Positions 1 through 64,000 of a DNA stretch of 64,000 nucleotides are shown in pieces. The notes under the pieces were generated by a model. That model had not been told where the DNA came from and did not search any database. It saw nothing but the letters and a program-made list of their open reading frames with translations. Origin of the DNA: Burkholderiales bacterium (lineage in GTDB: Bacteria > Pseudomonadota > Gammaproteobacteria > Burkholderiales > Burkholderiaceae_C); assembly GCA_016192425.1 (NCBI GenBank), contig JACPUE010000021.1:1-64000 (forward strand), read 5' to 3'. Both the position numbers and the translations under genes were made by a program. Within the stretch, counting starts at the first letter, position 1, and every line of letters starts with the position of its first letter.

Positions 1-1689
1 CTTCGGGCCAATTGGGCTGATTGAGACGCATCGCCCGCCAGCAATGGCGGGCGTGGATTGAAACCTCAACATGCGCAGCAGCGCCGCGCGCCACGGGGCA
101 TCGCCCGCCAGCAATGGCGGGCGTGGATTGAAACTCGCACCATTCGTCCAGCTCTGACACCTTCCAGCCGGCATCGCCCGCCAGCAATGGCGGGCGTGGA
201 TTGAAACACCGAGCAGCTCGACCCCTTGCCGCCCGCCAGCGAGCATCGCCCGCCAGCAATGGCGGGCGTGGATTGAAACCCAAGCCGCAAAGCGCAGTTC
301 TGCACCGAAGAGCGCATCGCCCGCCAGCAATGGCGGGCGTGGATTGAAACAAACCAATCAAGGTAGAACTCACGTTCGAAACACCGCATCGCCCGCCAGC
401 AATGGCGGGCGTGGATTGAAACTGCACGAAGCTGCTGATGTGTATCTGGAGCACCCGCATCGCCCGCCAGCAATGGCGGGCGTGGATTGAAACAAATAAT
501 TCCTAGCATAAAGCACCGTCAACCCGAGCATCGCCCGCCAGCAATGGCGGGCGTGGATTGAAACCTCACGAAGTCAGGGTATGAGCCGAAGGAATACAGC
601 ATCGCCCGCCAGCAATGGCGGGCGTGGATTGAAACTTCGCGGTATGCATGTAAGTGAAGCCGTCAGCATGCATCGCCCGCCAGCAATGGCGGGCGTGGAT
701 TGAAACATCAGTCTTGCGGAAGCCTTTCTGGCGCTTTTGTGCATCGCCCGCCAGCAATGGCGGGCGTGGATTGAAACCTAAGCCCCTAGGAATAAACCCT
801 AGAAAATGTATGCATCGCCCGCCAGCAATGGCGGGCGTGGATTGAAACATCGTCGTACAGTGTCCAATATTCAGCCATTTAACGCATCGCCCGCCAGCAA
901 TGGCGGGCGTGGATTGAAACACTACCATCGTAGTGACTGAAGGTATGCCCGTATGCATCGCCCGCCAGCAATGGCGGGCGTGGATTGAAACCATATTAAC
1001 CCCTTACAGCAAGTACAAACCCTGCCGCATCGCCCGCCAGCAATGGCGGGCGTGGATTGAAACTCGGCCCAATCGTCCTTGACGGCCTGCAGGTCGGCAT
1101 CGCCCGCCAGCAATGGCGGGCGTGGATTGAAACACCTTTGTCTGACACTGCAAAGACGTCAAACAGGCATCGCCCGCCAGCAATGGCGGGCGTGGATTGA
1201 AACAGCGTAATACTCGTTATAACCTCTGTAGCAGACCGCATCGCCCGCCAGCAATGGCGGGCGTGGATTGAAACCAGCGCTTTGCCACACGGCCATCGGC
1301 ATCATTCACGCATCGCCCGCCAGCAATGGCGGGCGTGGATTGAAACGCGTACACCCCCGCAGAATCTGCACCCCCGCAGAAGCATCGCCCGCCAGCAATG
1401 GCGGGCGTGGATTGAAACGTAGAACTCGCGCGGTAGTTCGTCGCTGAAGTGCGCATCGCCCGCCAGCAATGGCGGGCGTGGATTGAAACCAGCACGGCCG
1501 CGTCGATCACCCAGCTTTCCATGGCATCGCCCGCCAGCAATGGCGGGCGTGGATTGAAACCCGTACTTCGGCGGCAAGCGCAAGGCTGCTGACACGCATC
1601 GCCCGCCAGCAATGGCGGGCGTGGATTGGAACTTGCGTGAGGTGCTGGAGCTGCGCAGCAACAGCGGCATCGCTCGCCAGCAATGAAAC
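1..1689 (+). CRISPR. CRISPR array, trailer end (23 repeats plus one degenerate copy)
   Basis: The window opens inside a spacer. From 28 there are 23 copies of a 37-base repeat with a period of 70-73 bases, then a shortened 24th copy. Each repeat carries a 9-bp stem (cgcccgcca / tggcgggcg) around a gcaa (GNRA) loop and ends in gtggattgaaac, so crRNAs would read on the + strand. The 23 full spacers are 33-36 bases and all differ. Repeats 1-22 are identical; repeat 23 (1596-1632) has one change near its 3' end and repeat 24 is degenerate. This marks the right end as the old trailer end, so leader and cas genes must lie left of the window. The 3' part of the repeat matches type I-C repeats as I know them, but 37 bases is longer than their usual 32, so the subtype stays open. 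Small open frames here are repeat artefacts. Confidence 0.97.
1667..1689 (+). repeat. Degenerate terminal CRISPR repeat
   Basis: This last repeat keeps the first 18-19 bases, with one c-to-t change in the stem, and the final aaac, but has lost the right half of the hairpin in between. It lies five bases from the terC stop codon. A damaged last repeat is usual at the leader-distal end of an array. Confidence 0.9.
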
Positions 1690-1694
1690 AGGGC

Positions 1695-2714
1695 TCAAGC
1701 AGACTTCTGTGTGACAGCCTCTTTCCACGGAGCATGTGTTCCGGCATTGGCGTTTTGTCCCCTGGTCTTCCATAGCGACACCAGCACCCCTCCCGCGATC
1801 AGCCCCATGGTGATGCCCAGGCTCACCAGCGAGGGGATCTTGCCCACGATGTTGACCAGGAAGATCTTGCTGCCGATGAACACCAGCACCAGGGCCAGCG
1901 CGTACTTGAGGTAGGCGAAGCGGTGGATCATGGCCGACAGCGCAAAGTACAGCGCGCGCAGGCCCAGGATGGCGAAGATGTTGCTCGTGTACACGATGAA
2001 CGGGTCGGTGGTGATGGCAAAAATGGCGGGCACCGAGTCCACGGCGAAGATCAGGTCGGCAAACTCCACCATGCACAGCGCCAGGAACAGCGGCGTCACC
2101 CATGTCACGGCCTTTCCGCTGGTGGGATGCGGTGCGCTCACGAAGAATGCGTTGCCGTGCAGCTGCGGCGTCACGCGCAGGTGGGTGCGCAGCCAGCGCA
2201 GCAGCGGGTTGTTCTCCAGGTTGGGCGCGTGGTCGGCCATCCACAGCATCTTGATGCCGGTGGCCACCAGGAAGGCGCCAAACAGGTACAGCACCCACGA
2301 GAACTGGGTGACCAGTGCGGCGCCCAGGCCGATCATGATCGCGCGCAGCACGATGACGCCCAGAATGCCCCAGAACAACACGCGGTGCTGGTATTGGCGC
2401 GGAATGGCGAAGAACGAGAAGACCATGGCGATCACGAACACGTTGTCCATGGACAGCGATTTTTCGATCACGAAGCCGGTGAAGTATTCGATGCCGCTCT
2501 GGCTGCCAAGCTGCCACCAGAGCCAGCCGCCAAACAGGGTGGCAGCGCTGATGTAGCCGGCCGACAGCCACAGGCTTTCGCGGATGCCGATTTCATGGTC
2601 GTCGCGGTGCAGCACGCCCAGGTCGAAGGCGAGCAAGGCCGCCACCACGGTCACAAAGACCAGCCATAGCCAGACAGCGTGACCAAGGAAAGGGGTTTGC
2701 AGAAATTCAGCCAT
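1695..2714 (-). CDS. TerC/Alx family membrane protein
   Basis: The product is a 339-residue integral membrane protein of the TerC family, whose Alx branch exports Mn2+ and whose TerC branch is linked to tellurite resistance. About nine hydrophobic segments are visible. The family signatures SLSMDNVFVIAMVF (near residue 87) and EFADLIFAVDSVPAIFAIT (near 215) carry the acidic residues expected to bind metal inside the membrane. Length is normal for the Alx/TerC group. It overlaps the end of the upstream zinc-ribbon gene by 8 bases, so the two are probably translated from one mRNA. No Mn riboswitch is visible in front of that pair. The end of the CRISPR array touches its stop codon. Family is secure; the transported ion is inferred. 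Confidence 0.9.
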   Translation of the reverse strand: MAEFLQTPFLGHAVWLWLVFVTVVAALLAFDLGVLHRDDHEIGIRESLWLSAGYISAATLFGGWLWWQLGSQSGIEYFTGFVIEKSLSMDNVFVIAMVFSFFAIPRQYQHRVLFWGILGVIVLRAIMIGLGAALVTQFSWVLYLFGAFLVATGIKMLWMADHAPNLENNPLLRWLRTHLRVTPQLHGNAFFVSAPHPTSGKAVTWVTPLFLALCMVEFADLIFAVDSVPAIFAITTDPFIVYTSNIFAILGLRALYFALSAMIHRFAYLKYALALVLVFIGSKIFLVNIVGKIPSLVSLGITMGLIAGGVLVSLWKTRGQNANAGTHAPWKEAVTQKSA

Positions 2715-2895
2715 GGCATACAGCGCGCAGTGGCGCGGTGGCGCAGGGGGTGGACTCGAGCGGCGACTTCTCGATCAGCTGGTCCAACTTGTCCCGGTCC
2801 AGCCAGACGCCGTGACATTGGGGGCGGTAGTCGATTCCGATGTCGCTGCGCTCGGTGATGACCAGCATGGAGGCCGGGCAGTGCGGGTATTTCAT
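2707..2895 (-). CDS. Small zinc-ribbon (TFIIB-type) protein, ligands degenerate
   Basis: A 62-residue protein begins MKYPHCPASMLVITERS and continues DYRPQCHGVWLDRDKLDQL, matching the small zf-TFIIB family usually written M-K-C-P-x-C ... D-Y-C-P-x-C-x-G-V-W-L-D-R. Here the first Cys of both CPxC pairs is replaced, by Tyr (residue 3) and Arg (about residue 27). Each change needs a single transition from TGC. The start is set by an AAGGAG site just upstream; a longer frame to 2943 has no such site. The stop overlaps the terC start. It may have lost zinc binding or be decaying. Function is unknown even for intact relatives. Confidence 0.75.
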   Translation of the reverse strand: MKYPHCPASMLVITERSDIGIDYRPQCHGVWLDRDKLDQLIEKSPLESTPCATAPLRAVCHG

Positions 2896-3003
2896 GGGGA
2901 ACTCCTTCAAAGCGGTTGCCATGGATGCACTGTAGGCACGCATCGCTCAGAAAGAAATCAGAAAATCCTGCCAATATTTCGAAAAAACCGCACTATTGGA
3001 ACC

Positions 3004-3924
3004 ATGAACTACAAGCACCTGCACTACTTCTGGACCGTGCTGCGCGCCGGCGGCATCGTGCGCGCCAGCGAGCAGCTCCACCTCACGCCGCAAACGCTCA
3101 GCGGCCAGATCAAGCAGCTGGAGGAGCGCATGGGCCAGCCCCTGCTGCGCAAGGTTGGGCGGGGCGTCGAGCCCACCGACGCGGGCCGCCTCGTGATGCG
3201 TTATGCCGATGACATCTTTGCCCTGGGCGCATCGCTGCAGGAGGCTCTGGCCACGGGGCGCGATGCGCGGCGCACCATGGTGCTGCGTGTAGGCGTTGCC
3301 GACTCGGTGCCCAAGGCCGTGGCTTTCCATGTGCTGGAGCCCGCCATGGCCCTGCCAGAGCCGCCCCGGCTGGCGTGCCACGAAGGCGGGCTCACCAGCC
3401 TGCTGGGGGAGCTGGCGGTGCACCGGCTGGATCTGGTGGTGTCCGACGTGCCCGCACCCGCCAGCCTGAGCGTGCGCGTCTACACCCATTTGCTGGGGCG
3501 CTCGGGCGTGGCTTTTTTTGCCGCGCCACGCTTGCTGCAGGCCATGGACTGGACGCTGCGGCGCGCGCGCAAGGCCTTCCCGGCCTGCATGGCAGACATG
3601 CCGCTGCTCTTGCCCAGTGCACCCACCGCGCTGCGCCCGCGTATGGATGCCTGGCTGCGCCAGCACCAGCTCTCGCCCCAGGTGGCGGCCGAGTTTGACG
3701 ACGGCGCCCTGCTCAAGGCCTTTGGCCGCGAGGGCCAGGGTGTGTTTGCGGCGCCTGCGGTGCTGGCCGACGAGATCGCGCAGCAGTACCAGGTGCAGTG
3801 GTTGGGCACGCCGGAAGACCTGATAGAGGAGTTCTACGCCATCTCGGTCGAGCGCCGCATCACGCATCCGGCCGTGTCGGCCATCACGGCGGCAGCGCGC
3901 GGCAAGCTGTTTGCTGCGCGCTGA
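3004..3924 (+). CDS. nhaR: LysR-family transcriptional activator NhaR
   Basis: The 306-residue protein begins MNYKHLHYFWTVLRAGGI, the hallmark start of NhaR, followed by a LysR winged helix (SEQLHLTPQTLSGQIKQLEERMG, about residues 18-40) and a periplasmic-binding-like effector domain. NhaR in E. coli senses Na+ and activates the Na+/H+ antiporter gene nhaA. It is divergent from the zinc-ribbon/terC pair, with about 108 bases between the starts, so it may act on that promoter. No nhaA lies in the window, so the target here is unknown. The start is chosen because family similarity begins exactly there; the frame is open further upstream. Confidence 0.85.
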   Translation: MNYKHLHYFWTVLRAGGIVRASEQLHLTPQTLSGQIKQLEERMGQPLLRKVGRGVEPTDAGRLVMRYADDIFALGASLQEALATGRDARRTMVLRVGVADSVPKAVAFHVLEPAMALPEPPRLACHEGGLTSLLGELAVHRLDLVVSDVPAPASLSVRVYTHLLGRSGVAFFAAPRLLQAMDWTLRRARKAFPACMADMPLLLPSAPTALRPRMDAWLRQHQLSPQVAAEFDDGALLKAFGREGQGVFAAPAVLADEIAQQYQVQWLGTPEDLIEEFYAISVERRITHPAVSAITAAARGKLFAAR

Positions 3925-3934
3925 GGGAAGGCGC

Positions 3935-5296
3935 TCAACCGGCCAGCAGCTCCACGCGCCACTGCACGCAGGGGCCAGCTACCTCCGGCAGGGATTGCAG
4001 CGTGTGCAGCGCCCGGTCCACGCAACCCTGCGGGGCAGCGTAGGTCAGCACCAGCAACTGGCGTGCACCGCCTGTGGTGCCGTGCATCCATTCCATGCGC
4101 TCTACCGGCACGCTTTGCTCGGCCAGCAAGCGGCCCACGGCGGCCATGCACCGGGCGTGGTGCACTGGCACACGCAGGTAGTGGCGCGTGCAAATGTCTG
4201 CGTGCGGCAGCACAGGCAGGGCCTGCAAGGCATGGGCATGAAACGCCAGGTGCGGCACGCGCTGCGCGGGGTGCGTGCCGTCCAGGCGGGCCAGGTCCAC
4301 CAGGTCGGCAATCACGGCCGACGCCGTGGGCTCTGCGCCTGCACCTGCGCCGTAGTACAGCGTCAGGCCCGAAGCATCGCCATGCACCAGGATGCCGTTC
4401 ATCGACCCGTTCACCTGCGCCAGCAGGTGCGTGGCGGGCAGCAGTGCGGGCTGCACGCGCAGTTCTACGCCGCCTTCGTGGCGCCATGCCATGGCCAGCA
4501 GCTTGATGCGGTAGCCCAGTTGCTCGGCGCAGGCAACGTCCAGCCTATGCAGCGCAGTGATGCCCTGCACCTGCACTTCGGCAAAATTCACCGGCGTGCC
4601 AAAGGCATTGGCCGCCAGCAGCGCAAGCTTGTGCGCGGCGTCGGTGCCCTCGATGTCGAAGGCCGGGTCGGCCTCGGCATAGCCCAGTGCCTGCGCCTTT
4701 GCCAGCGCCTGGGCAAAGTCCAGGCCTTGGTCACGCATCTGGCTCAGGATGAAATTGGTGGTGCCGTTGACGATGCCTGCCACCCAGCCGATGCGGTTGG
4801 CCGTGAGCCCCTCGCGCAGCGCCTTGATGATGGGAATGCTCACGGCCACTGCGCCCTCGTAGGCCACGGCCACGCCGTGCTGGCGTGCGGCGGCAAAAAT
4901 CTCGGTGCCGTGTACCGCCAGCAGCGCCTTGTTGGCCGTGACCACATGCTTGCCGTGCGCAATGGCGGCCAGCACCCAGTCGCGCGCCGGGCCGGTGCCA
5001 CCTGCCACCTCCACCAGCACGTCCACCTCCGGGTGGGTGGCCACCTGCATGGGGTCGTTGGTGATCGCCACGCCCTGCCCTACCACGGCCAGGGCGCGTG
5101 CCAGGTTGCGTGCGCACACGGCCACCACCTCGATGCCGCGCCCGGCGCGCGCCGCGATCTCGGCCTGGTTGCGCGCCAGCACGCGGAAGGTGCCCGCGCC
5201 CACGGTGCCAATGCCGATCATGCCCACGCGCAGCGGGCGCAGGGCCACGGGGTGGCCGCCAAGGGAGTCGAAACGGGGATCAGGATCGCGGTACAT
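3935..5296 (-). CDS. hom: Homoserine dehydrogenase
   Basis: This 453-residue enzyme reduces aspartate semialdehyde to homoserine, the branch point to threonine and methionine. The N-terminal Rossmann domain has VGMIGIGTVGAGTFRVL (about residues 24-40). The catalytic part carries VTANKALL, GIVNGTTNFILSQM and GYAEADPAFDIEGTDAAHKL, and the C-terminal region looks like an ACT domain that would bind threonine. The start is set by a GGAG site a few bases upstream; the frame is open 100 bases further. A Thr/Ile-rich leader peptide with alternative hairpins precedes it (5308-5531), so expression probably responds to threonine supply. It converges with nhaR, 10 bases apart. metX, the next methionine step, lies at 33 kb behind its own riboswitch. 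Confidence 0.95.
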   Translation of the reverse strand: MYRDPDPRFDSLGGHPVALRPLRVGMIGIGTVGAGTFRVLARNQAEIAARAGRGIEVVAVCARNLARALAVVGQGVAITNDPMQVATHPEVDVLVEVAGGTGPARDWVLAAIAHGKHVVTANKALLAVHGTEIFAAARQHGVAVAYEGAVAVSIPIIKALREGLTANRIGWVAGIVNGTTNFILSQMRDQGLDFAQALAKAQALGYAEADPAFDIEGTDAAHKLALLAANAFGTPVNFAEVQVQGITALHRLDVACAEQLGYRIKLLAMAWRHEGGVELRVQPALLPATHLLAQVNGSMNGILVHGDASGLTLYYGAGAGAEPTASAVIADLVDLARLDGTHPAQRVPHLAFHAHALQALPVLPHADICTRHYLRVPVHHARCMAAVGRLLAEQSVPVERMEWMHGTTGGARQLLVLTYAAPQGCVDRALHTLQSLPEVAGPCVQWRVELLAG

Positions 5297-5307
5297 GGAC
5301 TTCTCCG

Positions 5308-5345
5308 AACAAACAAAAGCAAACCCGGCTGCCAGGGCTGGGTTT
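5308..5345 (-). terminator. Hairpin with U-rich tail in the hom leader
   Basis: Read on the minus strand, an inverted repeat aaaccc...gggttt (5321-5345) is followed by ttttgtttgtt, just before the hom ribosome site. It looks like an intrinsic terminator of an attenuator. A second, stronger hairpin (5376-5401), formed by caggtggccg and cggccacctg, lies upstream and is followed by a pyrimidine run, so it could be the real terminator. The end of the leader-peptide frame (5410-5419) carries another copy of cggccacctg that can pair with the same partner. This gives two exclusive pairings, as in threonine attenuators. Confidence 0.6.
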
Positions 5346-5408
5346 CGTTCGTTCGGGGAAGAAGAGAGAAGACACCAGGTGGCCGCCGGTACGGCCACCT
5401 GCGCGTGC

Positions 5409-5531
5409 TCAGGTGGCCGCGGTGGTAATGGTGGTAATCATTCGTGCCCCCATCGCCCGCGCGCAGGCGCGCGGCATCATGCCGCCCATGGGGGCAACAG
5501 CGGATGCGGTGGTGAACGGGAGGTACGGCAT
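5409..5531 (-). CDS. Threonine-type leader peptide of hom
   Basis: A short minus-strand frame ends MITTITTAAT and then stops, 113 bases before hom. The codon run att acc acc att acc acc is the Ile/Thr pattern of thr operon leader peptides. The start is uncertain: ATG at 5531 gives 40 residues, and several internal ATGs, including the one directly before ITTITT, would give shorter peptides. None has a strong ribosome site. The stop codon lies inside the first of three complementary segments, so ribosome position would decide which hairpin forms. The role is inferred from this arrangement; no similarity search was possible. Confidence 0.6.
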   Translation of the reverse strand: MPYLPFTTASAVAPMGGMMPRACARAMGARMITTITTAAT

Positions 5532-5566
5532 GAGTCGGCCAGTGTACATGAGGCGCCGCGCCGCCC

Positions 5567-5935
5567 TCACAGCGCGTCGTATTTGCGGCTGTGGCCGCGT
5601 GACTGCTCTGCGGGGTACTTCTGGGCGTTGAGGGCCATCTTGGCGCGCGCCGCGTCCATCAGGTCGATGCCCAGCACCGTGGAGAGCTGCACCAGGTAGA
5701 GCAGCACGTCGGCCATCTCGTGCGCCACGGCCTGCCGCGTGTCGGGCGCGAGCTGGCGGCTCTGGTTCTCGGTGAGCCACTGGAAATGCTCCAGCAGCTC
5801 GCCCGCCTCGACGATCAGCGCCGAGGCCAGGTTCTTGGGCGAATGGAAGGGGCCCCAGTCGCGCGCGTCGGCGAACTGCTGCAGTGCGCGGGCCAGGGCC
5901 TGCATGCGGTCTTCGGGAGGCGTGGTGTCGGTCAT
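5567..5935 (-). CDS. MazG-like nucleotide pyrophosphohydrolase
   Basis: The 122-residue protein is an all-alpha NTP pyrophosphohydrolase of the small MazG / dCTPase-like group, which cleaves (d)NTPs to monophosphates for house-cleaning. The metal-binding pattern is clear: EAGELLEHFQW (ExxE, about residue 42) followed by EMADVLLYLVQL (ExxD, about residue 73). The ATG at 5935 overlaps the stop codon of the upstream lysR remnant as ATGA, so the two were once one operon. The frame is open further upstream but the similarity begins here. The substrate cannot be told from sequence. Confidence 0.85.
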   Translation of the reverse strand: MTDTTPPEDRMQALARALQQFADARDWGPFHSPKNLASALIVEAGELLEHFQWLTENQSRQLAPDTRQAVAHEMADVLLYLVQLSTVLGIDLMDAARAKMALNAQKYPAEQSRGHSRKYDAL

Positions 5936-6147
5936 GGCGCCGACTGTAGCGGCACTGAGCCTCGCCCGGTCTGGGCGGGTGCCTGGCCTGCGGCGCCCAG
6001 CAGATGGGCGCGAAAGACCTGCGCAATCGGCGAGAGTTGCTTGGCGCGCGGGTGCACCACATGCCATTGCGAGGGAATGGGCATGCCCTGCACCGGCAGC
6101 ACGCACAGGTCGGTTTCCAGCTCGCTGTCGCGCAGGGCGCTGCCATG
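5932..6147 (-). pseudogene. 3' remnant of a LysR-type regulator
   Basis: Read on the minus strand, this frame encodes LRDSELETDLCVLPVQG, then PIPSQWHVVHPRAKQLSP and FRAHL, which is the C-terminal part of a LysR effector domain of the CbbR kind, and ends at a TGA overlapping the next gene's ATG. The DNA-binding domain and most of the effector domain are missing. At about 6140-6150 the sequence changes abruptly into the 3' part of a divergent transporter gene. Both genes lack their 5' halves, so one deletion has removed the shared promoter region and both starts. The breakpoint is judged by eye. Confidence 0.65.
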
Positions 6148-6780
6148 GCCCTGATGGAGTTGCCCGCCATCATCCTGGCCGTGCTCATGGCCAACGCCCT
6201 ACGCCGCAGCCAGGCCGCCGCGCCCGTTGCCGTGCAGGCCGACGGTGGCGGCACCCTGGCACTGGGCGGCGGGCATGGGGGAGCGGGCTTCTCGCTCTCC
6301 AAGGTACTGCACGAATCCTTCACCGACGGCGCCCAGTTGTTGCTGCTCGGCGCCATGGCCGTGGGCCTGCTCACGGGCGAGGCGGGCCAGCAGGCCATGA
6401 AGCCTTTTACCGGCGATCTGTTCAAGGGCATGCTGGCCTTCTTCCTGCTCGACATGGGCCTGAGCGCCGCGCGCAACCTGCCTGGCCTGCGCCGCCAGCC
6501 GCCCCTGCTCATCGCCTACGGCCTGCTGGCGCCGCCCGTCCATGCCGGCCTGGCGCTGCTGCTGGCGCAGGCGGCGGGCTTGCCGCTGGGCGACACCGTG
6601 CTGCTCATGGTGCTGGCCGCCAGCGCCTCCTACATCGCCGTGCCCGCCGTGGTGCGTTACGCCATCCCCGAGGCTAACCCATCGCTCTATGTGGGCCTGT
6701 CGCTCGGGCTGACGTTTCCGCTCAACATCCTGGTGGGCATCACGTTCTACACCCAGGTGGCGGCGTGGGTGCTGGGCTGA
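6147..6780 (+). pseudogene. 3' part of SbtA-type (DUF897) bicarbonate transporter gene
   Basis: The + frame from ALMELPAIILAVLMANALRR to WVLG resembles the second half of the Na+-dependent bicarbonate transporter family (PF05982). It includes PFTGDLFKGMLAFFLLDMGL, which is repeated-unit sequence typical of that family, and about five membrane segments. About 205 residues remain, against some 320 or more in whole members; the first helical bundle is absent. Upstream in-frame codons come from the antisense of the lysR remnant, so the ATG at 6004 does not start a natural gene. A functional transporter is unlikely. Confidence 0.7.
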
Positions 6781-6810
6781 GGCAGGTCGCACTGCCCGTG
6801 CTGCAGTAGA

Positions 6811-6843
6811 AAACCCGCCGGGCCTTGCAGGGCCGGGCGGGTT
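6811..6843 (-). terminator. Intrinsic terminator of the M48 protease gene
   Basis: The sequence aaacccgccgggcc, a short loop, then ggccgggcgggtt forms a strong hairpin. Read on the minus strand it is followed by ttttct, 30 bases beyond the stop of the protease gene at 6873. It can also serve the truncated + strand transporter frame ending at 6780. Confidence 0.7.
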
Positions 6844-6872
6844 GGTGCGGCGCTGGCAAAGACGCGCTGCGA

Positions 6873-7625
6873 TCAGGCCAATTGGGTGCGCATGCGGTCG
6901 GCGCGGTCCTTGGGCGCTGGGTGCGTGGACAGGAAGCTGCTGGAGTTGTCGCCCGACAGGGCTGCCAGCTTCTCCAGCGCGGTCACACATGCCTGGGGTG
7001 CGTACTTGCGGGCCTTCATGAACTTGAGCGCGTAATCGTCGGCCTCGCGCTCGTTCGATTGCGAGTGCTGGGCATTGACGACCTTCTCGAACAGGTTGCC
7101 CAGTTCGGTGCTGGCCAAGGCGCCCGCGCGGGTGTTGCTGGACTCCACGCCCTTGCGCAGCGCGCTGGTGCGCAGGGCTGCCTGCATACGCGACTTGGAG
7201 TGGCCGCTTTTCACATGGCCGATTTCATGGCCGATCACATAGCGCACTTCGTCGTCAGTGAACTGATCCATCAGGCCCGAATACACGCGGATGGTGCCGT
7301 TGGCCATGGCAAAGGCATTGATCTGAGGCGTGAGGTACACCTTGAAGTTCAGCCGCAGGCCGTCGTAGTTCTGAAGGCCGGACACCATTTTGGTCAGCCG
7401 CTTGGCATAGGCGTTGCTGGCCGGGGCGACGGAGCTTTGGCCGTCCATTTGCTCGGAAACCTGGTCGAAGTACTTTTTGAGCTCTTCGTCGGTGATCGAT
7501 TCCGCCTTGGCCAGATCCTGGCCGGCTTCCAGGGCCTTGCCCAAATTGAATTGGGCCCACACGGGAGAAACAGCACTGATGCCAGATGCCAAGGCTGTGA
7601 ATGTGATGAGGTCGCGACGGTTCAT
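6873..7625 (-). CDS. M48-family zinc metalloprotease, exported
   Basis: A 250-residue peptidase of the HtpX/LoiP (YggG) type. It has the zinc motif HEIGH at about residue 135 and the third-ligand region EREADDYALKFM near 194. The N terminus MNRRDLITFTALASGISAVSPVWA is an export signal with two adjacent arginines, so Tat export is possible. Such proteins act in periplasmic protein quality control. The C-terminal STHPAPKDRADRM is the usual M48 end. It is divergent from a second M48 gene at 7869, with 243 bases between them. Confidence 0.9.
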   Translation of the reverse strand: MNRRDLITFTALASGISAVSPVWAQFNLGKALEAGQDLAKAESITDEELKKYFDQVSEQMDGQSSVAPASNAYAKRLTKMVSGLQNYDGLRLNFKVYLTPQINAFAMANGTIRVYSGLMDQFTDDEVRYVIGHEIGHVKSGHSKSRMQAALRTSALRKGVESSNTRAGALASTELGNLFEKVVNAQHSQSNEREADDYALKFMKARKYAPQACVTALEKLAALSGDNSSSFLSTHPAPKDRADRMRTQLA

Positions 7626-7868
7626 ATGATTTGAAGCAGAGTGGGGAAAAAATACAAAGAGGACGCAATGTACACAAGGGCCCAGGAACCGTCACCCCCA
7701 CGGATGGGCCGATGCGCGTGATGCGTGAAATATGTCATGCTGCGCTGGCCTTTGAGGCGCCTTGAATTTCTGCTGGCCATGCATGCCATAACAATTCCGT
7801 CCTGATTCAATTTCATCGAATCATTTACAAAATGACGCAATTAAGTGACCAGGTAATACCAAACCACG

Positions 7869-9185
7869 ATGAGCAAAGAAAATAGAAACGGTAACCGCGC
7901 CGGTGCATGGGGTGTGGTCTTGGCCTTGTGGATCGCGGGCGCGGGTGCTGCCTATGCCCAGGACGAAGCCACCATCAAACGCCCCACGCAGTTGCGGGCC
8001 GCCCCGGGTGACGGCGCCGCCAGCGTTGCCGAACTGGCCGCCAATGCGACCGTCACGCGCACCCCCCAGCGGCAAGGCGCTTGGGTGCAGGTGCGTTCCG
8101 AATCGGGAGCCATGGGTTGGGTGCACATGTTCGATATCGGAACCCCGGCCCGTGACAACACTGCGGCGCAGGCCTTGCGCAACCTGGGGAACAAGGCAAG
8201 CAGCGGCTCCTCCATCAGCGTGGCCACGGCCACGGTAGGTATCCGAGGGCTCGGTGAAGGCGATGTGTCGCGCTCCGTGGTGGTTGGGTCCAAAGCCTCC
8301 CGGTCCGAGGGCCTGAACCAGGCAGACCGCTGGCGCGCGGGGACCGACAGCGCCAGGGCCTTTGCAAAGACCGCAGCCCTGCAAGCCCGCGCAGTCGAGG
8401 CCCTCCCCATCCCCGTGCTGCCCCCATCGGCCCCGGCCAGCGGCGCCGAGGCTTCTGCAGCTGTATCCCCACAGGCAGGCACTGGGGGCGACTTCGCCCT
8501 GGGCCGCCTGCTGCAATCGGTAGAGGGCGTGACCGAAGCGCAGGAAGCCGACCTGGGCCGCCAGATGGCGGCACTGCTGCTTCAGGGCAAGCCGCTGGAC
8601 CCCACGCCGGAGCTACAGCGCTACGTCAACCTGCTGGGGCGCTGGCTCAGCCTGCAGTCCAGCCGCCCGGACCTGCCCTGGACCTTTGTGGTGGTGGACG
8701 AGTCCGACTTCAACGCCTACAGCACCCCCGGCGGCCATGTGTTTGTCACCCGGGGCCTGGTGGACCGCTGCACCGACGAGGCCGAACTCGCAGGCATCCT
8801 GGCGCACGAGATCGCCCATGTGGCCCACAGGCACCACCTGCACGCCATGAGCACGGCCCTGCGCATGGGCACGCCCGCAGGCCTGCCGGCCCTGGTGCGG
8901 CAGGTGCACACCCAGGGCGTTGGCGCTGAGGCCGAGCATGCCGCCGACCGCGAGGCCATCGTGCTGGCCGCGCGGGCCGGGCTCGATCCCTACGGCCTGG
9001 TCTCTGCGCTGGTGCAGGTCAATACGCTGGGTGACAGCGACCTGCAGTTTGCCGACGCGCACCCCCAAAGCCGCCTGCGGCTGGACCACCTGGAACAGGC
9101 CATGGCCCGGCGCTTCGACCCGCTGGTCGGCACCAAGGCGCCAGTCACCGTGGATGCACGGCTGGAAATGGAGGGCATCAAGTGA
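7869..9185 (+). CDS. M48-family metalloprotease with N-terminal SH3-like domain
   Basis: The 438-residue exported protein has a signal peptide (cleavage near AYAQ, residue 31), then a bacterial SH3-like domain of about 65 residues ([13 protein letters not shown] to GWVHMFDIG). A low-complexity Ala/Pro-rich linker to about residue 205 precedes an M48 peptidase domain with [13 protein letters not shown] and [20 protein letters not shown]3-like domains often bind cell-wall or protein partners, which suggests envelope quality control. The acylphosphatase gene overlaps its stop (TGATG). The region between the two M48 genes (7626-7868) holds only their divergent promoters as far as I can see. Confidence 0.88.
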
Positions 9186-9502
9186 TGGGCACATCCATCC
9201 CTGGGCCCAGCGCGGCCCCCACCGCCACCCGCCACCTGCACATCACCGGCCGCGTGCAAGGCGTGGGCTACCGCTACCACATGGCCCAGGAGGCCCGCCG
9301 CCTGGGCGTGGCAGGCTGGGTGCGCAACCGCAGTGGTGGCAGTGTCGAAGCACTGGTGCACGGCCCCGTGGCGGACGTGGAGGCGCTGATTACCTGGGCG
9401 CACCACGGCCCGCCCCTGGCGTGGGTGGCGGGCGTTGTGGTGTCTGAATCGCCAGAAGCGGCGCCTGTGGGCACGGGGTTTGAGCCACGGGAGACGGAGT
9501 AG
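9185..9502 (+). CDS. acyP: Acylphosphatase
   Basis: The 105-residue protein hydrolyses acyl phosphates. The signature [20 protein letters not shown] (about residues 21-40) contains the substrate-binding Arg, and [18 protein letters not shown] holds the catalytic Asn. The ATG at 9185 overlaps the stop of the protease gene as TGATG, so the two are likely co-translated; a GTG at 9182 is an alternative. The C terminus runs slightly past the family's usual end. The 132 bases that follow hold a GC-rich inverted repeat but no gene. Confidence 0.92.
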
Positions 9503-9634
9503 GCGACGCATCCTGTGGGGATAATGGGCCCAGGCGCGTTTGCCCATGCGCCAGCATGGACACAGCCCCAGCGCCTGGCCGAGGCGCTGGTGTCCAATAA
9601 TCCCCAAACCTCATATCCAACAAGGACGTAAGCC

Positions 9635-10792
9635 ATGTTGCTTAGCCATATCCGCCTCAAGAACTGGCGCAATTTCCAGGCGATGGATGTGCCACTGCGG
9701 CCTGTTACCTATGTGTTGGGGCCGAATGCGTCGGGTAAATCGAATCTGTTGGACGCTCTGCGCTTCTTGCGCGATGTGAGCAAAAGGCAGGGCGGTGGTT
9801 TGCAAGCCGCCATTGCGGATCGCGACGGCATTTCCAAAGTGCGATGTCTGCATGCACGGCGTGATCCCGAGGTGGAGATTGACATTGAATTGAATCGCGA
9901 TTTGGACCAAGCGACGCCCTCATGGCGCTATGTGCTGGCCTTTCGGCCCGAGGGCAAAGGCGCGCAGCGCTTGCTGGTATCGCGTGAGCAGGTGTGGAAA
10001 GAGGGCAAACTGATCTTGAGCAGGCCGGATGACAAAGACAAAAAGGACACTCTGCTGCTGACCCAGACCCATCTGGAGCAGATACAAACCAACCAGAGCT
10101 TTCGCGAACTGGCGGAATTTCTCAGCGACATCACCTACCTGCATTTGGTGCCGCAACTGTTGCGGTTCGGGGAAAAGATTGGCGGTAACCGTTTGACGGA
10201 TGACCCGTTCGGCCAGGGTTTTCTGGAGCGGATTGCGCAAGCCTCTGAAAAGATCCGCAACGCAAGACTGAAAAAGATCGGCGCAGCCCTGACGTTGGCG
10301 GTGCCTCAGTTTGCTGAACTGCGCTTTGAGAAGGACGGAATGGGCCACCCGCACTTGCAGGCACGCTACCAGCATCACCGTCCCAATGCAGGTTGGCAGT
10401 CGGAGGAGCATTTTTCTGACGGCACGCTGCGCCTGTTCGGACTGCTTTGGATGTTGCTAGAAGGGGGCAATTCCATGCTTTTGCTGGAGGAACCGGAAAT
10501 CTCGCTCAACGATGCCATCGTGGCGCAGATACCGCTCATCATCGAGCGCTTGCAGCGGGGGCAAAAGAACAAGCGCCAGGTTTTGTTGACCACGCACAGT
10601 GAGGCGCTCTTGAGCAACCCTGGCATTGATGAACGCGGTGTGGTGTTGCTTCAATCTGGCAAGCAGGGCACCACGAGTCGGGTGGTGGATGCCGAGGAAC
10701 GGCAGGCGTTACAGGCGGGTTTGAGCGTTGCGGAGGTGATCTTGCCAAAGACCCGGCCTAGCACTGTTTCGCAATTGGGACTTTGGCAATGA
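9635..10792 (+). CDS. AAA/ABC-type ATPase, OLD/AAA15-like
   Basis: The 385-residue ATPase has Walker A GPNASGKS at residues 29-36. An ABC-type signature SDGTLRLFGLLWMLLEGG is followed at once by Walker B MLLLEEPEISL and an H-loop LLTTHSEALL, the order seen in OLD/AAA15/AAA21 ATPases of abortive-infection systems. It starts after AAGGAC and overlaps the next gene by ATGA. Base composition and codon use look less GC-biased than neighbouring genes, suggesting acquisition. With the TOPRIM-like partner it resembles the two-gene ATPase plus nuclease layout of systems such as PARIS or RloA-RloB. I cannot assign it to a named system. Confidence 0.82.
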   Translation: MLLSHIRLKNWRNFQAMDVPLRPVTYVLGPNASGKSNLLDALRFLRDVSKRQGGGLQAAIADRDGISKVRCLHARRDPEVEIDIELNRDLDQATPSWRYVLAFRPEGKGAQRLLVSREQVWKEGKLILSRPDDKDKKDTLLLTQTHLEQIQTNQSFRELAEFLSDITYLHLVPQLLRFGEKIGGNRLTDDPFGQGFLERIAQASEKIRNARLKKIGAALTLAVPQFAELRFEKDGMGHPHLQARYQHHRPNAGWQSEEHFSDGTLRLFGLLWMLLEGGNSMLLLEEPEISLNDAIVAQIPLIIERLQRGQKNKRQVLLTTHSEALLSNPGIDERGVVLLQSGKQGTTSRVVDAEERQALQAGLSVAEVILPKTRPSTVSQLGLWQ

Positions 10793-11397
10793 CGCCGATT
10801 GCCATTGCCACAGAAGATGAGTTGAGCGAGGCGGTCGCCATACGGCTAATTGCCGAATTGCAAGAGCCGCACTATGTCACTCACAAATTGCGCAAAGGGG
10901 GCTTTGGGTACTTGCGATCCAAAATGGATAACTGGTGTCAGATGGCGCAGCATCAGGTGATGCTGGTCTTGACAGATTTGGACCAGGCGAAGTGTGCCGG
11001 GGAATTGCGTGAGCAGTGGTTGTCCACTCGCTCGGAGCCTGCTCGATTACTGCTGCGTGTGGCTGTGCGTGAGGTGGAGTCCTGGGTGCTGGCCGATCAT
11101 GCGGCGATGCGTGTGCTGATTGGCCCCAAGGGCACCTTGCCTCCTCACCCGGATGAATTGCCAGACCCCAAGCAAGCGCTGCTGCGGCTTGCGAACTGCG
11201 CACCCAGAGGGGTGCGAGATGATTTGCTTCGAGTGGCGGATGGTCGGCTGGCGCAAGGACTGGGATACAACGCCTGTCTTGTGCACTGGGTCGGTTCGGT
11301 GTGGAACCCGGGGCAGGCCGCCGAACGTTCACCAAGCCTGCAGCGCGCACGCAAGCGCTTGAGAGAAGCGGTTCGTACTTTCGGAAATGATGTGTAG
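10789..11397 (+). CDS. TOPRIM-like (DUF4276-type) protein, partner of the ATPase
   Basis: The 202-residue protein has a pattern fitting a TOPRIM-like fold of the DUF4276 kind. There is an acidic cluster after the first strand (ATEDELSE, residues 7-14), a DxD motif (VLTDLDQ, D63 and D65) and the family-like segment VREVESWVLAD (E95, E97, D103). In OLD nucleases such residues bind metal for DNA cleavage, so this is probably the effector of the pair. ATG at 10789 overlaps the ATPase stop (ATGA); an in-frame ATG six bases upstream is possible. It is followed by a run of 11 C residues (11423-11433) and converges with gyrB. Nuclease activity is inferred only from motif spacing. Confidence 0.7.
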   Translation: MTPIAIATEDELSEAVAIRLIAELQEPHYVTHKLRKGGFGYLRSKMDNWCQMAQHQVMLVLTDLDQAKCAGELREQWLSTRSEPARLLLRVAVREVESWVLADHAAMRVLIGPKGTLPPHPDELPDPKQALLRLANCAPRGVRDDLLRVADGRLAQGLGYNACLVHWVGSVWNPGQAAERSPSLQRARKRLREAVRTFGNDV

Positions 11398-11480
11398 GGG
11401 GCGCGGCATCTGCCCAAAGCCTCCCCCCCCCCCAAGCAGTCAGCACCGAAGTGCATTACCGAAGGGGGCCATGTTGGGGC

Positions 11481-14120
<2,640 letters not shown>

Positions 14121-14131
14121 TTATATGCAAA

Positions 14132-14185
14132 ATTTGCTCTGGCGCACGTCAGTAAAGCGCAAGCAGCTATAAAAATAATAGCAAA
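14132..14185 (+). repeat. AT-rich dispersed element, gyrB-dnaN spacer
   Basis: The gap between gyrB and dnaN carries aatttgctctggcgc, a short spacer, then aaagcgcaagcagctat and ataatagc, where gctat and atagc form an inverted repeat. Related sequences occur at 20636, 30156, 47546, 61991 and 63346. The core can be written agctatnaaatnatagc. Confidence 0.6.
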
Positions 14186-14203
14186 CTGGAGGATGCCTGC
14201 ACA

Positions 14204-15310
14204 TCAGATACGCATGGGCATCACCACGTACTTGAAGTGCTGGCTGTCGGGCAGGGTGATGAGGGCGGAGCTGTTGCCGTCGGCCAGTGCGATCTGCACC
14301 ATGTCCTGCTCCATGCTGGCCAGGGCGTCGATGAGGTAGCTCACGTTGAAACCGATCTCGATCGCGTCGCCGCCGTAGTCGATGTCCAGCTCGTCCACCG
14401 CCTCTTCCTGTTCGGCGTTGCTGCTGGCCACGCGCAGCAGGCCCGGCTCCAGGTTCAGGCGCACGCCCTTGAACTTGTCGCTGGTCATGATGGCGGTGCG
14501 CTGCAGGCTGGCCAGCAGTGGTGCGCGGCCCAGGGTCACGCTGTTGTGGTGGCTGCGCGGGATCACGCGGTTGTAGTCGGGAAACTTGCCTTCGACCAGC
14601 TTGGTCACGAATTCAAGCGCGCCAAAGCTGAACTTGGCCTGGTTGTTGGCAAAGCGCATTTCCAGCGCGCCGTCGGCGTCGCTGAGCAGGCGCTGCAGTT
14701 CCAGCACGGTCTTGCGCGGCAGGATGACCTCCTGCTTGGGCACTTCCACGTCGAGGTCGGCGCTGGCAAAGGCCAGGCGGTGGCCGTCGGTGGCCACGAG
14801 CGAGAGCGTCTTGCCCTCGGCCACGAACAGGATGCCGTTGAGGTAGTAGCGGATGTCCTGCACCGCCATGGCGAAGGCCACTTGGCCCAGCAGGTGCTTG
14901 AGCGTCTTTTGCGGCACGCTGAAGGCGGGGCCGAAGTTGGCGGCCTCCTGCACCAGCGGGAAGTCGGCGGCGGGCAGGGTCTGCAGCGTGAAGCGGCTCT
15001 TGCCGCCCTTGAGGAGGAGCTTGTCCTGGCTCGACTCCAGGCTCACCGTCTGGTCGCCGGGCATGGTGCGCAGCACCTCGATGACCTTGCGCGCATTCAC
15101 CGTGGTGGTGAAGTCACCCGTATCGCCGCCCAGCTCGGCCGTGGTGCGGATCTGCACTTCCAGGTCGCTGGTAGTGAACTGCAGCGCATTGCCGGTCTTG
15201 CGGATCAGCACGTTGGCCAGGATGGGCAGCGTGTGGCGGCGCTCGACGATGCCGGCGACCGATTGCAGAACCGCGAGAACCTTGTCTTGTGTTGCCTTCA
15301 GGACGATCAT
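14204..15310 (-). CDS. dnaN: DNA polymerase III beta subunit (sliding clamp)
   Basis: The 368-residue clamp begins MIVLKATQDKVLAVLQSVAGIVERRHTLPIL and ends VVMPMRI, the standard beta-clamp ends. Three clamp folds fit the length. It tethers polymerase III to DNA and recruits other replication proteins. It lies between dnaA and gyrB in the usual order. Unlike compact dnaA-dnaN operons, 186 bases separate it from dnaA, and a perfect 58-bp palindrome sits in that gap 17 bases upstream of its start codon, so a separate promoter or an RNA structure may affect its expression. Confidence 0.98.
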   Translation of the reverse strand: MIVLKATQDKVLAVLQSVAGIVERRHTLPILANVLIRKTGNALQFTTSDLEVQIRTTAELGGDTGDFTTTVNARKVIEVLRTMPGDQTVSLESSQDKLLLKGGKSRFTLQTLPAADFPLVQEAANFGPAFSVPQKTLKHLLGQVAFAMAVQDIRYYLNGILFVAEGKTLSLVATDGHRLAFASADLDVEVPKQEVILPRKTVLELQRLLSDADGALEMRFANNQAKFSFGALEFVTKLVEGKFPDYNRVIPRSHHNSVTLGRAPLLASLQRTAIMTSDKFKGVRLNLEPGLLRVASSNAEQEEAVDELDIDYGGDAIEIGFNVSYLIDALASMEQDMVQIALADGNSSALITLPDSQHFKYVVMPMRI

Positions 15311-15327
15311 GTCAACCTCTGGTGGTT

Positions 15328-15385
15328 AGAACCTGTTTACGATCTCTTCATGGGGTACCCCATGAAGAGATCGTAAACAGGTTCT
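15328..15385. repeat. Perfect 58-bp palindrome between dnaN and dnaA
   Basis: Two 29-base arms meet without a loop at ggggtacccc. The left arm starts agaacctgtttacgatctc and the right arm is its exact reverse complement. It could form a cruciform, or a long hairpin in the dnaA-dnaN transcript. No coding sequence or target-site duplication is evident. I have a memory of similar agaacctgttnacgatctc palindromes in other Comamonadaceae, which would make it a dispersed element. Confidence 0.95.
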
Positions 15386-15496
15386 TAGGGACTTGGTGCG
15401 TGGGCCAGCGGCAGGGTCTTGCCATCCGCCCGAAACACCATCTGCCATTTTGCCCTGTGCCGGGCCGCGTTTTTCTGCTGCGCTGTGCCACATGGC

Positions 15497-16918
15497 TCAG
15501 CCCTTGAGGGTCTGCTCCAGCACGTGCAGCTGCTGGTTCAGTTCCGTGAGCTGCTGGCGCTCCCCCGCAATCTTGCGCACCGCGTGCAGCACCGTGGTGT
15601 GGTCGCGCCCGCCGAACAGCTCGCCGATCTCGGGCAGGCTCTTTTGCGTCAGCTCCTTGGCCAGGTACATGGCAATCTGGCGCGGCCGGGCAATGCTGGC
15701 CGGGCGCTTCTTGCTGTACATGTCGGCGACCTTGATCTTGTAATAGTCGGCCACCGTCTTCTGGATGTTCTCCACGCTGATCTGCCGGTTCTGGATGGAC
15801 AGCAGGTCGCGCAGCGCCTCGCGCGCGAGCTGGATGGAGATGTCCTTCTGGTTGAAGCGGCTGTAGGCCAGGATCTTGCGCAGCGCGCCTTCCAGTTCGC
15901 GCACGTTGGAGCGCACGTTCTTGGCCACGAAGAAAGCCACTTCCTCGGGCATTTCGGCACCTTCCGCGCGCGCCTTGTTGATCAGGATGGCCACGCGCAT
16001 TTCCAACTCGGGCGGCTCGATGGCCACCGTCAGGCCCGAATCGAAGCGCGAGACCAGGCGTTCGTGGATGGCCGTCAGCCCCTTGGGGTAGGTGTCCGAG
16101 GTCATCACGATGTGGCTCTTCTTGGCCAGCAGCGCTTCGAAGGCGTTGAAGAATTCTTCCTGCGTGCGGTCCTTGTTGGCAAAGAACTGCACGTCGTCGA
16201 TCAACAGCAGGTCCAGCGAGTGGTAGCGCTGCTTGAACTCGTCAAAAGTCTTGCGCTGGTAGGCCTTAACCACATCCGAAACAAATTGTTCTGCGTGGAT
16301 GTAGAGAACTTTGGCGTCCGGCCGGTCCTGCAGCAGCTTGTTGCCCACAGCGTGCACCAAGTGGGTCTTGCCCAGGCCCACGCCGCCGTAGATGAACAGC
16401 GGGTTGTACAAATGCCCCGGCATGCTGGCCACATGCATGGCCGCAGCGCGCGCCATGCGGTTGGCCGTGCCTTCCACCAGCGTGTCAAAGGTCAGCGCGG
16501 AATTGAGCCGGCTGCGCAGCGGCTCGGTGGCGCTGTCTTCGGCGGGAGGGGCATCGGCCGAGGCGGGTGCACTGATAGATGCCGTTGGTGCAGCCTGCGG
16601 AGCGTGAGTCCTGGCAACGGCTTGCCGTTGAGCGAGCGCTAACTCCAGCGCCACCGGCTGGCCGTAGATGGCCTCCAGGGCCGCGGCAATGCGGCCTGCG
16701 TACTGGGCGCGGATCCAGTCCAGGGTGAAACGGTTGGGCACCAGCAGGGTGACGCGCGAGAAGTCCTCGGCCACTTGGGCGGACAGCGGCCGGATCCAGG
16801 TGTTGAACTGCTGGGTGGGGAGCTCCTGGGAGAGCTGTTCGGTGCAGGCCTGCCACAGGGCCTGCCCGGCTTCGTGCGACGCGGGCTCGGAAGTCGGACG
16901 CAGGGGTTCCTCGATCAT
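15497..16918 (-). CDS. dnaA: Chromosomal replication initiator DnaA
   Basis: The 473-residue initiator has the helicase-interacting N domain ([20 protein letters not shown]), an Ala/Pro-rich linker, then the AAA+ domain with Walker A GGVGLGKT and Walker [11 protein letters not shown]. The C-terminal DNA-binding domain has the DnaA signature [15 protein letters not shown]. It binds DnaA boxes to open oriC and starts replication. The TTATCCACA box and near-match upstream (16934-16992) fit an origin in the dnaA-rpmH spacer and autoregulation. Start and length are typical. Confidence 0.98.
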
Positions 16919-16929
16919 TGCAGGAATTC

Positions 16930-17040
16930 TTGTTGTGGATAGGAGGAACGTTGGAGGGCTGCGGATTGTAGCTTGTCAAAAAGTTATCCACAAATCGGTA
17001 TCGACCCTGTGGCGCTGCTGGAGCAAAGGGTTCTAAGGGT
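16930..17040. other. Candidate oriC / DnaA-box region upstream of dnaA
   Basis: The 318-base gap between dnaA and rpmH holds a perfect DnaA box TTATCCACA at 16984-16992 and a one-mismatch box on the other strand (tgtggatag, 16934-16942). They flank a comparatively AT-rich stretch with gcttgtcaaaaagttatcc. Divergent dnaA and rpmH transcription around this gap is the usual place for the origin. Only two boxes are visible, fewer than most origins carry, so part of the origin may lie elsewhere or use weaker boxes. Confidence 0.55.
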
Positions 17041-17056
17041 TTTACAATGCTGCCCA

Positions 17057-17085
17057 TTGCCTCATGGTGCCAAGCCTGCGATAAT
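17057..17085 (+). promoter_or_regulatory. Sigma-70 promoter of rpmH-rnpA-yidD-yidC
   Basis: A -35 like TTGCCT (17057-17062) and a -10 like GATAAT (17080-17085) are separated by 17 bases, with a TGC extension before the -10. It lies 150 bases upstream of rpmH in a gap that contains no other gene. Confidence 0.6.
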
Positions 17086-17236
17086 CGCGGGTTTTTCCTG
17101 AGCCCATTTCAGGCAAAGCACTCCTGCGCGGCAGATCTTTGCAGCCCTGGTGCAGCCCCGGCGCTTTCAACGGCGCCAACGGATTGCCAGAGGCCACAAG
17201 GCCAAGCGCGCAGACCCGAACCCCAGAGGAAATCCC

Positions 17237-17371
17237 ATGAAACGCACTTACCAGCCCTCCAAGACGCGCCGCGCCCGCACCCACGGTTTTCTGGTGCGCA
17301 TGAAGACCCGCGGCGGCCGTGCCGTGATCAACGCACGCCGCGCCAAGGGCCGCAAGCGCCTGGCCGTCTGA
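17237..17371 (+). CDS. rpmH: 50S ribosomal protein L34
   Basis: The 44-residue basic protein [18 protein letters not shown] ... [10 protein letters not shown] is full-length L34 of the large ribosomal subunit. The start follows AGAGGA by seven bases; the frame is open further upstream but similarity starts here. It heads the conserved rpmH-rnpA-yidD-yidC-mnmE block. The 65 bases to rnpA contain no gene. Confidence 0.98.
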
Positions 17372-17436
17372 GGCCGGCCATCCGGGCCTGTCCGCACCCT
17401 GGTTTGCGTTGGCAACCACCGCAGGGGGCGACCTCC

Positions 17437-17889
17437 ATGCAGCGGCTCAAGACCCGTCCGCAGTTCCAGGCCACACTGGCTGGCGAGACGGTGGCCCGTA
17501 CCGCCCACTTTGCGCTGCACCGCCTGGTGCTGCCAGCGCAGGATCTTGTGCGCCTGCCTGACGGCACGGCGCCCCCCCATCCCCGCCCCCTGTTTGGGGT
17601 GCAGGATGTGTGGCTCGGTGCCATGGTGCCCAAGCGCTGGGCGCGCCGCGCCGTCACACGCAATGCCATCAAGCGCCAGATTTTTGCCGTTGCTGCCTTG
17701 AGTGCCACGCGCCTGCCCCCGGCAGCGCATGTGGTGCGGCTGCGTTCAGCGTTTGACCGCAAGCAGTTCGTCAGTGCCCGTTCCGAGGCGCTGTGCCAGG
17801 CTGTGCGTGCCGAATTGCTGCAACTCTTCGAGCGCTCCTGCCGCAGCACTGCGCCTGCCGCAGCCACGCAAGGGTCGGCCACACCATGA
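17437..17889 (+). CDS. rnpA: Ribonuclease P protein component
   Basis: The 150-residue protein subunit of RNase P, which matures tRNA 5' ends together with the M1 RNA. The signature KRWARRAVTRNAIKRQIF (about residues 68-85) is the RNR motif that binds RNA. The N terminus MQRLKTRPQFQATLAG fits the family; the frame is open upstream without similarity. It is longer than typical (about 120 residues) because of a segment near residues 33-55 and an Ala-rich tail. Its stop overlaps the yidD start (ATGA). Confidence 0.93.
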   Translation: MQRLKTRPQFQATLAGETVARTAHFALHRLVLPAQDLVRLPDGTAPPHPRPLFGVQDVWLGAMVPKRWARRAVTRNAIKRQIFAVAALSATRLPPAAHVVRLRSAFDRKQFVSARSEALCQAVRAELLQLFERSCRSTAPAAATQGSATP

Positions 17890-18179
17890 TGCAGCGCCTG
17901 CTAATCCTGCTGGTCAAGGCCTACCGCCTGTTGCTGAGCCCCTGGCTGGGCTCGGCCTGCCGTTTTGAGCCCACCTGCTCGGTGTATGCGCTGCAGGCGC
18001 TGCAGCAGCATGGCGCGGCGCGGGGCGCCTGGCTGACCGTGTGCCGCCTGGGGCGTTGCCATCCCTGGTGTGCCGGCGGGCATGACCCGGTGCCGCAGGA
18101 GGCGCCGCGTGCTGCGCGACTGTTTTCCCGGCTGATGCCGCCCACTTCTACCTCTTCCTCACCAAAGAAGTCTCCATGA
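17886..18179 (+). CDS. yidD: Membrane protein insertion efficiency factor YidD
   Basis: The 97-residue protein begins MMQRLLILLVKAYRLLLSPWLGSACRFEPTCS. It has the family's conserved cysteine-containing pattern and the segment GRCHPWCAGGHDPVP. It is an amphipathic inner-membrane-associated protein that assists YidC. The start codon overlaps the rnpA stop and its stop overlaps the yidC start (ATGA at both ends), so the three are translationally coupled. A second ATG three bases on is equally possible as start. Confidence 0.93.
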   Translation: MMQRLLILLVKAYRLLLSPWLGSACRFEPTCSVYALQALQQHGAARGAWLTVCRLGRCHPWCAGGHDPVPQEAPRAARLFSRLMPPTSTSSSPKKSP

Positions 18180-19876
18180 ACGACATCCGCCGCACCATCC
18201 TGTGGGTGATATTCGGTTTTTCCATGGTCCTGCTGTGGGACAAATGGCAGCTCCACAACGGCCGCAACGCCACCTTCTTCCCGGGGCCTGCCGCAGTCAC
18301 GGCCAAGGCGGACGCGGCAGCGCCCGCTGGCACGCCAGCCGCCTCAGCCTCGGTTCCGGCACCCTCTGCAGCCACGGCTGCGGTGCCCGCTTCGGCGGCA
18401 CCCGCTGCGCCGCGCGAGCGCTTTGAGGTGGTGACCGATGTGTTGCGCCTGGGGTTTGATTCCGAGGGCGGATCGCTGGTGCGTGCCGAGCTGCTGCAAC
18501 ACGCCGATATGGTGGACGGCAAAAAGAGCTTCGTGCTGCTGGACGAAAGCGCCCAGCGCACCTATGTGGCGCAGACCGGCCTGATTGGTACGGCCGCACT
18601 GCCCACCCATAAAACCGCAATGGCGGTACAGCCCGGCCCTCGCACCCTGGCCGATGGCGCCAGCGAACTGAGCGTGCGCTTCGAGTCGCCGGATCTGGGC
18701 GGCGTCAAGCTGGTCAAGACCTGGACCGTGCGGCGTGGCGCCTACGACATTGCCGTGCGCCACGAAGTGGTTAATACCGGCACTGCCCCTGTGGATCCCC
18801 GGCTTTACCTGCAATTGGTGCGCGATGGCAACAAGCCTGCGGGCGAGTCTTCGTTCTACTCGACCTTCACCGGCCCGGCGGTGTTCACGCAGGAAAAGAA
18901 GTACCAAAAAATCGAGTTCAAGGACATCAAGAACAAGAAGTTCGAGATTCCTGCAGAGTCCACCAACGGCTACATCGCGATGGTGCAGCACTATTTCGCA
19001 TCGGCCTGGCTGCTGCCTGACGGGGTGAAGCGCGAGCTGCGCCTGGAAGCCGCCGACATCGGCTCGGCCACGCCCGACTGCTGCTACCGCGTGCAGATGA
19101 TTACCCCCGTGGGCGAAGTCGCCCCTGGCCAATCCAAGGCCGTGGAGGCGCGCCTGTTCATCGGTCCGCAGGTTGAGACCCAGCTGGAGCAGCTTGCGCC
19201 GGGCCTGGAGCTGGTCAAGGACTATGGCTGGCTCACCATCCTGGCCAAGCCGCTGTACTGGCTGCTGAGCCAGTTGCACAAGGTGCTGGGCAACTGGGGC
19301 TGGGCCATCGTGGCGCTGGTGGTTCTGCTCAAGATCGCGTTCTACTGGCTCAATGCCAAGGCCTACGCCAGCATGGCCAAGATGAAGGCCATCAACCCGC
19401 GCATCACCGAACTGCGTGAGCGCTACAAGGACAAACCGCAGCAGATGCAGCAGGAGATGATGCGCATCTACCGCGAGGAAAAGGTCAACCCCATGGGGGG
19501 GTGCTTCCCCATCATGATCCAGATCCCCGTGTTCATTGCGTTGTACTGGGTGCTGCTGTCCAGCGTCGAAATGCGCAATGCGCCTTGGATTGGCTGGGTG
19601 CATGACCTGTCTGCCCCGGATCCATTCTTCATCCTGCCGCTGCTCATGACGCTCAGCTCGCTGCTGCAAACGGCCCTCAACCCTGCGCCGCCCGACCCGA
19701 TGCAGGCCAAGATGATGTGGATCATGCCGCTGATGTTCAGCGTGATGTTCTTCTTCTTCCCGGCGGGCCTGGTGCTCTACTGGCTGACGAACAACACCTT
19801 GTCCATCGTGCAGCAGTGGATCATCAACACCCGCATGGGTGTGCCGCCGCAGTTCAACCTGCCTAGTTTTAAGTGA
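18176..19876 (+). CDS. yidC: Membrane protein insertase YidC
   Basis: The 566-residue insertase (Oxa1 family) places and folds inner-membrane proteins, alone or with Sec. It has an N-terminal membrane anchor (TILWVIFGFSMVLLWDKW), an Ala/Pro-rich linker, a large periplasmic domain (about residues 80-350) and five C-terminal membrane segments. The conserved LYWLLSQLHKVLGNWGWAI and GGCFPIMIQIPVFIALYWVL carry the groove. Length is typical of proteobacterial YidC. A dispersed GC-rich repeat starts six bases after its stop. Confidence 0.97.
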   Translation: MNDIRRTILWVIFGFSMVLLWDKWQLHNGRNATFFPGPAAVTAKADAAAPAGTPAASASVPAPSAATAAVPASAAPAAPRERFEVVTDVLRLGFDSEGGSLVRAELLQHADMVDGKKSFVLLDESAQRTYVAQTGLIGTAALPTHKTAMAVQPGPRTLADGASELSVRFESPDLGGVKLVKTWTVRRGAYDIAVRHEVVNTGTAPVDPRLYLQLVRDGNKPAGESSFYSTFTGPAVFTQEKKYQKIEFKDIKNKKFEIPAESTNGYIAMVQHYFASAWLLPDGVKRELRLEAADIGSATPDCCYRVQMITPVGEVAPGQSKAVEARLFIGPQVETQLEQLAPGLELVKDYGWLTILAKPLYWLLSQLHKVLGNWGWAIVALVVLLKIAFYWLNAKAYASMAKMKAINPRITELRERYKDKPQQMQQEMMRIYREEKVNPMGGCFPIMIQIPVFIALYWVLLSSVEMRNAPWIGWVHDLSAPDPFFILPLLMTLSSLLQTALNPAPPDPMQAKMMWIMPLMFSVMFFFFPAGLVLYWLTNNTLSIVQQWIINTRMGVPPQFNLPSFK

Positions 19877-19881
19877 CAACC

Positions 19882-19989
19882 CCCTGAGCGGCTGTGCCGC
19901 TTCCCCCTTCTCTCGGCTTCGCCGGGAAGGGGGACGACACCCGCGCGGCGGGGCGGCCCTTGCGCGGTGTCTCGCGCCTGGGCCGCGCC
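19882..19989 (+). repeat. GC-rich dispersed intergenic repeat, copy A
   Basis: Directly after yidC comes a GC-rich segment with the hairpin cttcccccttctc ... gggaaggggg followed by gcggcggggcggcccttgcg and a GC-rich end. A second copy lies at 32970-33085, also directly behind a + strand gene. The shared core gcggcggggcggcccttgcg is identical in both. It may act as a transcription or mRNA 3' end. Confidence 0.8.
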
Positions 19990-20023
19990 GGTTTTTGGCG
20001 TTGCGCCGATTTACCATCCATCT

Positions 20024-21445
20024 ATGCTCGCCCGCCACCAGGATCCCATCGCTGCCATCGCCACCGCCCCGGGGCGCGGGGCCGTGGGCATCGTGCGCAT
20101 CTCCGGCAAGGGCCTCGGCCCCCTCGTTCAGGCGCTGTGCGGTCGTACCCTGCGCCCGCGCGAGGCCACTTACCTGCCCTTTCGGGATGCGATGGGCCAG
20201 CCCATAGACCAGGGGCTGGCCTTGTTCTTTCCGGCGCCGCATTCCTACACCGGTGAGGATGTGCTGGAACTGCAGGCCCACGGCGGGCCTGTGGTGCTGC
20301 AATTGCTGCTGGCGCGTTGCCTGGAGGCTGCCGCCGAGACCGACCCCGCCACCGGCCAGCCCCGCCTGGCGGGCCTGCGCCTGGCCCGGCCGGGCGAGTT
20401 CACCGAGCGCGCCTTCCTCAGCGACAAAATCGACCTGGCGCAGGCCGAGGCCATTGCCGACCTCATCGACGCCAGCACCGAGGCCGCAGCGCGCAGTGCC
20501 AGCCGCTCGCTCAGCGGCGCGTTCTCCCAGGAAATCCACGCCCTGCGCGATGCCCTCATCCACCTGCGCATGCTGGTCGAGGCGACGCTGGATTTTCCTG
20601 AAGAAGAAATTGACTTCCTGCGCAAGGCAGATGCGCGTGGGCAGCTATCAAATTTAGAGCAAACCATGGTACGGGTGCTGCAGCGCACACGCCAGGGAGC
20701 CCTGCTGCGCGAGGGCATCAAGGTGGTGATCGCCGGGCAGCCCAACGCGGGCAAGAGCTCGCTGCTCAACGCCCTGGCGGGTGCCGAGCTGGCCATCGTC
20801 ACCCCCATTGCCGGAACCACGCGCGACAAGGTGCAGCAAACCATACAGATCGAGGGTGTGCCCCTGCACGTGATCGACACCGCAGGCCTGCGCGACAGCG
20901 CCGACGAGGTCGAGCGCATTGGCATTGCCCGCGCCTGGGATGCGATTGCGCAGGCCGATGCGGTGTTGTTTTTGCACGACCTTGTGCGCCATGCCGAGCC
21001 CGGCTACCAGGAGGCCGATGCCGCCATTGCCCGGGCCATGGCGCAACGCCTGCCGTCCTCGGTGCCGGTGGTCGATGTGTGGAACAAAAGCGATTGCGTA
21101 GACCCCGCCAGCGCGCCGCCCTGCCAGGCCGACACCGGCGTGTGCCTGTCTGCCCGCACAGGCCAGGGGCTGGAGGCTTTGCGCCAGCGCCTGCTGGAGA
21201 TTGCGGGCTGGCAGGCCGCGCCCGAAGGGGTATGCATTGCCCGTGCCCGCCATGTGCAGGCCTTGCAGGTGGCGCAGCACCACCTCGATGCGGCAGCCGC
21301 GCAGCTCGATGCCAGCGGGCCTGCGCTGGATTTGCTGGCCGAAGAACTGCGCTTGGCACAGAACGCCTTGAGCGACATCACCGGCGAATTCAGCTCGGAC
21401 GACCTGCTGGGCGTCATTTTTTCCAGCTTCTGCATCGGCAAATGA
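20024..21445 (+). CDS. mnmE: tRNA modification GTPase MnmE
   Basis: The 473-residue GTPase, with MnmG, makes the cmnm5 modification of U34 in some tRNAs. It has an N-terminal formyl-THF-binding domain ([33 protein letters not shown]), a helical domain, and an inserted G domain with Walker A GQPNAGKS, switch [11 protein letters not shown] and DTAGLR. The C-terminal motif FCIGK has the functional Cys. The start codon is chosen because similarity begins at [19 protein letters not shown]. An AT-rich island of rare codons (cta tca aat tta) lies inside, at 20644-20655, matching a dispersed element. Confidence 0.97.
20636..20664 (+). repeat. AT-rich dispersed element inside mnmE
   Basis: The segment gcgtgggcagctatcaaatttagagc lies in frame in mnmE and encodes GQLSNLE. 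Its codons cta, tca and tta are unusual for this GC-rich genome, and the pattern agctat-caaattta-gagc follows the element seen at 14132 and 61991. The protein is not longer than relatives as I recall them, so it replaces rather than adds residues. Confidence 0.45.
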
Positions 21446-21518
21446 GTGCCACACGAAGTGTAAGCAGGGGTAAACAACGCTTGTGTGCAAGCGCCAATAC
21501 GGATAGCTTCGTCGGACT

Positions 21519-22010
21519 ATGAATGTCGCCACTACCACCTTGACCAAGCAGGACGTGCAAGGGCTGATCAACGCCATCGTCCAGGCCACGGCGGAAGACA
21601 GCCTGAGCAATCCGCTCAAGCCTGAGCAATGGGAGCTTTTTTCCGCCTACCTCCAGCCCTGCCACCTGGCTGCGGGGCAGTTGCTCATCAACCAGGGCGC
21701 CAATGACCGCACGCTCTACTTTGTCGAAAGCGGCAATCTCAGTGTCCATTACGAAGATGAAAAAGGCCGCCTGCGCCTGGCCATCGTCAACCCCGGATCG
21801 GTGGTGGGCGAAGGCGCCTTCTTCTCGCACCGGCCGCGCGGCGCCACCGTGCAGGCGGCAGCGCCCAGCAAGCTGTGGAACCTCACGCCGCTGCGCTTTT
21901 CCGAATTGAGTAACCGCCAACCTGCCATTGCGCTGTCCGTGGCCATGGCAGCGGGCGCCGTGCTGGCCAAGCGACTGGGCAACCGCAAACGGCGCGTCGC
22001 CACGACCTGA
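21519..22010 (+). CDS. Cyclic nucleotide-binding domain protein
   Basis: The 163-residue protein consists of a single cNMP-binding beta-roll domain (about residues 40-140): PCHLAAGQLLINQGANDRTLYFVESGNLSV, then LRLAIVNPGSVVGEGAFF and RPRGATVQAAAPSKLWNL. The phosphate-binding cassette GEGAFFSHRPRGATV resembles the cAMP-binding consensus with Arg. No helix-turn-helix follows, so it is not a complete CRP-type regulator. The C terminus is basic (GNRKRRVATT). A ligand-dependent partner-binding role is possible; nothing nearby shows the partner. Confidence 0.8.
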   Translation: MNVATTTLTKQDVQGLINAIVQATAEDSLSNPLKPEQWELFSAYLQPCHLAAGQLLINQGANDRTLYFVESGNLSVHYEDEKGRLRLAIVNPGSVVGEGAFFSHRPRGATVQAAAPSKLWNLTPLRFSELSNRQPAIALSVAMAAGAVLAKRLGNRKRRVATT

Positions 22011-22074
22011 TGGCCCCAGATCCCCTGGCAGGCAAGGGTAATCCCGGTTACCAGTAGAAAAAGGAGGACTTTCC

Positions 22075-22914
22075 ATGCAGTTACACTCTTTGCGCGTTGC
22101 AACAGACGTCCCCACCAGAAGCCCATCGAGGAAGCCTGCCATGTCACTGTTCAGCTGGTTCTTGCCTAAAAAGGCACCGGCCAAGTCCAAGCCGATGGAG
22201 CCCACGGGCTTGCTCAACGCCGACGCCACCATTCCCCTGGTGCCCGGCCGCGACGGCAAGCCTACGCTCGAAGCGCCACCCGCCGACCATGCCGCCAACC
22301 GCAAGAACGAACGCATGGAGCGGCGCGAACTGCTGTACGCGGTGGTGCGCGATGCCATGGTGCGTGCCGCCGTCCTTTCGGCAAGCTACAAGTTCAAGGT
22401 GCTATCGCTGGATCAGCGTGGGCGCCAGTTTCTGGTGATGATGGACATCGCCCGGGAATACGGTGGCGACACCACACGCCTGAGCGAGATCGAAGCCCTG
22501 ATTGCCCAGACCGCCAAGGCGCGCTACGACATCGCGGTCAACGCCGTGTACTGGCGCCTCAACGACCATGTGGCCGTAGGCATGCCGCAAAAAGCCCCAT
22601 TGCCCAGGCCGCAGGCCGTGCCAGCACCTGCCGCGGCCGCCACGGCTGCAGCACCCAGTGCGCCGGTGCCGCGCCCTGGCACCACGCCGCCTCCGCGTCC
22701 TGCGGGTCCGCGTTTCGATCCCATCGAAGCCGACGAAGTGGCTGCGTTCAAGCAGGCCCTGGCCTCTGCGGCACGCCCTGCAGCAGCTGCCACGGGTGTG
22801 CCGGTGCGTTCCGGCCCCAGCCGCCCCGAACCCCAGCGCCTGGACTTCGAAGACACCGAAATGCCCGACTCGCGCCCGCAAGGCCTCAGCGGCACGCAGT
22901 ACGGCGATTTGTAG
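22075..22914 (+). CDS. Hypothetical protein, conserved-looking, Pro/Ala-rich C-terminal half
   Basis: I do not recognise a named family. The 279-residue frame begins after a strong AGGAGG site. A second start at 22141 (MSLFSWFLPKK) has a weaker GAGG and would remove 22 residues; I cannot decide between them. Residues about 80-175 form a charged, probably helical globular domain (NERMERRELLYAVVRDAMV ... GDTTRLSEIEALIAQTAKARYDIAV). The rest is a Pro/Ala-rich, likely disordered tail ending QGLSGTQYGDL. There is no signal peptide, so it is probably cytosolic. It lies 64 bases after the cNMP-domain gene. Confidence 0.75.
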   Translation: MQLHSLRVATDVPTRSPSRKPAMSLFSWFLPKKAPAKSKPMEPTGLLNADATIPLVPGRDGKPTLEAPPADHAANRKNERMERRELLYAVVRDAMVRAAVLSASYKFKVLSLDQRGRQFLVMMDIAREYGGDTTRLSEIEALIAQTAKARYDIAVNAVYWRLNDHVAVGMPQKAPLPRPQAVPAPAAAATAAAPSAPVPRPGTTPPPRPAGPRFDPIEADEVAAFKQALASAARPAAAATGVPVRSGPSRPEPQRLDFEDTEMPDSRPQGLSGTQYGDL

Positions 22915-22933
22915 GCATAGTGCGGGGCTGGGA

Positions 22934-23491
22934 TCAATGCCCCGCGAAATCGACCAGGGTGAACAGCGCCAGGCCGCCTTCGCGCAAGCGGTCTGAGCCG
23001 CCGAGTTCGGGCAGATCGACGATGGCCGCCCCCTCCATGACCTGGGCGCCCAGCTTTTCCAGCAGCTTCTTGCCTGCCATCATCGTGCCGCCGGTGGCGA
23101 TCAGGTCGTCGATCAGCAGCACCTTGTCGCCAGGGTGAACCGCGTCGGTGTGCAGTTCCACCGTGGCGCTGCCGTATTCCAGTTCGTAGGTTTCTTCCAC
23201 CGTCGTGAAGGGCAGCTTGCCTTTCTTGCGGATGGGCACAAAGCCCACATTCAGTTCGTAGGCCACCACCGCGCCGAGAATGAAGCCGCGTGCGTCCAGC
23301 CCGGCCACCACATCGGGACGCAATTCCGGATCCATGTAGCGGTGCACAAAGGCATCGATCAGCACGCGGAATACCTTGGGGTTTTGCAGCAGCGGCGTGA
23401 TGTCCCGGAACTGCACGCCTGGGGCCGGCCAGTCGGGTACCGTGCGGATATGGCCGCGCAGGTAGTCTTGGATGCTGAAAGGGGTGGACAT
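22934..23491 (-). CDS. apt: Adenine phosphoribosyltransferase
   Basis: The 185-residue purine salvage enzyme converts adenine and PRPP to AMP. The PRPP loop [17 protein letters not shown] is at about residues 123-139, preceded by the type I PRTase pattern [17 protein letters not shown]. The start [26 protein letters not shown] fits the family. The frame is open further upstream to 23605 without similarity. It converges with the hypothetical gene, 19 bases apart, and is divergent from the GGDEF/EAL gene. Confidence 0.96.
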
Positions 23492-23677
23492 AGGGCAGAG
23501 GGCGAAAGCAAAAAAGCCCGCGCAGTGCGGACTGCGCACAGTGTAAACAAATGGATACAGCCCCGTACAACGATGCCTAGGCGTGTCATCATTCAATTCC
23601 CCCACGCCCTAGCGCCGCATAATGGGCGCACATGCACCTCATTGCCGCAATCCGGTGCTGCCACACCAGGTTTCGCC

Positions 23678-25816
23678 ATGCCTTCCATCCTCTTGCTGCT
23701 CGACGATGGCGGCGCCCTGACCGGTGCGCTGCGGGCTGCATCTGCCCAGGCCAAATTCCAGGGGCAGTGGCTGCAGGCCCCTTCGCTGAGCGCCGCGCAG
23801 CCTTGGCTGGAGCAGCATGCGGTCGATGCTGTCGTGCTGCCCTGGGCGTTGCGCCAGGCCCTGGCCTGGCCTCTGCCGGCCTGCTGGCAGGATGTGCCCC
23901 TGGTGCTGCTGGTGCCGCCGGACTGGCAGGCCTGGCAGGCGCTGGCCTTGGGGCCGGTGCACTGTGCGCGCGAAGGCGACACCGATGCCCTGCTGCAATG
24001 CCTGCGCGAGCTGGGGCTGCTGGATCTGCCCAGCACCTTGATGGATCGCCAGCCCTGCATGGACGAGGTGCTGCAGTGCCCCAAAGACCGTGGCGACGTT
24101 GCCGAGGCCTACACCGATGTGACCGACTGCCTCGCTGCCCAGGAGGCGCTGCGCCAGAGCGAGGCGCGCTGGCGCTGCCTCACGCACCTGTCCTCCGACT
24201 GGTTTTGGGAGCAGGACGCCGAATTGCGCTATGTGCGCCTGGAGGGCAGTGCGCGCCACAGCCTGGCCATGCCCTACGAGGCCCACTATGGCCTGACCCG
24301 CTGGGAGCTTCCCGATGCCGTGGCCAGCGAGGCCCAGTGGCGTGAGCACCGCGCACTGCTGCAGGCGCACCAGCCGTTCCAGGACTTTGAGTTCCAGCGC
24401 CAGGCCCCAGACGGCTCCACGGTCTGGGTCAGCGCCAGCGGCGCACCGGTCCTGGATGCCGAGGGGCAGTTCTCGGGCTACCGGGGCGTCGCCCGCAACA
24501 TCACGCGCCAGAAGCAGGCCGAAGCCGAAATCCAGCGCCTGGCCTTTTATGACGACCTCACCCACCTGCCCAACCGCCGCTTGCTGATCGAGCGCCTGGA
24601 GCAAGCCCTGGCCCGTGCCGGGCGCAACGCCAGCCATGGAGCGCTGCTGTACCTGGACCTGGACCATTTCAAGGACGTGAACGACACCCTGGGCCACGAA
24701 TGGGGCGACGAACTGCTGCGCCAGGCCGGTGCACGCCTGTGCCAGTGTGTGCGCGCCACCGACACCGTGGCGAGGCTGGGAGGCGACGAATTTGTCGTGG
24801 TCCTGCAAGGACTGGACGCACAGGCCGCCGAGGCTGCCGTGCAGGCCGAAGCCGTGGCGCAAAAGGTGCTGGTGCAGCTCAACCAGCCCTATGCGTTGAC
24901 AGGTGCCGAGGTGCACTGCCCGCCCAGCATCGGCATGGCGTTGTTTCAGGACACGCAGCTCTCGGTGCTGGAACTGCTGCAGCGCGCAGACATGGCCATG
25001 TACCAGGCCAAGGCCCAGGGCCGCAATGCGATGAGCTTTTTCGACCCGGCCATGCAGGCCCAGGCATCGGCCCGTGCCGCCCTGGAGGCCGATGTGCGCC
25101 AGGGGCTGGAGCGCATGGAGTTCTGCCTGCACTACCAGCCCGTGGTCGATGCCGCAGGCCAGATACTGGGCGCCGAGGCCCTGGTGCGCTGGATGCACCC
25201 CCAGCGGGGCATGGTGCCGCCGGGGGACTTCATCCCCTTGAGCGAGCAGACCGGCCTCATCCACGGCCTGGGCCGCCTGGTGCTGCAGGCTGCGTGCGTG
25301 CAGCTCATGCGCTGGGCCGCAGACCCTGTGCGCTGCCAGTGGACGCTGGCGGTCAACGTGAGTGCGCGTGAATTCCGCCACCCCGACTTCGTGGCCCAGG
25401 TGCTGGACATCCTGCAGCAGACCGGCGCCGACGCAGGCCTGCTCAAGCTGGAACTCACCGAAAGCCTGCTGCTGCAGGATGTGGAAGACTCCATCGCCAA
25501 GATGCAGGCTTTGCGCAAGCAGGGCGTGGGTTTTTCCCTCGACGACTTTGGCACCGGCTATTCGTCATTGAGCTACCTCAAGCGCCTGCCGCTGGACCAG
25601 CTCAAGATCGACCAGAGCTTTGTGCACGATGTGCTGACCGATCCGAACGATGCCGCGATTGCCTGCACCGTCGTCGCGCTGGGGCGCAGCCTGGGGCTGG
25701 AGGTGGTGGCCGAGGGGGTGGAGACCCATGCGCAGCGCAAGTTTCTGCTGCGCAACGGCTGCCAGCGTTTCCAGGGCTATCTCTTTGGCCGCCCAGGCCC
25801 CGCAGATGCGCTGTGA
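23678..25816 (+). CDS. PAS-GGDEF-EAL cyclic-di-GMP signalling protein
   Basis: The 712-residue protein has a receiver-like or novel N-terminal region (1-150), a PAS domain (about 155-280, ending GYRGVARNITRQKQAE), a GGDEF domain (about 285-450) and an EAL domain (about 465-705). GGDEF at 368-372 is intact, and RATD at 359-362 is placed as an inhibitory RxxD site, so synthesis of c-di-GMP is possible. EAL at 500-502, LKLELTES, DDFGTGYSSLSYLKRLP and VVAEGVET are complete, so it could also degrade c-di-GMP. There is no membrane segment. The start follows from the first plausible ATG; the open frame extends far upstream antisense to apt. Confidence 0.93.
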   Translation: MPSILLLLDDGGALTGALRAASAQAKFQGQWLQAPSLSAAQPWLEQHAVDAVVLPWALRQALAWPLPACWQDVPLVLLVPPDWQAWQALALGPVHCAREGDTDALLQCLRELGLLDLPSTLMDRQPCMDEVLQCPKDRGDVAEAYTDVTDCLAAQEALRQSEARWRCLTHLSSDWFWEQDAELRYVRLEGSARHSLAMPYEAHYGLTRWELPDAVASEAQWREHRALLQAHQPFQDFEFQRQAPDGSTVWVSASGAPVLDAEGQFSGYRGVARNITRQKQAEAEIQRLAFYDDLTHLPNRRLLIERLEQALARAGRNASHGALLYLDLDHFKDVNDTLGHEWGDELLRQAGARLCQCVRATDTVARLGGDEFVVVLQGLDAQAAEAAVQAEAVAQKVLVQLNQPYALTGAEVHCPPSIGMALFQDTQLSVLELLQRADMAMYQAKAQGRNAMSFFDPAMQAQASARAALEADVRQGLERMEFCLHYQPVVDAAGQILGAEALVRWMHPQRGMVPPGDFIPLSEQTGLIHGLGRLVLQAACVQLMRWAADPVRCQWTLAVNVSAREFRHPDFVAQVLDILQQTGADAGLLKLELTESLLLQDVEDSIAKMQALRKQGVGFSLDDFGTGYSSLSYLKRLPLDQLKIDQSFVHDVLTDPNDAAIACTVVALGRSLGLEVVAEGVETHAQRKFLLRNGCQRFQGYLFGRPGPADAL

Positions 25817-27802
25817 TCAGCCGCGCAGCAGGCGGTCCTCGGCCAGCGACAGCGCGGTGGGGTGGCCCGACAGCACCAGCGTGTCGCCCTCGGTGAGCCG
25901 CGTCTCGTCCAGCGGCGCCGTCATGCGCCCGTTGCCGTGGCGCAGGTTCACCACCTTCACGCCCATGGCATGCAGGGCAAGCTGTCCCAGGGGCTGCCCC
26001 ACGGTGGCTGCGCCGGGCGGCAGGGTTACCGTGGCCATGCGTTCCTGGTCGAGTTCGTTGGCGGTATCGTCATCCGCCCCGTGGAAGTAGCCGCGCAGCA
26101 GGTTGTAGCGTGCATCGCGCTGGTCCTGCACCAGGCGCAGCACCCGGCGCATGGGCACGCCCACCAGGGCCAGGGCATGGCTGGCCAGCATCAGCGAGCC
26201 CTCGATCGCCTCGGGCACCACCTCGGTGGCGCCTGCGTTGCGCAGCTTGTCCAGGTGCAGGTCGTCCTGGGTGCGCACCACCACCGGAATCTGCGGTGCA
26301 TGGGCGCGGGTGTTGGCCAGTACCTTGAGCGAGGACTGGAGGTCCAGGTAGGTCACCGCCACGGCGCGTGCGCGCACCAGGCCGGCGGCCATCAGCGCCT
26401 GCAGGCGCGAGGCGTCGCCATACACCACCGAATGTCCCGCCGCCGCTGCCTGGCGCACACGGTCGGGGTCCAGGTCCAGCGCCATGTAGGGAATGCCCTC
26501 GTGCTCCAGCATGCGCGCCAGGTTTTGCCCGCATCGGCCAAAGCCGCAGATCACCACATGCCCGCTGGTGCCGATGGACTTGCGCGCAATGGTGGTCATC
26601 TGCAAGGACTGCTGCAGCCAGTCGCTGGCCACCAGCTTCATCACGATCCAGTTGCTGTACTGGATCAGGAACGGCGTGGCCAGCATGGACAGCACCATGG
26701 CCGCCAGAATGGGGTTCATCAGGGCCGGACGGATCAGCCCGCTTTGCTGCGTGAGCGACAGCAGCACAAAGCCGAACTCCCCCGCCTGCGCCAGGAACAG
26801 CCCGGTGCGCAGCGCCACCCCCGTGGTGGCCCCCATGCCGCGCGCCAGCAGCAGGATGATGCCCAGCTTGAGCAGCAGCGGCACCACCAGCAGCCCCAGC
26901 ACCAGCGCCCATTGTTCCAGCAGGATGTGCCAGTCCAGCATCATGCCGATGGTGATGAAGAACAGCCCCAGCAGCACGTCGTGGAAAGGGCGGATGTCCG
27001 TGTCCACCTGGTGCCGGAACTCGGTTTCGGACACCAATACCCCGGCAATGAAGGCGCCCAGCGCCAGGCTCAGCCCGGCCAGTTCAGTCAACCAGGCCAA
27101 GCCCAGGGTGATGAGCAGCAGGTTCAGCATGAACAGCTCATCGCTCTTGCGCCGTGCCACCTGCGTGAGCCACCAGCGCATGAGCTTTTGGCCGCCCGTC
27201 AGCAGCAGGCCCACCAGCACCGTGGCCTTGACCAGCGCCAGACCCAGCGCCAGGAGCAGCTCATCCGGCGAGGAACCCAGGGCCGGAATCAGCACCAGCA
27301 GCGGCACCACCGCCAGGTCCTGGAACAGCAGGATGCCCATGATCTGGCGCCCGTGTTCGCTCTCCAACTCGGCCCGCTCGGCCAGCAGCTTGCCGACGAT
27401 GGCGGTGCTGCTCATGGCCATGGTGCCCGCCAGTGCCACGGCGGTCTGCCAGCCCACATCCCACACGCCGCCCAGCCAGCGCGCCAGCACCAGCGTGCCC
27501 AGCCCAGCCACTCCCATGGTGGCCGCCACCTGCAGCAGGCCCAGCCCGAACACCTGCTTGCGCATGGCACGCAGCTTGGGCAGGCTGAACTCCAGCCCGA
27601 TGGCGAACATCAGGAACACCACGCCGAACTCGCCCAGGTGGCGCACGCTCTCGGAGTTCTGCGCCAGCGCCAGCGCGTGCGGGCCGATCAGGATGCCCGC
27701 CGCCAGGTACCCCAGCATGGGCGGCAGCTTGAGGCTGCGGCAGGCCACCACCCCCAGCACGGCGGCCAGCAGGTACAAGAGGGTGAGCGCAAGCGAGGAC
27801 AT
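25817..27802 (-). CDS. Kef-type monovalent cation/proton antiporter (CPA2)
   Basis: The 661-residue protein has about 12-13 membrane segments of a CPA2 exchanger (LPPMLGYLAAGILIGP, FGVVFLMFAIGLEFSLPKL). A cytosolic RCK/TrkA-N Rossmann domain follows (GHVVICGFGRCGQNLARML, about residue 417), then a TrkA-C domain to the end. It probably exports K+ or Na+ in exchange for protons under control of a nucleotide ligand. The nearest known relatives are KefB/KefC/YbaL; glutathione gating cannot be judged. Its stop abuts that of the GGDEF/EAL gene and it is divergent from kdsD. Confidence 0.92.
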   Translation of the reverse strand: MSSLALTLLYLLAAVLGVVACRSLKLPPMLGYLAAGILIGPHALALAQNSESVRHLGEFGVVFLMFAIGLEFSLPKLRAMRKQVFGLGLLQVAATMGVAGLGTLVLARWLGGVWDVGWQTAVALAGTMAMSSTAIVGKLLAERAELESEHGRQIMGILLFQDLAVVPLLVLIPALGSSPDELLLALGLALVKATVLVGLLLTGGQKLMRWWLTQVARRKSDELFMLNLLLITLGLAWLTELAGLSLALGAFIAGVLVSETEFRHQVDTDIRPFHDVLLGLFFITIGMMLDWHILLEQWALVLGLLVVPLLLKLGIILLLARGMGATTGVALRTGLFLAQAGEFGFVLLSLTQQSGLIRPALMNPILAAMVLSMLATPFLIQYSNWIVMKLVASDWLQQSLQMTTIARKSIGTSGHVVICGFGRCGQNLARMLEHEGIPYMALDLDPDRVRQAAAAGHSVVYGDASRLQALMAAGLVRARAVAVTYLDLQSSLKVLANTRAHAPQIPVVVRTQDDLHLDKLRNAGATEVVPEAIEGSLMLASHALALVGVPMRRVLRLVQDQRDARYNLLRGYFHGADDDTANELDQERMATVTLPPGAATVGQPLGQLALHAMGVKVVNLRHGNGRMTAPLDETRLTEGDTLVLSGHPTALSLAEDRLLRG

Positions 27803-27862
27803 CGCCCAATGCTATCCGACGCTGCCCTGCTTGTTGTGCTGGCGGCCGATAGAATCCAGGCC

Positions 27863-28864
27863 ATGCAAGCAGCCATCGGCGCCCCGCGCCCCTTCGATCC
27901 GGCCCAGGCCCTGCGCCTGGCGCGGGAAACCTTTGACATTGAAGCAACGGCCCTGCAGGCGCTGGGCGCTCGCCTGGACGAGCGCTTTGCCCAGGCCGTG
28001 CAGCGCATGCTGCAGGTGCCGGGACGGGTGGTGGTCATGGGGATGGGGAAAAGCGGCCATGTGGGGCGCAAGATTGCAGCCACCCTGGCATCCACCGGTA
28101 CGCCGGCGTTTTTTGTGCACCCGGCCGAAGCCAGCCATGGCGACCTGGGCATGGTCACGCCCGGTGACGTGGTGCTGGCCTTGTCCAACAGCGGCGAAGT
28201 CTCTGAACTTGCCGTCATCCTGCCCGTGATCAAGCGCCTGGGCGTGCCGCTCATCGCCATGACGGGCGGGCTGGACTCCACCCTGGCGCGCCATGCCGAC
28301 ATCGTGCTCGATTGCGCCGTGGCGCGCGAAGCCTGCCCGCACAACCTGGCGCCCACCACCAGTACCACGGCCCAGATGGCCCTGGGCGACGCACTGGCCG
28401 TGGCACTGCTGGACGCGCGGGGGTTCCGCCCAGAAGATTTTGCCCGCTCGCACCCTGGCGGGGCCTTGGGGCGCAAGCTGCTCACCCTGGTGGAAGATGT
28501 GATGCGCAGTGGCGCGCAGGTGCCCCGTGTGGCGCCCGACGCCGCGTTCAGCGACCTCATGCGCGAGATGAGTGCCAAAGGCCTGGGTGCTGCCGCCGTG
28601 GTTGACGGCCAGGGGCGGACGGTCGGCATCTTCACCGACGGCGACCTGCGCCGCCGCATCGAGGCCGGGGCCGACCTGCGCCAGGCCACGGCCGCACAGG
28701 TCATGCACGCCGGGCCGCGCACCATTGCAGCACAGGCGCTGGCGGTCGATGCCGCCGAGATGATGGAAGCGCACGGCATCACTAGCGTGTTGGTGGTCGA
28801 TGCGCAAGGATTGCTCACCGGCATCGTCCACATTGGCGACCTGATGCGTGCGAAGGTGATATGA
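27863..28864 (+). CDS. kdsD: Arabinose-5-phosphate isomerase
   Basis: The 333-residue enzyme makes D-arabinose 5-phosphate from ribulose 5-phosphate for Kdo synthesis. An N-terminal SIS domain carries VVVMGMGKSGHVGRKIAATL and VLALSNSGEVSEL. Two CBS domains follow (EDVMRSG to about residue 330). The start at MQAAIGAPRPFDPAQALRLARETF fits the family better than an ATG 54 bases upstream. It overlaps kdsC by ATGA, and kdsD-kdsC-lptC form a tightly packed LPS operon. Confidence 0.95.
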   Translation: MQAAIGAPRPFDPAQALRLARETFDIEATALQALGARLDERFAQAVQRMLQVPGRVVVMGMGKSGHVGRKIAATLASTGTPAFFVHPAEASHGDLGMVTPGDVVLALSNSGEVSELAVILPVIKRLGVPLIAMTGGLDSTLARHADIVLDCAVAREACPHNLAPTTSTTAQMALGDALAVALLDARGFRPEDFARSHPGGALGRKLLTLVEDVMRSGAQVPRVAPDAAFSDLMREMSAKGLGAAAVVDGQGRTVGIFTDGDLRRRIEAGADLRQATAAQVMHAGPRTIAAQALAVDAAEMMEAHGITSVLVVDAQGLLTGIVHIGDLMRAKVI

Positions 28865-29412
28865 ACCACCCCGTTCTCCAGTTTCCACCCGAACTGCTGC
28901 TGGCCGCGCAGGACGTGCGCGTGGCCTTTTTTGATGTCGATGGTGTGCTCACCGATGGCGGGCTCTACTTCAGCGAAGCGGGTGAGACGCTCAAGCGCTT
29001 TCACACCCTGGACGGCCATGGCATCAAGCTGCTGCAGCAGGCCGACATCGTTCCCGCTGTGGTGACCGGGCGCGACTCCGCCGCACTGCGCCTGCGTTTG
29101 CGCGCGTTGGGCGTTCAACACGCCATCTACGGCACCGAAGACAAGCGCCCTGCCGCCGAGCAGATCCTCGCCACGCTGGGCCTGGACTGGGCGCAGGCCG
29201 CTGCCATGGGCGACGACTGGCCTGACCTGCCCGTGATGCGGCGCTGCGCCTTTGCCTGCGCACCGGCCAATGCCCACGCCGAGGTGCGCGCCATGGCCCA
29301 CCATGTGACCCAGGCGCGCGGCGGCGACGGGGCTGTGCGCGAGTTTTGCGACCTGCTGCTGGTTGCCAGCGGCTGTTATGCCCGGTTGCTGGAGCACTAC
29401 GCCGCACCATGA
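28861..29412 (+). CDS. kdsC: 3-deoxy-D-manno-octulosonate 8-phosphate phosphatase
   Basis: The 183-residue HAD-superfamily phosphatase of the C0 type removes the phosphate from Kdo-8-P. FFDVDGVLTDGGLYF (about residues 23-37) holds the nucleophile Asp, followed by VVTGRDSAALRLR and MGDDWPDLPVM with the metal-binding Asp pair. It lacks a cap domain, as is usual. ATGA overlaps join it to both kdsD and lptC. Confidence 0.95.
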   Translation: MNHPVLQFPPELLLAAQDVRVAFFDVDGVLTDGGLYFSEAGETLKRFHTLDGHGIKLLQQADIVPAVVTGRDSAALRLRLRALGVQHAIYGTEDKRPAAEQILATLGLDWAQAAAMGDDWPDLPVMRRCAFACAPANAHAEVRAMAHHVTQARGGDGAVREFCDLLLVASGCYARLLEHYAAP

Positions 29413-30020
29413 TCGCCTCCCTGCGCCAGGCCTGGGACAGGCTCTCGCTCTATTTGCCGGTGGCGCTCATGGGCCTGCTGGCGCTGGGCACCTGGTGGCT
29501 GGTGCGCAATGCGCCCCAGCCGCAGGATCCACGGCCGGCCGCCGCGCTGCGCCATGAGCCCGATTACCAGATGAACGGCGTATCCGTGCGCAATTTCGGC
29601 CCCGACGGGCGCTTGCATGCTGAATTGCTGGGCGTGGTGGCGCGGCACTACCCTGACACCGACACGCTTGAAATCGACCAGGTGCACATCCGCTCGCAGG
29701 GCAAGGGAGATCGCATGATTGTGGCCACGGCCGACCGGGCGCTCAGCAATGCCGACGGCTCGGAAGTCCAGCTCCTGGGCAACGCCGTGGTGGTGCGCGA
29801 GGCCACGGTGGTTAACGGCAAAGCCCAGCCGCGCCTGGAGTTCCGTGGCGACTTCCTGCACGCCTGGCCGCAGGAGGAGCGCGTGCGCTCGCACCTGCCC
29901 GTCACGCTGCTGCGCGGCAGCAAGGACCGCTTCACTGCCGACAGCCTGGAGTACGACAACCTGGACCAGGTGCTCCAGTTGCGCGGCCGGGTGCATGGTG
30001 TGCTGGGGCCTGCGCGCTGA
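29409..30020 (+). CDS. lptC: LPS export ABC transporter periplasmic protein LptC
   Basis: The 203-residue bitopic protein has one N-terminal membrane helix (LPVALMGLLALGTWWLV) and a periplasmic beta-jellyroll (EPDYQMNGVSVRNFGPDGRL to the end). LptC hands LPS from LptBFG to LptA. It overlaps kdsC by ATGA. In many proteobacteria lptA and lptB follow; here a short-chain dehydrogenase follows instead and lptA/lptB are not in the window. Confidence 0.92.
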   Translation: MIASLRQAWDRLSLYLPVALMGLLALGTWWLVRNAPQPQDPRPAAALRHEPDYQMNGVSVRNFGPDGRLHAELLGVVARHYPDTDTLEIDQVHIRSQGKGDRMIVATADRALSNADGSEVQLLGNAVVVREATVVNGKAQPRLEFRGDFLHAWPQEERVRSHLPVTLLRGSKDRFTADSLEYDNLDQVLQLRGRVHGVLGPAR

Positions 30021-30029
30021 AGCCTGGAC

Positions 30030-30806
30030 ATGACCGCACCCCTGGTTTTCATCACCGGCGCCTCCAGCGGCATTGGGCAGGCACTGGCGGCGCGCTACCA
30101 CCGTGCCGGTTGGCGGCTGGCCCTGGTGGCGCGCCGCACGCAAGAGATAAAATCATGGGCTGAGGCAAGCGGAGTAAGCGCTGATAGCTACGAAATTTAT
30201 AGCGCAGATGTGGCGCAGCCAGACAGCATTGCCGCCGCCGGGCAAGCCTGCCTGCAGCGCCAGGGCGTGCCCGATGTGGTGATTGCCAACGCAGGCATCA
30301 GTGTGGGCGTGGACACCGCGCTGCGCGAAGACATCGCCACCATGGCCCAGGTGCTGGCGACCAACACCGTGGGCACGGCGGCCACTTTCCAGCCCTTCAT
30401 CACGCCCATGGTGCAGCGTGGCAGCGGGCGGCTGGTGGGCATTGCCAGCGTAGCCGGCATCCGGGGGCTGCCAGGGCATGGGGCCTACTGCGCGAGCAAG
30501 GCCGCCGTCATCAGCTACTGCGAAAGCCTGCGTGGCGAGTTGCGCGGCAGCGGCGTGGGGGTCAGCACCCTTTGCCCTGGCTATATCGACACGCCTTTGA
30601 CGCGCCAGAACCGCTATTCCATGCCTTTTCTGATGCGGCCCGAAGACTTTGCCGACCGCGCCTTTGCAGCCGAACGCGCCGGGGTGAGCTACCGCGTCAT
30701 CCCCTGGCAGATGGGGGTGGTGGCCAAGCTGCTGCGCCTGCTGCCCAATGCGGTGTTCGACCGCTTGCTGGCCGGGCGTCCGCGCAAGCATCGCCAAAGC
30801 AAATAA
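30030..30806 (+). CDS. SDR-family NAD(P)-dependent oxidoreductase
   Basis: A 258-residue classical short-chain dehydrogenase. It has the cofactor motif TGASSGIGQALAARY (about residues 9-23), ARR pointing to NADP preference, IANAGIS, the catalytic Ser in GIASVAGIRG and the YCASK catalytic pair (Tyr and Lys). The C-terminal segment with VIPWQMGVVAKLLRLLPN resembles SDRs of the YbbO/DltE kind. The substrate is unknown. It follows lptC by nine bases and ends at a bidirectional terminator. Residues about 42-59 are encoded by an AT-rich patch matching the dispersed element (see 30156). Confidence 0.9.
   Translation: MTAPLVFITGASSGIGQALAARYHRAGWRLALVARRTQEIKSWAEASGVSADSYEIYSADVAQPDSIAAAGQACLQRQGVPDVVIANAGISVGVDTALREDIATMAQVLATNTVGTAATFQPFITPMVQRGSGRLVGIASVAGIRGLPGHGAYCASKAAVISYCESLRGELRGSGVGVSTLCPGYIDTPLTRQNRYSMPFLMRPEDFADRAFAAERAGVSYRVIPWQMGVVAKLLRLLPNAVFDRLLAGRPRKHRQSK
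30156..30205 (+). repeat. AT-rich dispersed element inside the SDR gene
   Basis: In-frame sequence ggctgaggcaagcggagtaagcg then ctgatagctacgaaatttatagc encodes the segment AEASGVSADSYEIYS. Its second half fits the element core agctatnaaatttatagc found in gaps elsewhere in the window. The reading frame is preserved. Confidence 0.5.
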
Positions 30807-30812
30807 CGCCCA

Positions 30813-30844
30813 CAAAAAAAGCTCCCGAGGGAGCTTCTTTTTTT
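30813..30844. terminator. Bidirectional intrinsic terminator
   Basis: The hairpin gctccc-gag-ggagc is preceded by seven A residues and followed by ttcttttttt, so it can end the lptC/SDR transcript on the + strand and the RRM gene transcript on the minus strand. Confidence 0.85.
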
Positions 30845-30867
30845 GAGGCCTGGGCAGCCGCCAGCGG

Positions 30868-31368
30868 TCAGTAACCGCCGCTGTTGCCGTAGCCGCCGCC
30901 ATTGCCGCGGCCGCCGCCACCACCACCGCCGCGCGGGCCCGAGCCGTAGGGGCTGCGGAAACCGCCGCCACCGCCCTCGCCGCGGCCACCGCCGCCGTAG
31001 CCGCCTTCACGGCCACCGCCAAAGCCGCCTTCGCTGCGGCCACCGCCGTAGCCGCCGCCACTGCGGCCGCCGTAGCCGCCACCACTACCACCGAAACCAC
31101 CGCTGCGTGGGGGGCGCGGCTCCATGGGGCGCGCTTCGTTCACCACGATGGCACGGCCACCGAGGGACTGGCCGTTCATGCCGTTGATGGCGGCCTGGGC
31201 TTCAGCGTCGCTGCCCATTTCGACAAAGCCAAAGCCTTTGGAGCGGCCCGTGTCGCGCTCCATCATCACCTTGGCGCTGCTGACGCTGCCAAAGGCGCTG
31301 AAAGCCTGTTCCAGATCGTTGTCGCGCACGCTGTAGGGCAGGTTGCCCACGTACAGTTTGTTGCCCAT
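30868..31368 (-). CDS. Glycine-rich RNA-binding protein (RRM), paralogue 1
   Basis: The 166-residue protein has one RRM domain (about residues 1-80) with RNP2 LYVGNLPY and RNP1 KGFGFVEM, followed by a long Gly/Arg/Tyr-rich tail (about 80 residues of GGYGG-type repeats). Such proteins in bacteria and cyanobacteria are often cold-inducible RNA chaperones. The start is set by AGGAGTCCCTC directly upstream. A paralogue with a shorter tail lies upstream (31626-31967), separated by its own terminator, so each gene has its own transcription unit. Confidence 0.92.
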   Translation of the reverse strand: MGNKLYVGNLPYSVRDNDLEQAFSAFGSVSSAKVMMERDTGRSKGFGFVEMGSDAEAQAAINGMNGQSLGGRAIVVNEARPMEPRPPRSGGFGGSGGGYGGRSGGGYGGGRSEGGFGGGREGGYGGGGRGEGGGGGFRSPYGSGPRGGGGGGGRGNGGGYGNSGGY

Positions 31369-31572
31369 TGAGGGACTCCTGAAAAAACACAAGAAAAAAG
31401 CGATGGAGTCCCGAAAACGCAACCAGCCTATCTCAACGATGCATGCTGCGTGAAACCGACGGATCACCGCAAACCGGAAAGCAGAATCTCCTGCAATCCT
31501 ATTATGTGCCTGGGTTTGCTTGGCAAAGCAAGGGTTTTTACCCCCTGTGGCGCATTTGCCGCGCCCGGCGCA

Positions 31573-31600
31573 CAAAAAAGGAGCCTGAAACAGGCTCCTT
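31573..31600 (-). terminator. Intrinsic terminator of RRM paralogue 2
   Basis: Inverted repeat ggagcctg-aaa-caggctcc; read on the minus strand it runs into ttttttgtg, 25 bases beyond the stop of the RRM gene at 31626. Confidence 0.8.
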
Positions 31601-31625
31601 GTGGGGCTCAGAACCGGAGGATGGC

Positions 31626-31967
31626 TCAGTAGCTGCTACGGCCACCAAAGCCGCCGCCGTTGCCACGGCCACCGCCGCCAAAGCCGCCACCGAAGCCGCC
31701 GCTGCGAGGAGCGCGGGGTTCCATGGGGCGGGCAATGTTGACGACCAGGTCACGGCCGCCGTGATTCTGGCCGTGCATGCCGGCGATGGCGGCTTGCGCT
31801 TCGGCTGCGCTGCCCATTTCGACAAAGCCAAAACCCTTGGAGCGGCCGGTGTCGCGCTCCATCATGACCTTGGCGCTGGCCACGGAACCGTACTGGCTGA
31901 AGGATTGTTCCAGATCGTTGTCGCGGAACGAGTAGGGCAGGTTGCCCACGTAAAGTTTGTTGCCCAT
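31626..31967 (-). CDS. Glycine-rich RNA-binding protein (RRM), paralogue 2
   Basis: The 113-residue protein is closely similar to the downstream paralogue through the RRM (MGNKLYVGNLPYSFRDNDLEQSF, KGFGFVEMG), but its Gly-rich tail is only about 30 residues (SGGFGGGFGGGGRGNGGGF). The start follows AGGAGTCCCTC, the same ribosome site as in paralogue 1, so the duplication included the 5' region. The tail difference suggests different RNA or partner binding. Upstream to 32205 lies the divergent promoter region with the Mn riboswitch; I see no gene in it. Confidence 0.92.
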   Translation of the reverse strand: MGNKLYVGNLPYSFRDNDLEQSFSQYGSVASAKVMMERDTGRSKGFGFVEMGSAAEAQAAIAGMHGQNHGGRDLVVNIARPMEPRAPRSGGFGGGFGGGGRGNGGGFGGRSSY

Positions 31968-32205
31968 GAGGGACTCCTTAAAATACAAAAACCGCGATGG
32001 AGTCCGACGCTATCAACAAACCTGTGACGACTTCAAAGACGCGAAACTGACCATTCACCGCTGACTTGGCAGTTTTTCGACATGCGAAAAACTGCACCAT
32101 TATCGGCGAATTTGGAGCCCGCCCCATTTTTTATTTTGCGGGCCGTGGTTTGCTGCTGTGCAGGGCTGCTACCTTCGGGCTGTGTGCTTGCCGATACAAT
32201 GCGCA

Positions 32206-32359
32206 GGTCTTTGGGGAGTAGCCGACCCTGGCAGCAAGTGCCAGGGAGCGCATGTCAACACACTTGGGGCCCCACGTCCCATGGCATGCGCAGTCTGCGG
32301 ACAAGCGAGACCATTGACCACACGCCGTCCACTGAGCCGGGGCCGGGGTGTGGTCAATG
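32206..32359 (+). promoter_or_regulatory. yybP-ykoY (Mn2+) riboswitch
   Basis: The + strand carries ggtctttggggagtagc at 32206-32222, gcatgtcaacacacttgg in the middle and ggacaagcgagacc ending at 32312. These are the conserved blocks of the Mn2+-sensing yybP-ykoY aptamer. ggtct (32206-32210) pairs with agacc (32308-32312) as helix P1. Just after it, cattgaccacac and gtgtggtcaatg (32312-32359) form a perfect 12-bp hairpin that shares its first base with P1, a likely expression platform. The ATG of the exporter gene follows at 32397, without a clear ribosome site. Confidence 0.88.
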
Positions 32360-32396
32360 CATCGTAGTGATGTCCGGCCGATAACGATTTGCCCCC

Positions 32397-32960
32397 ATGG
32401 AAGCCTTCCTCGTCTCTACCTCCATCGTCGCCCTTGCCGAAATGGGCGACAAGACCCAACTGCTCGCCCTCGTGCTGGCGGCGCGTTTTCGCAAACCCTG
32501 GCCCATCGTGCTGGGCATCCTTGTGGCCACGCTGTTCAACCATGCGCTCGCGGGCGCCGCCGGTGCCTGGGTGACCACGCTGATCGGTCCGCAGGTGCTG
32601 CGCTGGGTGCTGGGCGTGTCGTTCATCGCCATGGCGGTGTGGATGCTGATTCCCGACAAGCTCGAAGACGGCGATACCGGCGAGGGTCCGCGCTGGGGCG
32701 TGTTCGGTACCACGGTCGTGGCCTTCTTCCTGGCCGAGATGGGCGATAAAACGCAGATTGCCACCGTCATGCTGGCCGCGCAGTACAGTGGCTGGCTGTG
32801 GGTGGTGGTCGGCACCACGCTGGGCATGATGCTGGCCAACGCCCCCGTGGTGTGGCTGGGCGACCGCATCACGCGGCGCATTCCGCTGCGCACGGTGCAT
32901 GTGGTATCGGCTGCTATCTTCCTGGTGCTGGGCATCCTGGCATTGTGGGTCCCCGCCTGA
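32397..32960 (+). CDS. GDT1/TMEM165 (UPF0016) family cation exporter, probable Mn2+ exporter
   Basis: The 187-residue membrane protein has six helices in two repeats, each with the family motif E-x-G-D-K-T: ALAEMGDKTQLLALVLAARF (about residue 13) and FFLAEMGDKTQIATVMLAAQY (about residue 116). Eukaryotic relatives move Ca2+ and Mn2+; bacterial ones such as MneA export Mn2+. The Mn2+ riboswitch upstream supports manganese export here. A dispersed GC-rich repeat begins ten bases after its stop. Confidence 0.92.
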   Translation: MEAFLVSTSIVALAEMGDKTQLLALVLAARFRKPWPIVLGILVATLFNHALAGAAGAWVTTLIGPQVLRWVLGVSFIAMAVWMLIPDKLEDGDTGEGPRWGVFGTTVVAFFLAEMGDKTQIATVMLAAQYSGWLWVVVGTTLGMMLANAPVVWLGDRITRRIPLRTVHVVSAAIFLVLGILALWVPA

Positions 32961-32969
32961 GATGGAACT

Positions 32970-33085
32970 CCCTGAGTCGCCTTTGGCGCCTTCCCCCCTC
33001 TCTGCTTCGCTTCGCTCGCGGCAGGGGGGACGCTCCCAGCGCGGCGGGGCGGCCCTTGCGCGGGAGCCCTGGCCTGGACGGCGCC
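32970..33085 (+). repeat. GC-rich dispersed intergenic repeat, copy B
   Basis: Same organisation as the copy behind yidC: cttcccccctctctgcttcg with a partner gcagggggg, then gcggcggggcggcccttgcg and a GC-rich end. It follows the exporter gene and precedes the metX leader. Confidence 0.8.
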
Positions 33086-33147
33086 AGTCGCGACAGCAGC
33101 GACAGTACCGTCCGCTGAGGTCGGGCTGCATTTGCTATAGTTGCTTC

Positions 33148-33201
33148 TACGCGCCGATTTGCCACAGCTTGCGGGCGCTTAATAAATTCAGCTAAAGACC
33201 G
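33148..33201 (+). promoter_or_regulatory. SAM-II riboswitch (S-adenosylmethionine aptamer)
   Basis: The leader of metX contains cgcgccgattt, a 14-base loop continuation, then gcgggcgc and ttaataaattcagctaaag. gcgcc (33151-33155) pairs with ggcgc (33174-33178) as helix P1. The downstream single strand closely follows the conserved SAM-II tail (-ataaat--agctaaa-), and the gattt after P1 also fits. SAM-II aptamers typically precede metA or metX. A terminator follows at 33213, so SAM probably lowers metX expression. I compared only with the consensus from memory and did not model the pseudoknot. Confidence 0.8.
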
Positions 33202-33212
33202 TCCGACAGCCG

Positions 33213-33247
33213 ACCCGGTACCGTTTTTAGCGTTACCGGGTTTTTTT
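33213..33247 (+). terminator. Terminator of the metX leader
   Basis: acccggta and taccgggt form an 8-bp stem followed by seven T residues, and the metX ATG starts at the very next base (33248). The hairpin replaces the place of a ribosome site, so it may control both transcription and translation downstream of the SAM-II aptamer. Confidence 0.8.
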
Positions 33248-34375
33248 ATGTCGTTCATTGCCACGCCCCAGTCGATGCATTTTCCGGATGCGCTGCCGCT
33301 GCAAAGCGGCGCCTCCATCCGCGACTACCACCTCGCCTTCGAGACCTACGGCCAGCTCAACGCCGAGCGCTCCAACGCCGTGCTGGTGTGCCACGCGCTC
33401 AACGCCTCGCACCACGTGGCGGGGCGGTACGAGGGCCAGGACAAGAGCGAGGGTTGGTGGGACAACATGATCGGACCCGGCAAAAGCGTGGACACCAACC
33501 GATTCTTCGTCATCGGCGTGAACAACCTGGGCTCCTGCTTTGGCTCCACCGGCCCCATGCACATGCATCCGGATACCGGCCGGGTGTATGGCGCCGACTT
33601 CCCCGTGGTCACCGTGGAGGACTGGGTCAACGCCCAGGCGCGCCTGCTCGACCGCCTGGGCATCACGCAACTCGCCGCCGTGCTCGGCGGCAGCCTGGGC
33701 GGTATGCAGGCGCTCTCGTGGACGCTGCAGTACCCCGAGCGGGTCCGCCATGCCGTGGTGGTGGCCAGCGCGCCCAACCTCACCGCCGAGAACATCGCCT
33801 TCAACGAGGTGGCGCGCCGCGCCATCGTCACCGACCCCGACTTCCACGGCGGCCATTTCTATCAGCACGGCGTGATCCCCAAGCGCGGCTTGCGCATCGC
33901 GCGCATGATCGGCCACATCACGTATTTGAGTGACGACGTGATGAACGAGAAGTTCGGACGCCAGCTCCGGGAGGGCATTGACCTCAAGTACAGCACCCAG
34001 GACATCGAGTTCCAGATCGAGAGCTACCTGCGCTACCAGGGCGACAAGTTCAGCGAGTATTTCGACGCCAACACCTACCTGCTCATCACGCGCGCGCTCG
34101 ACTACTTCGATCCCGCGCGCGCCTTTGGCGGCAACCTCACCCAGGCCTTGGCGCGCGCTGCGGCCAAGTTCCTGCTCGTGAGCTTCACCACCGACTGGCG
34201 CTTCTCGCCCAAGCGCTCGCGCGAGATCGTCAAGGCCTTGCTCGACAACCGCTGCGACGTGAGCTACGCCGAGATCGACGCCCCCCACGGGCATGACGCC
34301 TTTTTGCTTGATGACGCCCGATACATGGGCGTCATAAGCTCATATTTCGATAGCATTGCAAAGGAGCTGGCATGA
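33248..34375 (+). CDS. metX: Homoserine O-acyltransferase
   Basis: The 375-residue alpha/beta hydrolase fold enzyme activates homoserine for methionine synthesis. It has the nucleophile elbow [12 protein letters not shown] (about residue 145), [12 protein letters not shown], and the catalytic Asp/His in [18 protein letters not shown] near the end. The N terminus [12 protein letters not shown] is typical of betaproteobacterial MetX. Whether acetyl- or succinyl-CoA is used cannot be told here. It overlaps metW by ATGA. The 3' end holds an AT-rich patch (ataagctcatatttcgatagc). Confidence 0.95.
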
Positions 34376-34962
34376 CCGAAAAAACCACCATGCAAGCCCT
34401 GGCACACCTGGTGCCCGAAGGCTCGCGCGTGCTCGACCTGGGCTGCGGCGACGGCAGCCTGCTGGACCACCTGCAGCGCGAGCGCGGCTGCAGCGGCTAT
34501 GGCATCGAGATTGCCGACGCCAACGTGCTGGCCTGTGTGCGCCGGGGCGTGAACGTCATCCAGCTCAACCTCGACGAGGGCCTGGCCATGTTCGGCGACG
34601 CCTCGTTCGACGTGGTGCTGCAGATCGACACCCTGCAGCACCTGCGCAACGCCGAGGTCATGCTGCGCGAGACCGCACGCGTGGGGCGCACCGGCATCGT
34701 CGCCTTCCCCAACTTCGCGCACTGGCCCAACCGCCTGTCGGTGCTGCGCGGGCGCATGCCGGTCACGCGCCGCCTGCCCTACCAGTGGTACGACACACCC
34801 AACATCCGTGTGGGCACCTACAAGGACTTCGAGGCGCTGGCGCACAAGAACGATCTGCGCATCCTCGATGCCTTCGGCCTGCAGGATGGGCGGGCCGTGC
34901 GCTTCCTGCCCAATGCGCGCGCGGGAACGGCGGTGTTCCATTTCGAGCGAGGGGGACGGTAG
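34372..34962 (+). CDS. metW: Methionine biosynthesis protein MetW
   Basis: The 196-residue protein has a SAM-dependent methyltransferase-like fold ([15 protein letters not shown] at about residues 20-34; [19 protein letters not shown]) and the family-specific [20 protein letters not shown] and [19 protein letters not shown]. MetW always pairs with metX and is needed for activity of some MetX enzymes. It starts inside the metX stop (ATGA) and converges with cheB, 21 bases apart. Confidence 0.95.
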
Positions 34963-34983
34963 CGACGCCCTGTTTCAGGTCAA

Positions 34984-36045
34984 TCAACTCCCGGCAACCA
35001 TGGCGCCAGGTATTTGATCCAGTGAGAGAACGCGCTCAGCGGCATCCAGCTTGATGGCCTCCTTGGGCATGCCGAAAACGACGCAGCTCTCCTCATCCTG
35101 AGCGATGGTTCGAGCGCCGGCGTCGCGCATCTCGCGTAATCCGCGTGCGCCGTCGTCACCCATCCCGGTCATGATCACGCCCAGCGCATTCCGGCCTGCA
35201 CACCGTGCAACAGAGCGGAACAGAACATCTACCGAGGGCTTGTGGCGATTCACGGGGGGGCCGTCGCGTACATCCACCACGTATTGCGCCCCATTGCGGC
35301 GCAAACTCATATGCCGCCCCCCGGGGGCAATGAGCACGCGTCCTGGAATTACGCGTTGCCCATCGGCCGCCTCCAGCACTTCCATCGCACAGACATGGTT
35401 CAGCCGCTGCGCAAACAATGCCGTGAATTTTTCCGGCATGTGCTGCACCACGATGATGCCTGGCGTGGTTCTAGGCAAACGGGTCAATACCGCTTCAAGA
35501 GCCTGCGTACCGCCGGTTGAAGTACCGATGGCGATGATCCTGTCCGTGGTTTCTGCCATCGCGCTGCCGGATTCTGTCGGTGTCAACGGAGCCACGGAGG
35601 TGCGTGCGCGCGGAGCCGTACAAGCGCCCAAAGCCCGTAAATTTGCCCGGGCGGCACCCCGAATCGCCGCGATCAGATCGTCTGAAGAACCCTTGAGAAA
35701 ATCCTTCAATCCCAATGTCGGCTTTGTAATGACCGACACCGCGCCCGCCGCAAGCGCCTGCATGGCGGTTTCCGATCCATTGCCCGTGAGCGTGGAGCAC
35801 ACGACCACTGGCGTAGGTCGTTCAGCCATGATTTGCTTGAGGAAGGTGATGCCATCCATGCGCGGCATCTCTACATCCAGGGTGATCACGTCCGGCCAGG
35901 ACTTTTTCATTCGGTCGATGGCGAAAATCGGATCTGACGCCGTGCCGATGACCTCAATGCCCGGCGCTCGCGCAAGCACTTCGCTCATGACCTGACGAAC
36001 TACGGCGGAATCGTCAACGATAAGAACGCGGATCGGATTAGCCAT
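34984..36045 (-). CDS. cheB: Chemotaxis protein-glutamate methylesterase CheB
   Basis: The 353-residue response regulator demethylates and deamidates chemoreceptors. It has a receiver domain ([14 protein letters not shown]; phospho-acceptor in [13 protein letters not shown], about residue 57), a linker, and a catalytic domain with Ser in [13 protein letters not shown], His in VVQHMPEKF and Asp in [12 protein letters not shown]. It is the last gene of the che operon, 110 bases after cheD. That gap shows no gene. Confidence 0.96.
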
Positions 36046-36155
36046 TTGCGTCCTGCCGCGCCTGGCGCACCAGCCGCCCCGGTTCCATACCGCGAACGAG
36101 GATGTGCGATAGCCCCCAGTTCGACAAAAAGGCCATCATCAGCTGGCAATGCTGT

Positions 36156-36749
36156 TCATCGATGCGTGGTACGCCGATGCTGCAGGCATCCTTCCATTCG
36201 ATGCACATCATTTCCTCCTTGAGTTTTGGTTCCTGCGTTCAAAAAATTCTGCAGCTGCTCAACATGCCGAATCCAGACGTCTCCTCTGGAAAGATCAAAA
36301 ATCACATTCCGGTGTCCATCGCCCGCTAAATGCTCTGCCGCCACACAAAAACCGTGTTGGTGAAGCAACTTGCGGGCTGCAGCAATGTTGCGTTGGCCAA
36401 TATCCATCGCCTTGATGATTTTTGCGTGAGGCCTGCGCATCACATACATCCTGCCGCCGCCAAAGAGCTTGGCAACGTAGTCTTGCGGACTGGTGTGAGT
36501 GGCTTTGAGCTCGCGCATGAACAGTGCCATGGCCTCATCTGCATAGCGACCGTCCAGGTGCCGCTGTGCACGTCCCTCCCGCTCGGGCAACATGATGTGG
36601 CATATACCTCCGATATGCAGTACCGGATGCCATAGCGTGATGGCCACGCAGGAACCGAGCAGCGTGCGAATCCTGGTGCCCGCCTCGCCGAAGTAAAAAT
36701 CTCCGGGCTGCAAAAACACGTCGATAGGCTCGGGACTGGCAAGGGGCAT
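36156..36749 (-). CDS. cheD: Chemoreceptor glutamine deamidase CheD
   Basis: The 197-residue enzyme deamidates receptor glutamines. The catalytic residues fit: TLLGSCVAITLWHP (Cys, about residue 34), GGICHIMLPER (His) and the Thr upstream. KLFGGGRMYV and IGQRNIAAARKLL are usual family segments. It starts one base after the cheR stop region, so the two are coupled. The C-terminal end past residue 175 (THR-rich, HRMEGCLQHRRTTHR) is longer than usual. Confidence 0.93.
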   Translation of the reverse strand: MPLASPEPIDVFLQPGDFYFGEAGTRIRTLLGSCVAITLWHPVLHIGGICHIMLPEREGRAQRHLDGRYADEAMALFMRELKATHTSPQDYVAKLFGGGRMYVMRRPHAKIIKAMDIGQRNIAAARKLLHQHGFCVAAEHLAGDGHRNVIFDLSRGDVWIRHVEQLQNFLNAGTKTQGGNDVHRMEGCLQHRRTTHR

Positions 36750-36750
36750 G

Positions 36751-37575
36751 TCAGTCTTTCCGGTAGACGGTCGGACGCTCTTGGCGCACGGCCGTGGTAA
36801 TTCCGTTCAGGCTTTCTGAATGGCCAATGAAAAGCCAGCCTTTGCGACGGATTTGTCCGACAACCCGGGCAACAATTTCACTTTTGGTGGCGGGGTCAAA
36901 ATAGATCAGTACGTTGCGAAGAAAAATAACATCAAATTCCCCGACGGACGTGAGGGATTCATTCAGGTTCATCTCGGAAAACTGCACCCGCGCACGAATC
37001 TCAGGTGCCACACGCAAGGTGCCGGCCCGGCTGCCAATACCGTGGAGAAAGTAGCGGCGCAGGTATTCGCGCGGTACTCCGTCGATGCGCTCCGTGCCAT
37101 AGATCCCCTGGCGGGCTCTTGCCAGCACCTGGCGGCTGATATCCGTGGCAAGAATTTCCCAGGGGCAGTCATTGCCCAGATGGTCCATCATGACCATTGC
37201 GAGACCATAGGCCTCTTCTCCCGATGAGCTCGCGGCACTCCACAGCCTTATAGGCCTTGAGCCAGCGGCTTGCACTTGAACGGTGGGCAAGATCGTGTCG
37301 GCCAGATACTCGAAATGCTTGGGTTCACGGAAAAAATACGTTTCGTGGGTTGTCAGCAGGTCGACCATGCGATGGAATTCGTCGCGGTCAACCCCTGAAG
37401 CGATCAACCGATAGTAATCACCAAAGCTGCGCATTCCGCGCTCTCGCACCCGTTTTGAAAGCCGCCCGCTGACCAGGTGCTTCTTGCTGTCACACAGATT
37501 GATGCCAGAAATTTTGTGCATCAGATCGCGGAATTGCTGAAACTCGCTGTCGCTGATCGCCAGTTCGGTGGACAT
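36751..37575 (-). CDS. cheR: Chemotaxis protein methyltransferase CheR
   Basis: The 274-residue enzyme methylates receptor glutamates with SAM. It has an N-terminal helical domain (FQQFRDLMHKISGINL) and a catalytic domain with RLWSAASSSGEEAYGLAM, ILATDISRQVLARARQGIY and FDVIFLRNVLIYFD. The start MSTELAISDSEF fits; an open frame to 37668 overlaps cheW and is not used. It lies 19 bases after cheW. Confidence 0.95.
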   Translation of the reverse strand: MSTELAISDSEFQQFRDLMHKISGINLCDSKKHLVSGRLSKRVRERGMRSFGDYYRLIASGVDRDEFHRMVDLLTTHETYFFREPKHFEYLADTILPTVQVQAAGSRPIRLWSAASSSGEEAYGLAMVMMDHLGNDCPWEILATDISRQVLARARQGIYGTERIDGVPREYLRRYFLHGIGSRAGTLRVAPEIRARVQFSEMNLNESLTSVGEFDVIFLRNVLIYFDPATKSEIVARVVGQIRRKGWLFIGHSESLNGITTAVRQERPTVYRKD

Positions 37576-37594
37576 CCAGACCTCCGGGGCCAGG

Positions 37595-38131
37595 TTACAT
37601 AGCGGCTTCGGCGGCCACATTTCCCAATGAGGCAAGTTCGTCCAGCGAGAACACGCGTGCCACATCAAGAATGATCACAAAACGCCCGTTGACGCGGCCC
37701 ATGCCCGCGATGAAGTCGGTACGAATCCGGGCGCCGAAAGCTGGCGTTGGCTCCACATCCTCTGCCGGAATTTCCATCACCTCGTTGACGGCATCGACCA
37801 TCACGCCGAGCGTCTGACTCGTTTCTTCCATGTGGACTTCGATGATGACGATGCAGGTACGCCTTGCCACAACGGATGGCCCGCGCCCAAATCGGGCGGA
37901 CAGATCAATCACGGGAACGACGGCGCCGCGCAGGTTGATCACGCCTCGAATGGTCGGGGGCATCATCGGCACCTCGGTCAAGGCGCCAAACTCGATGATC
38001 TCGCGGATTTGCAGAATTTCGATGGCAAAGACCTCTCCATTCAGAGTGAACGCAAGGTGCTGCCGACCACTGTTCGTCTCAGAATTCCCGGCCACGCCGC
38101 TGTGCGCAGTGCCCATACTTGTACGTGCCAT
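37595..38131 (-). CDS. cheW: Chemotaxis adaptor protein CheW
   Basis: The 178-residue adaptor couples CheA to receptors. The double SH3-like core runs from HLAFTLNGEVFAIEILQIREI to DVARVFSLDEL, with RGVINLRGAVVPVIDLSARFG, the receptor-binding loop, near residue 65. About 24 extra residues precede the core, and the start in that stretch is not certain. It follows the chemoreceptor gene by 12 bases and precedes cheR. Confidence 0.95.
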   Translation of the reverse strand: MARTSMGTAHSGVAGNSETNSGRQHLAFTLNGEVFAIEILQIREIIEFGALTEVPMMPPTIRGVINLRGAVVPVIDLSARFGRGPSVVARRTCIVIIEVHMEETSQTLGVMVDAVNEVMEIPAEDVEPTPAFGARIRTDFIAGMGRVNGRFVIILDVARVFSLDELASLGNVAAEAAM

Positions 38132-38143
38132 GGTGCCCTCCTG

Positions 38144-39799
38144 TCAGAGACGAACGTATTCTGGATCGTCGTCGTCTGGAATAGACTGGGTCACCGGCAG
38201 CATGGATCTTTTGACAAGGCTGCGCTTGGGTGCTGCAACCACCTTGCCTCGGGGGCTCTTGTTGACCAGGGCGGGTTTGCCGATGCTCTCGCCACTGACC
38301 TTGAACATGGCCATGAGGCTTTGCAACTGTTCGGCCTGTCCACTCATTTCCTCGGCAGTCGCCGACAGTTCTTCCGAGGCCGATGCATTCTGTTGCGTGG
38401 TCTGGCTGATCTGGCCCATGGCGGTGTTGATCTGGCCCGCACCTGTAGACTGTTCCTCGGAGGCCGCCGTGATCTCCTGAACGAGCTCAGCGGTTTTGCG
38501 GATCGACGGGACCATTTCCTCCAGAAGTGAGCCAGCTTTCTCCGCTGTTTTCACGCTGGTGGTCGCCAGTTCGCCAATTTCCTGCGCGGCCACCTGGCTG
38601 CGCTCGGCCAGTTTCCGCACCTCGGCGGCCACCACTGCAAAGCCCTTGCCATGCTCGCCTGCCCGCGCAGCCTCGATGGCCGCATTGAGCGCCAGCAGGT
38701 TGGTCTGGTAGGCAATGTCATCGACAATGCCGATCTTGTCGGCAATCGATTTCATGGCTTCCACCGTGGCGCGCACCGCCTGTCCACCATCGGTGGCATT
38801 GGCGGCAGATTTGCTTGCAATGCCGTCGGTCACCTTCGCGTTCTCGGTGTTCTGGGCGATCGAGGCCGACATCTGTTCGATGGAGGCCGTCGTCTCCTCC
38901 AGGCTGGCCGCCTGTTCAGAGGAGGCCTGGGCCAGCGATTGCGAAGTGGCACTGACCTGCTCCGAAGCCGCTGACAGCGAATCGGCGGCCGAGCGCACCT
39001 CTCCGATGGTCTGCGATAGCTTTTCGACCATGCCTTTGAGCGCAAACAGCAGGCTGCTCTGGTCGCCGTGCCGCAATTCCACTTGAACAGTCAGGTTGCC
39101 ATCGGCCACCTGCCGGGCTACGTCGGCTGCATAGTAGGGCTCGCCGCCCAACTGGCGGGACAGCCCGCGAATGATCAGGAGTGCGGCAATAACGGCCACG
39201 ATGAATGCAGCCACAACACTGATCTGCATGAGCGTGCGTGCGGCTTCGTAGATTGCATTGGCATCCTTCACCCCCTGGTCAAGCAGTTCGCCCTGAAACT
39301 TGGCCAGCGCATTGACGCTTGCCTGATAGCTTCGCAAAATGGGCCGCAACTCGTTGGTGAGGTAGGTCTTTGCGGCCTCGCTGTCGCCAGACTCGATCAG
39401 CGCAATCAGCTTGTCCTGCCCGGCAACATAGCGTTGGCGCCCCTCCAAGACCTGCTGCATCAGCTCTTTCCCTTTCGGGTTCTGGATGGCGTCCTTCAGC
39501 TTTTCGATGATGCCGCCCAGTGTCCGCCGGGTATCCAGGATGACTTCCTTCTGCTGCTGAATATCGTCTTTGGAACTGCTCAGCAGCATGTTGCGCAAAG
39601 CGATGGCGATACCATTGCTTCCCGCCACGATTTCATTGGCCATACTCACGCGTGGCCAACGCTCCTCGCCCACCTGGCGAAGCGATTCGTTCAGGTTCGC
39701 CATGCGCGTGATACCGATGGCCGACACGGCCAGCAAAAGCAAAACGACGAGACCAAACCCGAGCGCCAGTTTGGTTGCCACCTTCATGTTCTGGAACAT
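38144..39799 (-). CDS. Methyl-accepting chemotaxis protein
   Basis: The 551-residue chemoreceptor has a membrane helix at residues 8-30, a periplasmic four-helix-bundle sensor domain (about 31-190, [21 protein letters not shown]), a second helix ([19 protein letters not shown]) and HAMP. The signalling hairpin tip reads [31 protein letters not shown]. The start [14 protein letters not shown] is set by GGAGGT upstream. The C terminus is basic then acidic ([10 protein letters not shown]), not the CheR-binding pentapeptide of E. coli receptors. The ligand is unknown. Confidence 0.93.
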
Positions 39800-39838
39800 T
39801 CTGAGTACCTCCGGATTTGCTTCTGAGAACACACAATG

Positions 39839-42013
39839 TCAACCGAAAGAAGCCGTCGGTTGGCTTTTCGACAACGATGCCACTGCGCCATGAACCAGTT
39901 GTGCAACGTCGAGAATCAAGGCCACCTCACCACTGCCAAGAATGGTCGAGCCTGAAATGCCCCCAATTCCGGCAAAGAGCCGCCCCAGGGGCTTGATCAC
40001 CGTCTGGCATTCGCCAAAAAGCCGATCGACCACAATGCCCGCTGTGCGCCCCGAAAACCGCACAACGACGATGTTCTGCCGTGGCGGAGCCGTTCCCTCA
40101 ACGGTGAATATTCGACGCAGCCGCAGGAAAGGCAGCACTTCACCGCGCAGATTGAGGTAATCGGTGCGGTCGGAGTCTGCAGGTAGCTCGATGCACTCGA
40201 CAACGGAGTCCAGCGGCAGGATGAACGTCGATGATCCAACCCCTACCTGAAAGCCATCGATGATGGCCAGTGTCAGCGGAAGGCAAATCCGGATGGTTGT
40301 ACCTGCACCCAGGGTGCTTTCGATGTCGAGCGTGCCGCGCAGCGCCTCTACGCTGCTTCGCACCACATCCATGCCTACGCCGCGGCCAGACAGGTTGGTG
40401 ACCTGCTCGGCTGTCGAAAAACCGGGTTCGAGGATCAGGCGGTAGATGTCGGCAGGTGCGAGGTTTGCATCGGCCGATACCATTCCTTTTTCAACAGCCT
40501 TGCGGAAGATGCGCTCGCTATTGAGGCCGCTGCCGTCGTCGGCCACCTCGATGACGATGCTGCCAGACTCATGGTATGCGGTGAGCGATACCGTGCCGCG
40601 CGCAGGCTTGCCTGCAGCAGTGCGCAGTTCGGGCGATTCAATGCCGTGGTCCATGCTGTTGCGCACAAGGTGCATCAGCGGGTCGCCGATCTTTTCGATC
40701 ATTGACTTGTCCAACTCAGCCTCGGCACCGCTGATCTTGAGCTCAATGTCTTTGCCCAGCTCCTTGGCCACATCGCGGACGACGCGCGGGAAACGGCTGA
40801 ACACCTCGCCGATGGGCGTCATGCGAAGGCGCAGAGCGGTATCGCGCACATCTTCCACCAGGCGCAGCAAATTGGACGCCGCTTCCTGCAACTCCCGATT
40901 GCGCGCGCGCTGTGCCTGGATTTGGGTGGCGGCGCCCGCAATCACCAGTTCACCCACCTGGTCAATGAGTGCATCCAGGCGATCCGCTGGCACCTTCACG
41001 CTCTTGGCCACAAGCGCGCGCGCCTCTTCCATTTTCTTTTGCTTGGCAAGGGCCGCGTCAACCACCACCGGCGCAACGACCCCCTGCGCCACGAGAACTT
41101 CACCGACTTTTTTGTTGCCTCCCAATGCGCTTTGCTCACAGAGCGCGTATACCAGCTCTTCGTTCGTGATCGTGCCGCATGCAACCAGCAATTCGCCTAC
41201 CTTGGTTTTATCTTCCTCGAGCGATTCAATCAATGTAATGAATTCACTGGTCTTGCTGTTTGGGGGAAGAATCGCTATTTTTGCCATGCTGCTGACGAAC
41301 TCGAAAACGTTTGCGATTTCTGATTTCGTCGCATTGCTTCTGAATGAAATTTCAAAACCAAGAAAGCACTGCTCTGGATCGAGTACGGAAAATTCCGGAA
41401 TGGCATCAGACACCGTTTCGACATGGACGATTTCACCCAGTGTCTTGAGGAAATTGATCATCGAGAGTGGATCGAAGCCGTACCGCAGAATCTCTGTTTC
41501 AAAGCGCAAAGAGATATGCCAGCAATGATGACTTGCCGGACTGTCTGTGGTGGCCGGTACCGGCCCCAGGGAGGGGATGGATGCAATAGCCGACCCGCTG
41601 GGTTCGGGTTCTTTCTGCCCGGATACCTTGCCGCCCCACACCTGCATGCGTGAAATGAGCCCGCTCTCCGTTTGTGAATTCACGGTTCCACCGCTGGAGA
41701 CCGCATCCAGGAGGCAGGCCGTATGATCGCGGGTTTCCAACAGAAGACCAATCAATTCGGACGACAGTGCAAAATCTCCGTGCCGCAGTCGATCCAGGAT
41801 CGTTTCCACCTCATGGGTGAAGTGGACAACAGAATCCAACCCAAACATGCCTGCAGAGCCCTTGATGGTGTGCGCGCAGCGAAAGAGGGCATTCATCTGT
41901 TCACTATCGAAAGCCTCCTGCTCAGCAGAGAGCAGAATTCTTTCCATCTCGGTGAGAAGCTCGCGGCTTTCATCAAAGAAAGTCGTCAACGCCTGCGACA
42001 TATCGATTGTCAT
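39839..42013 (-). CDS. cheA: Chemotaxis histidine kinase CheA
   Basis: The 724-residue kinase has an HPt domain with phospho-His in CAHTIKGSAGMF (about residue 48) and a P2-like domain (WHISLRFETEILRYGFDP). Two tandem repeats (about 271-294 and 302-325, KVGELLVACG / KVGEVLVAQG) recall the MshEN motif. Then come a dimerisation helix, the GHKL kinase domain (HLVRNSMDHGIE, DDGSGL, GRGVGMDVVRS) and a CheW-like end. The ATG at 42013 lies two bases after the STAS gene stop; a TTG two codons upstream is possible. It phosphorylates the CheY and CheB of this operon. Confidence 0.94.
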   Translation of the reverse strand: MTIDMSQALTTFFDESRELLTEMERILLSAEQEAFDSEQMNALFRCAHTIKGSAGMFGLDSVVHFTHEVETILDRLRHGDFALSSELIGLLLETRDHTACLLDAVSSGGTVNSQTESGLISRMQVWGGKVSGQKEPEPSGSAIASIPSLGPVPATTDSPASHHCWHISLRFETEILRYGFDPLSMINFLKTLGEIVHVETVSDAIPEFSVLDPEQCFLGFEISFRSNATKSEIANVFEFVSSMAKIAILPPNSKTSEFITLIESLEEDKTKVGELLVACGTITNEELVYALCEQSALGGNKKVGEVLVAQGVVAPVVVDAALAKQKKMEEARALVAKSVKVPADRLDALIDQVGELVIAGAATQIQAQRARNRELQEAASNLLRLVEDVRDTALRLRMTPIGEVFSRFPRVVRDVAKELGKDIELKISGAEAELDKSMIEKIGDPLMHLVRNSMDHGIESPELRTAAGKPARGTVSLTAYHESGSIVIEVADDGSGLNSERIFRKAVEKGMVSADANLAPADIYRLILEPGFSTAEQVTNLSGRGVGMDVVRSSVEALRGTLDIESTLGAGTTIRICLPLTLAIIDGFQVGVGSSTFILPLDSVVECIELPADSDRTDYLNLRGEVLPFLRLRRIFTVEGTAPPRQNIVVVRFSGRTAGIVVDRLFGECQTVIKPLGRLFAGIGGISGSTILGSGEVALILDVAQLVHGAVASLSKSQPTASFG

Positions 42014-42015
42014 TT

Positions 42016-42336
42016 TCAACCTCTAGTAGCAGCACTTGGGTCTGCGGCAGAGAGTCCAAGCTGCGGGCCTGTATTTGCCAGCCTCAGGATTTGAAGAACT
42101 GCTTCTGAGTGGTTGATGAATAGAACCCTTTTGTCTCCAAGTCGCTTGGCTGCCAGCAATAATTGCAGGCCAGCGGTGTCTAATTCTTCAACATTGCGAA
42201 GATCCAGCACCACATTTTCTTTTTGCTCCAGAGCGGCGCTTAGCGTTGCTTTGATTTCCGCTACCGTCGAAATGGTGAGCTCGCCATCAATAGATATTTG
42301 GTGTTCGTCCATGATTTCTGTGTTTTGAGTCGTCAT
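42016..42336 (-). CDS. STAS-domain protein in the chemotaxis operon
   Basis: The 106-residue single-domain protein has the STAS fold of anti-sigma-factor antagonists: ISIDGELTISTVAEIKATL then NVVLDLRNVEELDTAGLQLLL, with Thr in the loop DTAG where SpoIIAA-type proteins have the phosphorylated Ser. STAS proteins occur in some chemosensory operons as partners of non-flagellar outputs. The partner kinase or sigma-factor regulator is not in the window. It lies between cheY and cheA. Confidence 0.88.
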   Translation of the reverse strand: MTTQNTEIMDEHQISIDGELTISTVAEIKATLSAALEQKENVVLDLRNVEELDTAGLQLLLAAKRLGDKRVLFINHSEAVLQILRLANTGPQLGLSAADPSAATRG

Positions 42337-42347
42337 GGCACCAATTC

Positions 42348-42713
42348 CTACATTACCAGCTTGGAGACCGCGGCAAGCATTTGTTGCGGCATGAAGGGTT
42401 TTACCACCCAGGCGCGCGCCCCAGCACTTTTCCCTGCCATCTTTTTCTCCTCGCCGGACTCAGTGGTCAACATGATGACTGGCGTGAATTTATAGCTGGC
42501 GTTCTTTTTCATTTCACACACAAAACTCAGGCCGTCCATATTGGGCATATTGACGTCCGATATCACAAGGTGCACTTTCTGTCCGCTGAGTTTTCCCAAT
42601 GCATCCTTGCCATCGCAGGCCTCAATAACGGTGTATCCAGCGCCCCGAAGCGTCATCGACACTACTTGTCGAAGGGAGGCTGAGTCATCAACGATCATGA
42701 TTGTTTTTGACAT
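42348..42713 (-). CDS. cheY: CheY-type response regulator
   Basis: The 121-residue single receiver domain has the acidic pair in IMIVDDSASLRQV, phospho-Asp in LVISDVNMPNMDG (about residue 54), Thr in IMLTTESGEE and Lys in WVVKPFMPQQM. It has no output domain, so it is CheY-like and may bind the flagellar switch or another effector. It follows the large receptor-like gene by 12 bases. Confidence 0.93.
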   Translation of the reverse strand: MSKTIMIVDDSASLRQVVSMTLRGAGYTVIEACDGKDALGKLSGQKVHLVISDVNMPNMDGLSFVCEMKKNASYKFTPVIMLTTESGEEKKMAGKSAGARAWVVKPFMPQQMLAAVSKLVM

Positions 42714-42725
42714 GGCGGTTGGCTC

Positions 42726-43907
42726 CTAAAAGAAAGTGATTTCTCGTGGCGTTTCTGCTTCGCCCGCATTGAGCGTCTGCTGCTCCAGCGTGGTGTAGGT
42801 GGCCTCCAGCTCGCGAATCCACCGCTCCACATCGATGGGAGATGGTGTGGGGCCGTCCATGCCAAATTCGTCGCCCGCTATCAATGCGATCAGTCGTTCC
42901 ATATCTCCGCGCACTGCGGTCAATATCTGGCTCACACGATCCTGAAACTGGAGGTGCACAATGGCCTCCTCCACCTGGTTTTTTACGACCGAGCCATCCT
43001 CTTCAAAGCGATTGGACGTTTCCACCAGCGCCGAGAGAGTTTGGTTAAAACGCGACAAGACGCTGTTGATCGCGGCCTCGGAGTTGTCGACGAGCAACCG
43101 GTCGCTTTGCGACATTTGATTTGCGGCCGCCAGGGCTTTTTTCATGGTGGCATCTGCCGTTTCAACCTTCTCTCGGATGCTCTGCCCCGTCTTGGCGGAA
43201 AGACCCGACAGCGTTCGGACCTCTCCGGCGACGACGGCGAAGCCCCTCCCTGCAGGGCCTGCCCTGGCTGCCTCGATGGCTGCATTCAGCGCCAGCAGAT
43301 TGGTCTGCCGCGCAATGACGCCAACCTCCTCGGCCATCTGCTTCAGTTCATTTGTCAGCTTCGAAAGGCTGGTGACGCTGTCCCATAGGCTCTGCTTTTC
43401 ATCCAGCGCAGCTTTCAGTGCGCCGATGATCGAAGCCAATTCCTTTTTGGCATCCTCAATCACCCCAAGGACGCCCTGATCGCCTGCCGTGGCGGCCTGC
43501 GATGCCTCCAGCGCGTCTCTGAGCCGAGACTGGATTTCGTCAAACTCAGCAGCCAGTGCCGTCGTGGCCTTCTCTGTGTGGATTCGGGTCATGTCCACGT
43601 GGCCCGACCAACGCGCGGAGGTTTCGGAGATCAGCTGCCTCAGGCTTTGTGTGTAGTCCTGCAGGGCTTTGGTGCGATCGGGCGAACGCTGGAGCGGGCC
43701 AGAGGCTTGCGTCCGCCCCGCAAACAGGCTGGCCGAGATGCCGACCGCAAGAATGGCGGCAGCAGATGCCCAGGCCACAGGCCCATTGGCAAGCACCAGC
43801 AGTAGAAGTGCAGCCATGCCGCCAACCCAGGCGGCTGAGAAATTGGCCCCGTGTCTGGGCGTCGCCTTGGGTTGCTCTGAATCTCTGTCTGTCAGCAATG
43901 CTTCCAT
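42726..43907 (-). CDS. Methyl-accepting chemotaxis-like protein without periplasmic sensor
   Basis: The 393-residue protein has two closely spaced N-terminal membrane helices (about 28-62, [22 protein letters not shown]) with almost no loop between them, so no external sensor domain. A coiled-coil region and the receptor tip [34 protein letters not shown] (about 199-232) follow, then a C-terminal helical extension. It heads the che operon. It may sense an internal or membrane signal, or act as a scaffold. The start follows from position; there is no strong ribosome site. Confidence 0.87.
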
Positions 43908-43998
43908 GACGGGTTCCCTTCAGGCAGGCCGCTGAGCAAGGTGCGTCTTGCGGCGAGACGAGTCAGTCTAGAAACAAGAAGATAACTTGTTACTAGGG

Positions 43999-44012
43999 AA
44001 TACACGTGTATT
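43999..44012. promoter_or_regulatory. 14-bp perfect palindrome in the che/pyrF divergent gap
   Basis: aatacacgtgtatt is a perfect palindrome about 90 bases upstream of the first che gene and 172 upstream of pyrF. It could be an operator for the che promoter. The rest of the 276-base gap shows no gene or other clear site. Confidence 0.4.
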
Positions 44013-44183
44013 TATGAAGCAGTATCGGCGAAGGGTGGATCGAAGTCCACAGGTTGCCTTCGAATGGGCATAGTGGTGATGCTGTATGGCAGCATGTGGA
44101 ATCCGCTCTGTCCTGATTTCTCTGCGACACCGGCACCGGGCCCGGGGAAGCACGCTCTTCGGCACTGAATAGAATTCCCCTCC

Positions 44184-45014
44184 ATGACCTTCCTCGACAT
44201 GCTGCACGACGCGGCCACGCGCAACCAGTCCATGCTTTGCGTGGGCCTGGATCCTGAACCCACGCGCTTTCCCGCAGGCATGCAGGGCGATGCGCACAAG
44301 ATCTATGACTTCTGCGCCGCCATCGTGGACGCCACGGCCGATCTGGTGTGCGCTTTCAAGCCGCAGATTGCCTACTTCGCCGCACACGGCGCGGAAGACC
44401 AGTTGGAGCGCCTGATGCAGCACCTGCGCGCCAACGCGCCGCATGTGCCCGTGATCCTGGACGCCAAGCGCGGCGACATCGGCTCCACGGCCGAGCAGTA
44501 CGCGCGCGAGGCCTTCGAGCGCTACGGCGCCGATGCGGTCACGCTCTCGCCCTTCATGGGCTTTGATTCGGTCGAGCCCTACCTGCGCTACCCCGGCAAG
44601 GGCGCCTTCCTGCTGTGCCGCACGTCCAACCCCGGCGGCGACGACTTCCAGAACCAGCGCCTGGCCAGCGTGGACGGCCAGCCGCTGCTGTACGAGCACA
44701 TCGCGCGCCTGGCGCAGGGCCCGTGGAACAAGAACGGCCAGCTTGGCCTCGTGGTGGGCGCCACCTACCCGGCCGAGATCGAGCGCGTGCGCGCCATCGC
44801 GCCGCAGGTGCCGCTGCTGATTCCCGGCGTGGGCGCCCAGGGCGGCGACGCCGCCGCCACGGTGCGTGCGGGCTGGCGGCAGGACGGGCCGATCATTGTC
44901 AACTCCTCGCGTGCCATCCTCTACGCCAGCAGCGGCGCGGACTTCGCCGCCGCCGCGCGGCACGAGGCGCAGCGCACGCGCAACCTGCTGCAGGCCGCGA
45001 TCCCCCTGCCGTGA
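44184..45014 (+). CDS. pyrF: Orotidine 5'-phosphate decarboxylase
   Basis: The 276-residue enzyme makes UMP in the last step of pyrimidine synthesis. It is of the longer type-2 group, with [25 protein letters not shown] and the catalytic [18 protein letters not shown] (Lys-Asp pair, about residues 91-108), then [13 protein letters not shown] and [12 protein letters not shown]. It is divergent from the che operon and converges with the FAD oxidoreductase gene, 22 bases apart. Confidence 0.97.
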
Positions 45015-45036
45015 AGCGCGAGCAGCTCCTGAATTG

Positions 45037-46164
45037 CTAGCGCAAGCGCCGGGGTGACAGCCCCTCGGCATCCACGCCCTCGGCCACCAGCAACGCGTCC
45101 AGCGGCTCGCCCAGCAGCAGGTTGCGCGCCAGCAGTGCGTAGCCCGGCGCGCTCTGGATGCCGTAGCCGCCCTGCGCGGCCACCCAGAACAGGCCTTCGA
45201 CCTGGCCGTCCCAGCCGATCACCATATCGCCGTCGGGCACGAAGGAGCGCAGCCCGGCCCAGGTGTGCGAGGGGCGGCGGATCTGTAGCGTCGTCATCTG
45301 CTCGATGTGCCAGATGCCTGTGGCCACATCGATCTCCTCGGGCACCACGTCGTGCGGGTGCGTGGGGTCGGCGTTGGCGGGCGAGCCCAGCAGCTGGCGC
45401 GCGTCGGGCTTGATGTAGAAGCTCTCGTCCACGGCGATGATGGCGGGCAGCGAGGGCAGGTCCAGCCCCTCGGGCGCGGGGAAGGTGAAGGCCGTGCGGC
45501 GGCAGGGCGTGAGGGCTATGGGCGCGGCGCCCGCCAGCTGGCCCACCACGTCGGCCCAGGCGCCTGCGGCATTCACCACGGTGCGCGCCTGCACGCTGCT
45601 GCCGTCCTGCAGCTGCACGGTCCACAGGCCGTTGCCGCGCGTGAGCGCCGTGACCTCGGCGCTCATGCGCACGGTGCCGCCGCGCTGGCGCAGGCCGTGC
45701 AGGTAGCCCTGGTGCAGGCCGTTCACGTCGATGTCGGCTGCGCCCGATTCACTCAGCCCGCCGCCCAGCGCCTCCATGCGCAGGCAGGGCGCGCGTTCGA
45801 CCAATTCAGCAGGGGTCAGGCGGCGCAGGCTGGGCGAATGCGTGTGCAGCTCCTGCCAGGTGGTTTCCAGCAGGTCCATCTGGTCCGGCCCGGCGATGTA
45901 GAGCACGCCGCGCGGCGAGAGGATGGGGCTGTCGGTAAAGCCCGGTGGCGGCTGGTCGAGGAAGGCGCGGCTGGCGCGCGTGAGCGCGCGGATGCGCGGC
46001 GTGCCGTAGGTCTCCATGTAGAGCGCGGCCGAGCGTCCCGTGGTGTGGTAGCCGGGCTGGGCTTCGCGCTCCAGCAGCAGCACGCGGGAGGTGTCGGCAA
46101 GCTGCCAGGCCACGCTGGCGCCAGCGATGCCTGCGCCGATGATGGCGAAATCGTAGGGTTCCAT
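45037..46164 (-). CDS. FAD-dependent oxidoreductase, D-amino acid oxidase/DadA-like
   Basis: The 375-residue protein begins DFAIIGAGIAGASVAWQLAD (Rossmann FAD motif) and has the usual DAO-fold segments TVVNAAGAWADVVGQLAG and WAGLRSFVPDGDMVIGWDG near the end. It probably oxidises an amine or amino acid. It lies 21 bases downstream of dsdA on the same strand, so a role in using D-serine or a related D-amino acid is possible. The exact substrate cannot be read from the sequence. Confidence 0.88.
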   Translation of the reverse strand: MEPYDFAIIGAGIAGASVAWQLADTSRVLLLEREAQPGYHTTGRSAALYMETYGTPRIRALTRASRAFLDQPPPGFTDSPILSPRGVLYIAGPDQMDLLETTWQELHTHSPSLRRLTPAELVERAPCLRMEALGGGLSESGAADIDVNGLHQGYLHGLRQRGGTVRMSAEVTALTRGNGLWTVQLQDGSSVQARTVVNAAGAWADVVGQLAGAAPIALTPCRRTAFTFPAPEGLDLPSLPAIIAVDESFYIKPDARQLLGSPANADPTHPHDVVPEEIDVATGIWHIEQMTTLQIRRPSHTWAGLRSFVPDGDMVIGWDGQVEGLFWVAAQGGYGIQSAPGYALLARNLLLGEPLDALLVAEGVDAEGLSPRRLR

Positions 46165-46185
46165 GGGGCGGCTCCTGTGGTGCGG

Positions 46186-47523
46186 TTACCCGGGGCTTGT
46201 GGCCTCGCGCCCGCGTTGCAAAAAGCAATCGTATTCGGCCTCAGGCACGAACAGCCCGCCCGTGGTCCAGGCCAGGTGCGTGGCGCGCGGCAGGTGTACT
46301 TCCAGTCCCTGCGCCTGCAGCCAGGCGCGGCCTTCCGGCGTGCTGGTGAGCATGCCGGGGCCGCTAAAGCCCGCCGCCGCCGACGGCTCGATGCGCAGCC
46401 CCTCTGTGTCGTGCGCCAGCGCGAGGTGCTGGAACAGCGTGGCGTCCTGCACGGTGTAGATGCCCGAGAGCAGCGGGTGCATCAGGCTGGCGGCCAGCAG
46501 CGAGGCGCGCGGCACGGCCAGGCCGTCGGCCTCGGTCTGGTTGGTGAGGCCCCAGTCGTACACACTCGGATTGTCATGTGCCCCGGCCAGCATCTGCACC
46601 AGGAAACAGGGCGACTGCACCGGCTCGGCGAAGAAGCAGTGCACATGCGGCCCCAGCACCTGGCGCAGGCCGAAAGTGATACCCGCTGGCGCGCCGCCCA
46701 CGCCGCAGGGCAGGTAGACGAACAGCGGGTGTTGCTCGTCCACGGCAATGCCCGCTGCCGCCAGTTGCCGCTGCAGCGCGGGGGCGCTGGCGCTGTAGCC
46801 CTGCAGCAGCGAGAGCGAGCGCTCGTCGTCGACGAAATGGCAGAACGGATCGCTCGCGGCCTGGGCGCGGCCCGCAGCCACGGCCTGCTCGTAGTCGCCC
46901 GCGTGCTCCACCACCTCCACGCCGCGTCGGCGCAGGCGTTCCTTCTTCCATTCCTTGGCATCCGCCGACATGTGCACGGCGGCGCGAAAGCCCAGCGCCG
47001 ACGCCGCCACGCCGATGGACAGGCCCAGGTTGCCCGTGGAGCCCACGGCCACCTGGTAGCGGCCCAGCAGCGCGCGCGCTTCGGGTTGGGCCAGCGCGCG
47101 GTAGTCGCCGCCCGGCGCCACCAGGCCGTGCTGCAGCGCGAGCTGTTCGGCGAATTCGAGCACCTCGTGGATGCCGCCGCGCGCCTTGATTGAGCCGGCC
47201 ACGGGCAGCAGGTGGTCGCACTTGACCCAGAGCGCGCCCGCGTCGGCATCCAGCCCCAGGGCCTGGCCCAGCGCGGGCGCGGGCACCAGGGGCGACTCGA
47301 TCACGCCGCCGCTGGCCTGCAGCTCCTGGGGGAACAGCGCGGCCAGCAGCCCCGCGAAGCGCCCGAAGCGCGCCGCGGCGGCCTGCATATCCTCCACGCC
47401 CACCGCGGCGGTGCCCACCGAAAGCCGGGGCGGTACCTCGGCCTGGCGGCCCGGGTTGGTCCACAGGCAGGGCTGGGCGGCACGCAGCCGGTCTTGCAAA
47501 GGGGCGGGTGCGGCGGGTTGCAT
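46186..47523 (-). CDS. dsdA: D-serine ammonia-lyase
   Basis: The 445-residue PLP enzyme splits D-serine to pyruvate and ammonia. [16 protein letters not shown] carries the PLP Lys (about residue 107), [12 protein letters not shown] binds the phosphate, and [22 protein letters not shown] and [12 protein letters not shown] are family segments. Length matches E. coli DsdA. The ATG at 47523 is preferred over a TTG nine codons upstream. A copy of the AT-rich dispersed element starts some 20 bases upstream. No dsdC regulator is beside it. Confidence 0.94.
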
Positions 47524-47545
47524 GCAGTGGCTTCGAGAGTTGTGC

Positions 47546-47600
47546 TGCAAAAATAATAGCTGCTAACGCCCGTAAACAGGGCGCTATGGTTTGATTTGAT
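47546..47600 (-). repeat. AT-rich dispersed element upstream of dsdA
   Basis: Read on the minus strand, the gap has caaaccatagcgccctg, a short spacer, then gggcgttagcagctattatttttgc. This resembles the element between gyrB and dnaN in order and in the shared agcagctat core. It lies between dsdA and the thioesterase gene and would be part of any dsdA leader. Confidence 0.55.
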
Positions 47601-47607
47601 TCTTGGA

Positions 47608-48048
47608 CTACGCGGCGCGTGCGTTCTGCGCGTGGATGCGCACCTGCTCCGCCAGGGCCATGTCGCCGGGGGTCTCGGGGTTCCAGGTGTCCACGGTGCG
47701 CGGGCGGTTGGTGTCGTCCACGGCCACGTACACGCAGGCGCATTGCAGCACCTGTTCCAGCGTGTCGCCGGGCAGGCGGGTGCGGTACACCTCCACCGCG
47801 ATGCCCATGCTGGTCTTGCCGGTATAGGCCAGGCGGGCCTGCACTTCGATGAGGTCGCCTGCGAACACCGGCCGCTCAAAGCGTGCACCGCTGATCAGCG
47901 CTGTCACGCAATACCCCTTGGCCCAACTGGTGGCGCAGGCCAGGCCCGCCTCGTCCACCCAATGCAGCACGCTGCCGCCGTTGATGCGTGTGCCCACGTG
48001 CAGGCCTGCGCTGTGGGATGCCAGAAAACGCAAGGTCAAGGAATGCAT
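47608..48048 (-). CDS. Acyl-CoA thioesterase, hotdog fold
   Basis: The 146-residue protein is a YciA/BFIT-type acyl-CoA hydrolase with the hotdog core HVGTRINGGSVLHWVDEAGLACAT (about residues 17-40), FERPVFAGDLIEVQARLAYTGKTSMGIAVEVY, and a conserved Asp in WVDEAG. It may control acyl-CoA levels. It lies between dsdA and the acyl-CoA dehydrogenase gene, all on the minus strand, 96 bases after the latter. Confidence 0.9.
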   Translation of the reverse strand: MHSLTLRFLASHSAGLHVGTRINGGSVLHWVDEAGLACATSWAKGYCVTALISGARFERPVFAGDLIEVQARLAYTGKTSMGIAVEVYRTRLPGDTLEQVLQCACVYVAVDDTNRPRTVDTWNPETPGDMALAEQVRIHAQNARAA

Positions 48049-48144
48049 GGCGGCGGACGGGGCGGCTGGGCCCAGAGTTGGTGCTGTGCGCCATTATTCC
48101 GCAAGCCCTGCCCCTGCACGCCTTGGCAGGAGCAACGGCATGTT

Positions 48145-49446
48145 TCAACGGATGCGTGGCGGTGCCTGCAGTTGCTCGGGGGTGGTGAACCATGCGCTGC
48201 TGGCGCCCATGCGGCTGCGGGCCTGGGCCAGTTCGTGGCGCGCCACGCTGCGCAGGTGCACTTCGTCGGGGCCATCCATGAAATGCAGCGCGCGGCCCCA
48301 GGTCCAGAACTGGGCCAGCGGGGTGTCGCTCGACAGGCCCATGGCGCCAAACACCTGGATGGCGCGATCCACCACGTGGCTTTGCAGCTGCGCAGCCACC
48401 ACTTTGATGGCAGCCACCTGGGCACGCACCTGCGCCGCGGGCAAGGCGTCGCCCTGGTCCAGCATCCAGGCGGTCTGCAGCACCAGCAGGCGGGCCTGGT
48501 CGATGGCGATGCGCGCTTGCGCCAGCCAGTCCTGCACGTTGGATTGCTCGCTCAGGTACTTGCCGAAAGTGCGCCGCTCCAAGGCGCGCTCTGCCGCCAG
48601 TTGCAGGGCCAGCTCGCACTGGCCGATGCTGCGCATGCAGTGGTGCACGCGCCCGGGCCCCAGCCGGGCCTGGGCCATCGCAAAGCCCGCGCCCCAGTCG
48701 CCCAGCAGGTGGCTGGCGGGCACGCGCACCTGGTGCAGCAGGATCTCGCAGTGCCCCTCGGGCGTGTGCTGGTGCAGCACGCTGATGTTGCGCAGCACCT
48801 GCACACCGGGGGTGTCCAGCGGCACCAGCACCATGCTGTGCTGGTGGTGGGAGTCCGGCATGGGCTCGGCGCTGCCATCGTCGTCGGCATTGCGGCACAG
48901 CACGATCAGCAGCCTGCAATGCGGGTGCGCCGCGCCAGTGATGAACCATTTGCGCCCCTGCACCGCCAGCGTGTCGCCCTCGCGCCGCACGGTGGTCTGC
49001 AGGTTGGTGGGGTCGGACGATGCCACGTCGGGTTCGGACATCGCAAAGGCCGAGCGGATGTGGCCCTGCAGCAGCGGCTCCAGCCATTGCTGGCGCTGCG
49101 CGGCGCTGGCAAAGCGGTGCAGCAGCTCCATGTTGCCGGTGTCGGGTGCGCTGCAGTTGAAGACTTCGGCCGCCCAGGGCAGGCGGCCCATGGATTCGGC
49201 CAGCGGCGCGTATTCCAGGTGCGTCAGGCGCGTGCCTGGTTCGTCATCGCGCAGGCCCGGCAGGAACAGGTTCCACAGGCCTTCCTCGCGCGCCAGGGCC
49301 TTGAGGTCTTCCATGAAGGGCGGCGGATACGCACCCTCCTGCACCGCGCGGTGCCAGGCCGGGTTGTGGGGCAGCAGGTAGCGCTCGACAAAGGCGTCCA
49401 TGCGCTCGCGCAGCGCCTGGGCCCGGGCAGAAGGGGCGAAGTCCAT
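48145..49446 (-). CDS. Acyl-CoA dehydrogenase
   Basis: The 433-residue flavoenzyme has the usual domains: N-terminal helices, FAD-binding FAMSEPDVASSDPTNLQTTV and GRKWFITGAAHPHCR, and a C-terminal helical domain with ERRTFGKYLSEQSNVQDWLA and QVFGAMGLSSDTPLAQFW. It is of the ACAD10/11-like long group. The expected catalytic base lies in the C-terminal region but I cannot fix it. The start is MDFAPSARAQALRERMDAF; a frame running further upstream overlaps ctaA and is not used. The substrate chain length is unknown. Confidence 0.92.
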   Translation of the reverse strand: MDFAPSARAQALRERMDAFVERYLLPHNPAWHRAVQEGAYPPPFMEDLKALAREEGLWNLFLPGLRDDEPGTRLTHLEYAPLAESMGRLPWAAEVFNCSAPDTGNMELLHRFASAAQRQQWLEPLLQGHIRSAFAMSEPDVASSDPTNLQTTVRREGDTLAVQGRKWFITGAAHPHCRLLIVLCRNADDDGSAEPMPDSHHQHSMVLVPLDTPGVQVLRNISVLHQHTPEGHCEILLHQVRVPASHLLGDWGAGFAMAQARLGPGRVHHCMRSIGQCELALQLAAERALERRTFGKYLSEQSNVQDWLAQARIAIDQARLLVLQTAWMLDQGDALPAAQVRAQVAAIKVVAAQLQSHVVDRAIQVFGAMGLSSDTPLAQFWTWGRALHFMDGPDEVHLRSVARHELAQARSRMGASSAWFTTPEQLQAPPRIR

Positions 49447-49502
49447 GGCGCATTCTGAAAGAAGGTGCACACCGCTGTCACAACGCAGGTGACAGGTGCG
49501 CC

Positions 49503-50474
49503 TCAAGCCCTGCGCGGCACGGTCAGCCCCCACAGCAGGGCCAGCAGCAGGGCCGAGCCGGTGTTGTGCACCAGTACCAGGGCCAGCGGCAGCTCCCGGG
49601 CGACCATCGCCAGTCCCAGTGCGGCCAGCGCGGCAGGCAGGCACACCAGCAACGCGGCGGCCTTGCGCTGCCCCAGGCGCCAGCTGCGCCAGGCCAGCAG
49701 CCACAGCACGGCGGTCAGCAGCAAGCCGCCTGCGCGGTGCAGCAGGTGCACCCATGCGCCTTCTGCGCGCGTCGGCAAGGCGCCGGACGGGGGCTCCAGC
49801 CACGGGTTCAGCGCTTGCCAGGAACCTGCGGCCAGGTCGCAGCCGCCCGTGGCGGGACAGCTCAGGCCCACATGGCCTGCGCTCACCAGCCCGCCCAGGG
49901 CCACCTGCGCCAGCAACACCAGGCCCGCCAGCCAGGCCCAGGGCGCCAGCGGTACAGCGCCGGGGCGTGCGGCAGAAGGTGCCGCAGCCACCAGCGCCAG
50001 GCGCACGCTCAGGGCCAGCATGGCAAAGCCACCCAAAAGGTTGCCCAGCGTCACTGCGGGCAGCCGGGACTGTGCCGTCCAGCGCCCCAGCACGGCCAGG
50101 AACAGCGCCAGCCCCAGGATGCACAGCGCGAGGCGGCCCTCGGGCCACAGGGCGGGACGCGATGCAAGGGCTGTTGCCAACATCGCCAGCACCAGCAGCA
50201 GGCTGGCAGATGCCACCACCCGGTGGGCCATGCGCGCGGAAGCGGTGGCGCCCTGCGCCGGTGTGGTTGGCGTGTCAGCCACGGTTGCCTGCTGGGCCTG
50301 GGCGTAGCACTGCGGCCAGGGCTCGCAGTCCAGGCCCGCCTTGGACAGGCGCAAAAAGGCACTCAGGCAGGTGATGAGCAGCACCATGGCCGCACACACC
50401 CAGGCCATGCGCTGCAACCGCTGCCTGCGGCGGGCTACCGGCGTAGCCTGCAGGTTCAATTCAATATATTTCAT
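49503..50474 (-). CDS. ctaA: Heme A synthase (CtaA/COX15 family)
   Basis: The 323-residue membrane protein has about eight helices in two similar halves, with heme-ligand type histidines in RMAHRVVAS, LHRAGGLLL and LVHNTGSALLL. Two C-x5-C pairs (CEPWPQC and CPATGGC) match the cysteine pairs of bacterial CtaA. It converts heme O to heme A. It is divergent from the heme-copper operon (50728 on), which also encodes heme O synthase, so the enzyme made there may use heme A. The start is ATG 50474; upstream in-frame sequence has no similarity. Confidence 0.9.
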   Translation of the reverse strand: MKYIELNLQATPVARRRQRLQRMAWVCAAMVLLITCLSAFLRLSKAGLDCEPWPQCYAQAQQATVADTPTTPAQGATASARMAHRVVASASLLLVLAMLATALASRPALWPEGRLALCILGLALFLAVLGRWTAQSRLPAVTLGNLLGGFAMLALSVRLALVAAAPSAARPGAVPLAPWAWLAGLVLLAQVALGGLVSAGHVGLSCPATGGCDLAAGSWQALNPWLEPPSGALPTRAEGAWVHLLHRAGGLLLTAVLWLLAWRSWRLGQRKAAALLVCLPAALAALGLAMVARELPLALVLVHNTGSALLLALLWGLTVPRRA

Positions 50475-50648
50475 GGGGGTATTGGAAGAGTGTGGCGTAA
50501 AAGTCACACAGACCGGACGGCACAGAGGGAAAACACTTGGAATGCAACGCGAGCGTGTAAATATGCACGCCGTATGCATAAAACACACTTTGTGACATGA
50601 ATTTTCGTGTTGTTACCAACATCGGGCCGGTTTGTGATGTCCCAAGTG

Positions 50649-50662
50649 TTGATTCAGATCAT
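50649..50662 (+). promoter_or_regulatory. FNR/DNR-type box upstream of the heme-copper operon
   Basis: TTGAT-tcag-ATCAT matches the FNR consensus TTGAT-N4-ATCAA except for the last base. Sequences like gaatat and tataag at 50687-50695 could be a -10, giving a start site some 42-46 bases from the box centre, close to the class II activator position. It lies 66 bases before the first gene. FNR would point to low-oxygen control and DNR/NNR-type proteins to nitric oxide control; the two share this motif. The rest of the 253-base ctaA gap shows no gene. Confidence 0.6.
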
Positions 50663-50727
50663 GTTTAAGCCGACAGTAAAGCTCAAGAATATAAGGTGCT
50701 GAAAAGCTTACCAAGGAGAAGTGAACC

Positions 50728-50883
50728 ATGAGCCACCATGACGATGAGAACGAGAAAGTCCCGTTCCTACAACAGTTGCTGGACAACCCATTCCTGCTGC
50801 TGTTCCTGGGCGTGATGATTCCCATGATTGTGTACAACCTTTGGGGTGTCATTGACATTTTGACCATCCCCACAGCCAAGTAA
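50728..50883 (+). CDS. Small one-helix subunit of the heme-copper complex
   Basis: The 51-residue protein MSHHDDENEKVPFLQQLL ... ILTIPTAK has a charged N terminus and one membrane helix (about residues 22-42). It starts after AAGGAGAAGTGAACC and ends 12 bases before the subunit II gene. It resembles in size and place the small subunit of ba3-type oxidases (CbaD-like), which packs against subunits I and II. I cannot show homology; the role is inferred from size, helix and position. Confidence 0.75.
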   Translation: MSHHDDENEKVPFLQQLLDNPFLLLFLGVMIPMIVYNLWGVIDILTIPTAK

Positions 50884-50895
50884 AGGAACACAGCC

Positions 50896-51435
50896 ATGAG
50901 CGCAATTCTTCCCCCCTCAGAGCGGTTGTGGTGGAAACACCCGCTGGACCGCCTCGAAGCCGTCTGGATCGGCATCGCCTTCGTCTGGTGCATGGTCATG
51001 TTCTTCATGATGGTGTTCTGGCACATCTACGGCAAGCAGAACCTTGCTACCGAAACCTACAAGACCGCACCGGAAAAGTACTCCGCCCAAGCCCAGGCTG
51101 TGGTGGACAAGTACACGGTACGCACCGAAACCGAGCAGAACATCCCCGTGGTGGCGCCTCCCGAAGGCTCCGACGTGTACATGGTCGCCCGCCTGTGGAA
51201 CTGGTGGCCCATTCTTGAGCTGCAAAAGGGCAAGACCTACAAGCTGCACCTGACCTCCATGGACTACAACCATGGCTTCTCGCTGCAGCCCACCAACATC
51301 AACATCCAGGTGGTGCCGGGCTACGAGCACGTGATCAAGATCACGCCGAACGAGTCGGGCACCTTCTCCATCGTGTGCAACGAGTATTGCGGCATTGGCC
51401 ACCACGAGATGGTGGGTCGTATGTACGTGAAGTAA
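50896..51435 (+). CDS. Heme-copper enzyme subunit II with CuA site
   Basis: The 179-residue protein has one N-terminal membrane helix (about 21-45) and a cupredoxin domain outside. The CuA site is complete: His in MDYNHGFSLQPTNIN, then C-x3-C-x3-H-x2-M in CNEYCGIGHHEM near the C terminus. It would accept electrons from a cytochrome c or other periplasmic donor and pass them to subunit I. Length is short, like ba3-type subunit II. It precedes the subunit I gene by 13 bases. Confidence 0.93.
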   Translation: MSAILPPSERLWWKHPLDRLEAVWIGIAFVWCMVMFFMMVFWHIYGKQNLATETYKTAPEKYSAQAQAVVDKYTVRTETEQNIPVVAPPEGSDVYMVARLWNWWPILELQKGKTYKLHLTSMDYNHGFSLQPTNINIQVVPGYEHVIKITPNESGTFSIVCNEYCGIGHHEMVGRMYVK

Positions 51436-51448
51436 TGCGAGGAAAGCC

Positions 51449-53149
51449 ATGACCGTACAAACCACTTACCGTACCTGCCCGCGCTCGGGCCTGCAGTTTG
51501 AAAAGCAGGCTGAGACGCTCATGAAAATCAACGCCGTCACCGCCGTGGTGGCACTGCTCGTCGGGGGCCTGCTGGCCATCGGCGTGGTGCTGACCCGCTG
51601 GCCCGCGGTGCACTGGCTCGCGGCCGACACCTTCTACATGGTGCTCACGGCCCACGGCATCGACATGCTGATCTTCTGGATCATCTTCTTCGAAGTCGCC
51701 GTTCTGTACTTTGCCTCCTCCACCCTCTTGCGGTGCCGATTGGCGACACCCAAGATCGCCTGGGCCGCCTATGCGCTCATGCTGGTGGGTGCCGTGATGA
51801 ACAACGTCTCGGTGTTCAAGGGCGATTCGAGCGTGATGATGACCTCCTATGTGCCCATGATGGCGCACTGGTCGTTTTACCTCGGCCTGATCCTGTTCGC
51901 CGTGGGCGCGCTCATTGCCTGCTTCATCTTCTTCGGCACGCTGGTGGTTGCCAAGCGCGAGAAGACCTATGAAGGCTCCGTGCCGCTGGTGACCTTCGGT
52001 GCCATCACGGCCGCCATCATCGCGGTGTTCACCATCAGCTCGGGTGCGATCATCCTGATCCCCACCTTCCTGCTGTCCGTGGGCGTGATCGACCAGGTCG
52101 ATCCCCTGATCTACCGCACCATCTGGTGGGCTTTCGGCCACTCGTCGCAGCAGATCAACGTGGCTGCCCACATCTCGATCTGGTACGCCGTCGCCGCCAT
52201 CGCCTTTGGCGCCAAGCCCATGTCCGAGCGCGTCAGCCGTGGCGCCTTCCTGCTGTACATCCTGTTCCTGCAACTCGCCAGCGCCCACCACCTGCTTGCC
52301 GACCCCGGCATCAGCACCGAGTGGAAAGTGGTGAACACCAGCTACTTCATGTACTTTGCCGTGCTGGCATCCATGATCCACGCCCTGTCCATCCCTGGCG
52401 CCATGGAAGTGGCCCAGCGCGCACGCGGCTACAACAAAGGCCTGTTCGAATGGCTGCGCAAGGCGCCCTGGGGCAACCCGACATTCGCTGGCGTGTTCAT
52501 CGCCATCGTGGGCTTCGGCTTCCTGGGCGGCATCACCGGCGTGATGATGGGTACCGAACAGCTCAACCTGCTGATCCACAACACCATCTACGTGCCTGGC
52601 CACTTCCACGCCACCGTGGTGATCGGTACCACGCTGACCTTCATGGCCCTGACCTACTTCCTGATTCCCGTGCTGTTCCAGCGCGAGATGATCGCCCCTG
52701 GCCTGGCCAAGATCCAGCCGTACCTTTTCGGCTTTGCGATGTACTTCTTCTGCCTCGTGATGATGGGCGCAGGCACCCTGGGTGTCTCGCGCCGCCACTG
52801 GGACATGGCCTTCAGCGGCCATGCACTGGCCTATGAATGGCCCGGTGCTGCCTACCTGATGATGGGCCTGGTCGGTATCAGCGGCATTACCGCCATCGCT
52901 GGCGGCGCCATCTTCGTGTACGTCACCGTGATGTCCGTGTTCTTCGGCAAGAAGCTCGACGCCGGTGTGGTCAGCCCCAAGTTCACCCCGCTGATGCCTG
53001 CGGCTCCCACCGCTGCTGCGCAGACCTATGGTTCTGCCGGCTTCGTGGCGCCCGGCACCTTCGTGCTGGCGGTGTTCTTCCTCGTGACCTTTGTGCTGTA
53101 CTACTTCGTGAACTGGAAGTACCTCGGCCAGCTGTGGGGTCTGAGCTGA
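51449..53149 (+). CDS. Heme-copper enzyme subunit I lacking the active-site Tyr (candidate nitric oxide reductase type)
   Basis: The 566-residue protein has about 13 membrane segments. All six metal histidines are placed as in heme-copper enzymes: H69 (LTAHGID), H231 (FGH), H280-H281 (SAHHLLADPG), H385 and H387 (VPGHFH). Oxygen reductases of A and B type have H-P-x-V-Y after the H231 equivalent; here the sequence is H-S-S-Q-Q. The cbb3-type Tyr, six residues before the HH pair, is Leu here. Nitric oxide reductases of this superfamily lack the Tyr, so a NOR-type function (sNOR/eNOR-like) is plausible; B-family oxidase is the alternative. The next genes are cyoE and SCO. Confidence 0.85.
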   Translation: MTVQTTYRTCPRSGLQFEKQAETLMKINAVTAVVALLVGGLLAIGVVLTRWPAVHWLAADTFYMVLTAHGIDMLIFWIIFFEVAVLYFASSTLLRCRLATPKIAWAAYALMLVGAVMNNVSVFKGDSSVMMTSYVPMMAHWSFYLGLILFAVGALIACFIFFGTLVVAKREKTYEGSVPLVTFGAITAAIIAVFTISSGAIILIPTFLLSVGVIDQVDPLIYRTIWWAFGHSSQQINVAAHISIWYAVAAIAFGAKPMSERVSRGAFLLYILFLQLASAHHLLADPGISTEWKVVNTSYFMYFAVLASMIHALSIPGAMEVAQRARGYNKGLFEWLRKAPWGNPTFAGVFIAIVGFGFLGGITGVMMGTEQLNLLIHNTIYVPGHFHATVVIGTTLTFMALTYFLIPVLFQREMIAPGLAKIQPYLFGFAMYFFCLVMMGAGTLGVSRRHWDMAFSGHALAYEWPGAAYLMMGLVGISGITAIAGGAIFVYVTVMSVFFGKKLDAGVVSPKFTPLMPAAPTAAAQTYGSAGFVAPGTFVLAVFFLVTFVLYYFVNWKYLGQLWGLS

Positions 53150-53165
53150 TCGGAAGCCTTGAGCG

Positions 53166-54065
53166 ATGCACACCACCACGCTCAAGCCCGCCGGGCGCAG
53201 CATGGGCCAGATGGCGCGCGACGTCATCTCGCTGTTCAAGCTGCGCATCGGTGTGCTGATCATGATTACCGCGCTCGTGGGCATGGCGATCGCGCCAGGA
53301 AAGGCACTCAGCTTCATGCAGGTGCTGATCCTGGCCGTGTCCGTGCTCCTGGCGTCGGCAAGCGCGGGGGCGTTCAACCAGTATGTCGAGTACGAGAGCG
53401 ACCGCTTGATGGAGCGCACCAAAAAGCGCGCCTTCGTCACGGGTGCGTTGCCCCACCATCCTGCCTGGCTGGTCCTGATGGCCGTGCTGCTGGCGGGGGC
53501 CGTGGGCGCTACCTGGGCCGCACTCAATGGCGTTGCGGCGCTTCACGTGTTTCTCGGTGCATTCTTCTACGGGGTGGTCTACACCCTGTGGCTGAAGCGG
53601 CGCACTTCCCTCAACATCGTCATCGGTGGCCTTGCGGGGAGTTTTGCCGTGCTGGCGGGCGCTGCCGCCGTAGATCCGGCGCTGGGGCCCCTGCCCTGGC
53701 TGCTGGCCCTGGTGCTGTTCCTGTGGACACCGCCCCATTTCTGGAGCCTGGCCATCGCCAACCGCGACGACTACGCCCAGGCGGGCGTGCCCATGCTTCC
53801 CGTCGTTGTGGGCCCCGAGCGTGCCGCCCGCACCGTGCTGGTGAGCACCGTGGCGCTGTTCGTCGCCTCGCTGCTGCCCCTGGCCTACGGTGCAGGCCCG
53901 GTGTATGCCGTGGGCGCACTCGCTGGCGGACTGCACTTTGTGCGCAAATCCTGGCTGCTCGCGCGCAAGCCCGAGCGTGCCACGGCCATGGGTTCCTTCT
54001 TTGCATCGCTGGTGCAGTTGAGCGTCCTGCTGGTCGCCGCCTGCATTGATGCCGTGCTGCGCTGA
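53166..54065 (+). CDS. cyoE: Protoheme IX farnesyltransferase (heme O synthase)
   Basis: The 299-residue UbiA-type prenyltransferase makes heme O, the precursor of heme A. It has about nine membrane segments, the first acidic motif NQYVEYESDRLMERTKKR (one position Glu instead of the usual Asp) and the second region ANRDDYAQAGVPMLPVV. It begins 16 bases after the subunit I gene. Together with divergent ctaA it suggests that subunit I carries heme O or A. Confidence 0.93.
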   Translation: MHTTTLKPAGRSMGQMARDVISLFKLRIGVLIMITALVGMAIAPGKALSFMQVLILAVSVLLASASAGAFNQYVEYESDRLMERTKKRAFVTGALPHHPAWLVLMAVLLAGAVGATWAALNGVAALHVFLGAFFYGVVYTLWLKRRTSLNIVIGGLAGSFAVLAGAAAVDPALGPLPWLLALVLFLWTPPHFWSLAIANRDDYAQAGVPMLPVVVGPERAARTVLVSTVALFVASLLPLAYGAGPVYAVGALAGGLHFVRKSWLLARKPERATAMGSFFASLVQLSVLLVAACIDAVLR

Positions 54066-54076
54066 AGGAGCATGTT

Positions 54077-54940
54077 GTGGCCCGGTCGCTCCTGTCCCGC
54101 ATACGCCAGGCTGCTGCATGCTGCGGCTTGGGGCTGGCCCTGGCGCTGCCCGCCGCAGCGTCGGACCAGCGGGACGCTGCCGCCGACCTGGGCCTGGACC
54201 GTGAGCAGGCATTGCGCGCGAGCCAGGCTGCCGTCGGCCGCACGATCGGCGACCACATCCTTCTGAACCGTGAGGGCCGTCCTGTGGCCCTCTCCTCATT
54301 CCGGGGCAAGCCCCTGCTGGTGAGCTTCATCTACACCGGCTGCTTCCAGGTGTGCCCCACCACCACCAAGTCCCTGCAGGATGCGGTGGAGGGCCTCCAG
54401 AAAAGCCTGGGGCCCAACCAGTTCAACGTGGTGAGCATTGGCTTCAACCAGCCGGCCGATTCGCCGCAGGCCCTCAAGGCCTTTGCCACCCAGTACAACA
54501 TCAAGCAGTCCAACTGGGACTTCCTCAGCCCCCCGGCCGCCATCGTGCCTGCGCTGGCCAAGGATTTCGGCTTTGTGTACACCGCCACCCCCGCCGGATT
54601 CGACCATGTGCTCCAGGTCTCCCTCGTGGATGCCCAGGGGCGCATCGTGCGCCAGGTGTATGGCGAATCCGTTGCACCTGCCGAACTGGGCGAGCCCCTC
54701 AAGATGCTGCTGGCGGGGACACCGGTCGAGTCCAACCAGTTGCTGGACAACCTGGTGGACAGGGTGCGCATCCTGTGCACCGTGTACGACCCCAAGACGG
54801 GCGCCTACCGCGTGGACTACACCCTGCCCATCCAGATCGCCGGGGGCGTGACCTTTTTTGTCCTGATGCTGGTTTTCTTCATCAACGAATGGCGCTCCAG
54901 CCGGCAGAGCGCACGCAACAAGGGGGTGCGTAGCGCCTGA
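54077..54940 (+). CDS. SCO1/SenC-family copper chaperone
   Basis: The 287-residue protein has a signal peptide, a thioredoxin-like SCO domain and an extra C-terminal membrane helix (about 255-275, IQIAGGVTFFVLMLVFFINEW), which is not usual for SCO. The copper site is C-x3-C-P in GCFQVCPTTTKSL with a His in FDHVLQVSLVD. It assists CuA assembly in subunit II. GTG at 54077 is preferred because AAGGAG lies at the right distance; an ATG at 54072 is in another frame. Confidence 0.9.
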   Translation: MARSLLSRIRQAAACCGLGLALALPAAASDQRDAAADLGLDREQALRASQAAVGRTIGDHILLNREGRPVALSSFRGKPLLVSFIYTGCFQVCPTTTKSLQDAVEGLQKSLGPNQFNVVSIGFNQPADSPQALKAFATQYNIKQSNWDFLSPPAAIVPALAKDFGFVYTATPAGFDHVLQVSLVDAQGRIVRQVYGESVAPAELGEPLKMLLAGTPVESNQLLDNLVDRVRILCTVYDPKTGAYRVDYTLPIQIAGGVTFFVLMLVFFINEWRSSRQSARNKGVRSA

Positions 54941-54954
54941 CGCTCGCCAGTTCC

Positions 54955-56544
54955 ATGTCTCTGCCAGGTACAGCCTTCCCCCCCGAAGGCCCCAGCATCT
55001 CTCCCTCCCTCTCGCCGGTTTCCCGCCTCGCTGCCACCTACCGGGCTTTGGAGCACGCGTTCGACGGAGCCTTCGGCCCGGCGCTCAACCCGCTCAAGCA
55101 CCTGGGGGCGCTGGGTTTCATGCTGCTGTGGCTGCTGGTGGTCAGTGGCACGGTGCTCTACATCGTGCTCGACACCTCGGCTGCCGGTGCCTACCGCTCC
55201 ATCGAATCCCTGACCAAAGTGCCCTGGATGCTGGGCACCGCCCTGCGCGGCGTGCACCGCTACGCGGCCGATGCGTTTGTCGTCGTCATGGGCGCACACA
55301 TTGCGCGCGAATGGGTGCTGGGCCACTACCGGCACTTTCGTACCGTGCCCTGGATCACCGGGGTGCCGCTGGTGGCCCTGGCCTTTGTCTGCGCCGTGGG
55401 GGGCTTCTGGCTCAACTGGGATCGCCTGGGCCAGTATTCCGTGGTGTCCACGGCCGAGTGGATCGACACCCTGCCTTTCCTGGCCTCGCCCTTGGCACGC
55501 AACTTTCTGGGGGGCGTGAGCCTCAGCGACCGGCTGTTCACCCTGTTCGTGTTCATCCACATCGGCATGCCCTTGCTGATGATCTTTGGCCTGTGGTTCC
55601 ACATCCAGCGCATCAGCCTGGCCAAGGTGTTCCCACCGCGAGCCCTGGCCTGGGGCACCTTTGCCACCTTGTTAGCGCTGTCCTTCGTGGCGCCAGTGGT
55701 CAGCCAGGGGCCTGCAGACCTTGGCACGGTACCCGCGGTGCTGGCGATCGACTGGATTCTGCTGTTCATCCACCCGCTGATCGATGCCACCTCGCCGCTG
55801 GTGGTGTGGGGGCTGCTGGGGCTGGCGTTTGTACTGCTGTCGGTGCCGCCGTTCCTGCCTGCGCCGCCCCCGGCACCGGTTGCGGTGGTGTACCCCGACC
55901 ACTGCAGCGGCTGCGGGCGCTGCTTTGACGACTGCCCCTATTCGGCCATCACCATGGTGCCGCACCCCAACGGACGCCGGGGCATGCGCATGGCCGAGGT
56001 GAATGCCGATCTCTGCGCAGGCTGCGGCATCTGCGCGGGCGCGTGCCCGTCGTCCACCCCCTTCCGCAGCGCCGAGGTACTGGTCACCGGTATCGACATG
56101 CCGCAATGGCCCGTGAACGACCTGCGCCAGCAGCTGGTGCAACGCCTGGCCGCCATGCCGGGCCCCCGGCGCCTGGTCGTCTTTGGCTGTGAACAAGGCG
56201 CCCGCACCCGCCTGGACGCCCCCGACGTGCTGCATTTCCCGCTGGTGTGCGCAGGCATGTTGCCGCCCTCCTTTGTGGAATACGCGCTGCGTGCGGGTGC
56301 CGACGGCGTGCTCATCAACGGCTGCCGCGAAGGCGGCTGCGAATTCCGCCTGGGCCAGCGCTGGACCGCCCAGCGCCTGAGCGGCGAGCGCGAACCCCAT
56401 CTGCGCAGTTCGGTACCTGCCGAACGCTGGCGCACTGCCTGGACCGACCCCGGCGACGAACGCGCACTGGCGGCTGCCGTGGACGAATTGCGCAGGCACT
56501 GCGATGCCGGCGCCCCCCCTGAACTTGAGGAGAAAAACCGATGA
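54955..56544 (+). CDS. Fusion: cytochrome b, two [4Fe-4S] clusters, FlpD/MvhD-like domain
   Basis: The 529-residue protein begins with a cytochrome b-like four-helix part (about 30-240) that has the two bis-heme pairs H-x13-H (HRYAADAFVVVMGAH and HIGMPLLMIFGLWFH). After further helices come two [4Fe-4S] motifs, CSGCGRCFDDCP and CAGCGICAGACP. The final domain (FGCEQGA, PLVCAGMLPP, LINGCREGGCEFR) resembles the [2Fe-2S] FlpD/MvhD subunits that link hydrogenase or formate dehydrogenase to Hdr. It could carry electrons between quinone and soluble carriers. The combination is unusual and the partner is unknown. Confidence 0.85.
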   Translation: MSLPGTAFPPEGPSISPSLSPVSRLAATYRALEHAFDGAFGPALNPLKHLGALGFMLLWLLVVSGTVLYIVLDTSAAGAYRSIESLTKVPWMLGTALRGVHRYAADAFVVVMGAHIAREWVLGHYRHFRTVPWITGVPLVALAFVCAVGGFWLNWDRLGQYSVVSTAEWIDTLPFLASPLARNFLGGVSLSDRLFTLFVFIHIGMPLLMIFGLWFHIQRISLAKVFPPRALAWGTFATLLALSFVAPVVSQGPADLGTVPAVLAIDWILLFIHPLIDATSPLVVWGLLGLAFVLLSVPPFLPAPPPAPVAVVYPDHCSGCGRCFDDCPYSAITMVPHPNGRRGMRMAEVNADLCAGCGICAGACPSSTPFRSAEVLVTGIDMPQWPVNDLRQQLVQRLAAMPGPRRLVVFGCEQGARTRLDAPDVLHFPLVCAGMLPPSFVEYALRAGADGVLINGCREGGCEFRLGQRWTAQRLSGEREPHLRSSVPAERWRTAWTDPGDERALAAAVDELRRHCDAGAPPELEEKNR

Positions 56545-57044
56545 ACCGCGTACTCAACTGGACCGGCCAGGCCCTGCTGTACGGCAGCTTTGCCGTGGCA
56601 CTTGGGGTGTTTTCACGCTGGCCTGTGTACCACCCCTTGCCGCCGGACATGGCGCAGATCAAGGTCAGCTTCATCCACCACGGCCAGCGCATCGCCGATT
56701 GCCGCGCCTACACCGCCGAAGAGCAGGCCAAGATGGCCAAGAACATGCGCAAGGCCATGAAGTGCGAGCGCGAGCGTTCACCGGTCAGCATCGAGGTGGA
56801 CATCGACGGCAAGTCCATGGTGCGCCACACCTCGGCGCCTTCGGGACTGTCGCGCGACGGCGCATCCACCGTGTACCAGCGGCTGGATCTGCCCGCGGGC
56901 GAACACCGCATTGCCGTGCGCTTCAAGGACAACAAGGCGGTCGAAGGCTTCACCCATGAGCGTGAGGAGACCGTGGTTCTCAAGTCCGGGCAGGTCATGG
57001 TGATCGACTTCAACCCCGACAAGGGAGGCATTGTTCTGCTATGA
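56541..57044 (+). CDS. Membrane-anchored protein of unknown function
   Basis: I do not recognise this 167-residue protein. It has one N-terminal membrane helix (about residues 8-25), then a domain that looks extracytoplasmic and beta-rich, with two Cys near residues 54 and 75 (IADCRAYT, KAMKCERER), and ends VMVIDFNPDKGGIVLL. ATGA overlaps join it to the genes on both sides, so it is expressed with them. A structural or assembly role for the neighbouring membrane proteins is a guess. Confidence 0.75.
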   Translation: MNRVLNWTGQALLYGSFAVALGVFSRWPVYHPLPPDMAQIKVSFIHHGQRIADCRAYTAEEQAKMAKNMRKAMKCERERSPVSIEVDIDGKSMVRHTSAPSGLSRDGASTVYQRLDLPAGEHRIAVRFKDNKAVEGFTHEREETVVLKSGQVMVIDFNPDKGGIVLL

Positions 57045-58480
57045 CCGCAGGTACTTCCCCCCTGCCTGGCGTGCAGGGCAAGCCCCAGGCCTCGTCGCCT
57101 GCCGCGCACGCGGGCACGGACTACCAGCTGAGCGTTCCCCAGGACGCGCGCCAGGCCTTGGCACGGGGCTGGCTCTGGCTCGGCGTGGCCGCACTGATCG
57201 GCTCCGGGCTGTTCTCGGTGCTGCTGGTGGTGTCGCGCACGCCTTACGTGAACCAATGGCTCCCGGCGGCCAACTTCTTCCACATCTCGCTGGTGCTGCA
57301 CGTGGACCTGTCGGTGCTGGTGTGGTTCGTATCCATGGCGGGCCTGCTGTGGAGCCTGCACGCCAGCCAGCGTGCGCAAGGGGCTGGCTGGCTGGCGCTG
57401 TGGGTGACGGCCGCAGGCACGCTGGCCATGGCGCTGGCGCCCTTTCTGGCGCCGGGCGAACCCATCATGGCCAACTACATCCCGGTGCTGGAATCGCCGC
57501 TGTTCCTGGCCGGGCTGGTGGTGTTTGGCGTGGGGATCACCCTGCTGGTGCTGCGCAGCCTGTGGGCCGCACCCCGCTGGAGTCTGCAGTACGACGGGCA
57601 GGGGGCGCTGCACTTCGGCCTGCGCGGCGCCGCTGCGGCCACCGCCGTCGCGTTGCTGTGCTTTGCCTGGTCCTGGGCGGTGCTTCCCACCAGCCTGGAG
57701 GGCAAGGCGTACTACGAAATCCTGTTCTGGGGCGGCGGGCATGCGCTGCAGTTCACCTGGACGCTGCTCATGCTCGTGGTCTGGCTCTGGCTGGCCAGCG
57801 CCTGCGGCGCCCGTGTGGTGTTGAGTCCGCGTGTGGCGGTGCTGATGTTCCTGCTGGCGCTGCTGGGGGTGTTTGTCACCCCCTATGCCTACCTGGCCTA
57901 CGACGTGGCCTCGGTGGAACACCGCAACCTGCTCACCTGGGCCATGCGCCTGGGGGGCGGCCCGGCCATCGTACCCGTGGGCATGGCCGCCGTGCTGGGC
58001 GTGGCGCTGGTGCGCTCCCTGGATGCAGACCTGCGCCCGCTGCGTGCGGCGCTGCTGTCATCGGTGCTGCTCTTTGGCGCGGGCGGCGTCATCGGCATCT
58101 TCATCCAAGGCAGCAACGTGCGCATTCCTGCGCACTACCACGGTTGCATCGTGGGTGTCACGCTCGCGCTCATGGGGGCGGTCTACCGCATCCTGCCCTC
58201 GCTGGGTTACGCCGCGCCCCAGGGGCGCATGGCCACCTGGCAGCCCTGGCTGTATGGCATGGGGCAGCTCATGCACATCATCGGGCTGGTCTGGTCCGGC
58301 GGCTATGGCGTGCAGCGCAAGGTGGCCGGCACCGACCAGGTGCTGCGCAGCACCGCCGAAGTGGCGGGCATGGGCCTCATGGGCCTGGGCGGTCTCATTG
58401 CCATCATCGGCGGGCTGCTGTTTGTGGTGGTGGTGATCCGCACCATCCGCCAGCCGCACCCCAGTGCAGCCCAAGGCTGA
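57041..58480 (+). CDS. Second heme-copper subunit I-like protein with altered ligand
   Basis: The 479-residue protein has about 12 membrane segments and the layout of heme-copper subunit I. A low-spin heme His is likely H87 (LVLHVDLSV), the first CuB-type ligand H234 (FWGGGHALQF), and the last heme pair is H365 and H367 (RIPAHYHGC). Where a His-His pair is expected it has VEHRNL (E293-H294). No H-P-x-V-Y is present. The family name is unknown to me; some NOR-related groups (gNOR/nNOR type) have acidic replacements at such sites. It follows the unknown membrane protein by ATGA overlap and precedes the reductase fusion. Confidence 0.78.
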   Translation: MTAGTSPLPGVQGKPQASSPAAHAGTDYQLSVPQDARQALARGWLWLGVAALIGSGLFSVLLVVSRTPYVNQWLPAANFFHISLVLHVDLSVLVWFVSMAGLLWSLHASQRAQGAGWLALWVTAAGTLAMALAPFLAPGEPIMANYIPVLESPLFLAGLVVFGVGITLLVLRSLWAAPRWSLQYDGQGALHFGLRGAAAATAVALLCFAWSWAVLPTSLEGKAYYEILFWGGGHALQFTWTLLMLVVWLWLASACGARVVLSPRVAVLMFLLALLGVFVTPYAYLAYDVASVEHRNLLTWAMRLGGGPAIVPVGMAAVLGVALVRSLDADLRPLRAALLSSVLLFGAGGVIGIFIQGSNVRIPAHYHGCIVGVTLALMGAVYRILPSLGYAAPQGRMATWQPWLYGMGQLMHIIGLVWSGGYGVQRKVAGTDQVLRSTAEVAGMGLMGLGGLIAIIGGLLFVVVVIRTIRQPHPSAAQG

Positions 58481-58493
58481 AGGAATACGAACA

Positions 58494-60419
58494 ATGATCA
58501 AGAAACTCCAAGACCTGTTGCAATGGCTTTTCCTCAAGGCCGAGGGCCTGTTCAATGCCGCCTTTGGTGACCGCATCAACCCCTTCTACCACCTGGGCGC
58601 CATCACCTTCTTCCTGTTCTGGGTGGTGGGTGCCACCGGCCTGTACCTGTATGTGTTCTTCGAAACCGGCATTGCCGAGGCCTACTCCTCGGTCATAGCG
58701 CTCACCGAGCACCAGTGGTGGATGGGCGGCATCATGCGCAGCGTGCACCGCTACGCCTCCGATGCCATGGTGCTGACCATGGTGCTGCACATGCTGCGCT
58801 ACTTCGCATTCAACCTGTACCACGGGTTCCGCTGGTTCTCGTGGGTTACGGGTGTCATGCTGATCTGGATGGTCTATGCCTCGGGGATCAACGGCTACAT
58901 GCTCCCCTGGGACCAGATGGCGCAGTACATCACGGTCTCCAGCTTTGAATGGCTGGACTGGCTGCCGATCTTCAACGGCACGCTGATGCGCAACTTCCTC
59001 TACTCCGACCACGTGGGCGATCGCTTCTTCACGCTGCTGTCCTTCATGCACCTGGGCATTCCGCTGGTGTTGCTGATGATCATGTGGATCCACGTGCAGC
59101 GCGTGCCCAAGGCGCGCACCACGCCGCCGCGCCCCATCGTCGTTGGCATGCTGCTGACCTTTCTGGTGCTCTCGCTGGTGGCCCCGGTGCACAGCCAGGG
59201 CGGGGTGAGCAACCTGGCCAGGGCCGTGACCGAGGTGAAGCTGGACTGGTTCTACATGGCCGTGTTTCCCTTGATTACCGACTGGCCCCTGGCCCGTGTG
59301 TGGGCGCTGGTGGTGGGCGCCTCAGTGCTGCTGGCCCTGCTGCCCTGGTGGCCGCCGCAGTTCCGCCGCGGCGACAAGCGTGTGCACCAGGTGGTGGTGC
59401 ACGGTGCAGAGGGTGCGAGCGCCGACTTCAAGGTGCGCGAGGGCGAAACCATTCTGGATGCAGGCCTGCGCCAGGGCCTGGCCCTGCCCTACGAATGCCG
59501 CAACGGCGGCTGCGGCCTGTGCGTGTGCAGCGTGGAACAGGGCAGCATCGAGCACCGCCCCTACCAGCGCAGCGCCCTGCCCGACGCCCAGAAGGCCCAG
59601 GGCAAGGCACTCATGTGCTGCGCCGTGCCCAAGGGCGATCTGGTCATCGACGTGGAAGGCTTCACCGGCGCAGAGCACCAACAGGCCGAAGTGCACACCG
59701 CCACCGTGGCGCAACTGGAGCGCCTGGCAGACGACGTGATGCGCGTGCTGCTGCAACTGCCCGAAGGCAAGGTGCTGGATTTCAGCGCTGGCCAGTACAT
59801 CGACATCCTGCTGGAAGATGGCCAACGCCGCGCGTTCTCGTTTGCCAACCGTCCCGGCGAGAGCCGCCAGATCGAACTGCATGTGCGCCTGGTGCCCGGC
59901 GGGCGCTTCACCACCCACGTGTTCCAGGGCATGAAGGTGGGCGACACCCTGCGCTTCGAAGGCCCGCGCGGCAGCTTCACGCTGCGCGAAAGCCAGCACC
60001 CCATCCTCTTCGTGGCCGGGGCCACGGGCTTTGCGCCCATCAAGAGCATTGTCGAAGACGCCTTTGCGCGCGGCGTGCAGCGCCCCATGCGCCTGTATTG
60101 GGGCACGCGCAAGCCGCAGGACCTCTACATGCTGGAGCGCTGCGAGCAATGGCAGCGCGAGCATGCCAACTTCACCGTGGTGCCCGTGGTGTCCGACGCC
60201 AGCGAGGGCGACGGCTGGACCGGCCGCACCGGCCTGGTCCACGAGGCCATGCTGGCCGACTTTACCGACCTCAGCGGCCACGAGGTGTACCTGTGCGGCT
60301 CCGTCAAGATGGTGGAGACGGCCGTGCCCGCCTTCATCGCCCAGGGGCTGGACGAAAACGCCTGCTTCTCGGACGCCTTCCTGATGGCCGCCCCGGCCCA
60401 GGCCCCGGCGCAGCAGTAA
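58494..60419 (+). CDS. Fusion: cytochrome b, [2Fe-2S] ferredoxin, FAD/NAD(P) reductase
   Basis: The 641-residue protein starts with a cytochrome b-like part (about 1-245) with two H-x13-H pairs (HRYASDAMVLTMVLH and HLGIPLVLLMIMWIH). A plant-type [2Fe-2S] domain follows (about 300-385, CRNGGCGLC then a later Cys in LMCCAVP). The end is a ferredoxin-NAD(P) reductase module with RAFSFANRP for FAD and FVAGATGFAPIKSI for NAD(P). It would connect NAD(P)H with a membrane quinone or heme chain. AAGGA supports the start at MIKKLQDLLQW. It is the last gene before a strong terminator. The direction of electron flow is unknown. Confidence 0.9.
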   Translation: MIKKLQDLLQWLFLKAEGLFNAAFGDRINPFYHLGAITFFLFWVVGATGLYLYVFFETGIAEAYSSVIALTEHQWWMGGIMRSVHRYASDAMVLTMVLHMLRYFAFNLYHGFRWFSWVTGVMLIWMVYASGINGYMLPWDQMAQYITVSSFEWLDWLPIFNGTLMRNFLYSDHVGDRFFTLLSFMHLGIPLVLLMIMWIHVQRVPKARTTPPRPIVVGMLLTFLVLSLVAPVHSQGGVSNLARAVTEVKLDWFYMAVFPLITDWPLARVWALVVGASVLLALLPWWPPQFRRGDKRVHQVVVHGAEGASADFKVREGETILDAGLRQGLALPYECRNGGCGLCVCSVEQGSIEHRPYQRSALPDAQKAQGKALMCCAVPKGDLVIDVEGFTGAEHQQAEVHTATVAQLERLADDVMRVLLQLPEGKVLDFSAGQYIDILLEDGQRRAFSFANRPGESRQIELHVRLVPGGRFTTHVFQGMKVGDTLRFEGPRGSFTLRESQHPILFVAGATGFAPIKSIVEDAFARGVQRPMRLYWGTRKPQDLYMLERCEQWQREHANFTVVPVVSDASEGDGWTGRTGLVHEAMLADFTDLSGHEVYLCGSVKMVETAVPAFIAQGLDENACFSDAFLMAAPAQAPAQQ

Positions 60420-60432
60420 GCAGCCCCAAAGC

Positions 60433-60470
60433 AAAGCGCCCGGCGCCTGTGCGGTGCCGGGCGCTTTTTT
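60433..60470 (+). terminator. Intrinsic terminator of the respiratory operon
   Basis: aaagcgcccggc ... gccgggcgctttttt forms a long GC-rich stem with a T run, 13 bases after the reductase fusion stop. The A-rich start would also allow it to act on the ubiD transcript coming from the other strand. Confidence 0.9.
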
Positions 60471-60479
60471 ATTCCCGCG

Positions 60480-61964
60480 TCAAAGGCCGAGGGACTCGTA
60501 CAGCGCGTCCATGCGCGCCGTCACCTCCGCGTCCATGGTGATGATGCGGCCCCACTCGCGCTGCGTCTCGCCGGGCCATTTGTTGGTGGCGTCCATGCCC
60601 ATCTTGCTGCCCAGGCCGCTCACGGGCGAGGCAAAATCGAGGTAGTCGATGGGCGTGTGCTCCACCATCATGGTGTCGCGCTTTGGATCCATGCGCGTGG
60701 TCATGGCCCAGATGACTTCCTTCCAGTCGCGCACGTCCACATCCTCATCCACCACCACGATGAACTTGGTGTACATGAACTGGCGCAGGTGGCTCCACAC
60801 GCCCATCATCACGCGGCGCGCGTGGCCGGGGTAGGCCTTCTTGATGCGCACCAGCGCCATGCGGTAACTGCAGCCCTCGGGCGGCAGGTAGAAGTCCACG
60901 ATCTCGGGAAACTGGCGCTGCAGCAGCGGGATGAACAGCTCGTTCAACGCCACGCCCAGCACGGCGGGCTCGTCCGGCGGCTTGCCGGTGTAGGTGGAGT
61001 GGTAGACGGCGCCTTTGCGCAGCGTGATGCGGTCCACCGTGAACACTGGGAACTCGGCCTGCTCGTTGTAGTAGCCCGTGTGGTCGCCATACGGCCCTTC
61101 CAGCGCGTGCTCCCAGCCGCTGGCATGCGCGGCGTCGGGCTGGATATGGCCTTCGAGCACGATCTCGGCGCTGGCCGGCACGCGCAGCGGCACGCCCAGC
61201 GCGGGCGCCACCTCGGTGCGCGCGCCGCGCAGTAGGCCGGCGAACTGGTATTCCGACAGGCTGTCGGGCACGGGCGTGACGGCACCCAGGATGGTCGCCG
61301 GGTCGGCCCCCAGCGCCACCGCCACCGGATAGGGCTTGCCGGGGTTTATGGTGCAGTGGTCGCGGAAGTCGAGCGCGCCGCCACGGTGCGCGAGCCAGCG
61401 CATGATGAGCTTGTTGCGCCCCAGCACCTGCTGGCGGTAGATGCCCAGGTTTTGCCGCGCCTTGTGCGGTCCCTGCGTGATGACCAGGCCCCAGGTGACC
61501 AGCGGCGCCACGTCGCCGGGCCAGCAGTGCTGGATGGGCAGGCGCGCCAGATCCACGTCCTGGCCTTCCCACACCAGCTCCTGGCACGGCGGGCTGCTGC
61601 GCTCCTTGGGCGCCATGTTCCACAGCGTCTTGAGCAGGCTGCCCATGCCCACCATTTCCTTGAAGCCTTTGGGTGCCTCGGGCTCCTTGAGCGAGGCCAG
61701 CAGCTCGCCAAACGGGCGCAGCCCGGCGATGCTCTCCACGCCCATGGCGCGCGCCACGCGCTCGGGCGTGCCGAACAGGTTGCCGAGCACCGGCATGCTG
61801 TGGCCCGTGGGGTTCTCGAACAGGATGGCCGGGCCGCCCGCGCGCAGCACGCGGTCGCACAGGGCCGTCATCTCCAGGCGGGGCGACACGCTTTCGCGCA
61901 CGCGGCGCAGCTCGCCGCGCTGCTCAAGCTGCTGGATGAAGTCGCGCAGGTCGTGGTAGTGCAT
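60480..61964 (-). CDS. ubiD: 4-hydroxy-3-polyprenylbenzoate decarboxylase UbiD
   Basis: The 494-residue decarboxylase acts in ubiquinone synthesis and uses prenylated FMN made by UbiX. It begins [22 protein letters not shown] and contains the conserved [18 protein letters not shown] and [20 protein letters not shown] regions. Length is typical. The gene order on this strand is ubiX, yhcG, ubiD; ubiX and ubiD are often neighbours, so yhcG has been placed between them. An AT-rich element lies upstream of its start. Confidence 0.96.
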
Positions 61965-61990
61965 ATTTTTAGGTCAAAAATGGCTCTGTC

Positions 61991-62036
61991 GCTTTTATTT
62001 AGGACGCTAATAGCTATTAAATTGATAGCGCTTTGC
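61991..62036 (+). repeat. AT-rich dispersed element between ubiD and yhcG
   Basis: tggctctgtcgcttttattt then gacgctaatagctattaaattgatagcgc is a clear copy of the element, with agctat and atagc in inverted arrangement. It lies at the end of a truncated DUF1016-like frame and forms its last codons and stop. Confidence 0.65.
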
Positions 62037-62123
62037 TACATGCTGGCGGGCGGCATCGATCAGGCCGCGCAGCTCGGTAAGGAGTGCGTCCGAGGTCAAA
62101 GCGTGTTCAGTCTTCTGCGCCAT
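62007..62123 (-). pseudogene. Truncated DUF1016/YhcG-like N-terminal fragment
   Basis: A minus-strand frame of 38 residues begins MAQKTEHALTSDALLTEL and continues RGLIDAARQHVA, resembling the start of DUF1016 proteins, then ends KRYQFNSY stop. The final residues are encoded by the AT-rich element. It begins inside the 3' end of yhcG (overlap of 17 bases). It looks like a second yhcG-type gene cut off after about 30 residues by the element or by a deletion at it. Confidence 0.5.
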
Positions 62124-63183
62124 CGACCCCCTCCTGCGCATTGAGATCCATCGTCAGGCGGATCGCTTGCGCCTCGCGGGCCAGCTCGCTGCGCAACTCT
62201 TCTTCACTCGGCAAAACCAGTTGGTAGCGGCTGGCAAACAGTTGCTCGCTGCCGTTGAGCACCGAATAGCGCACCACGGACTGGTCTTTGTCCTCGCACA
62301 GCATAATGCCCACCGTGGGGTTGTCGCCATCGCCGCGCTTCAAGTCGTCGTACATGCGTACATACATATCCATCTGGCCGATGTCCTGGTGGGTCAGCTC
62401 GGTGGTTTTCAGGTCGATCAGCACAAAGCACTTGAGCAGGTAGTTGTAGAACACCAGGTCGATATAGAAATCCTTGCTCTCGGTGCTCACCCGCTGCTGG
62501 CGGGCCACAAAGGCAAAGCCCTTGCCCAGCTCCAGCAAAAAGGCCTGCAATTTGTCCATCAAGCCCTGTTCCAAACTGGATTCCAGCAAAGCACGGTTGC
62601 CGGGCAGCCCCAAAAACTCCAGCATCACCGGGTCGCGTACAAAGGCGCGCGGGCTTTGCGCCAATGCGGCCAGGTTTTTTCCGGCTTCAGCGGCAACGGC
62701 GGCCTTGTCCTGGCTGAGCAGCAGACGCTCGTAAAACAGCGTGCCGATCTGGCGCTGCAGGGCGCGGGTGCTCCAGTTCTGGGCAGCGGCCTCGGCCATG
62801 TACCACTGGCGGGCGTCGATGCTTTGCACCTTGGACAGCAGGCGGTAGTGTGTCCAGCTCAATTCGTGACGCAGCGCGTCACGTTTTGGAAACGCCTGAT
62901 AAAACAAGCGCATATAGCGCAGGTTGGACGCATCAAAGCCGCTGCCAAACTCCCCCGTCAGTTGCTCGGCCAGCAGTGGCAGCAGCCGCTTGCCATAAAC
63001 CGCCCGCGCCGCGCCGCCTTGCTCAAACTCCACAATGTGGTGGCCTACCTGCCAGCAGGTTTGTACCTGAATGACATCCACCGCGCGCAGCGCCCGGCTG
63101 CGTGCATCGCTGATGAGCTGGCGCAGCGTGCCTAGCAAGGGGGCAAGGTCAGCGCTGCCTGCCAAAGGCTTATTGCCCGCCAT
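62107..63183 (-). CDS. YhcG-family PDDEXK nuclease-domain protein (DUF1016)
   Basis: The 358-residue protein has the DUF1016 N-terminal helical domain (LRQLISDARSRALRAVDVIQVQTCWQVGHHIVEFEQGG) and a C-terminal nuclease-like domain with DFYIDLVFYNYLLKCFVLIDLKTTE, where Asp and D-x-K suit a PD-(D/E)xK site, then PTVGIMLCEDKD. The family is often found near restriction-modification or defence genes and may cut DNA. AGGAGG six bases before the ATG at 63183 decides the start; the ATG six bases upstream has no room for a ribosome site. It separates ubiX from ubiD. Confidence 0.88.
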   Translation of the reverse strand: MAGNKPLAGSADLAPLLGTLRQLISDARSRALRAVDVIQVQTCWQVGHHIVEFEQGGAARAVYGKRLLPLLAEQLTGEFGSGFDASNLRYMRLFYQAFPKRDALRHELSWTHYRLLSKVQSIDARQWYMAEAAAQNWSTRALQRQIGTLFYERLLLSQDKAAVAAEAGKNLAALAQSPRAFVRDPVMLEFLGLPGNRALLESSLEQGLMDKLQAFLLELGKGFAFVARQQRVSTESKDFYIDLVFYNYLLKCFVLIDLKTTELTHQDIGQMDMYVRMYDDLKRGDGDNPTVGIMLCEDKDQSVVRYSVLNGSEQLFASRYQLVLPSEEELRSELAREAQAIRLTMDLNAQEGVDGAED

Positions 63184-63346
63184 CGCCATCCTCCTCTTCT
63201 GTCACGTTCTCTTGGCCATCGCCGAGTGCGGCCAGGGCTGCATCGTCCACCACGTCGTCCGGGCCAGGCCGCCAGCCGCGCACGTCCACTTGGCCGGTGA
63301 CCACATCGGCAAAGCGTCCAATGCGGGTTGGGGCATTATTGACCAT
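63170..63346 (-). CDS. Small ORF upstream of yhcG, possibly the tail of a lost gene
   Basis: A 58-residue minus-strand frame begins MVNNAPTRIGRFADVVTG and ends EEEDGDGGQ, with codon use like real genes. It overlaps the yhcG start by 14 bases, so translational coupling is likely. Its ATG lies directly at the border of an AT-rich element, so it may be the surviving 3' end of a longer gene. I do not recognise the family. Confidence 0.45.
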   Translation of the reverse strand: MVNNAPTRIGRFADVVTGQVDVRGWRPGPDDVVDDAALAALGDGQENVTEEEDGDGGQ

Positions 63347-63371
63347 GCGTCAGCAGCTATAAAAGTTGACG
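63346..63371 (+). repeat. AT-rich dispersed element between yhcG unit and ubiX
   Basis: gcgtcagcagctataaaagttgacgc contains the agcagctat core of the element and forms a short inverted repeat gcgtca / tgacgc. With the copy at 61991 it brackets the yhcG insertion. The bases from 63372 to the ubiX stop show no gene. Confidence 0.5.
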
Positions 63372-63442
63372 CATCCAACTGCCGATTCAGGGCACCAGGA
63401 CGAGAAGTTTGTGCCTCCCCACGAAATGGGCTACCCCCCAAT

Positions 63443-64000
63443 TCAATCCGTGCCTGGTGCCATGGAACCGGGATTTGCCCCCAACCCCTGCCACCGCCCC
63501 CCCAGCCCATGGGCCAGGCCCAGCAGGTCCAGCGTGCGCGCGACGGTGTGGTCCACGATGTCGTCCACGCTGCGCGGGTGCAGGTAGAACGCGGGCACCG
63601 GGGGGCAGACGATGGCGCCCATTTCGGTCACGCTGACCATGTTGCGCAGGTGGCCCAGGTGCAGCGGGGTTTCGCGCGCCAGCAGCACCAGGCGGCGGCG
63701 TTCCTTGAGCATGACGTCGGCGGCGCGGGTGAGCAGGTTGTCGGCCAGGCTGTGGGCCACGGCGGCCAGGGTGCGCATGGAGCAGGGGGCGATGACCATG
63801 CCCGTGCACTGGAACGAGCCGCTGGCAATGCTGGCGCCCACGTTGTCGGCGTCGTGCGCCACATGCGCCAGGGCGCGCACGGCGTCGGGCTCCAGCTGCA
63901 TTTCGTGGCGCAGGGTGCGCCAGCCGGTGTCCGAGACGACGAGGTGCGATTCCACCCCAGGGCAGGTGCGCAGCGCCTGCAGCAGGCGCACGCCGTACAC
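63443..64000 (-). CDS. ubiX: Flavin prenyltransferase UbiX (5' end outside the window)
   Basis: The visible 185 residues lack only the extreme N terminus, which would hold the glycine-rich nucleotide-binding start. Family features are visible: SGSFQCTGMVIAPCSMRTLAAVAHSLADNLLTRAADVMLKERRRLVLLARETPLH, then MGAIVCPPVPAFYL. UbiX prenylates FMN to the cofactor used by UbiD. The gene runs off the right edge. The C terminus is longer than usual (RWQGLGANPGSMAPGTD), perhaps because the original stop was lost at the insertion border. Confidence 0.93.
   Translation of the reverse strand: MYGVRLLQALRTCPGVESHLVVSDTGWRTLRHEMQLEPDAVRALAHVAHDADNVGASIASGSFQCTGMVIAPCSMRTLAAVAHSLADNLLTRAADVMLKERRRLVLLARETPLHLGHLRNMVSVTEMGAIVCPPVPAFYLHPRSVDDIVDHTVARTLDLLGLAHGLGGRWQGLGANPGSMAPGTD

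Follow-up and report, generated by a model that had tools for sequence, protein, structure and literature searches.

The window analysed here, a stretch of 64,000 nucleotides from a Burkholderiales bacterium (contig JACPUE010000021.1), contains nine plus-strand genes (50728–60419), separated by short gaps or joined by ATGA overlaps, whose central product, the heme-copper subunit I designated SU I, is well supported by its sequence features as a putative CuA-containing nitric oxide (NO) reductase of the eNOR type, a likeness drawn through the published description of that family. This would be an already known type of enzyme; the new part is a second subunit I-like protein, HCO2, together with the make-up of the operon. 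The features of the locus are given below, with frequencies that refer to 58 named SU I loci, those of 80 with at least 8.5 kb of sequence after SU I, the relatives counted being the best 80 of 427 confirmed and biased to close kin, many of the rows near-copies.

49503–50588, minus strand: divergent ctaA/COX15-like gene, given as its longest open reading frame (PF02628); ctaA occurs in 30 of the 58 named loci
50649–50662, plus strand: FNR/NNR-type box TTGATTCAGATCAT, matching 9 of 10 positions of TTGAT-N4-ATCAA, the FNR/NNR consensus
50728–50883, plus strand: 51-residue, one-helix peptide at the place of a B-type subunit IIa, present in 57 of the 58 named loci
50896–51435, plus strand: subunit II with the CuA motif H...CNEYCGIGHHEM (Pfam COX2, 21.9 bits, just under the cut-off of 22)
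51449–53149, plus strand: SU I, heme-copper subunit I with Gln235 replacing the active-site tyrosine, putatively eNOR-type (open reading frame, Pfam, alignment, family counts, tree)
53166–54065, plus strand: ctaB/cyoE, heme O synthase (TIGR01473, 273.7 bits, above the cut-off)
54077–54940, plus strand: SCO1/SenC protein with a CxxxC motif (PF02630)
54955–56544, plus strand: FlpD fusion of 529 residues, combining a cytochrome b N-terminal domain (two H-x13-H pairs), two [4Fe-4S] motifs and FlpD/MvhD (Pfam; 54 of the 58 named loci)
56541–57044, plus strand: 167-residue protein with one N-terminal hydrophobic stretch (judged by eye), overlapping both neighbours by ATGA and present in all 58 named loci
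57041–58480, plus strand: HCO2, second subunit I-like protein of 479 residues (Pfam COX1, alignments, fold, row counts)
58494–60419, plus strand: FNR fusion, combining a cytochrome b N-terminal domain, [2Fe-2S] and an FAD/NAD(P) reductase (Pfam; 54 of the 58 named loci)
60433–60467, plus strand: terminator-like hairpin after the last gene, with 15 pairs and a T tail (stem/tail search)

The SU I reading frame begins with ATG and encodes 566 amino acids that match Pfam COX1 with 211 bits; Pfam and NCBIfam gave general heme-copper oxidase families only, and all NCBIfam matches were below their cut-offs. The residues that the original prediction had singled out are all in place: the six histidine ligands (H69, H231, H280, H281, H385 and H387) were found, the helix-VI segment claimed as H-S-S-Q-Q reads G-H231-S-S-Q-Q235-I-N, with Gln235 and without the cross-linked helix-VI tyrosine of B-family oxygen reductases, and a leucine, L274, occupies the position of the cbb3-type helix-VII tyrosine, this position being located by alignment with a cbb3-like protein of the same genome, whose tyrosine stands six residues before the HH pair. 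Among 129 distinct family reading frames, many of them closely related (142 before identical ones were dropped; each scored more than 300 bits against the family profile), Q234 and Q235 never vary, H231, H280, H281 and H385 are each present in all 129, H387 in 128 (one Lys) and H69 in 127, the remaining two having gaps. Because Gln235 is fixed in every one of these sequences, it is a family trait of SU I and not a chance substitution. Y246 is likewise invariant (129/129) and aligns with the channel tyrosine Y248 of the ba3 enzyme; by our own reading of the ba3 alignment, Y246, S259 and T297 would lie at K-type channel positions. B-type oxidases are the nearest solved structures to SU I, both by sequence and by fold; the fold comparison used a predicted structure of moderate quality (pLDDT 74, with low values at helix X). 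Over SU I lies an antisense open frame of 728 residues (51341–53527, minus strand). Such long frames on the opposite strand occur often in GC-rich DNA, and no sign of a gene was seen in this one.

The excerpts of PMC8756737 considered here trace eNOR to Hemp and Gennis 2008, as cited there, and give as its mark a glutamine at the position of the active-site tyrosine, the gene for a CuA-type subunit II being found just before that of subunit I. They place putative eNORs, many misannotated as cytochrome c oxidase, in the Alpha-, Beta-, Gamma- and Deltaproteobacteria, with Rhodocyclaceae and Thermus sequences in the alignment; the portion of PMC11388526 used describes eNOR as B-related and biochemically characterised. 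SU I shares with eNOR, as these two partial sources present it, the glutamine for tyrosine, the CuA/cupredoxin subunit II directly upstream, the kinship to the B family, the occurrence in Proteobacteria and the frequent annotation as cytochrome c oxidase; our reading of SU I as eNOR-type rests on the fit of glutamine, CuA subunit II and B-type layout to the description in PMC8756737. The six histidine ligands of the two hemes and CuB are common to both as well. The eNOR of R. marinus (Rhodothermus marinus) has reportedly been characterised by Murali et al. 2024. The idea that SU I is a CuA-containing NO reductase annotated as a cytochrome c oxidase is thus well supported by its family traits (Gln, CuA, B-type layout), but the accompanying comparison with the norSY-senC (sNOR) arrangement is not supported, since sNOR is listed with asparagine where SU I has Gln235.

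The comparison with other members of the superfamily turns on the same residue. The best solved-structure matches of SU I, the ba3-type B-family oxygen reductases (Thermus thermophilus; 7deg, an Aquifex enzyme), have the same IIa-II-I gene order, but carry the tyrosine of HPxVY where SU I has glutamine. In sNOR, as far as the excerpt of PMC6967387 goes, subunit II and SCO/SenC genes also stand beside subunit I, and bNOR/CuANor is CuA-containing and B-related; both nevertheless differ from SU I at the active site, where Table A4 of PMC8756737, one of the parts drawn upon, lists Asn for sNOR and CuANor, Asp for gNOR and Glu for cNOR and qNOR. The last two are NO reductases of the same superfamily and have similar proteins, assigned by motif, in the source genome, yet they stand on a distant branch of the tree. 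Filings of SU I under sNOR, bNOR, cNOR, qNOR or gNOR were rejected on account of Gln235.

The placement of SU I was explored with a maximum-likelihood tree of 59 rows, among them 14 rows with the glutamine, 21 HCO2 rows and 15 B rows hand-chosen for spread (including five of the 11 weak class hits); the eNOR assignment combines the published residue criterion with the placement in this tree, eNOR reference sequences not being among its rows. Two separate, neighbouring clades emerge, one of the 14 Gln-bearing rows (100/99) and one of the 15 Tyr-bearing B-type rows (H-x-x-V-Y; 99/96); the Gln clade is far from the A-type, cbb3-like, cNOR-like and qNOR-like rows, and three long branches (own_L002, own_L005 and G046_L055) have unsure positions. 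In all 11 of the weaker class hits fetched, the motif is H-x-I-V-Y. Clustering with proven oxygen reductases had been named as the outcome that would speak against an NO reductase; SU I falls on the B-type side, beside the Tyr-bearing rows and not inside them. Gln-bearing relatives were also found on a Defluviimonas plasmid (HSSQQ, 61% identical to SU I) and on a Thermus thermophilus plasmid (HGAQQ, 47% identical). Rrf2 and DUF542/ScdA_N genes come after the Thermus relative (L188:9983–11668, plasmid pTthSNM6-6b), in which helix X reads H-F-K instead of H-F-H, which places a lysine at one heme ligand position. Separately, a 590-residue B-side subunit I in genome G046 (L055:6308–8077, minus strand), with Y-H in helix VII and Y-F-H in helix X, is a further heme-copper protein that has lost active-site ligands, and it forms one of the long branches of the tree.

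The main rival to the eNOR-type reading makes SU I a B-type oxygen reductase of high affinity that dispenses with the usual tyrosine, as has been argued for the sNOR of Nitrosomonas europaea, which according to the excerpt of PMC6967387 may be a high-affinity oxidase. The B-side position in the tree agrees with this, as do the ctaA, ctaB and SCO genes, which are ordinary oxidase assembly genes. Against it, the tyrosine is missing from all 129 family sequences, SU I of the window has no tyrosine at the cbb3 position either, and the Tyr-bearing B-type relatives examined belong to the other clade or have a different motif, so that we consider an oxygen reductase rather improbable. Bacterial oxidases, ba3 included, slowly reduce NO as a side reaction (PMC8780969, in the part used here), and NO reduction alone would therefore not exclude oxygen reduction.

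The genes around SU I that the original prediction had named, those for CuA subunit II, SCO, heme O synthase and a CtaA-like protein, are present as listed above, whereas HCO2, both cytochrome b fusions, the 167-residue protein and the gene of the 51-residue peptide had escaped its mention. The CuA motif is kept in 79/79 related subunit II proteins and the CxxxC motif of SCO in 75/75. The 51-residue peptide matches no family in Pfam or NCBIfam; in B-type oxidases the gene immediately before that of subunit II encodes subunit IIa (PMC3128077, in the excerpt considered). Both cytochrome b histidine pairs are found in 71 of 72 FlpD fusions and 67 of 72 FNR fusions, the two [4Fe-4S] motifs of the former in 64/64 and the [2Fe-2S] motif of the latter in 60/60. 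The longest reading frame of the FNR fusion begins at 58464, the ATG at 58494 being the likelier start, which leaves a short gap after HCO2. Each fusion attaches FeS or flavin domains, which should face the cytoplasm, to a two-heme b-type cytochrome, so that the two proteins are likely to link cytoplasmic reductant and membrane. One open reading frame with cytochrome b6, FeS and FlpD domains is listed in another context in the available portion of PMC8756737, so the FlpD fusion is not unique to these operons. The 167-residue protein has no match in Pfam, NCBIfam or PHROGs. Downstream, the hairpin at 60433–60467 has the longest stem among the 12 terminator-like sites that the whole stretch holds, where 6.5 would be expected.

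Compared with published eNOR loci, HCO2, the two cytochrome b fusions and the 167-residue protein are extra here, none of them being mentioned for eNOR in the excerpts of PMC8756737 and PMC11388526; neither were they found in the 21.5 kb around the T. thermophilus plasmid relative. Among the 58 named loci, which show several gene orders, SCO is present in all, HCO2 in 57 (the exception is L093) and ctaB in 48. Smaller gene sets exist as well: four loci (L251–L254) lack ctaB, HCO2 and the FNR fusion but hold SU I with subunit II and SCO, along with the FlpD fusion and the 167-residue protein; the Defluviimonas plasmid has this same set plus ctaB, with no HCO2 in the stretch seen; and L182 shows nothing beyond the peptide, the two subunits, ctaB and SCO. 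On account of these gene sets, we regard eNOR and SCO as the usual core, to which the FlpD fusion and the 167-residue protein mostly belong, and HCO2 with the FNR fusion as a frequent addition. On the Defluviimonas plasmid, a hemerythrin-family gene (L187:17526–17930) follows the eNOR-type operon at the place of HCO2. Isolates that carry the operon are Acidovorax sp. 210-6 and Castellaniella defragrans DSM 12141, in the latter without ctaB and the FlpD fusion.

Strong matches to SU I and HCO2 occur in the same 18 of 60 genomes (that of the window and 59 relatives). Two broader samples, both including the window genome, were scored by thresholds of our own (SU I at least about 340 bits, HCO2 200 bits), such that sub-threshold partial matches, for example SU I in G781 and G284 or HCO2 in G203 and G507, are excluded from the counts. 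In the class sample (369 genomes), HCO2 accompanies SU I in 28 of 34 genomes and occurs without it in 18; in the phylum sample (398 genomes), the corresponding numbers are 29 of 30 and 28. A strict dependence of HCO2 on eNOR, or of eNOR on HCO2, is rejected by these co-occurrence counts.

HCO2 matches Pfam COX1 alone, with none in NCBIfam or PHROGs, and no solved structure matches it by sequence; the best fold match of its AF2 model (pLDDT 87.7) is a ba3 oxidase, with an E-value of 2.4e-09. Of the features of heme-copper membership, the fold and the heme-ligand positions are found, but not the three CuB histidines. The heme-ligand positions H87 (helix II), H365 and H367 (helix X) are kept in 108/108 rows with letters, as is each of H234 (helix VI), Q237 and Y366, and in place of the helix-VII histidine pair HCO2 has A283-Y284, on which two aligners agree. 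Histidine is found at the first helix-VII place in none of the 108 rows with letters; the second, a CuB-ligand position, is Tyr in 81 and His in 21. Tyrosine is nearly universal there in rows from named SU I loci (60/61). A second set of 29 rows, drawn from the phylum sample and G046 and in part from genomes with SU I, has His in 20, Phe in 4, Tyr in 3 and Glu and Pro in one each. In the 59-row tree, the 21 HCO2 rows, four of which were flagged for odd composition, form one clade (100/100) that is sister to the Gln clade (98/93) on a stem of 1.73, a length owing to which this attachment is held loosely. Two HCO2 homologues (L054:7150–9408, 753 residues, and L175:9525–11753, 743 residues) have a C-terminal TPR extension. 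In L171, where a frame of 1562 residues surrounds a distant HCO2, only COX1 is recognised, near the end.

The open-licence full texts, a scope outside which most subscription papers fall, yielded no description of HCO2 or of the operon among the passages retrieved. HCO2 might be the already named family nNOR, hence known, given that nNOR is mentioned as B-related (PMC11388526) and with an HMM (PMC11707229) in the parts of these sources used; we think this unlikely, since the open-licence literature searched, as far as its passages go, gave no described family that lacks the helix-VII histidine pair. With gNOR, the mismatch is at the active site, listed as Asp, where HCO2 has Phe, rarely Tyr or Val. 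The idea of a cofactor-free HCO2, a dead paralogue or pure scaffold that remains from a duplication, would accord with the long stem branch and with the loss of the histidine pair in 108/108 rows with letters; the retention of H87, H365, H367, H234, Q237 and Y366 in every such row, its persistence in nearly all named loci despite changes in gene order, and its presence without SU I in both genome samples make this very unlikely.

A stronger case can be made for a biogenesis factor for heme-A/O oxidoreductases, which would take part in heme delivery or CuB-site assembly outside the electron path. In the 25 loci compared, 8 of them operon loci like that of the window, HCO2 has a CtaA-type gene no more than 6.5 kb away in 7. 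It adjoins HCO2 in six and is 3.3 kb off in L170. The seven are distant HCO2 loci (L167–L170, L177, L183 and L184), some of whose stretches also hold SCO, ctaB or CuA-type subunit II genes, and Pfam confirms CtaA in both loci tested. In the vicinity of HCO2, other loci have DUF420 (L176 and L173), ctaB, SCO or an ordinary subunit I, and L251–L254, with the smaller gene set given above and no HCO2, indicate that eNOR is able to do without it. Four of the seven CtaA loci, on the other hand, come from one genome family (f57) and are not independent, and the NAD(P)H-linked cytochrome b that adjoins HCO2 here, like the CuA-type subunit II near it in L176, is a better fit for a redox protein. We see an assembly role as a real possibility, somewhat short of even. 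A more detailed redox proposal makes HCO2 a new redox subunit of the heme-copper fold, whose heme site has one histidine (H234), Gln237 and, in place of the last CuB ligand, Y284. The FNR fusion would drive it with NAD(P)H, and it would form one complex with the CuA NO reductase, whose reduction of NO, or a side reaction of it, could then draw electrons from either side of the membrane; in that full form the proposal appears doubtful to us. As general readings of HCO2, assembly factor and redox subunit both stand.

The FNR/NNR-type box ahead of the operon has counterparts in the relatives: of 78 distinct but mutually related upstream regions, 61 have an FNR-like site that matches at least 8 of 10 positions, against 4.3 expected from single-base shuffles. 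Boxes of this type precede microaerobic oxidases too, and this counts for the oxygen-reductase reading. The source genome encodes, on contigs C1, C34, C67, C52 and C17, six COX1-family proteins: aa3-, cbb3-, cNOR- and qNOR-like ones (by motif), SU I and HCO2. It also has D1-domain (nitrite reductase-type) genes, and a search that covered clade I NosZ found none. The cNOR- and qNOR-like proteins, the D1-domain genes and the lack of a clade I NosZ are fitting for an organism that makes and removes NO. Because cNOR-like and qNOR-like proteins are already there, however, another NO reductase is not obviously needed, which weighs against the explanation that we favour.

That explanation, which we consider quite probable as a whole, is an eNOR-type NO reductase operon in which the cytochrome b fusions would join cytoplasmic reductant and HCO2 would be a heme-binding partner. 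The ligand residues, the gene set, the invariance of the glutamine, the B-side placement and the regulator-like boxes are read directly from the sequences. For the SU I operon, we infer the substrate, the direction of electron flow and the regulator as follows. An FNR/NNR-type regulator would turn the operon on under low oxygen or NO, and CtaB and SCO, with CtaA nearby, would provide heme O/A and copper. SU I, the CuA subunit II and the 51-residue peptide would make up the reductase, with electrons passing from a periplasmic donor to CuA and on to the low-spin heme (H69/H387) of SU I; two NO would then be converted to N2O at the high-spin heme (H385) and CuB (H231, H280 and H281), Gln235 replacing the tyrosine. 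The two cytochrome b fusions most likely connect cytoplasmic reductant with the membrane pool that feeds the SU I enzyme, the FNR fusion taking NAD(P)H and the FlpD fusion an FeS/FlpD partner, and HCO2 would bind hemes and act with these cytochromes as a redox subunit or maturation factor.

NO reductases make N2O, and those of the eNOR type are often booked as cytochrome c oxidases (PMC8756737, in the excerpts considered), so that surveys of this lineage can miss part of its capacity for denitrification. The operons of Acidovorax sp. 210-6 and Castellaniella defragrans DSM 12141 offer a concrete test case in isolates. HCO2, for its part, is a heme-copper fold that has lasted across a phylum without the CuB histidine pair, and it bears on how the active site of the superfamily can be rebuilt and on other tasks for the fold.
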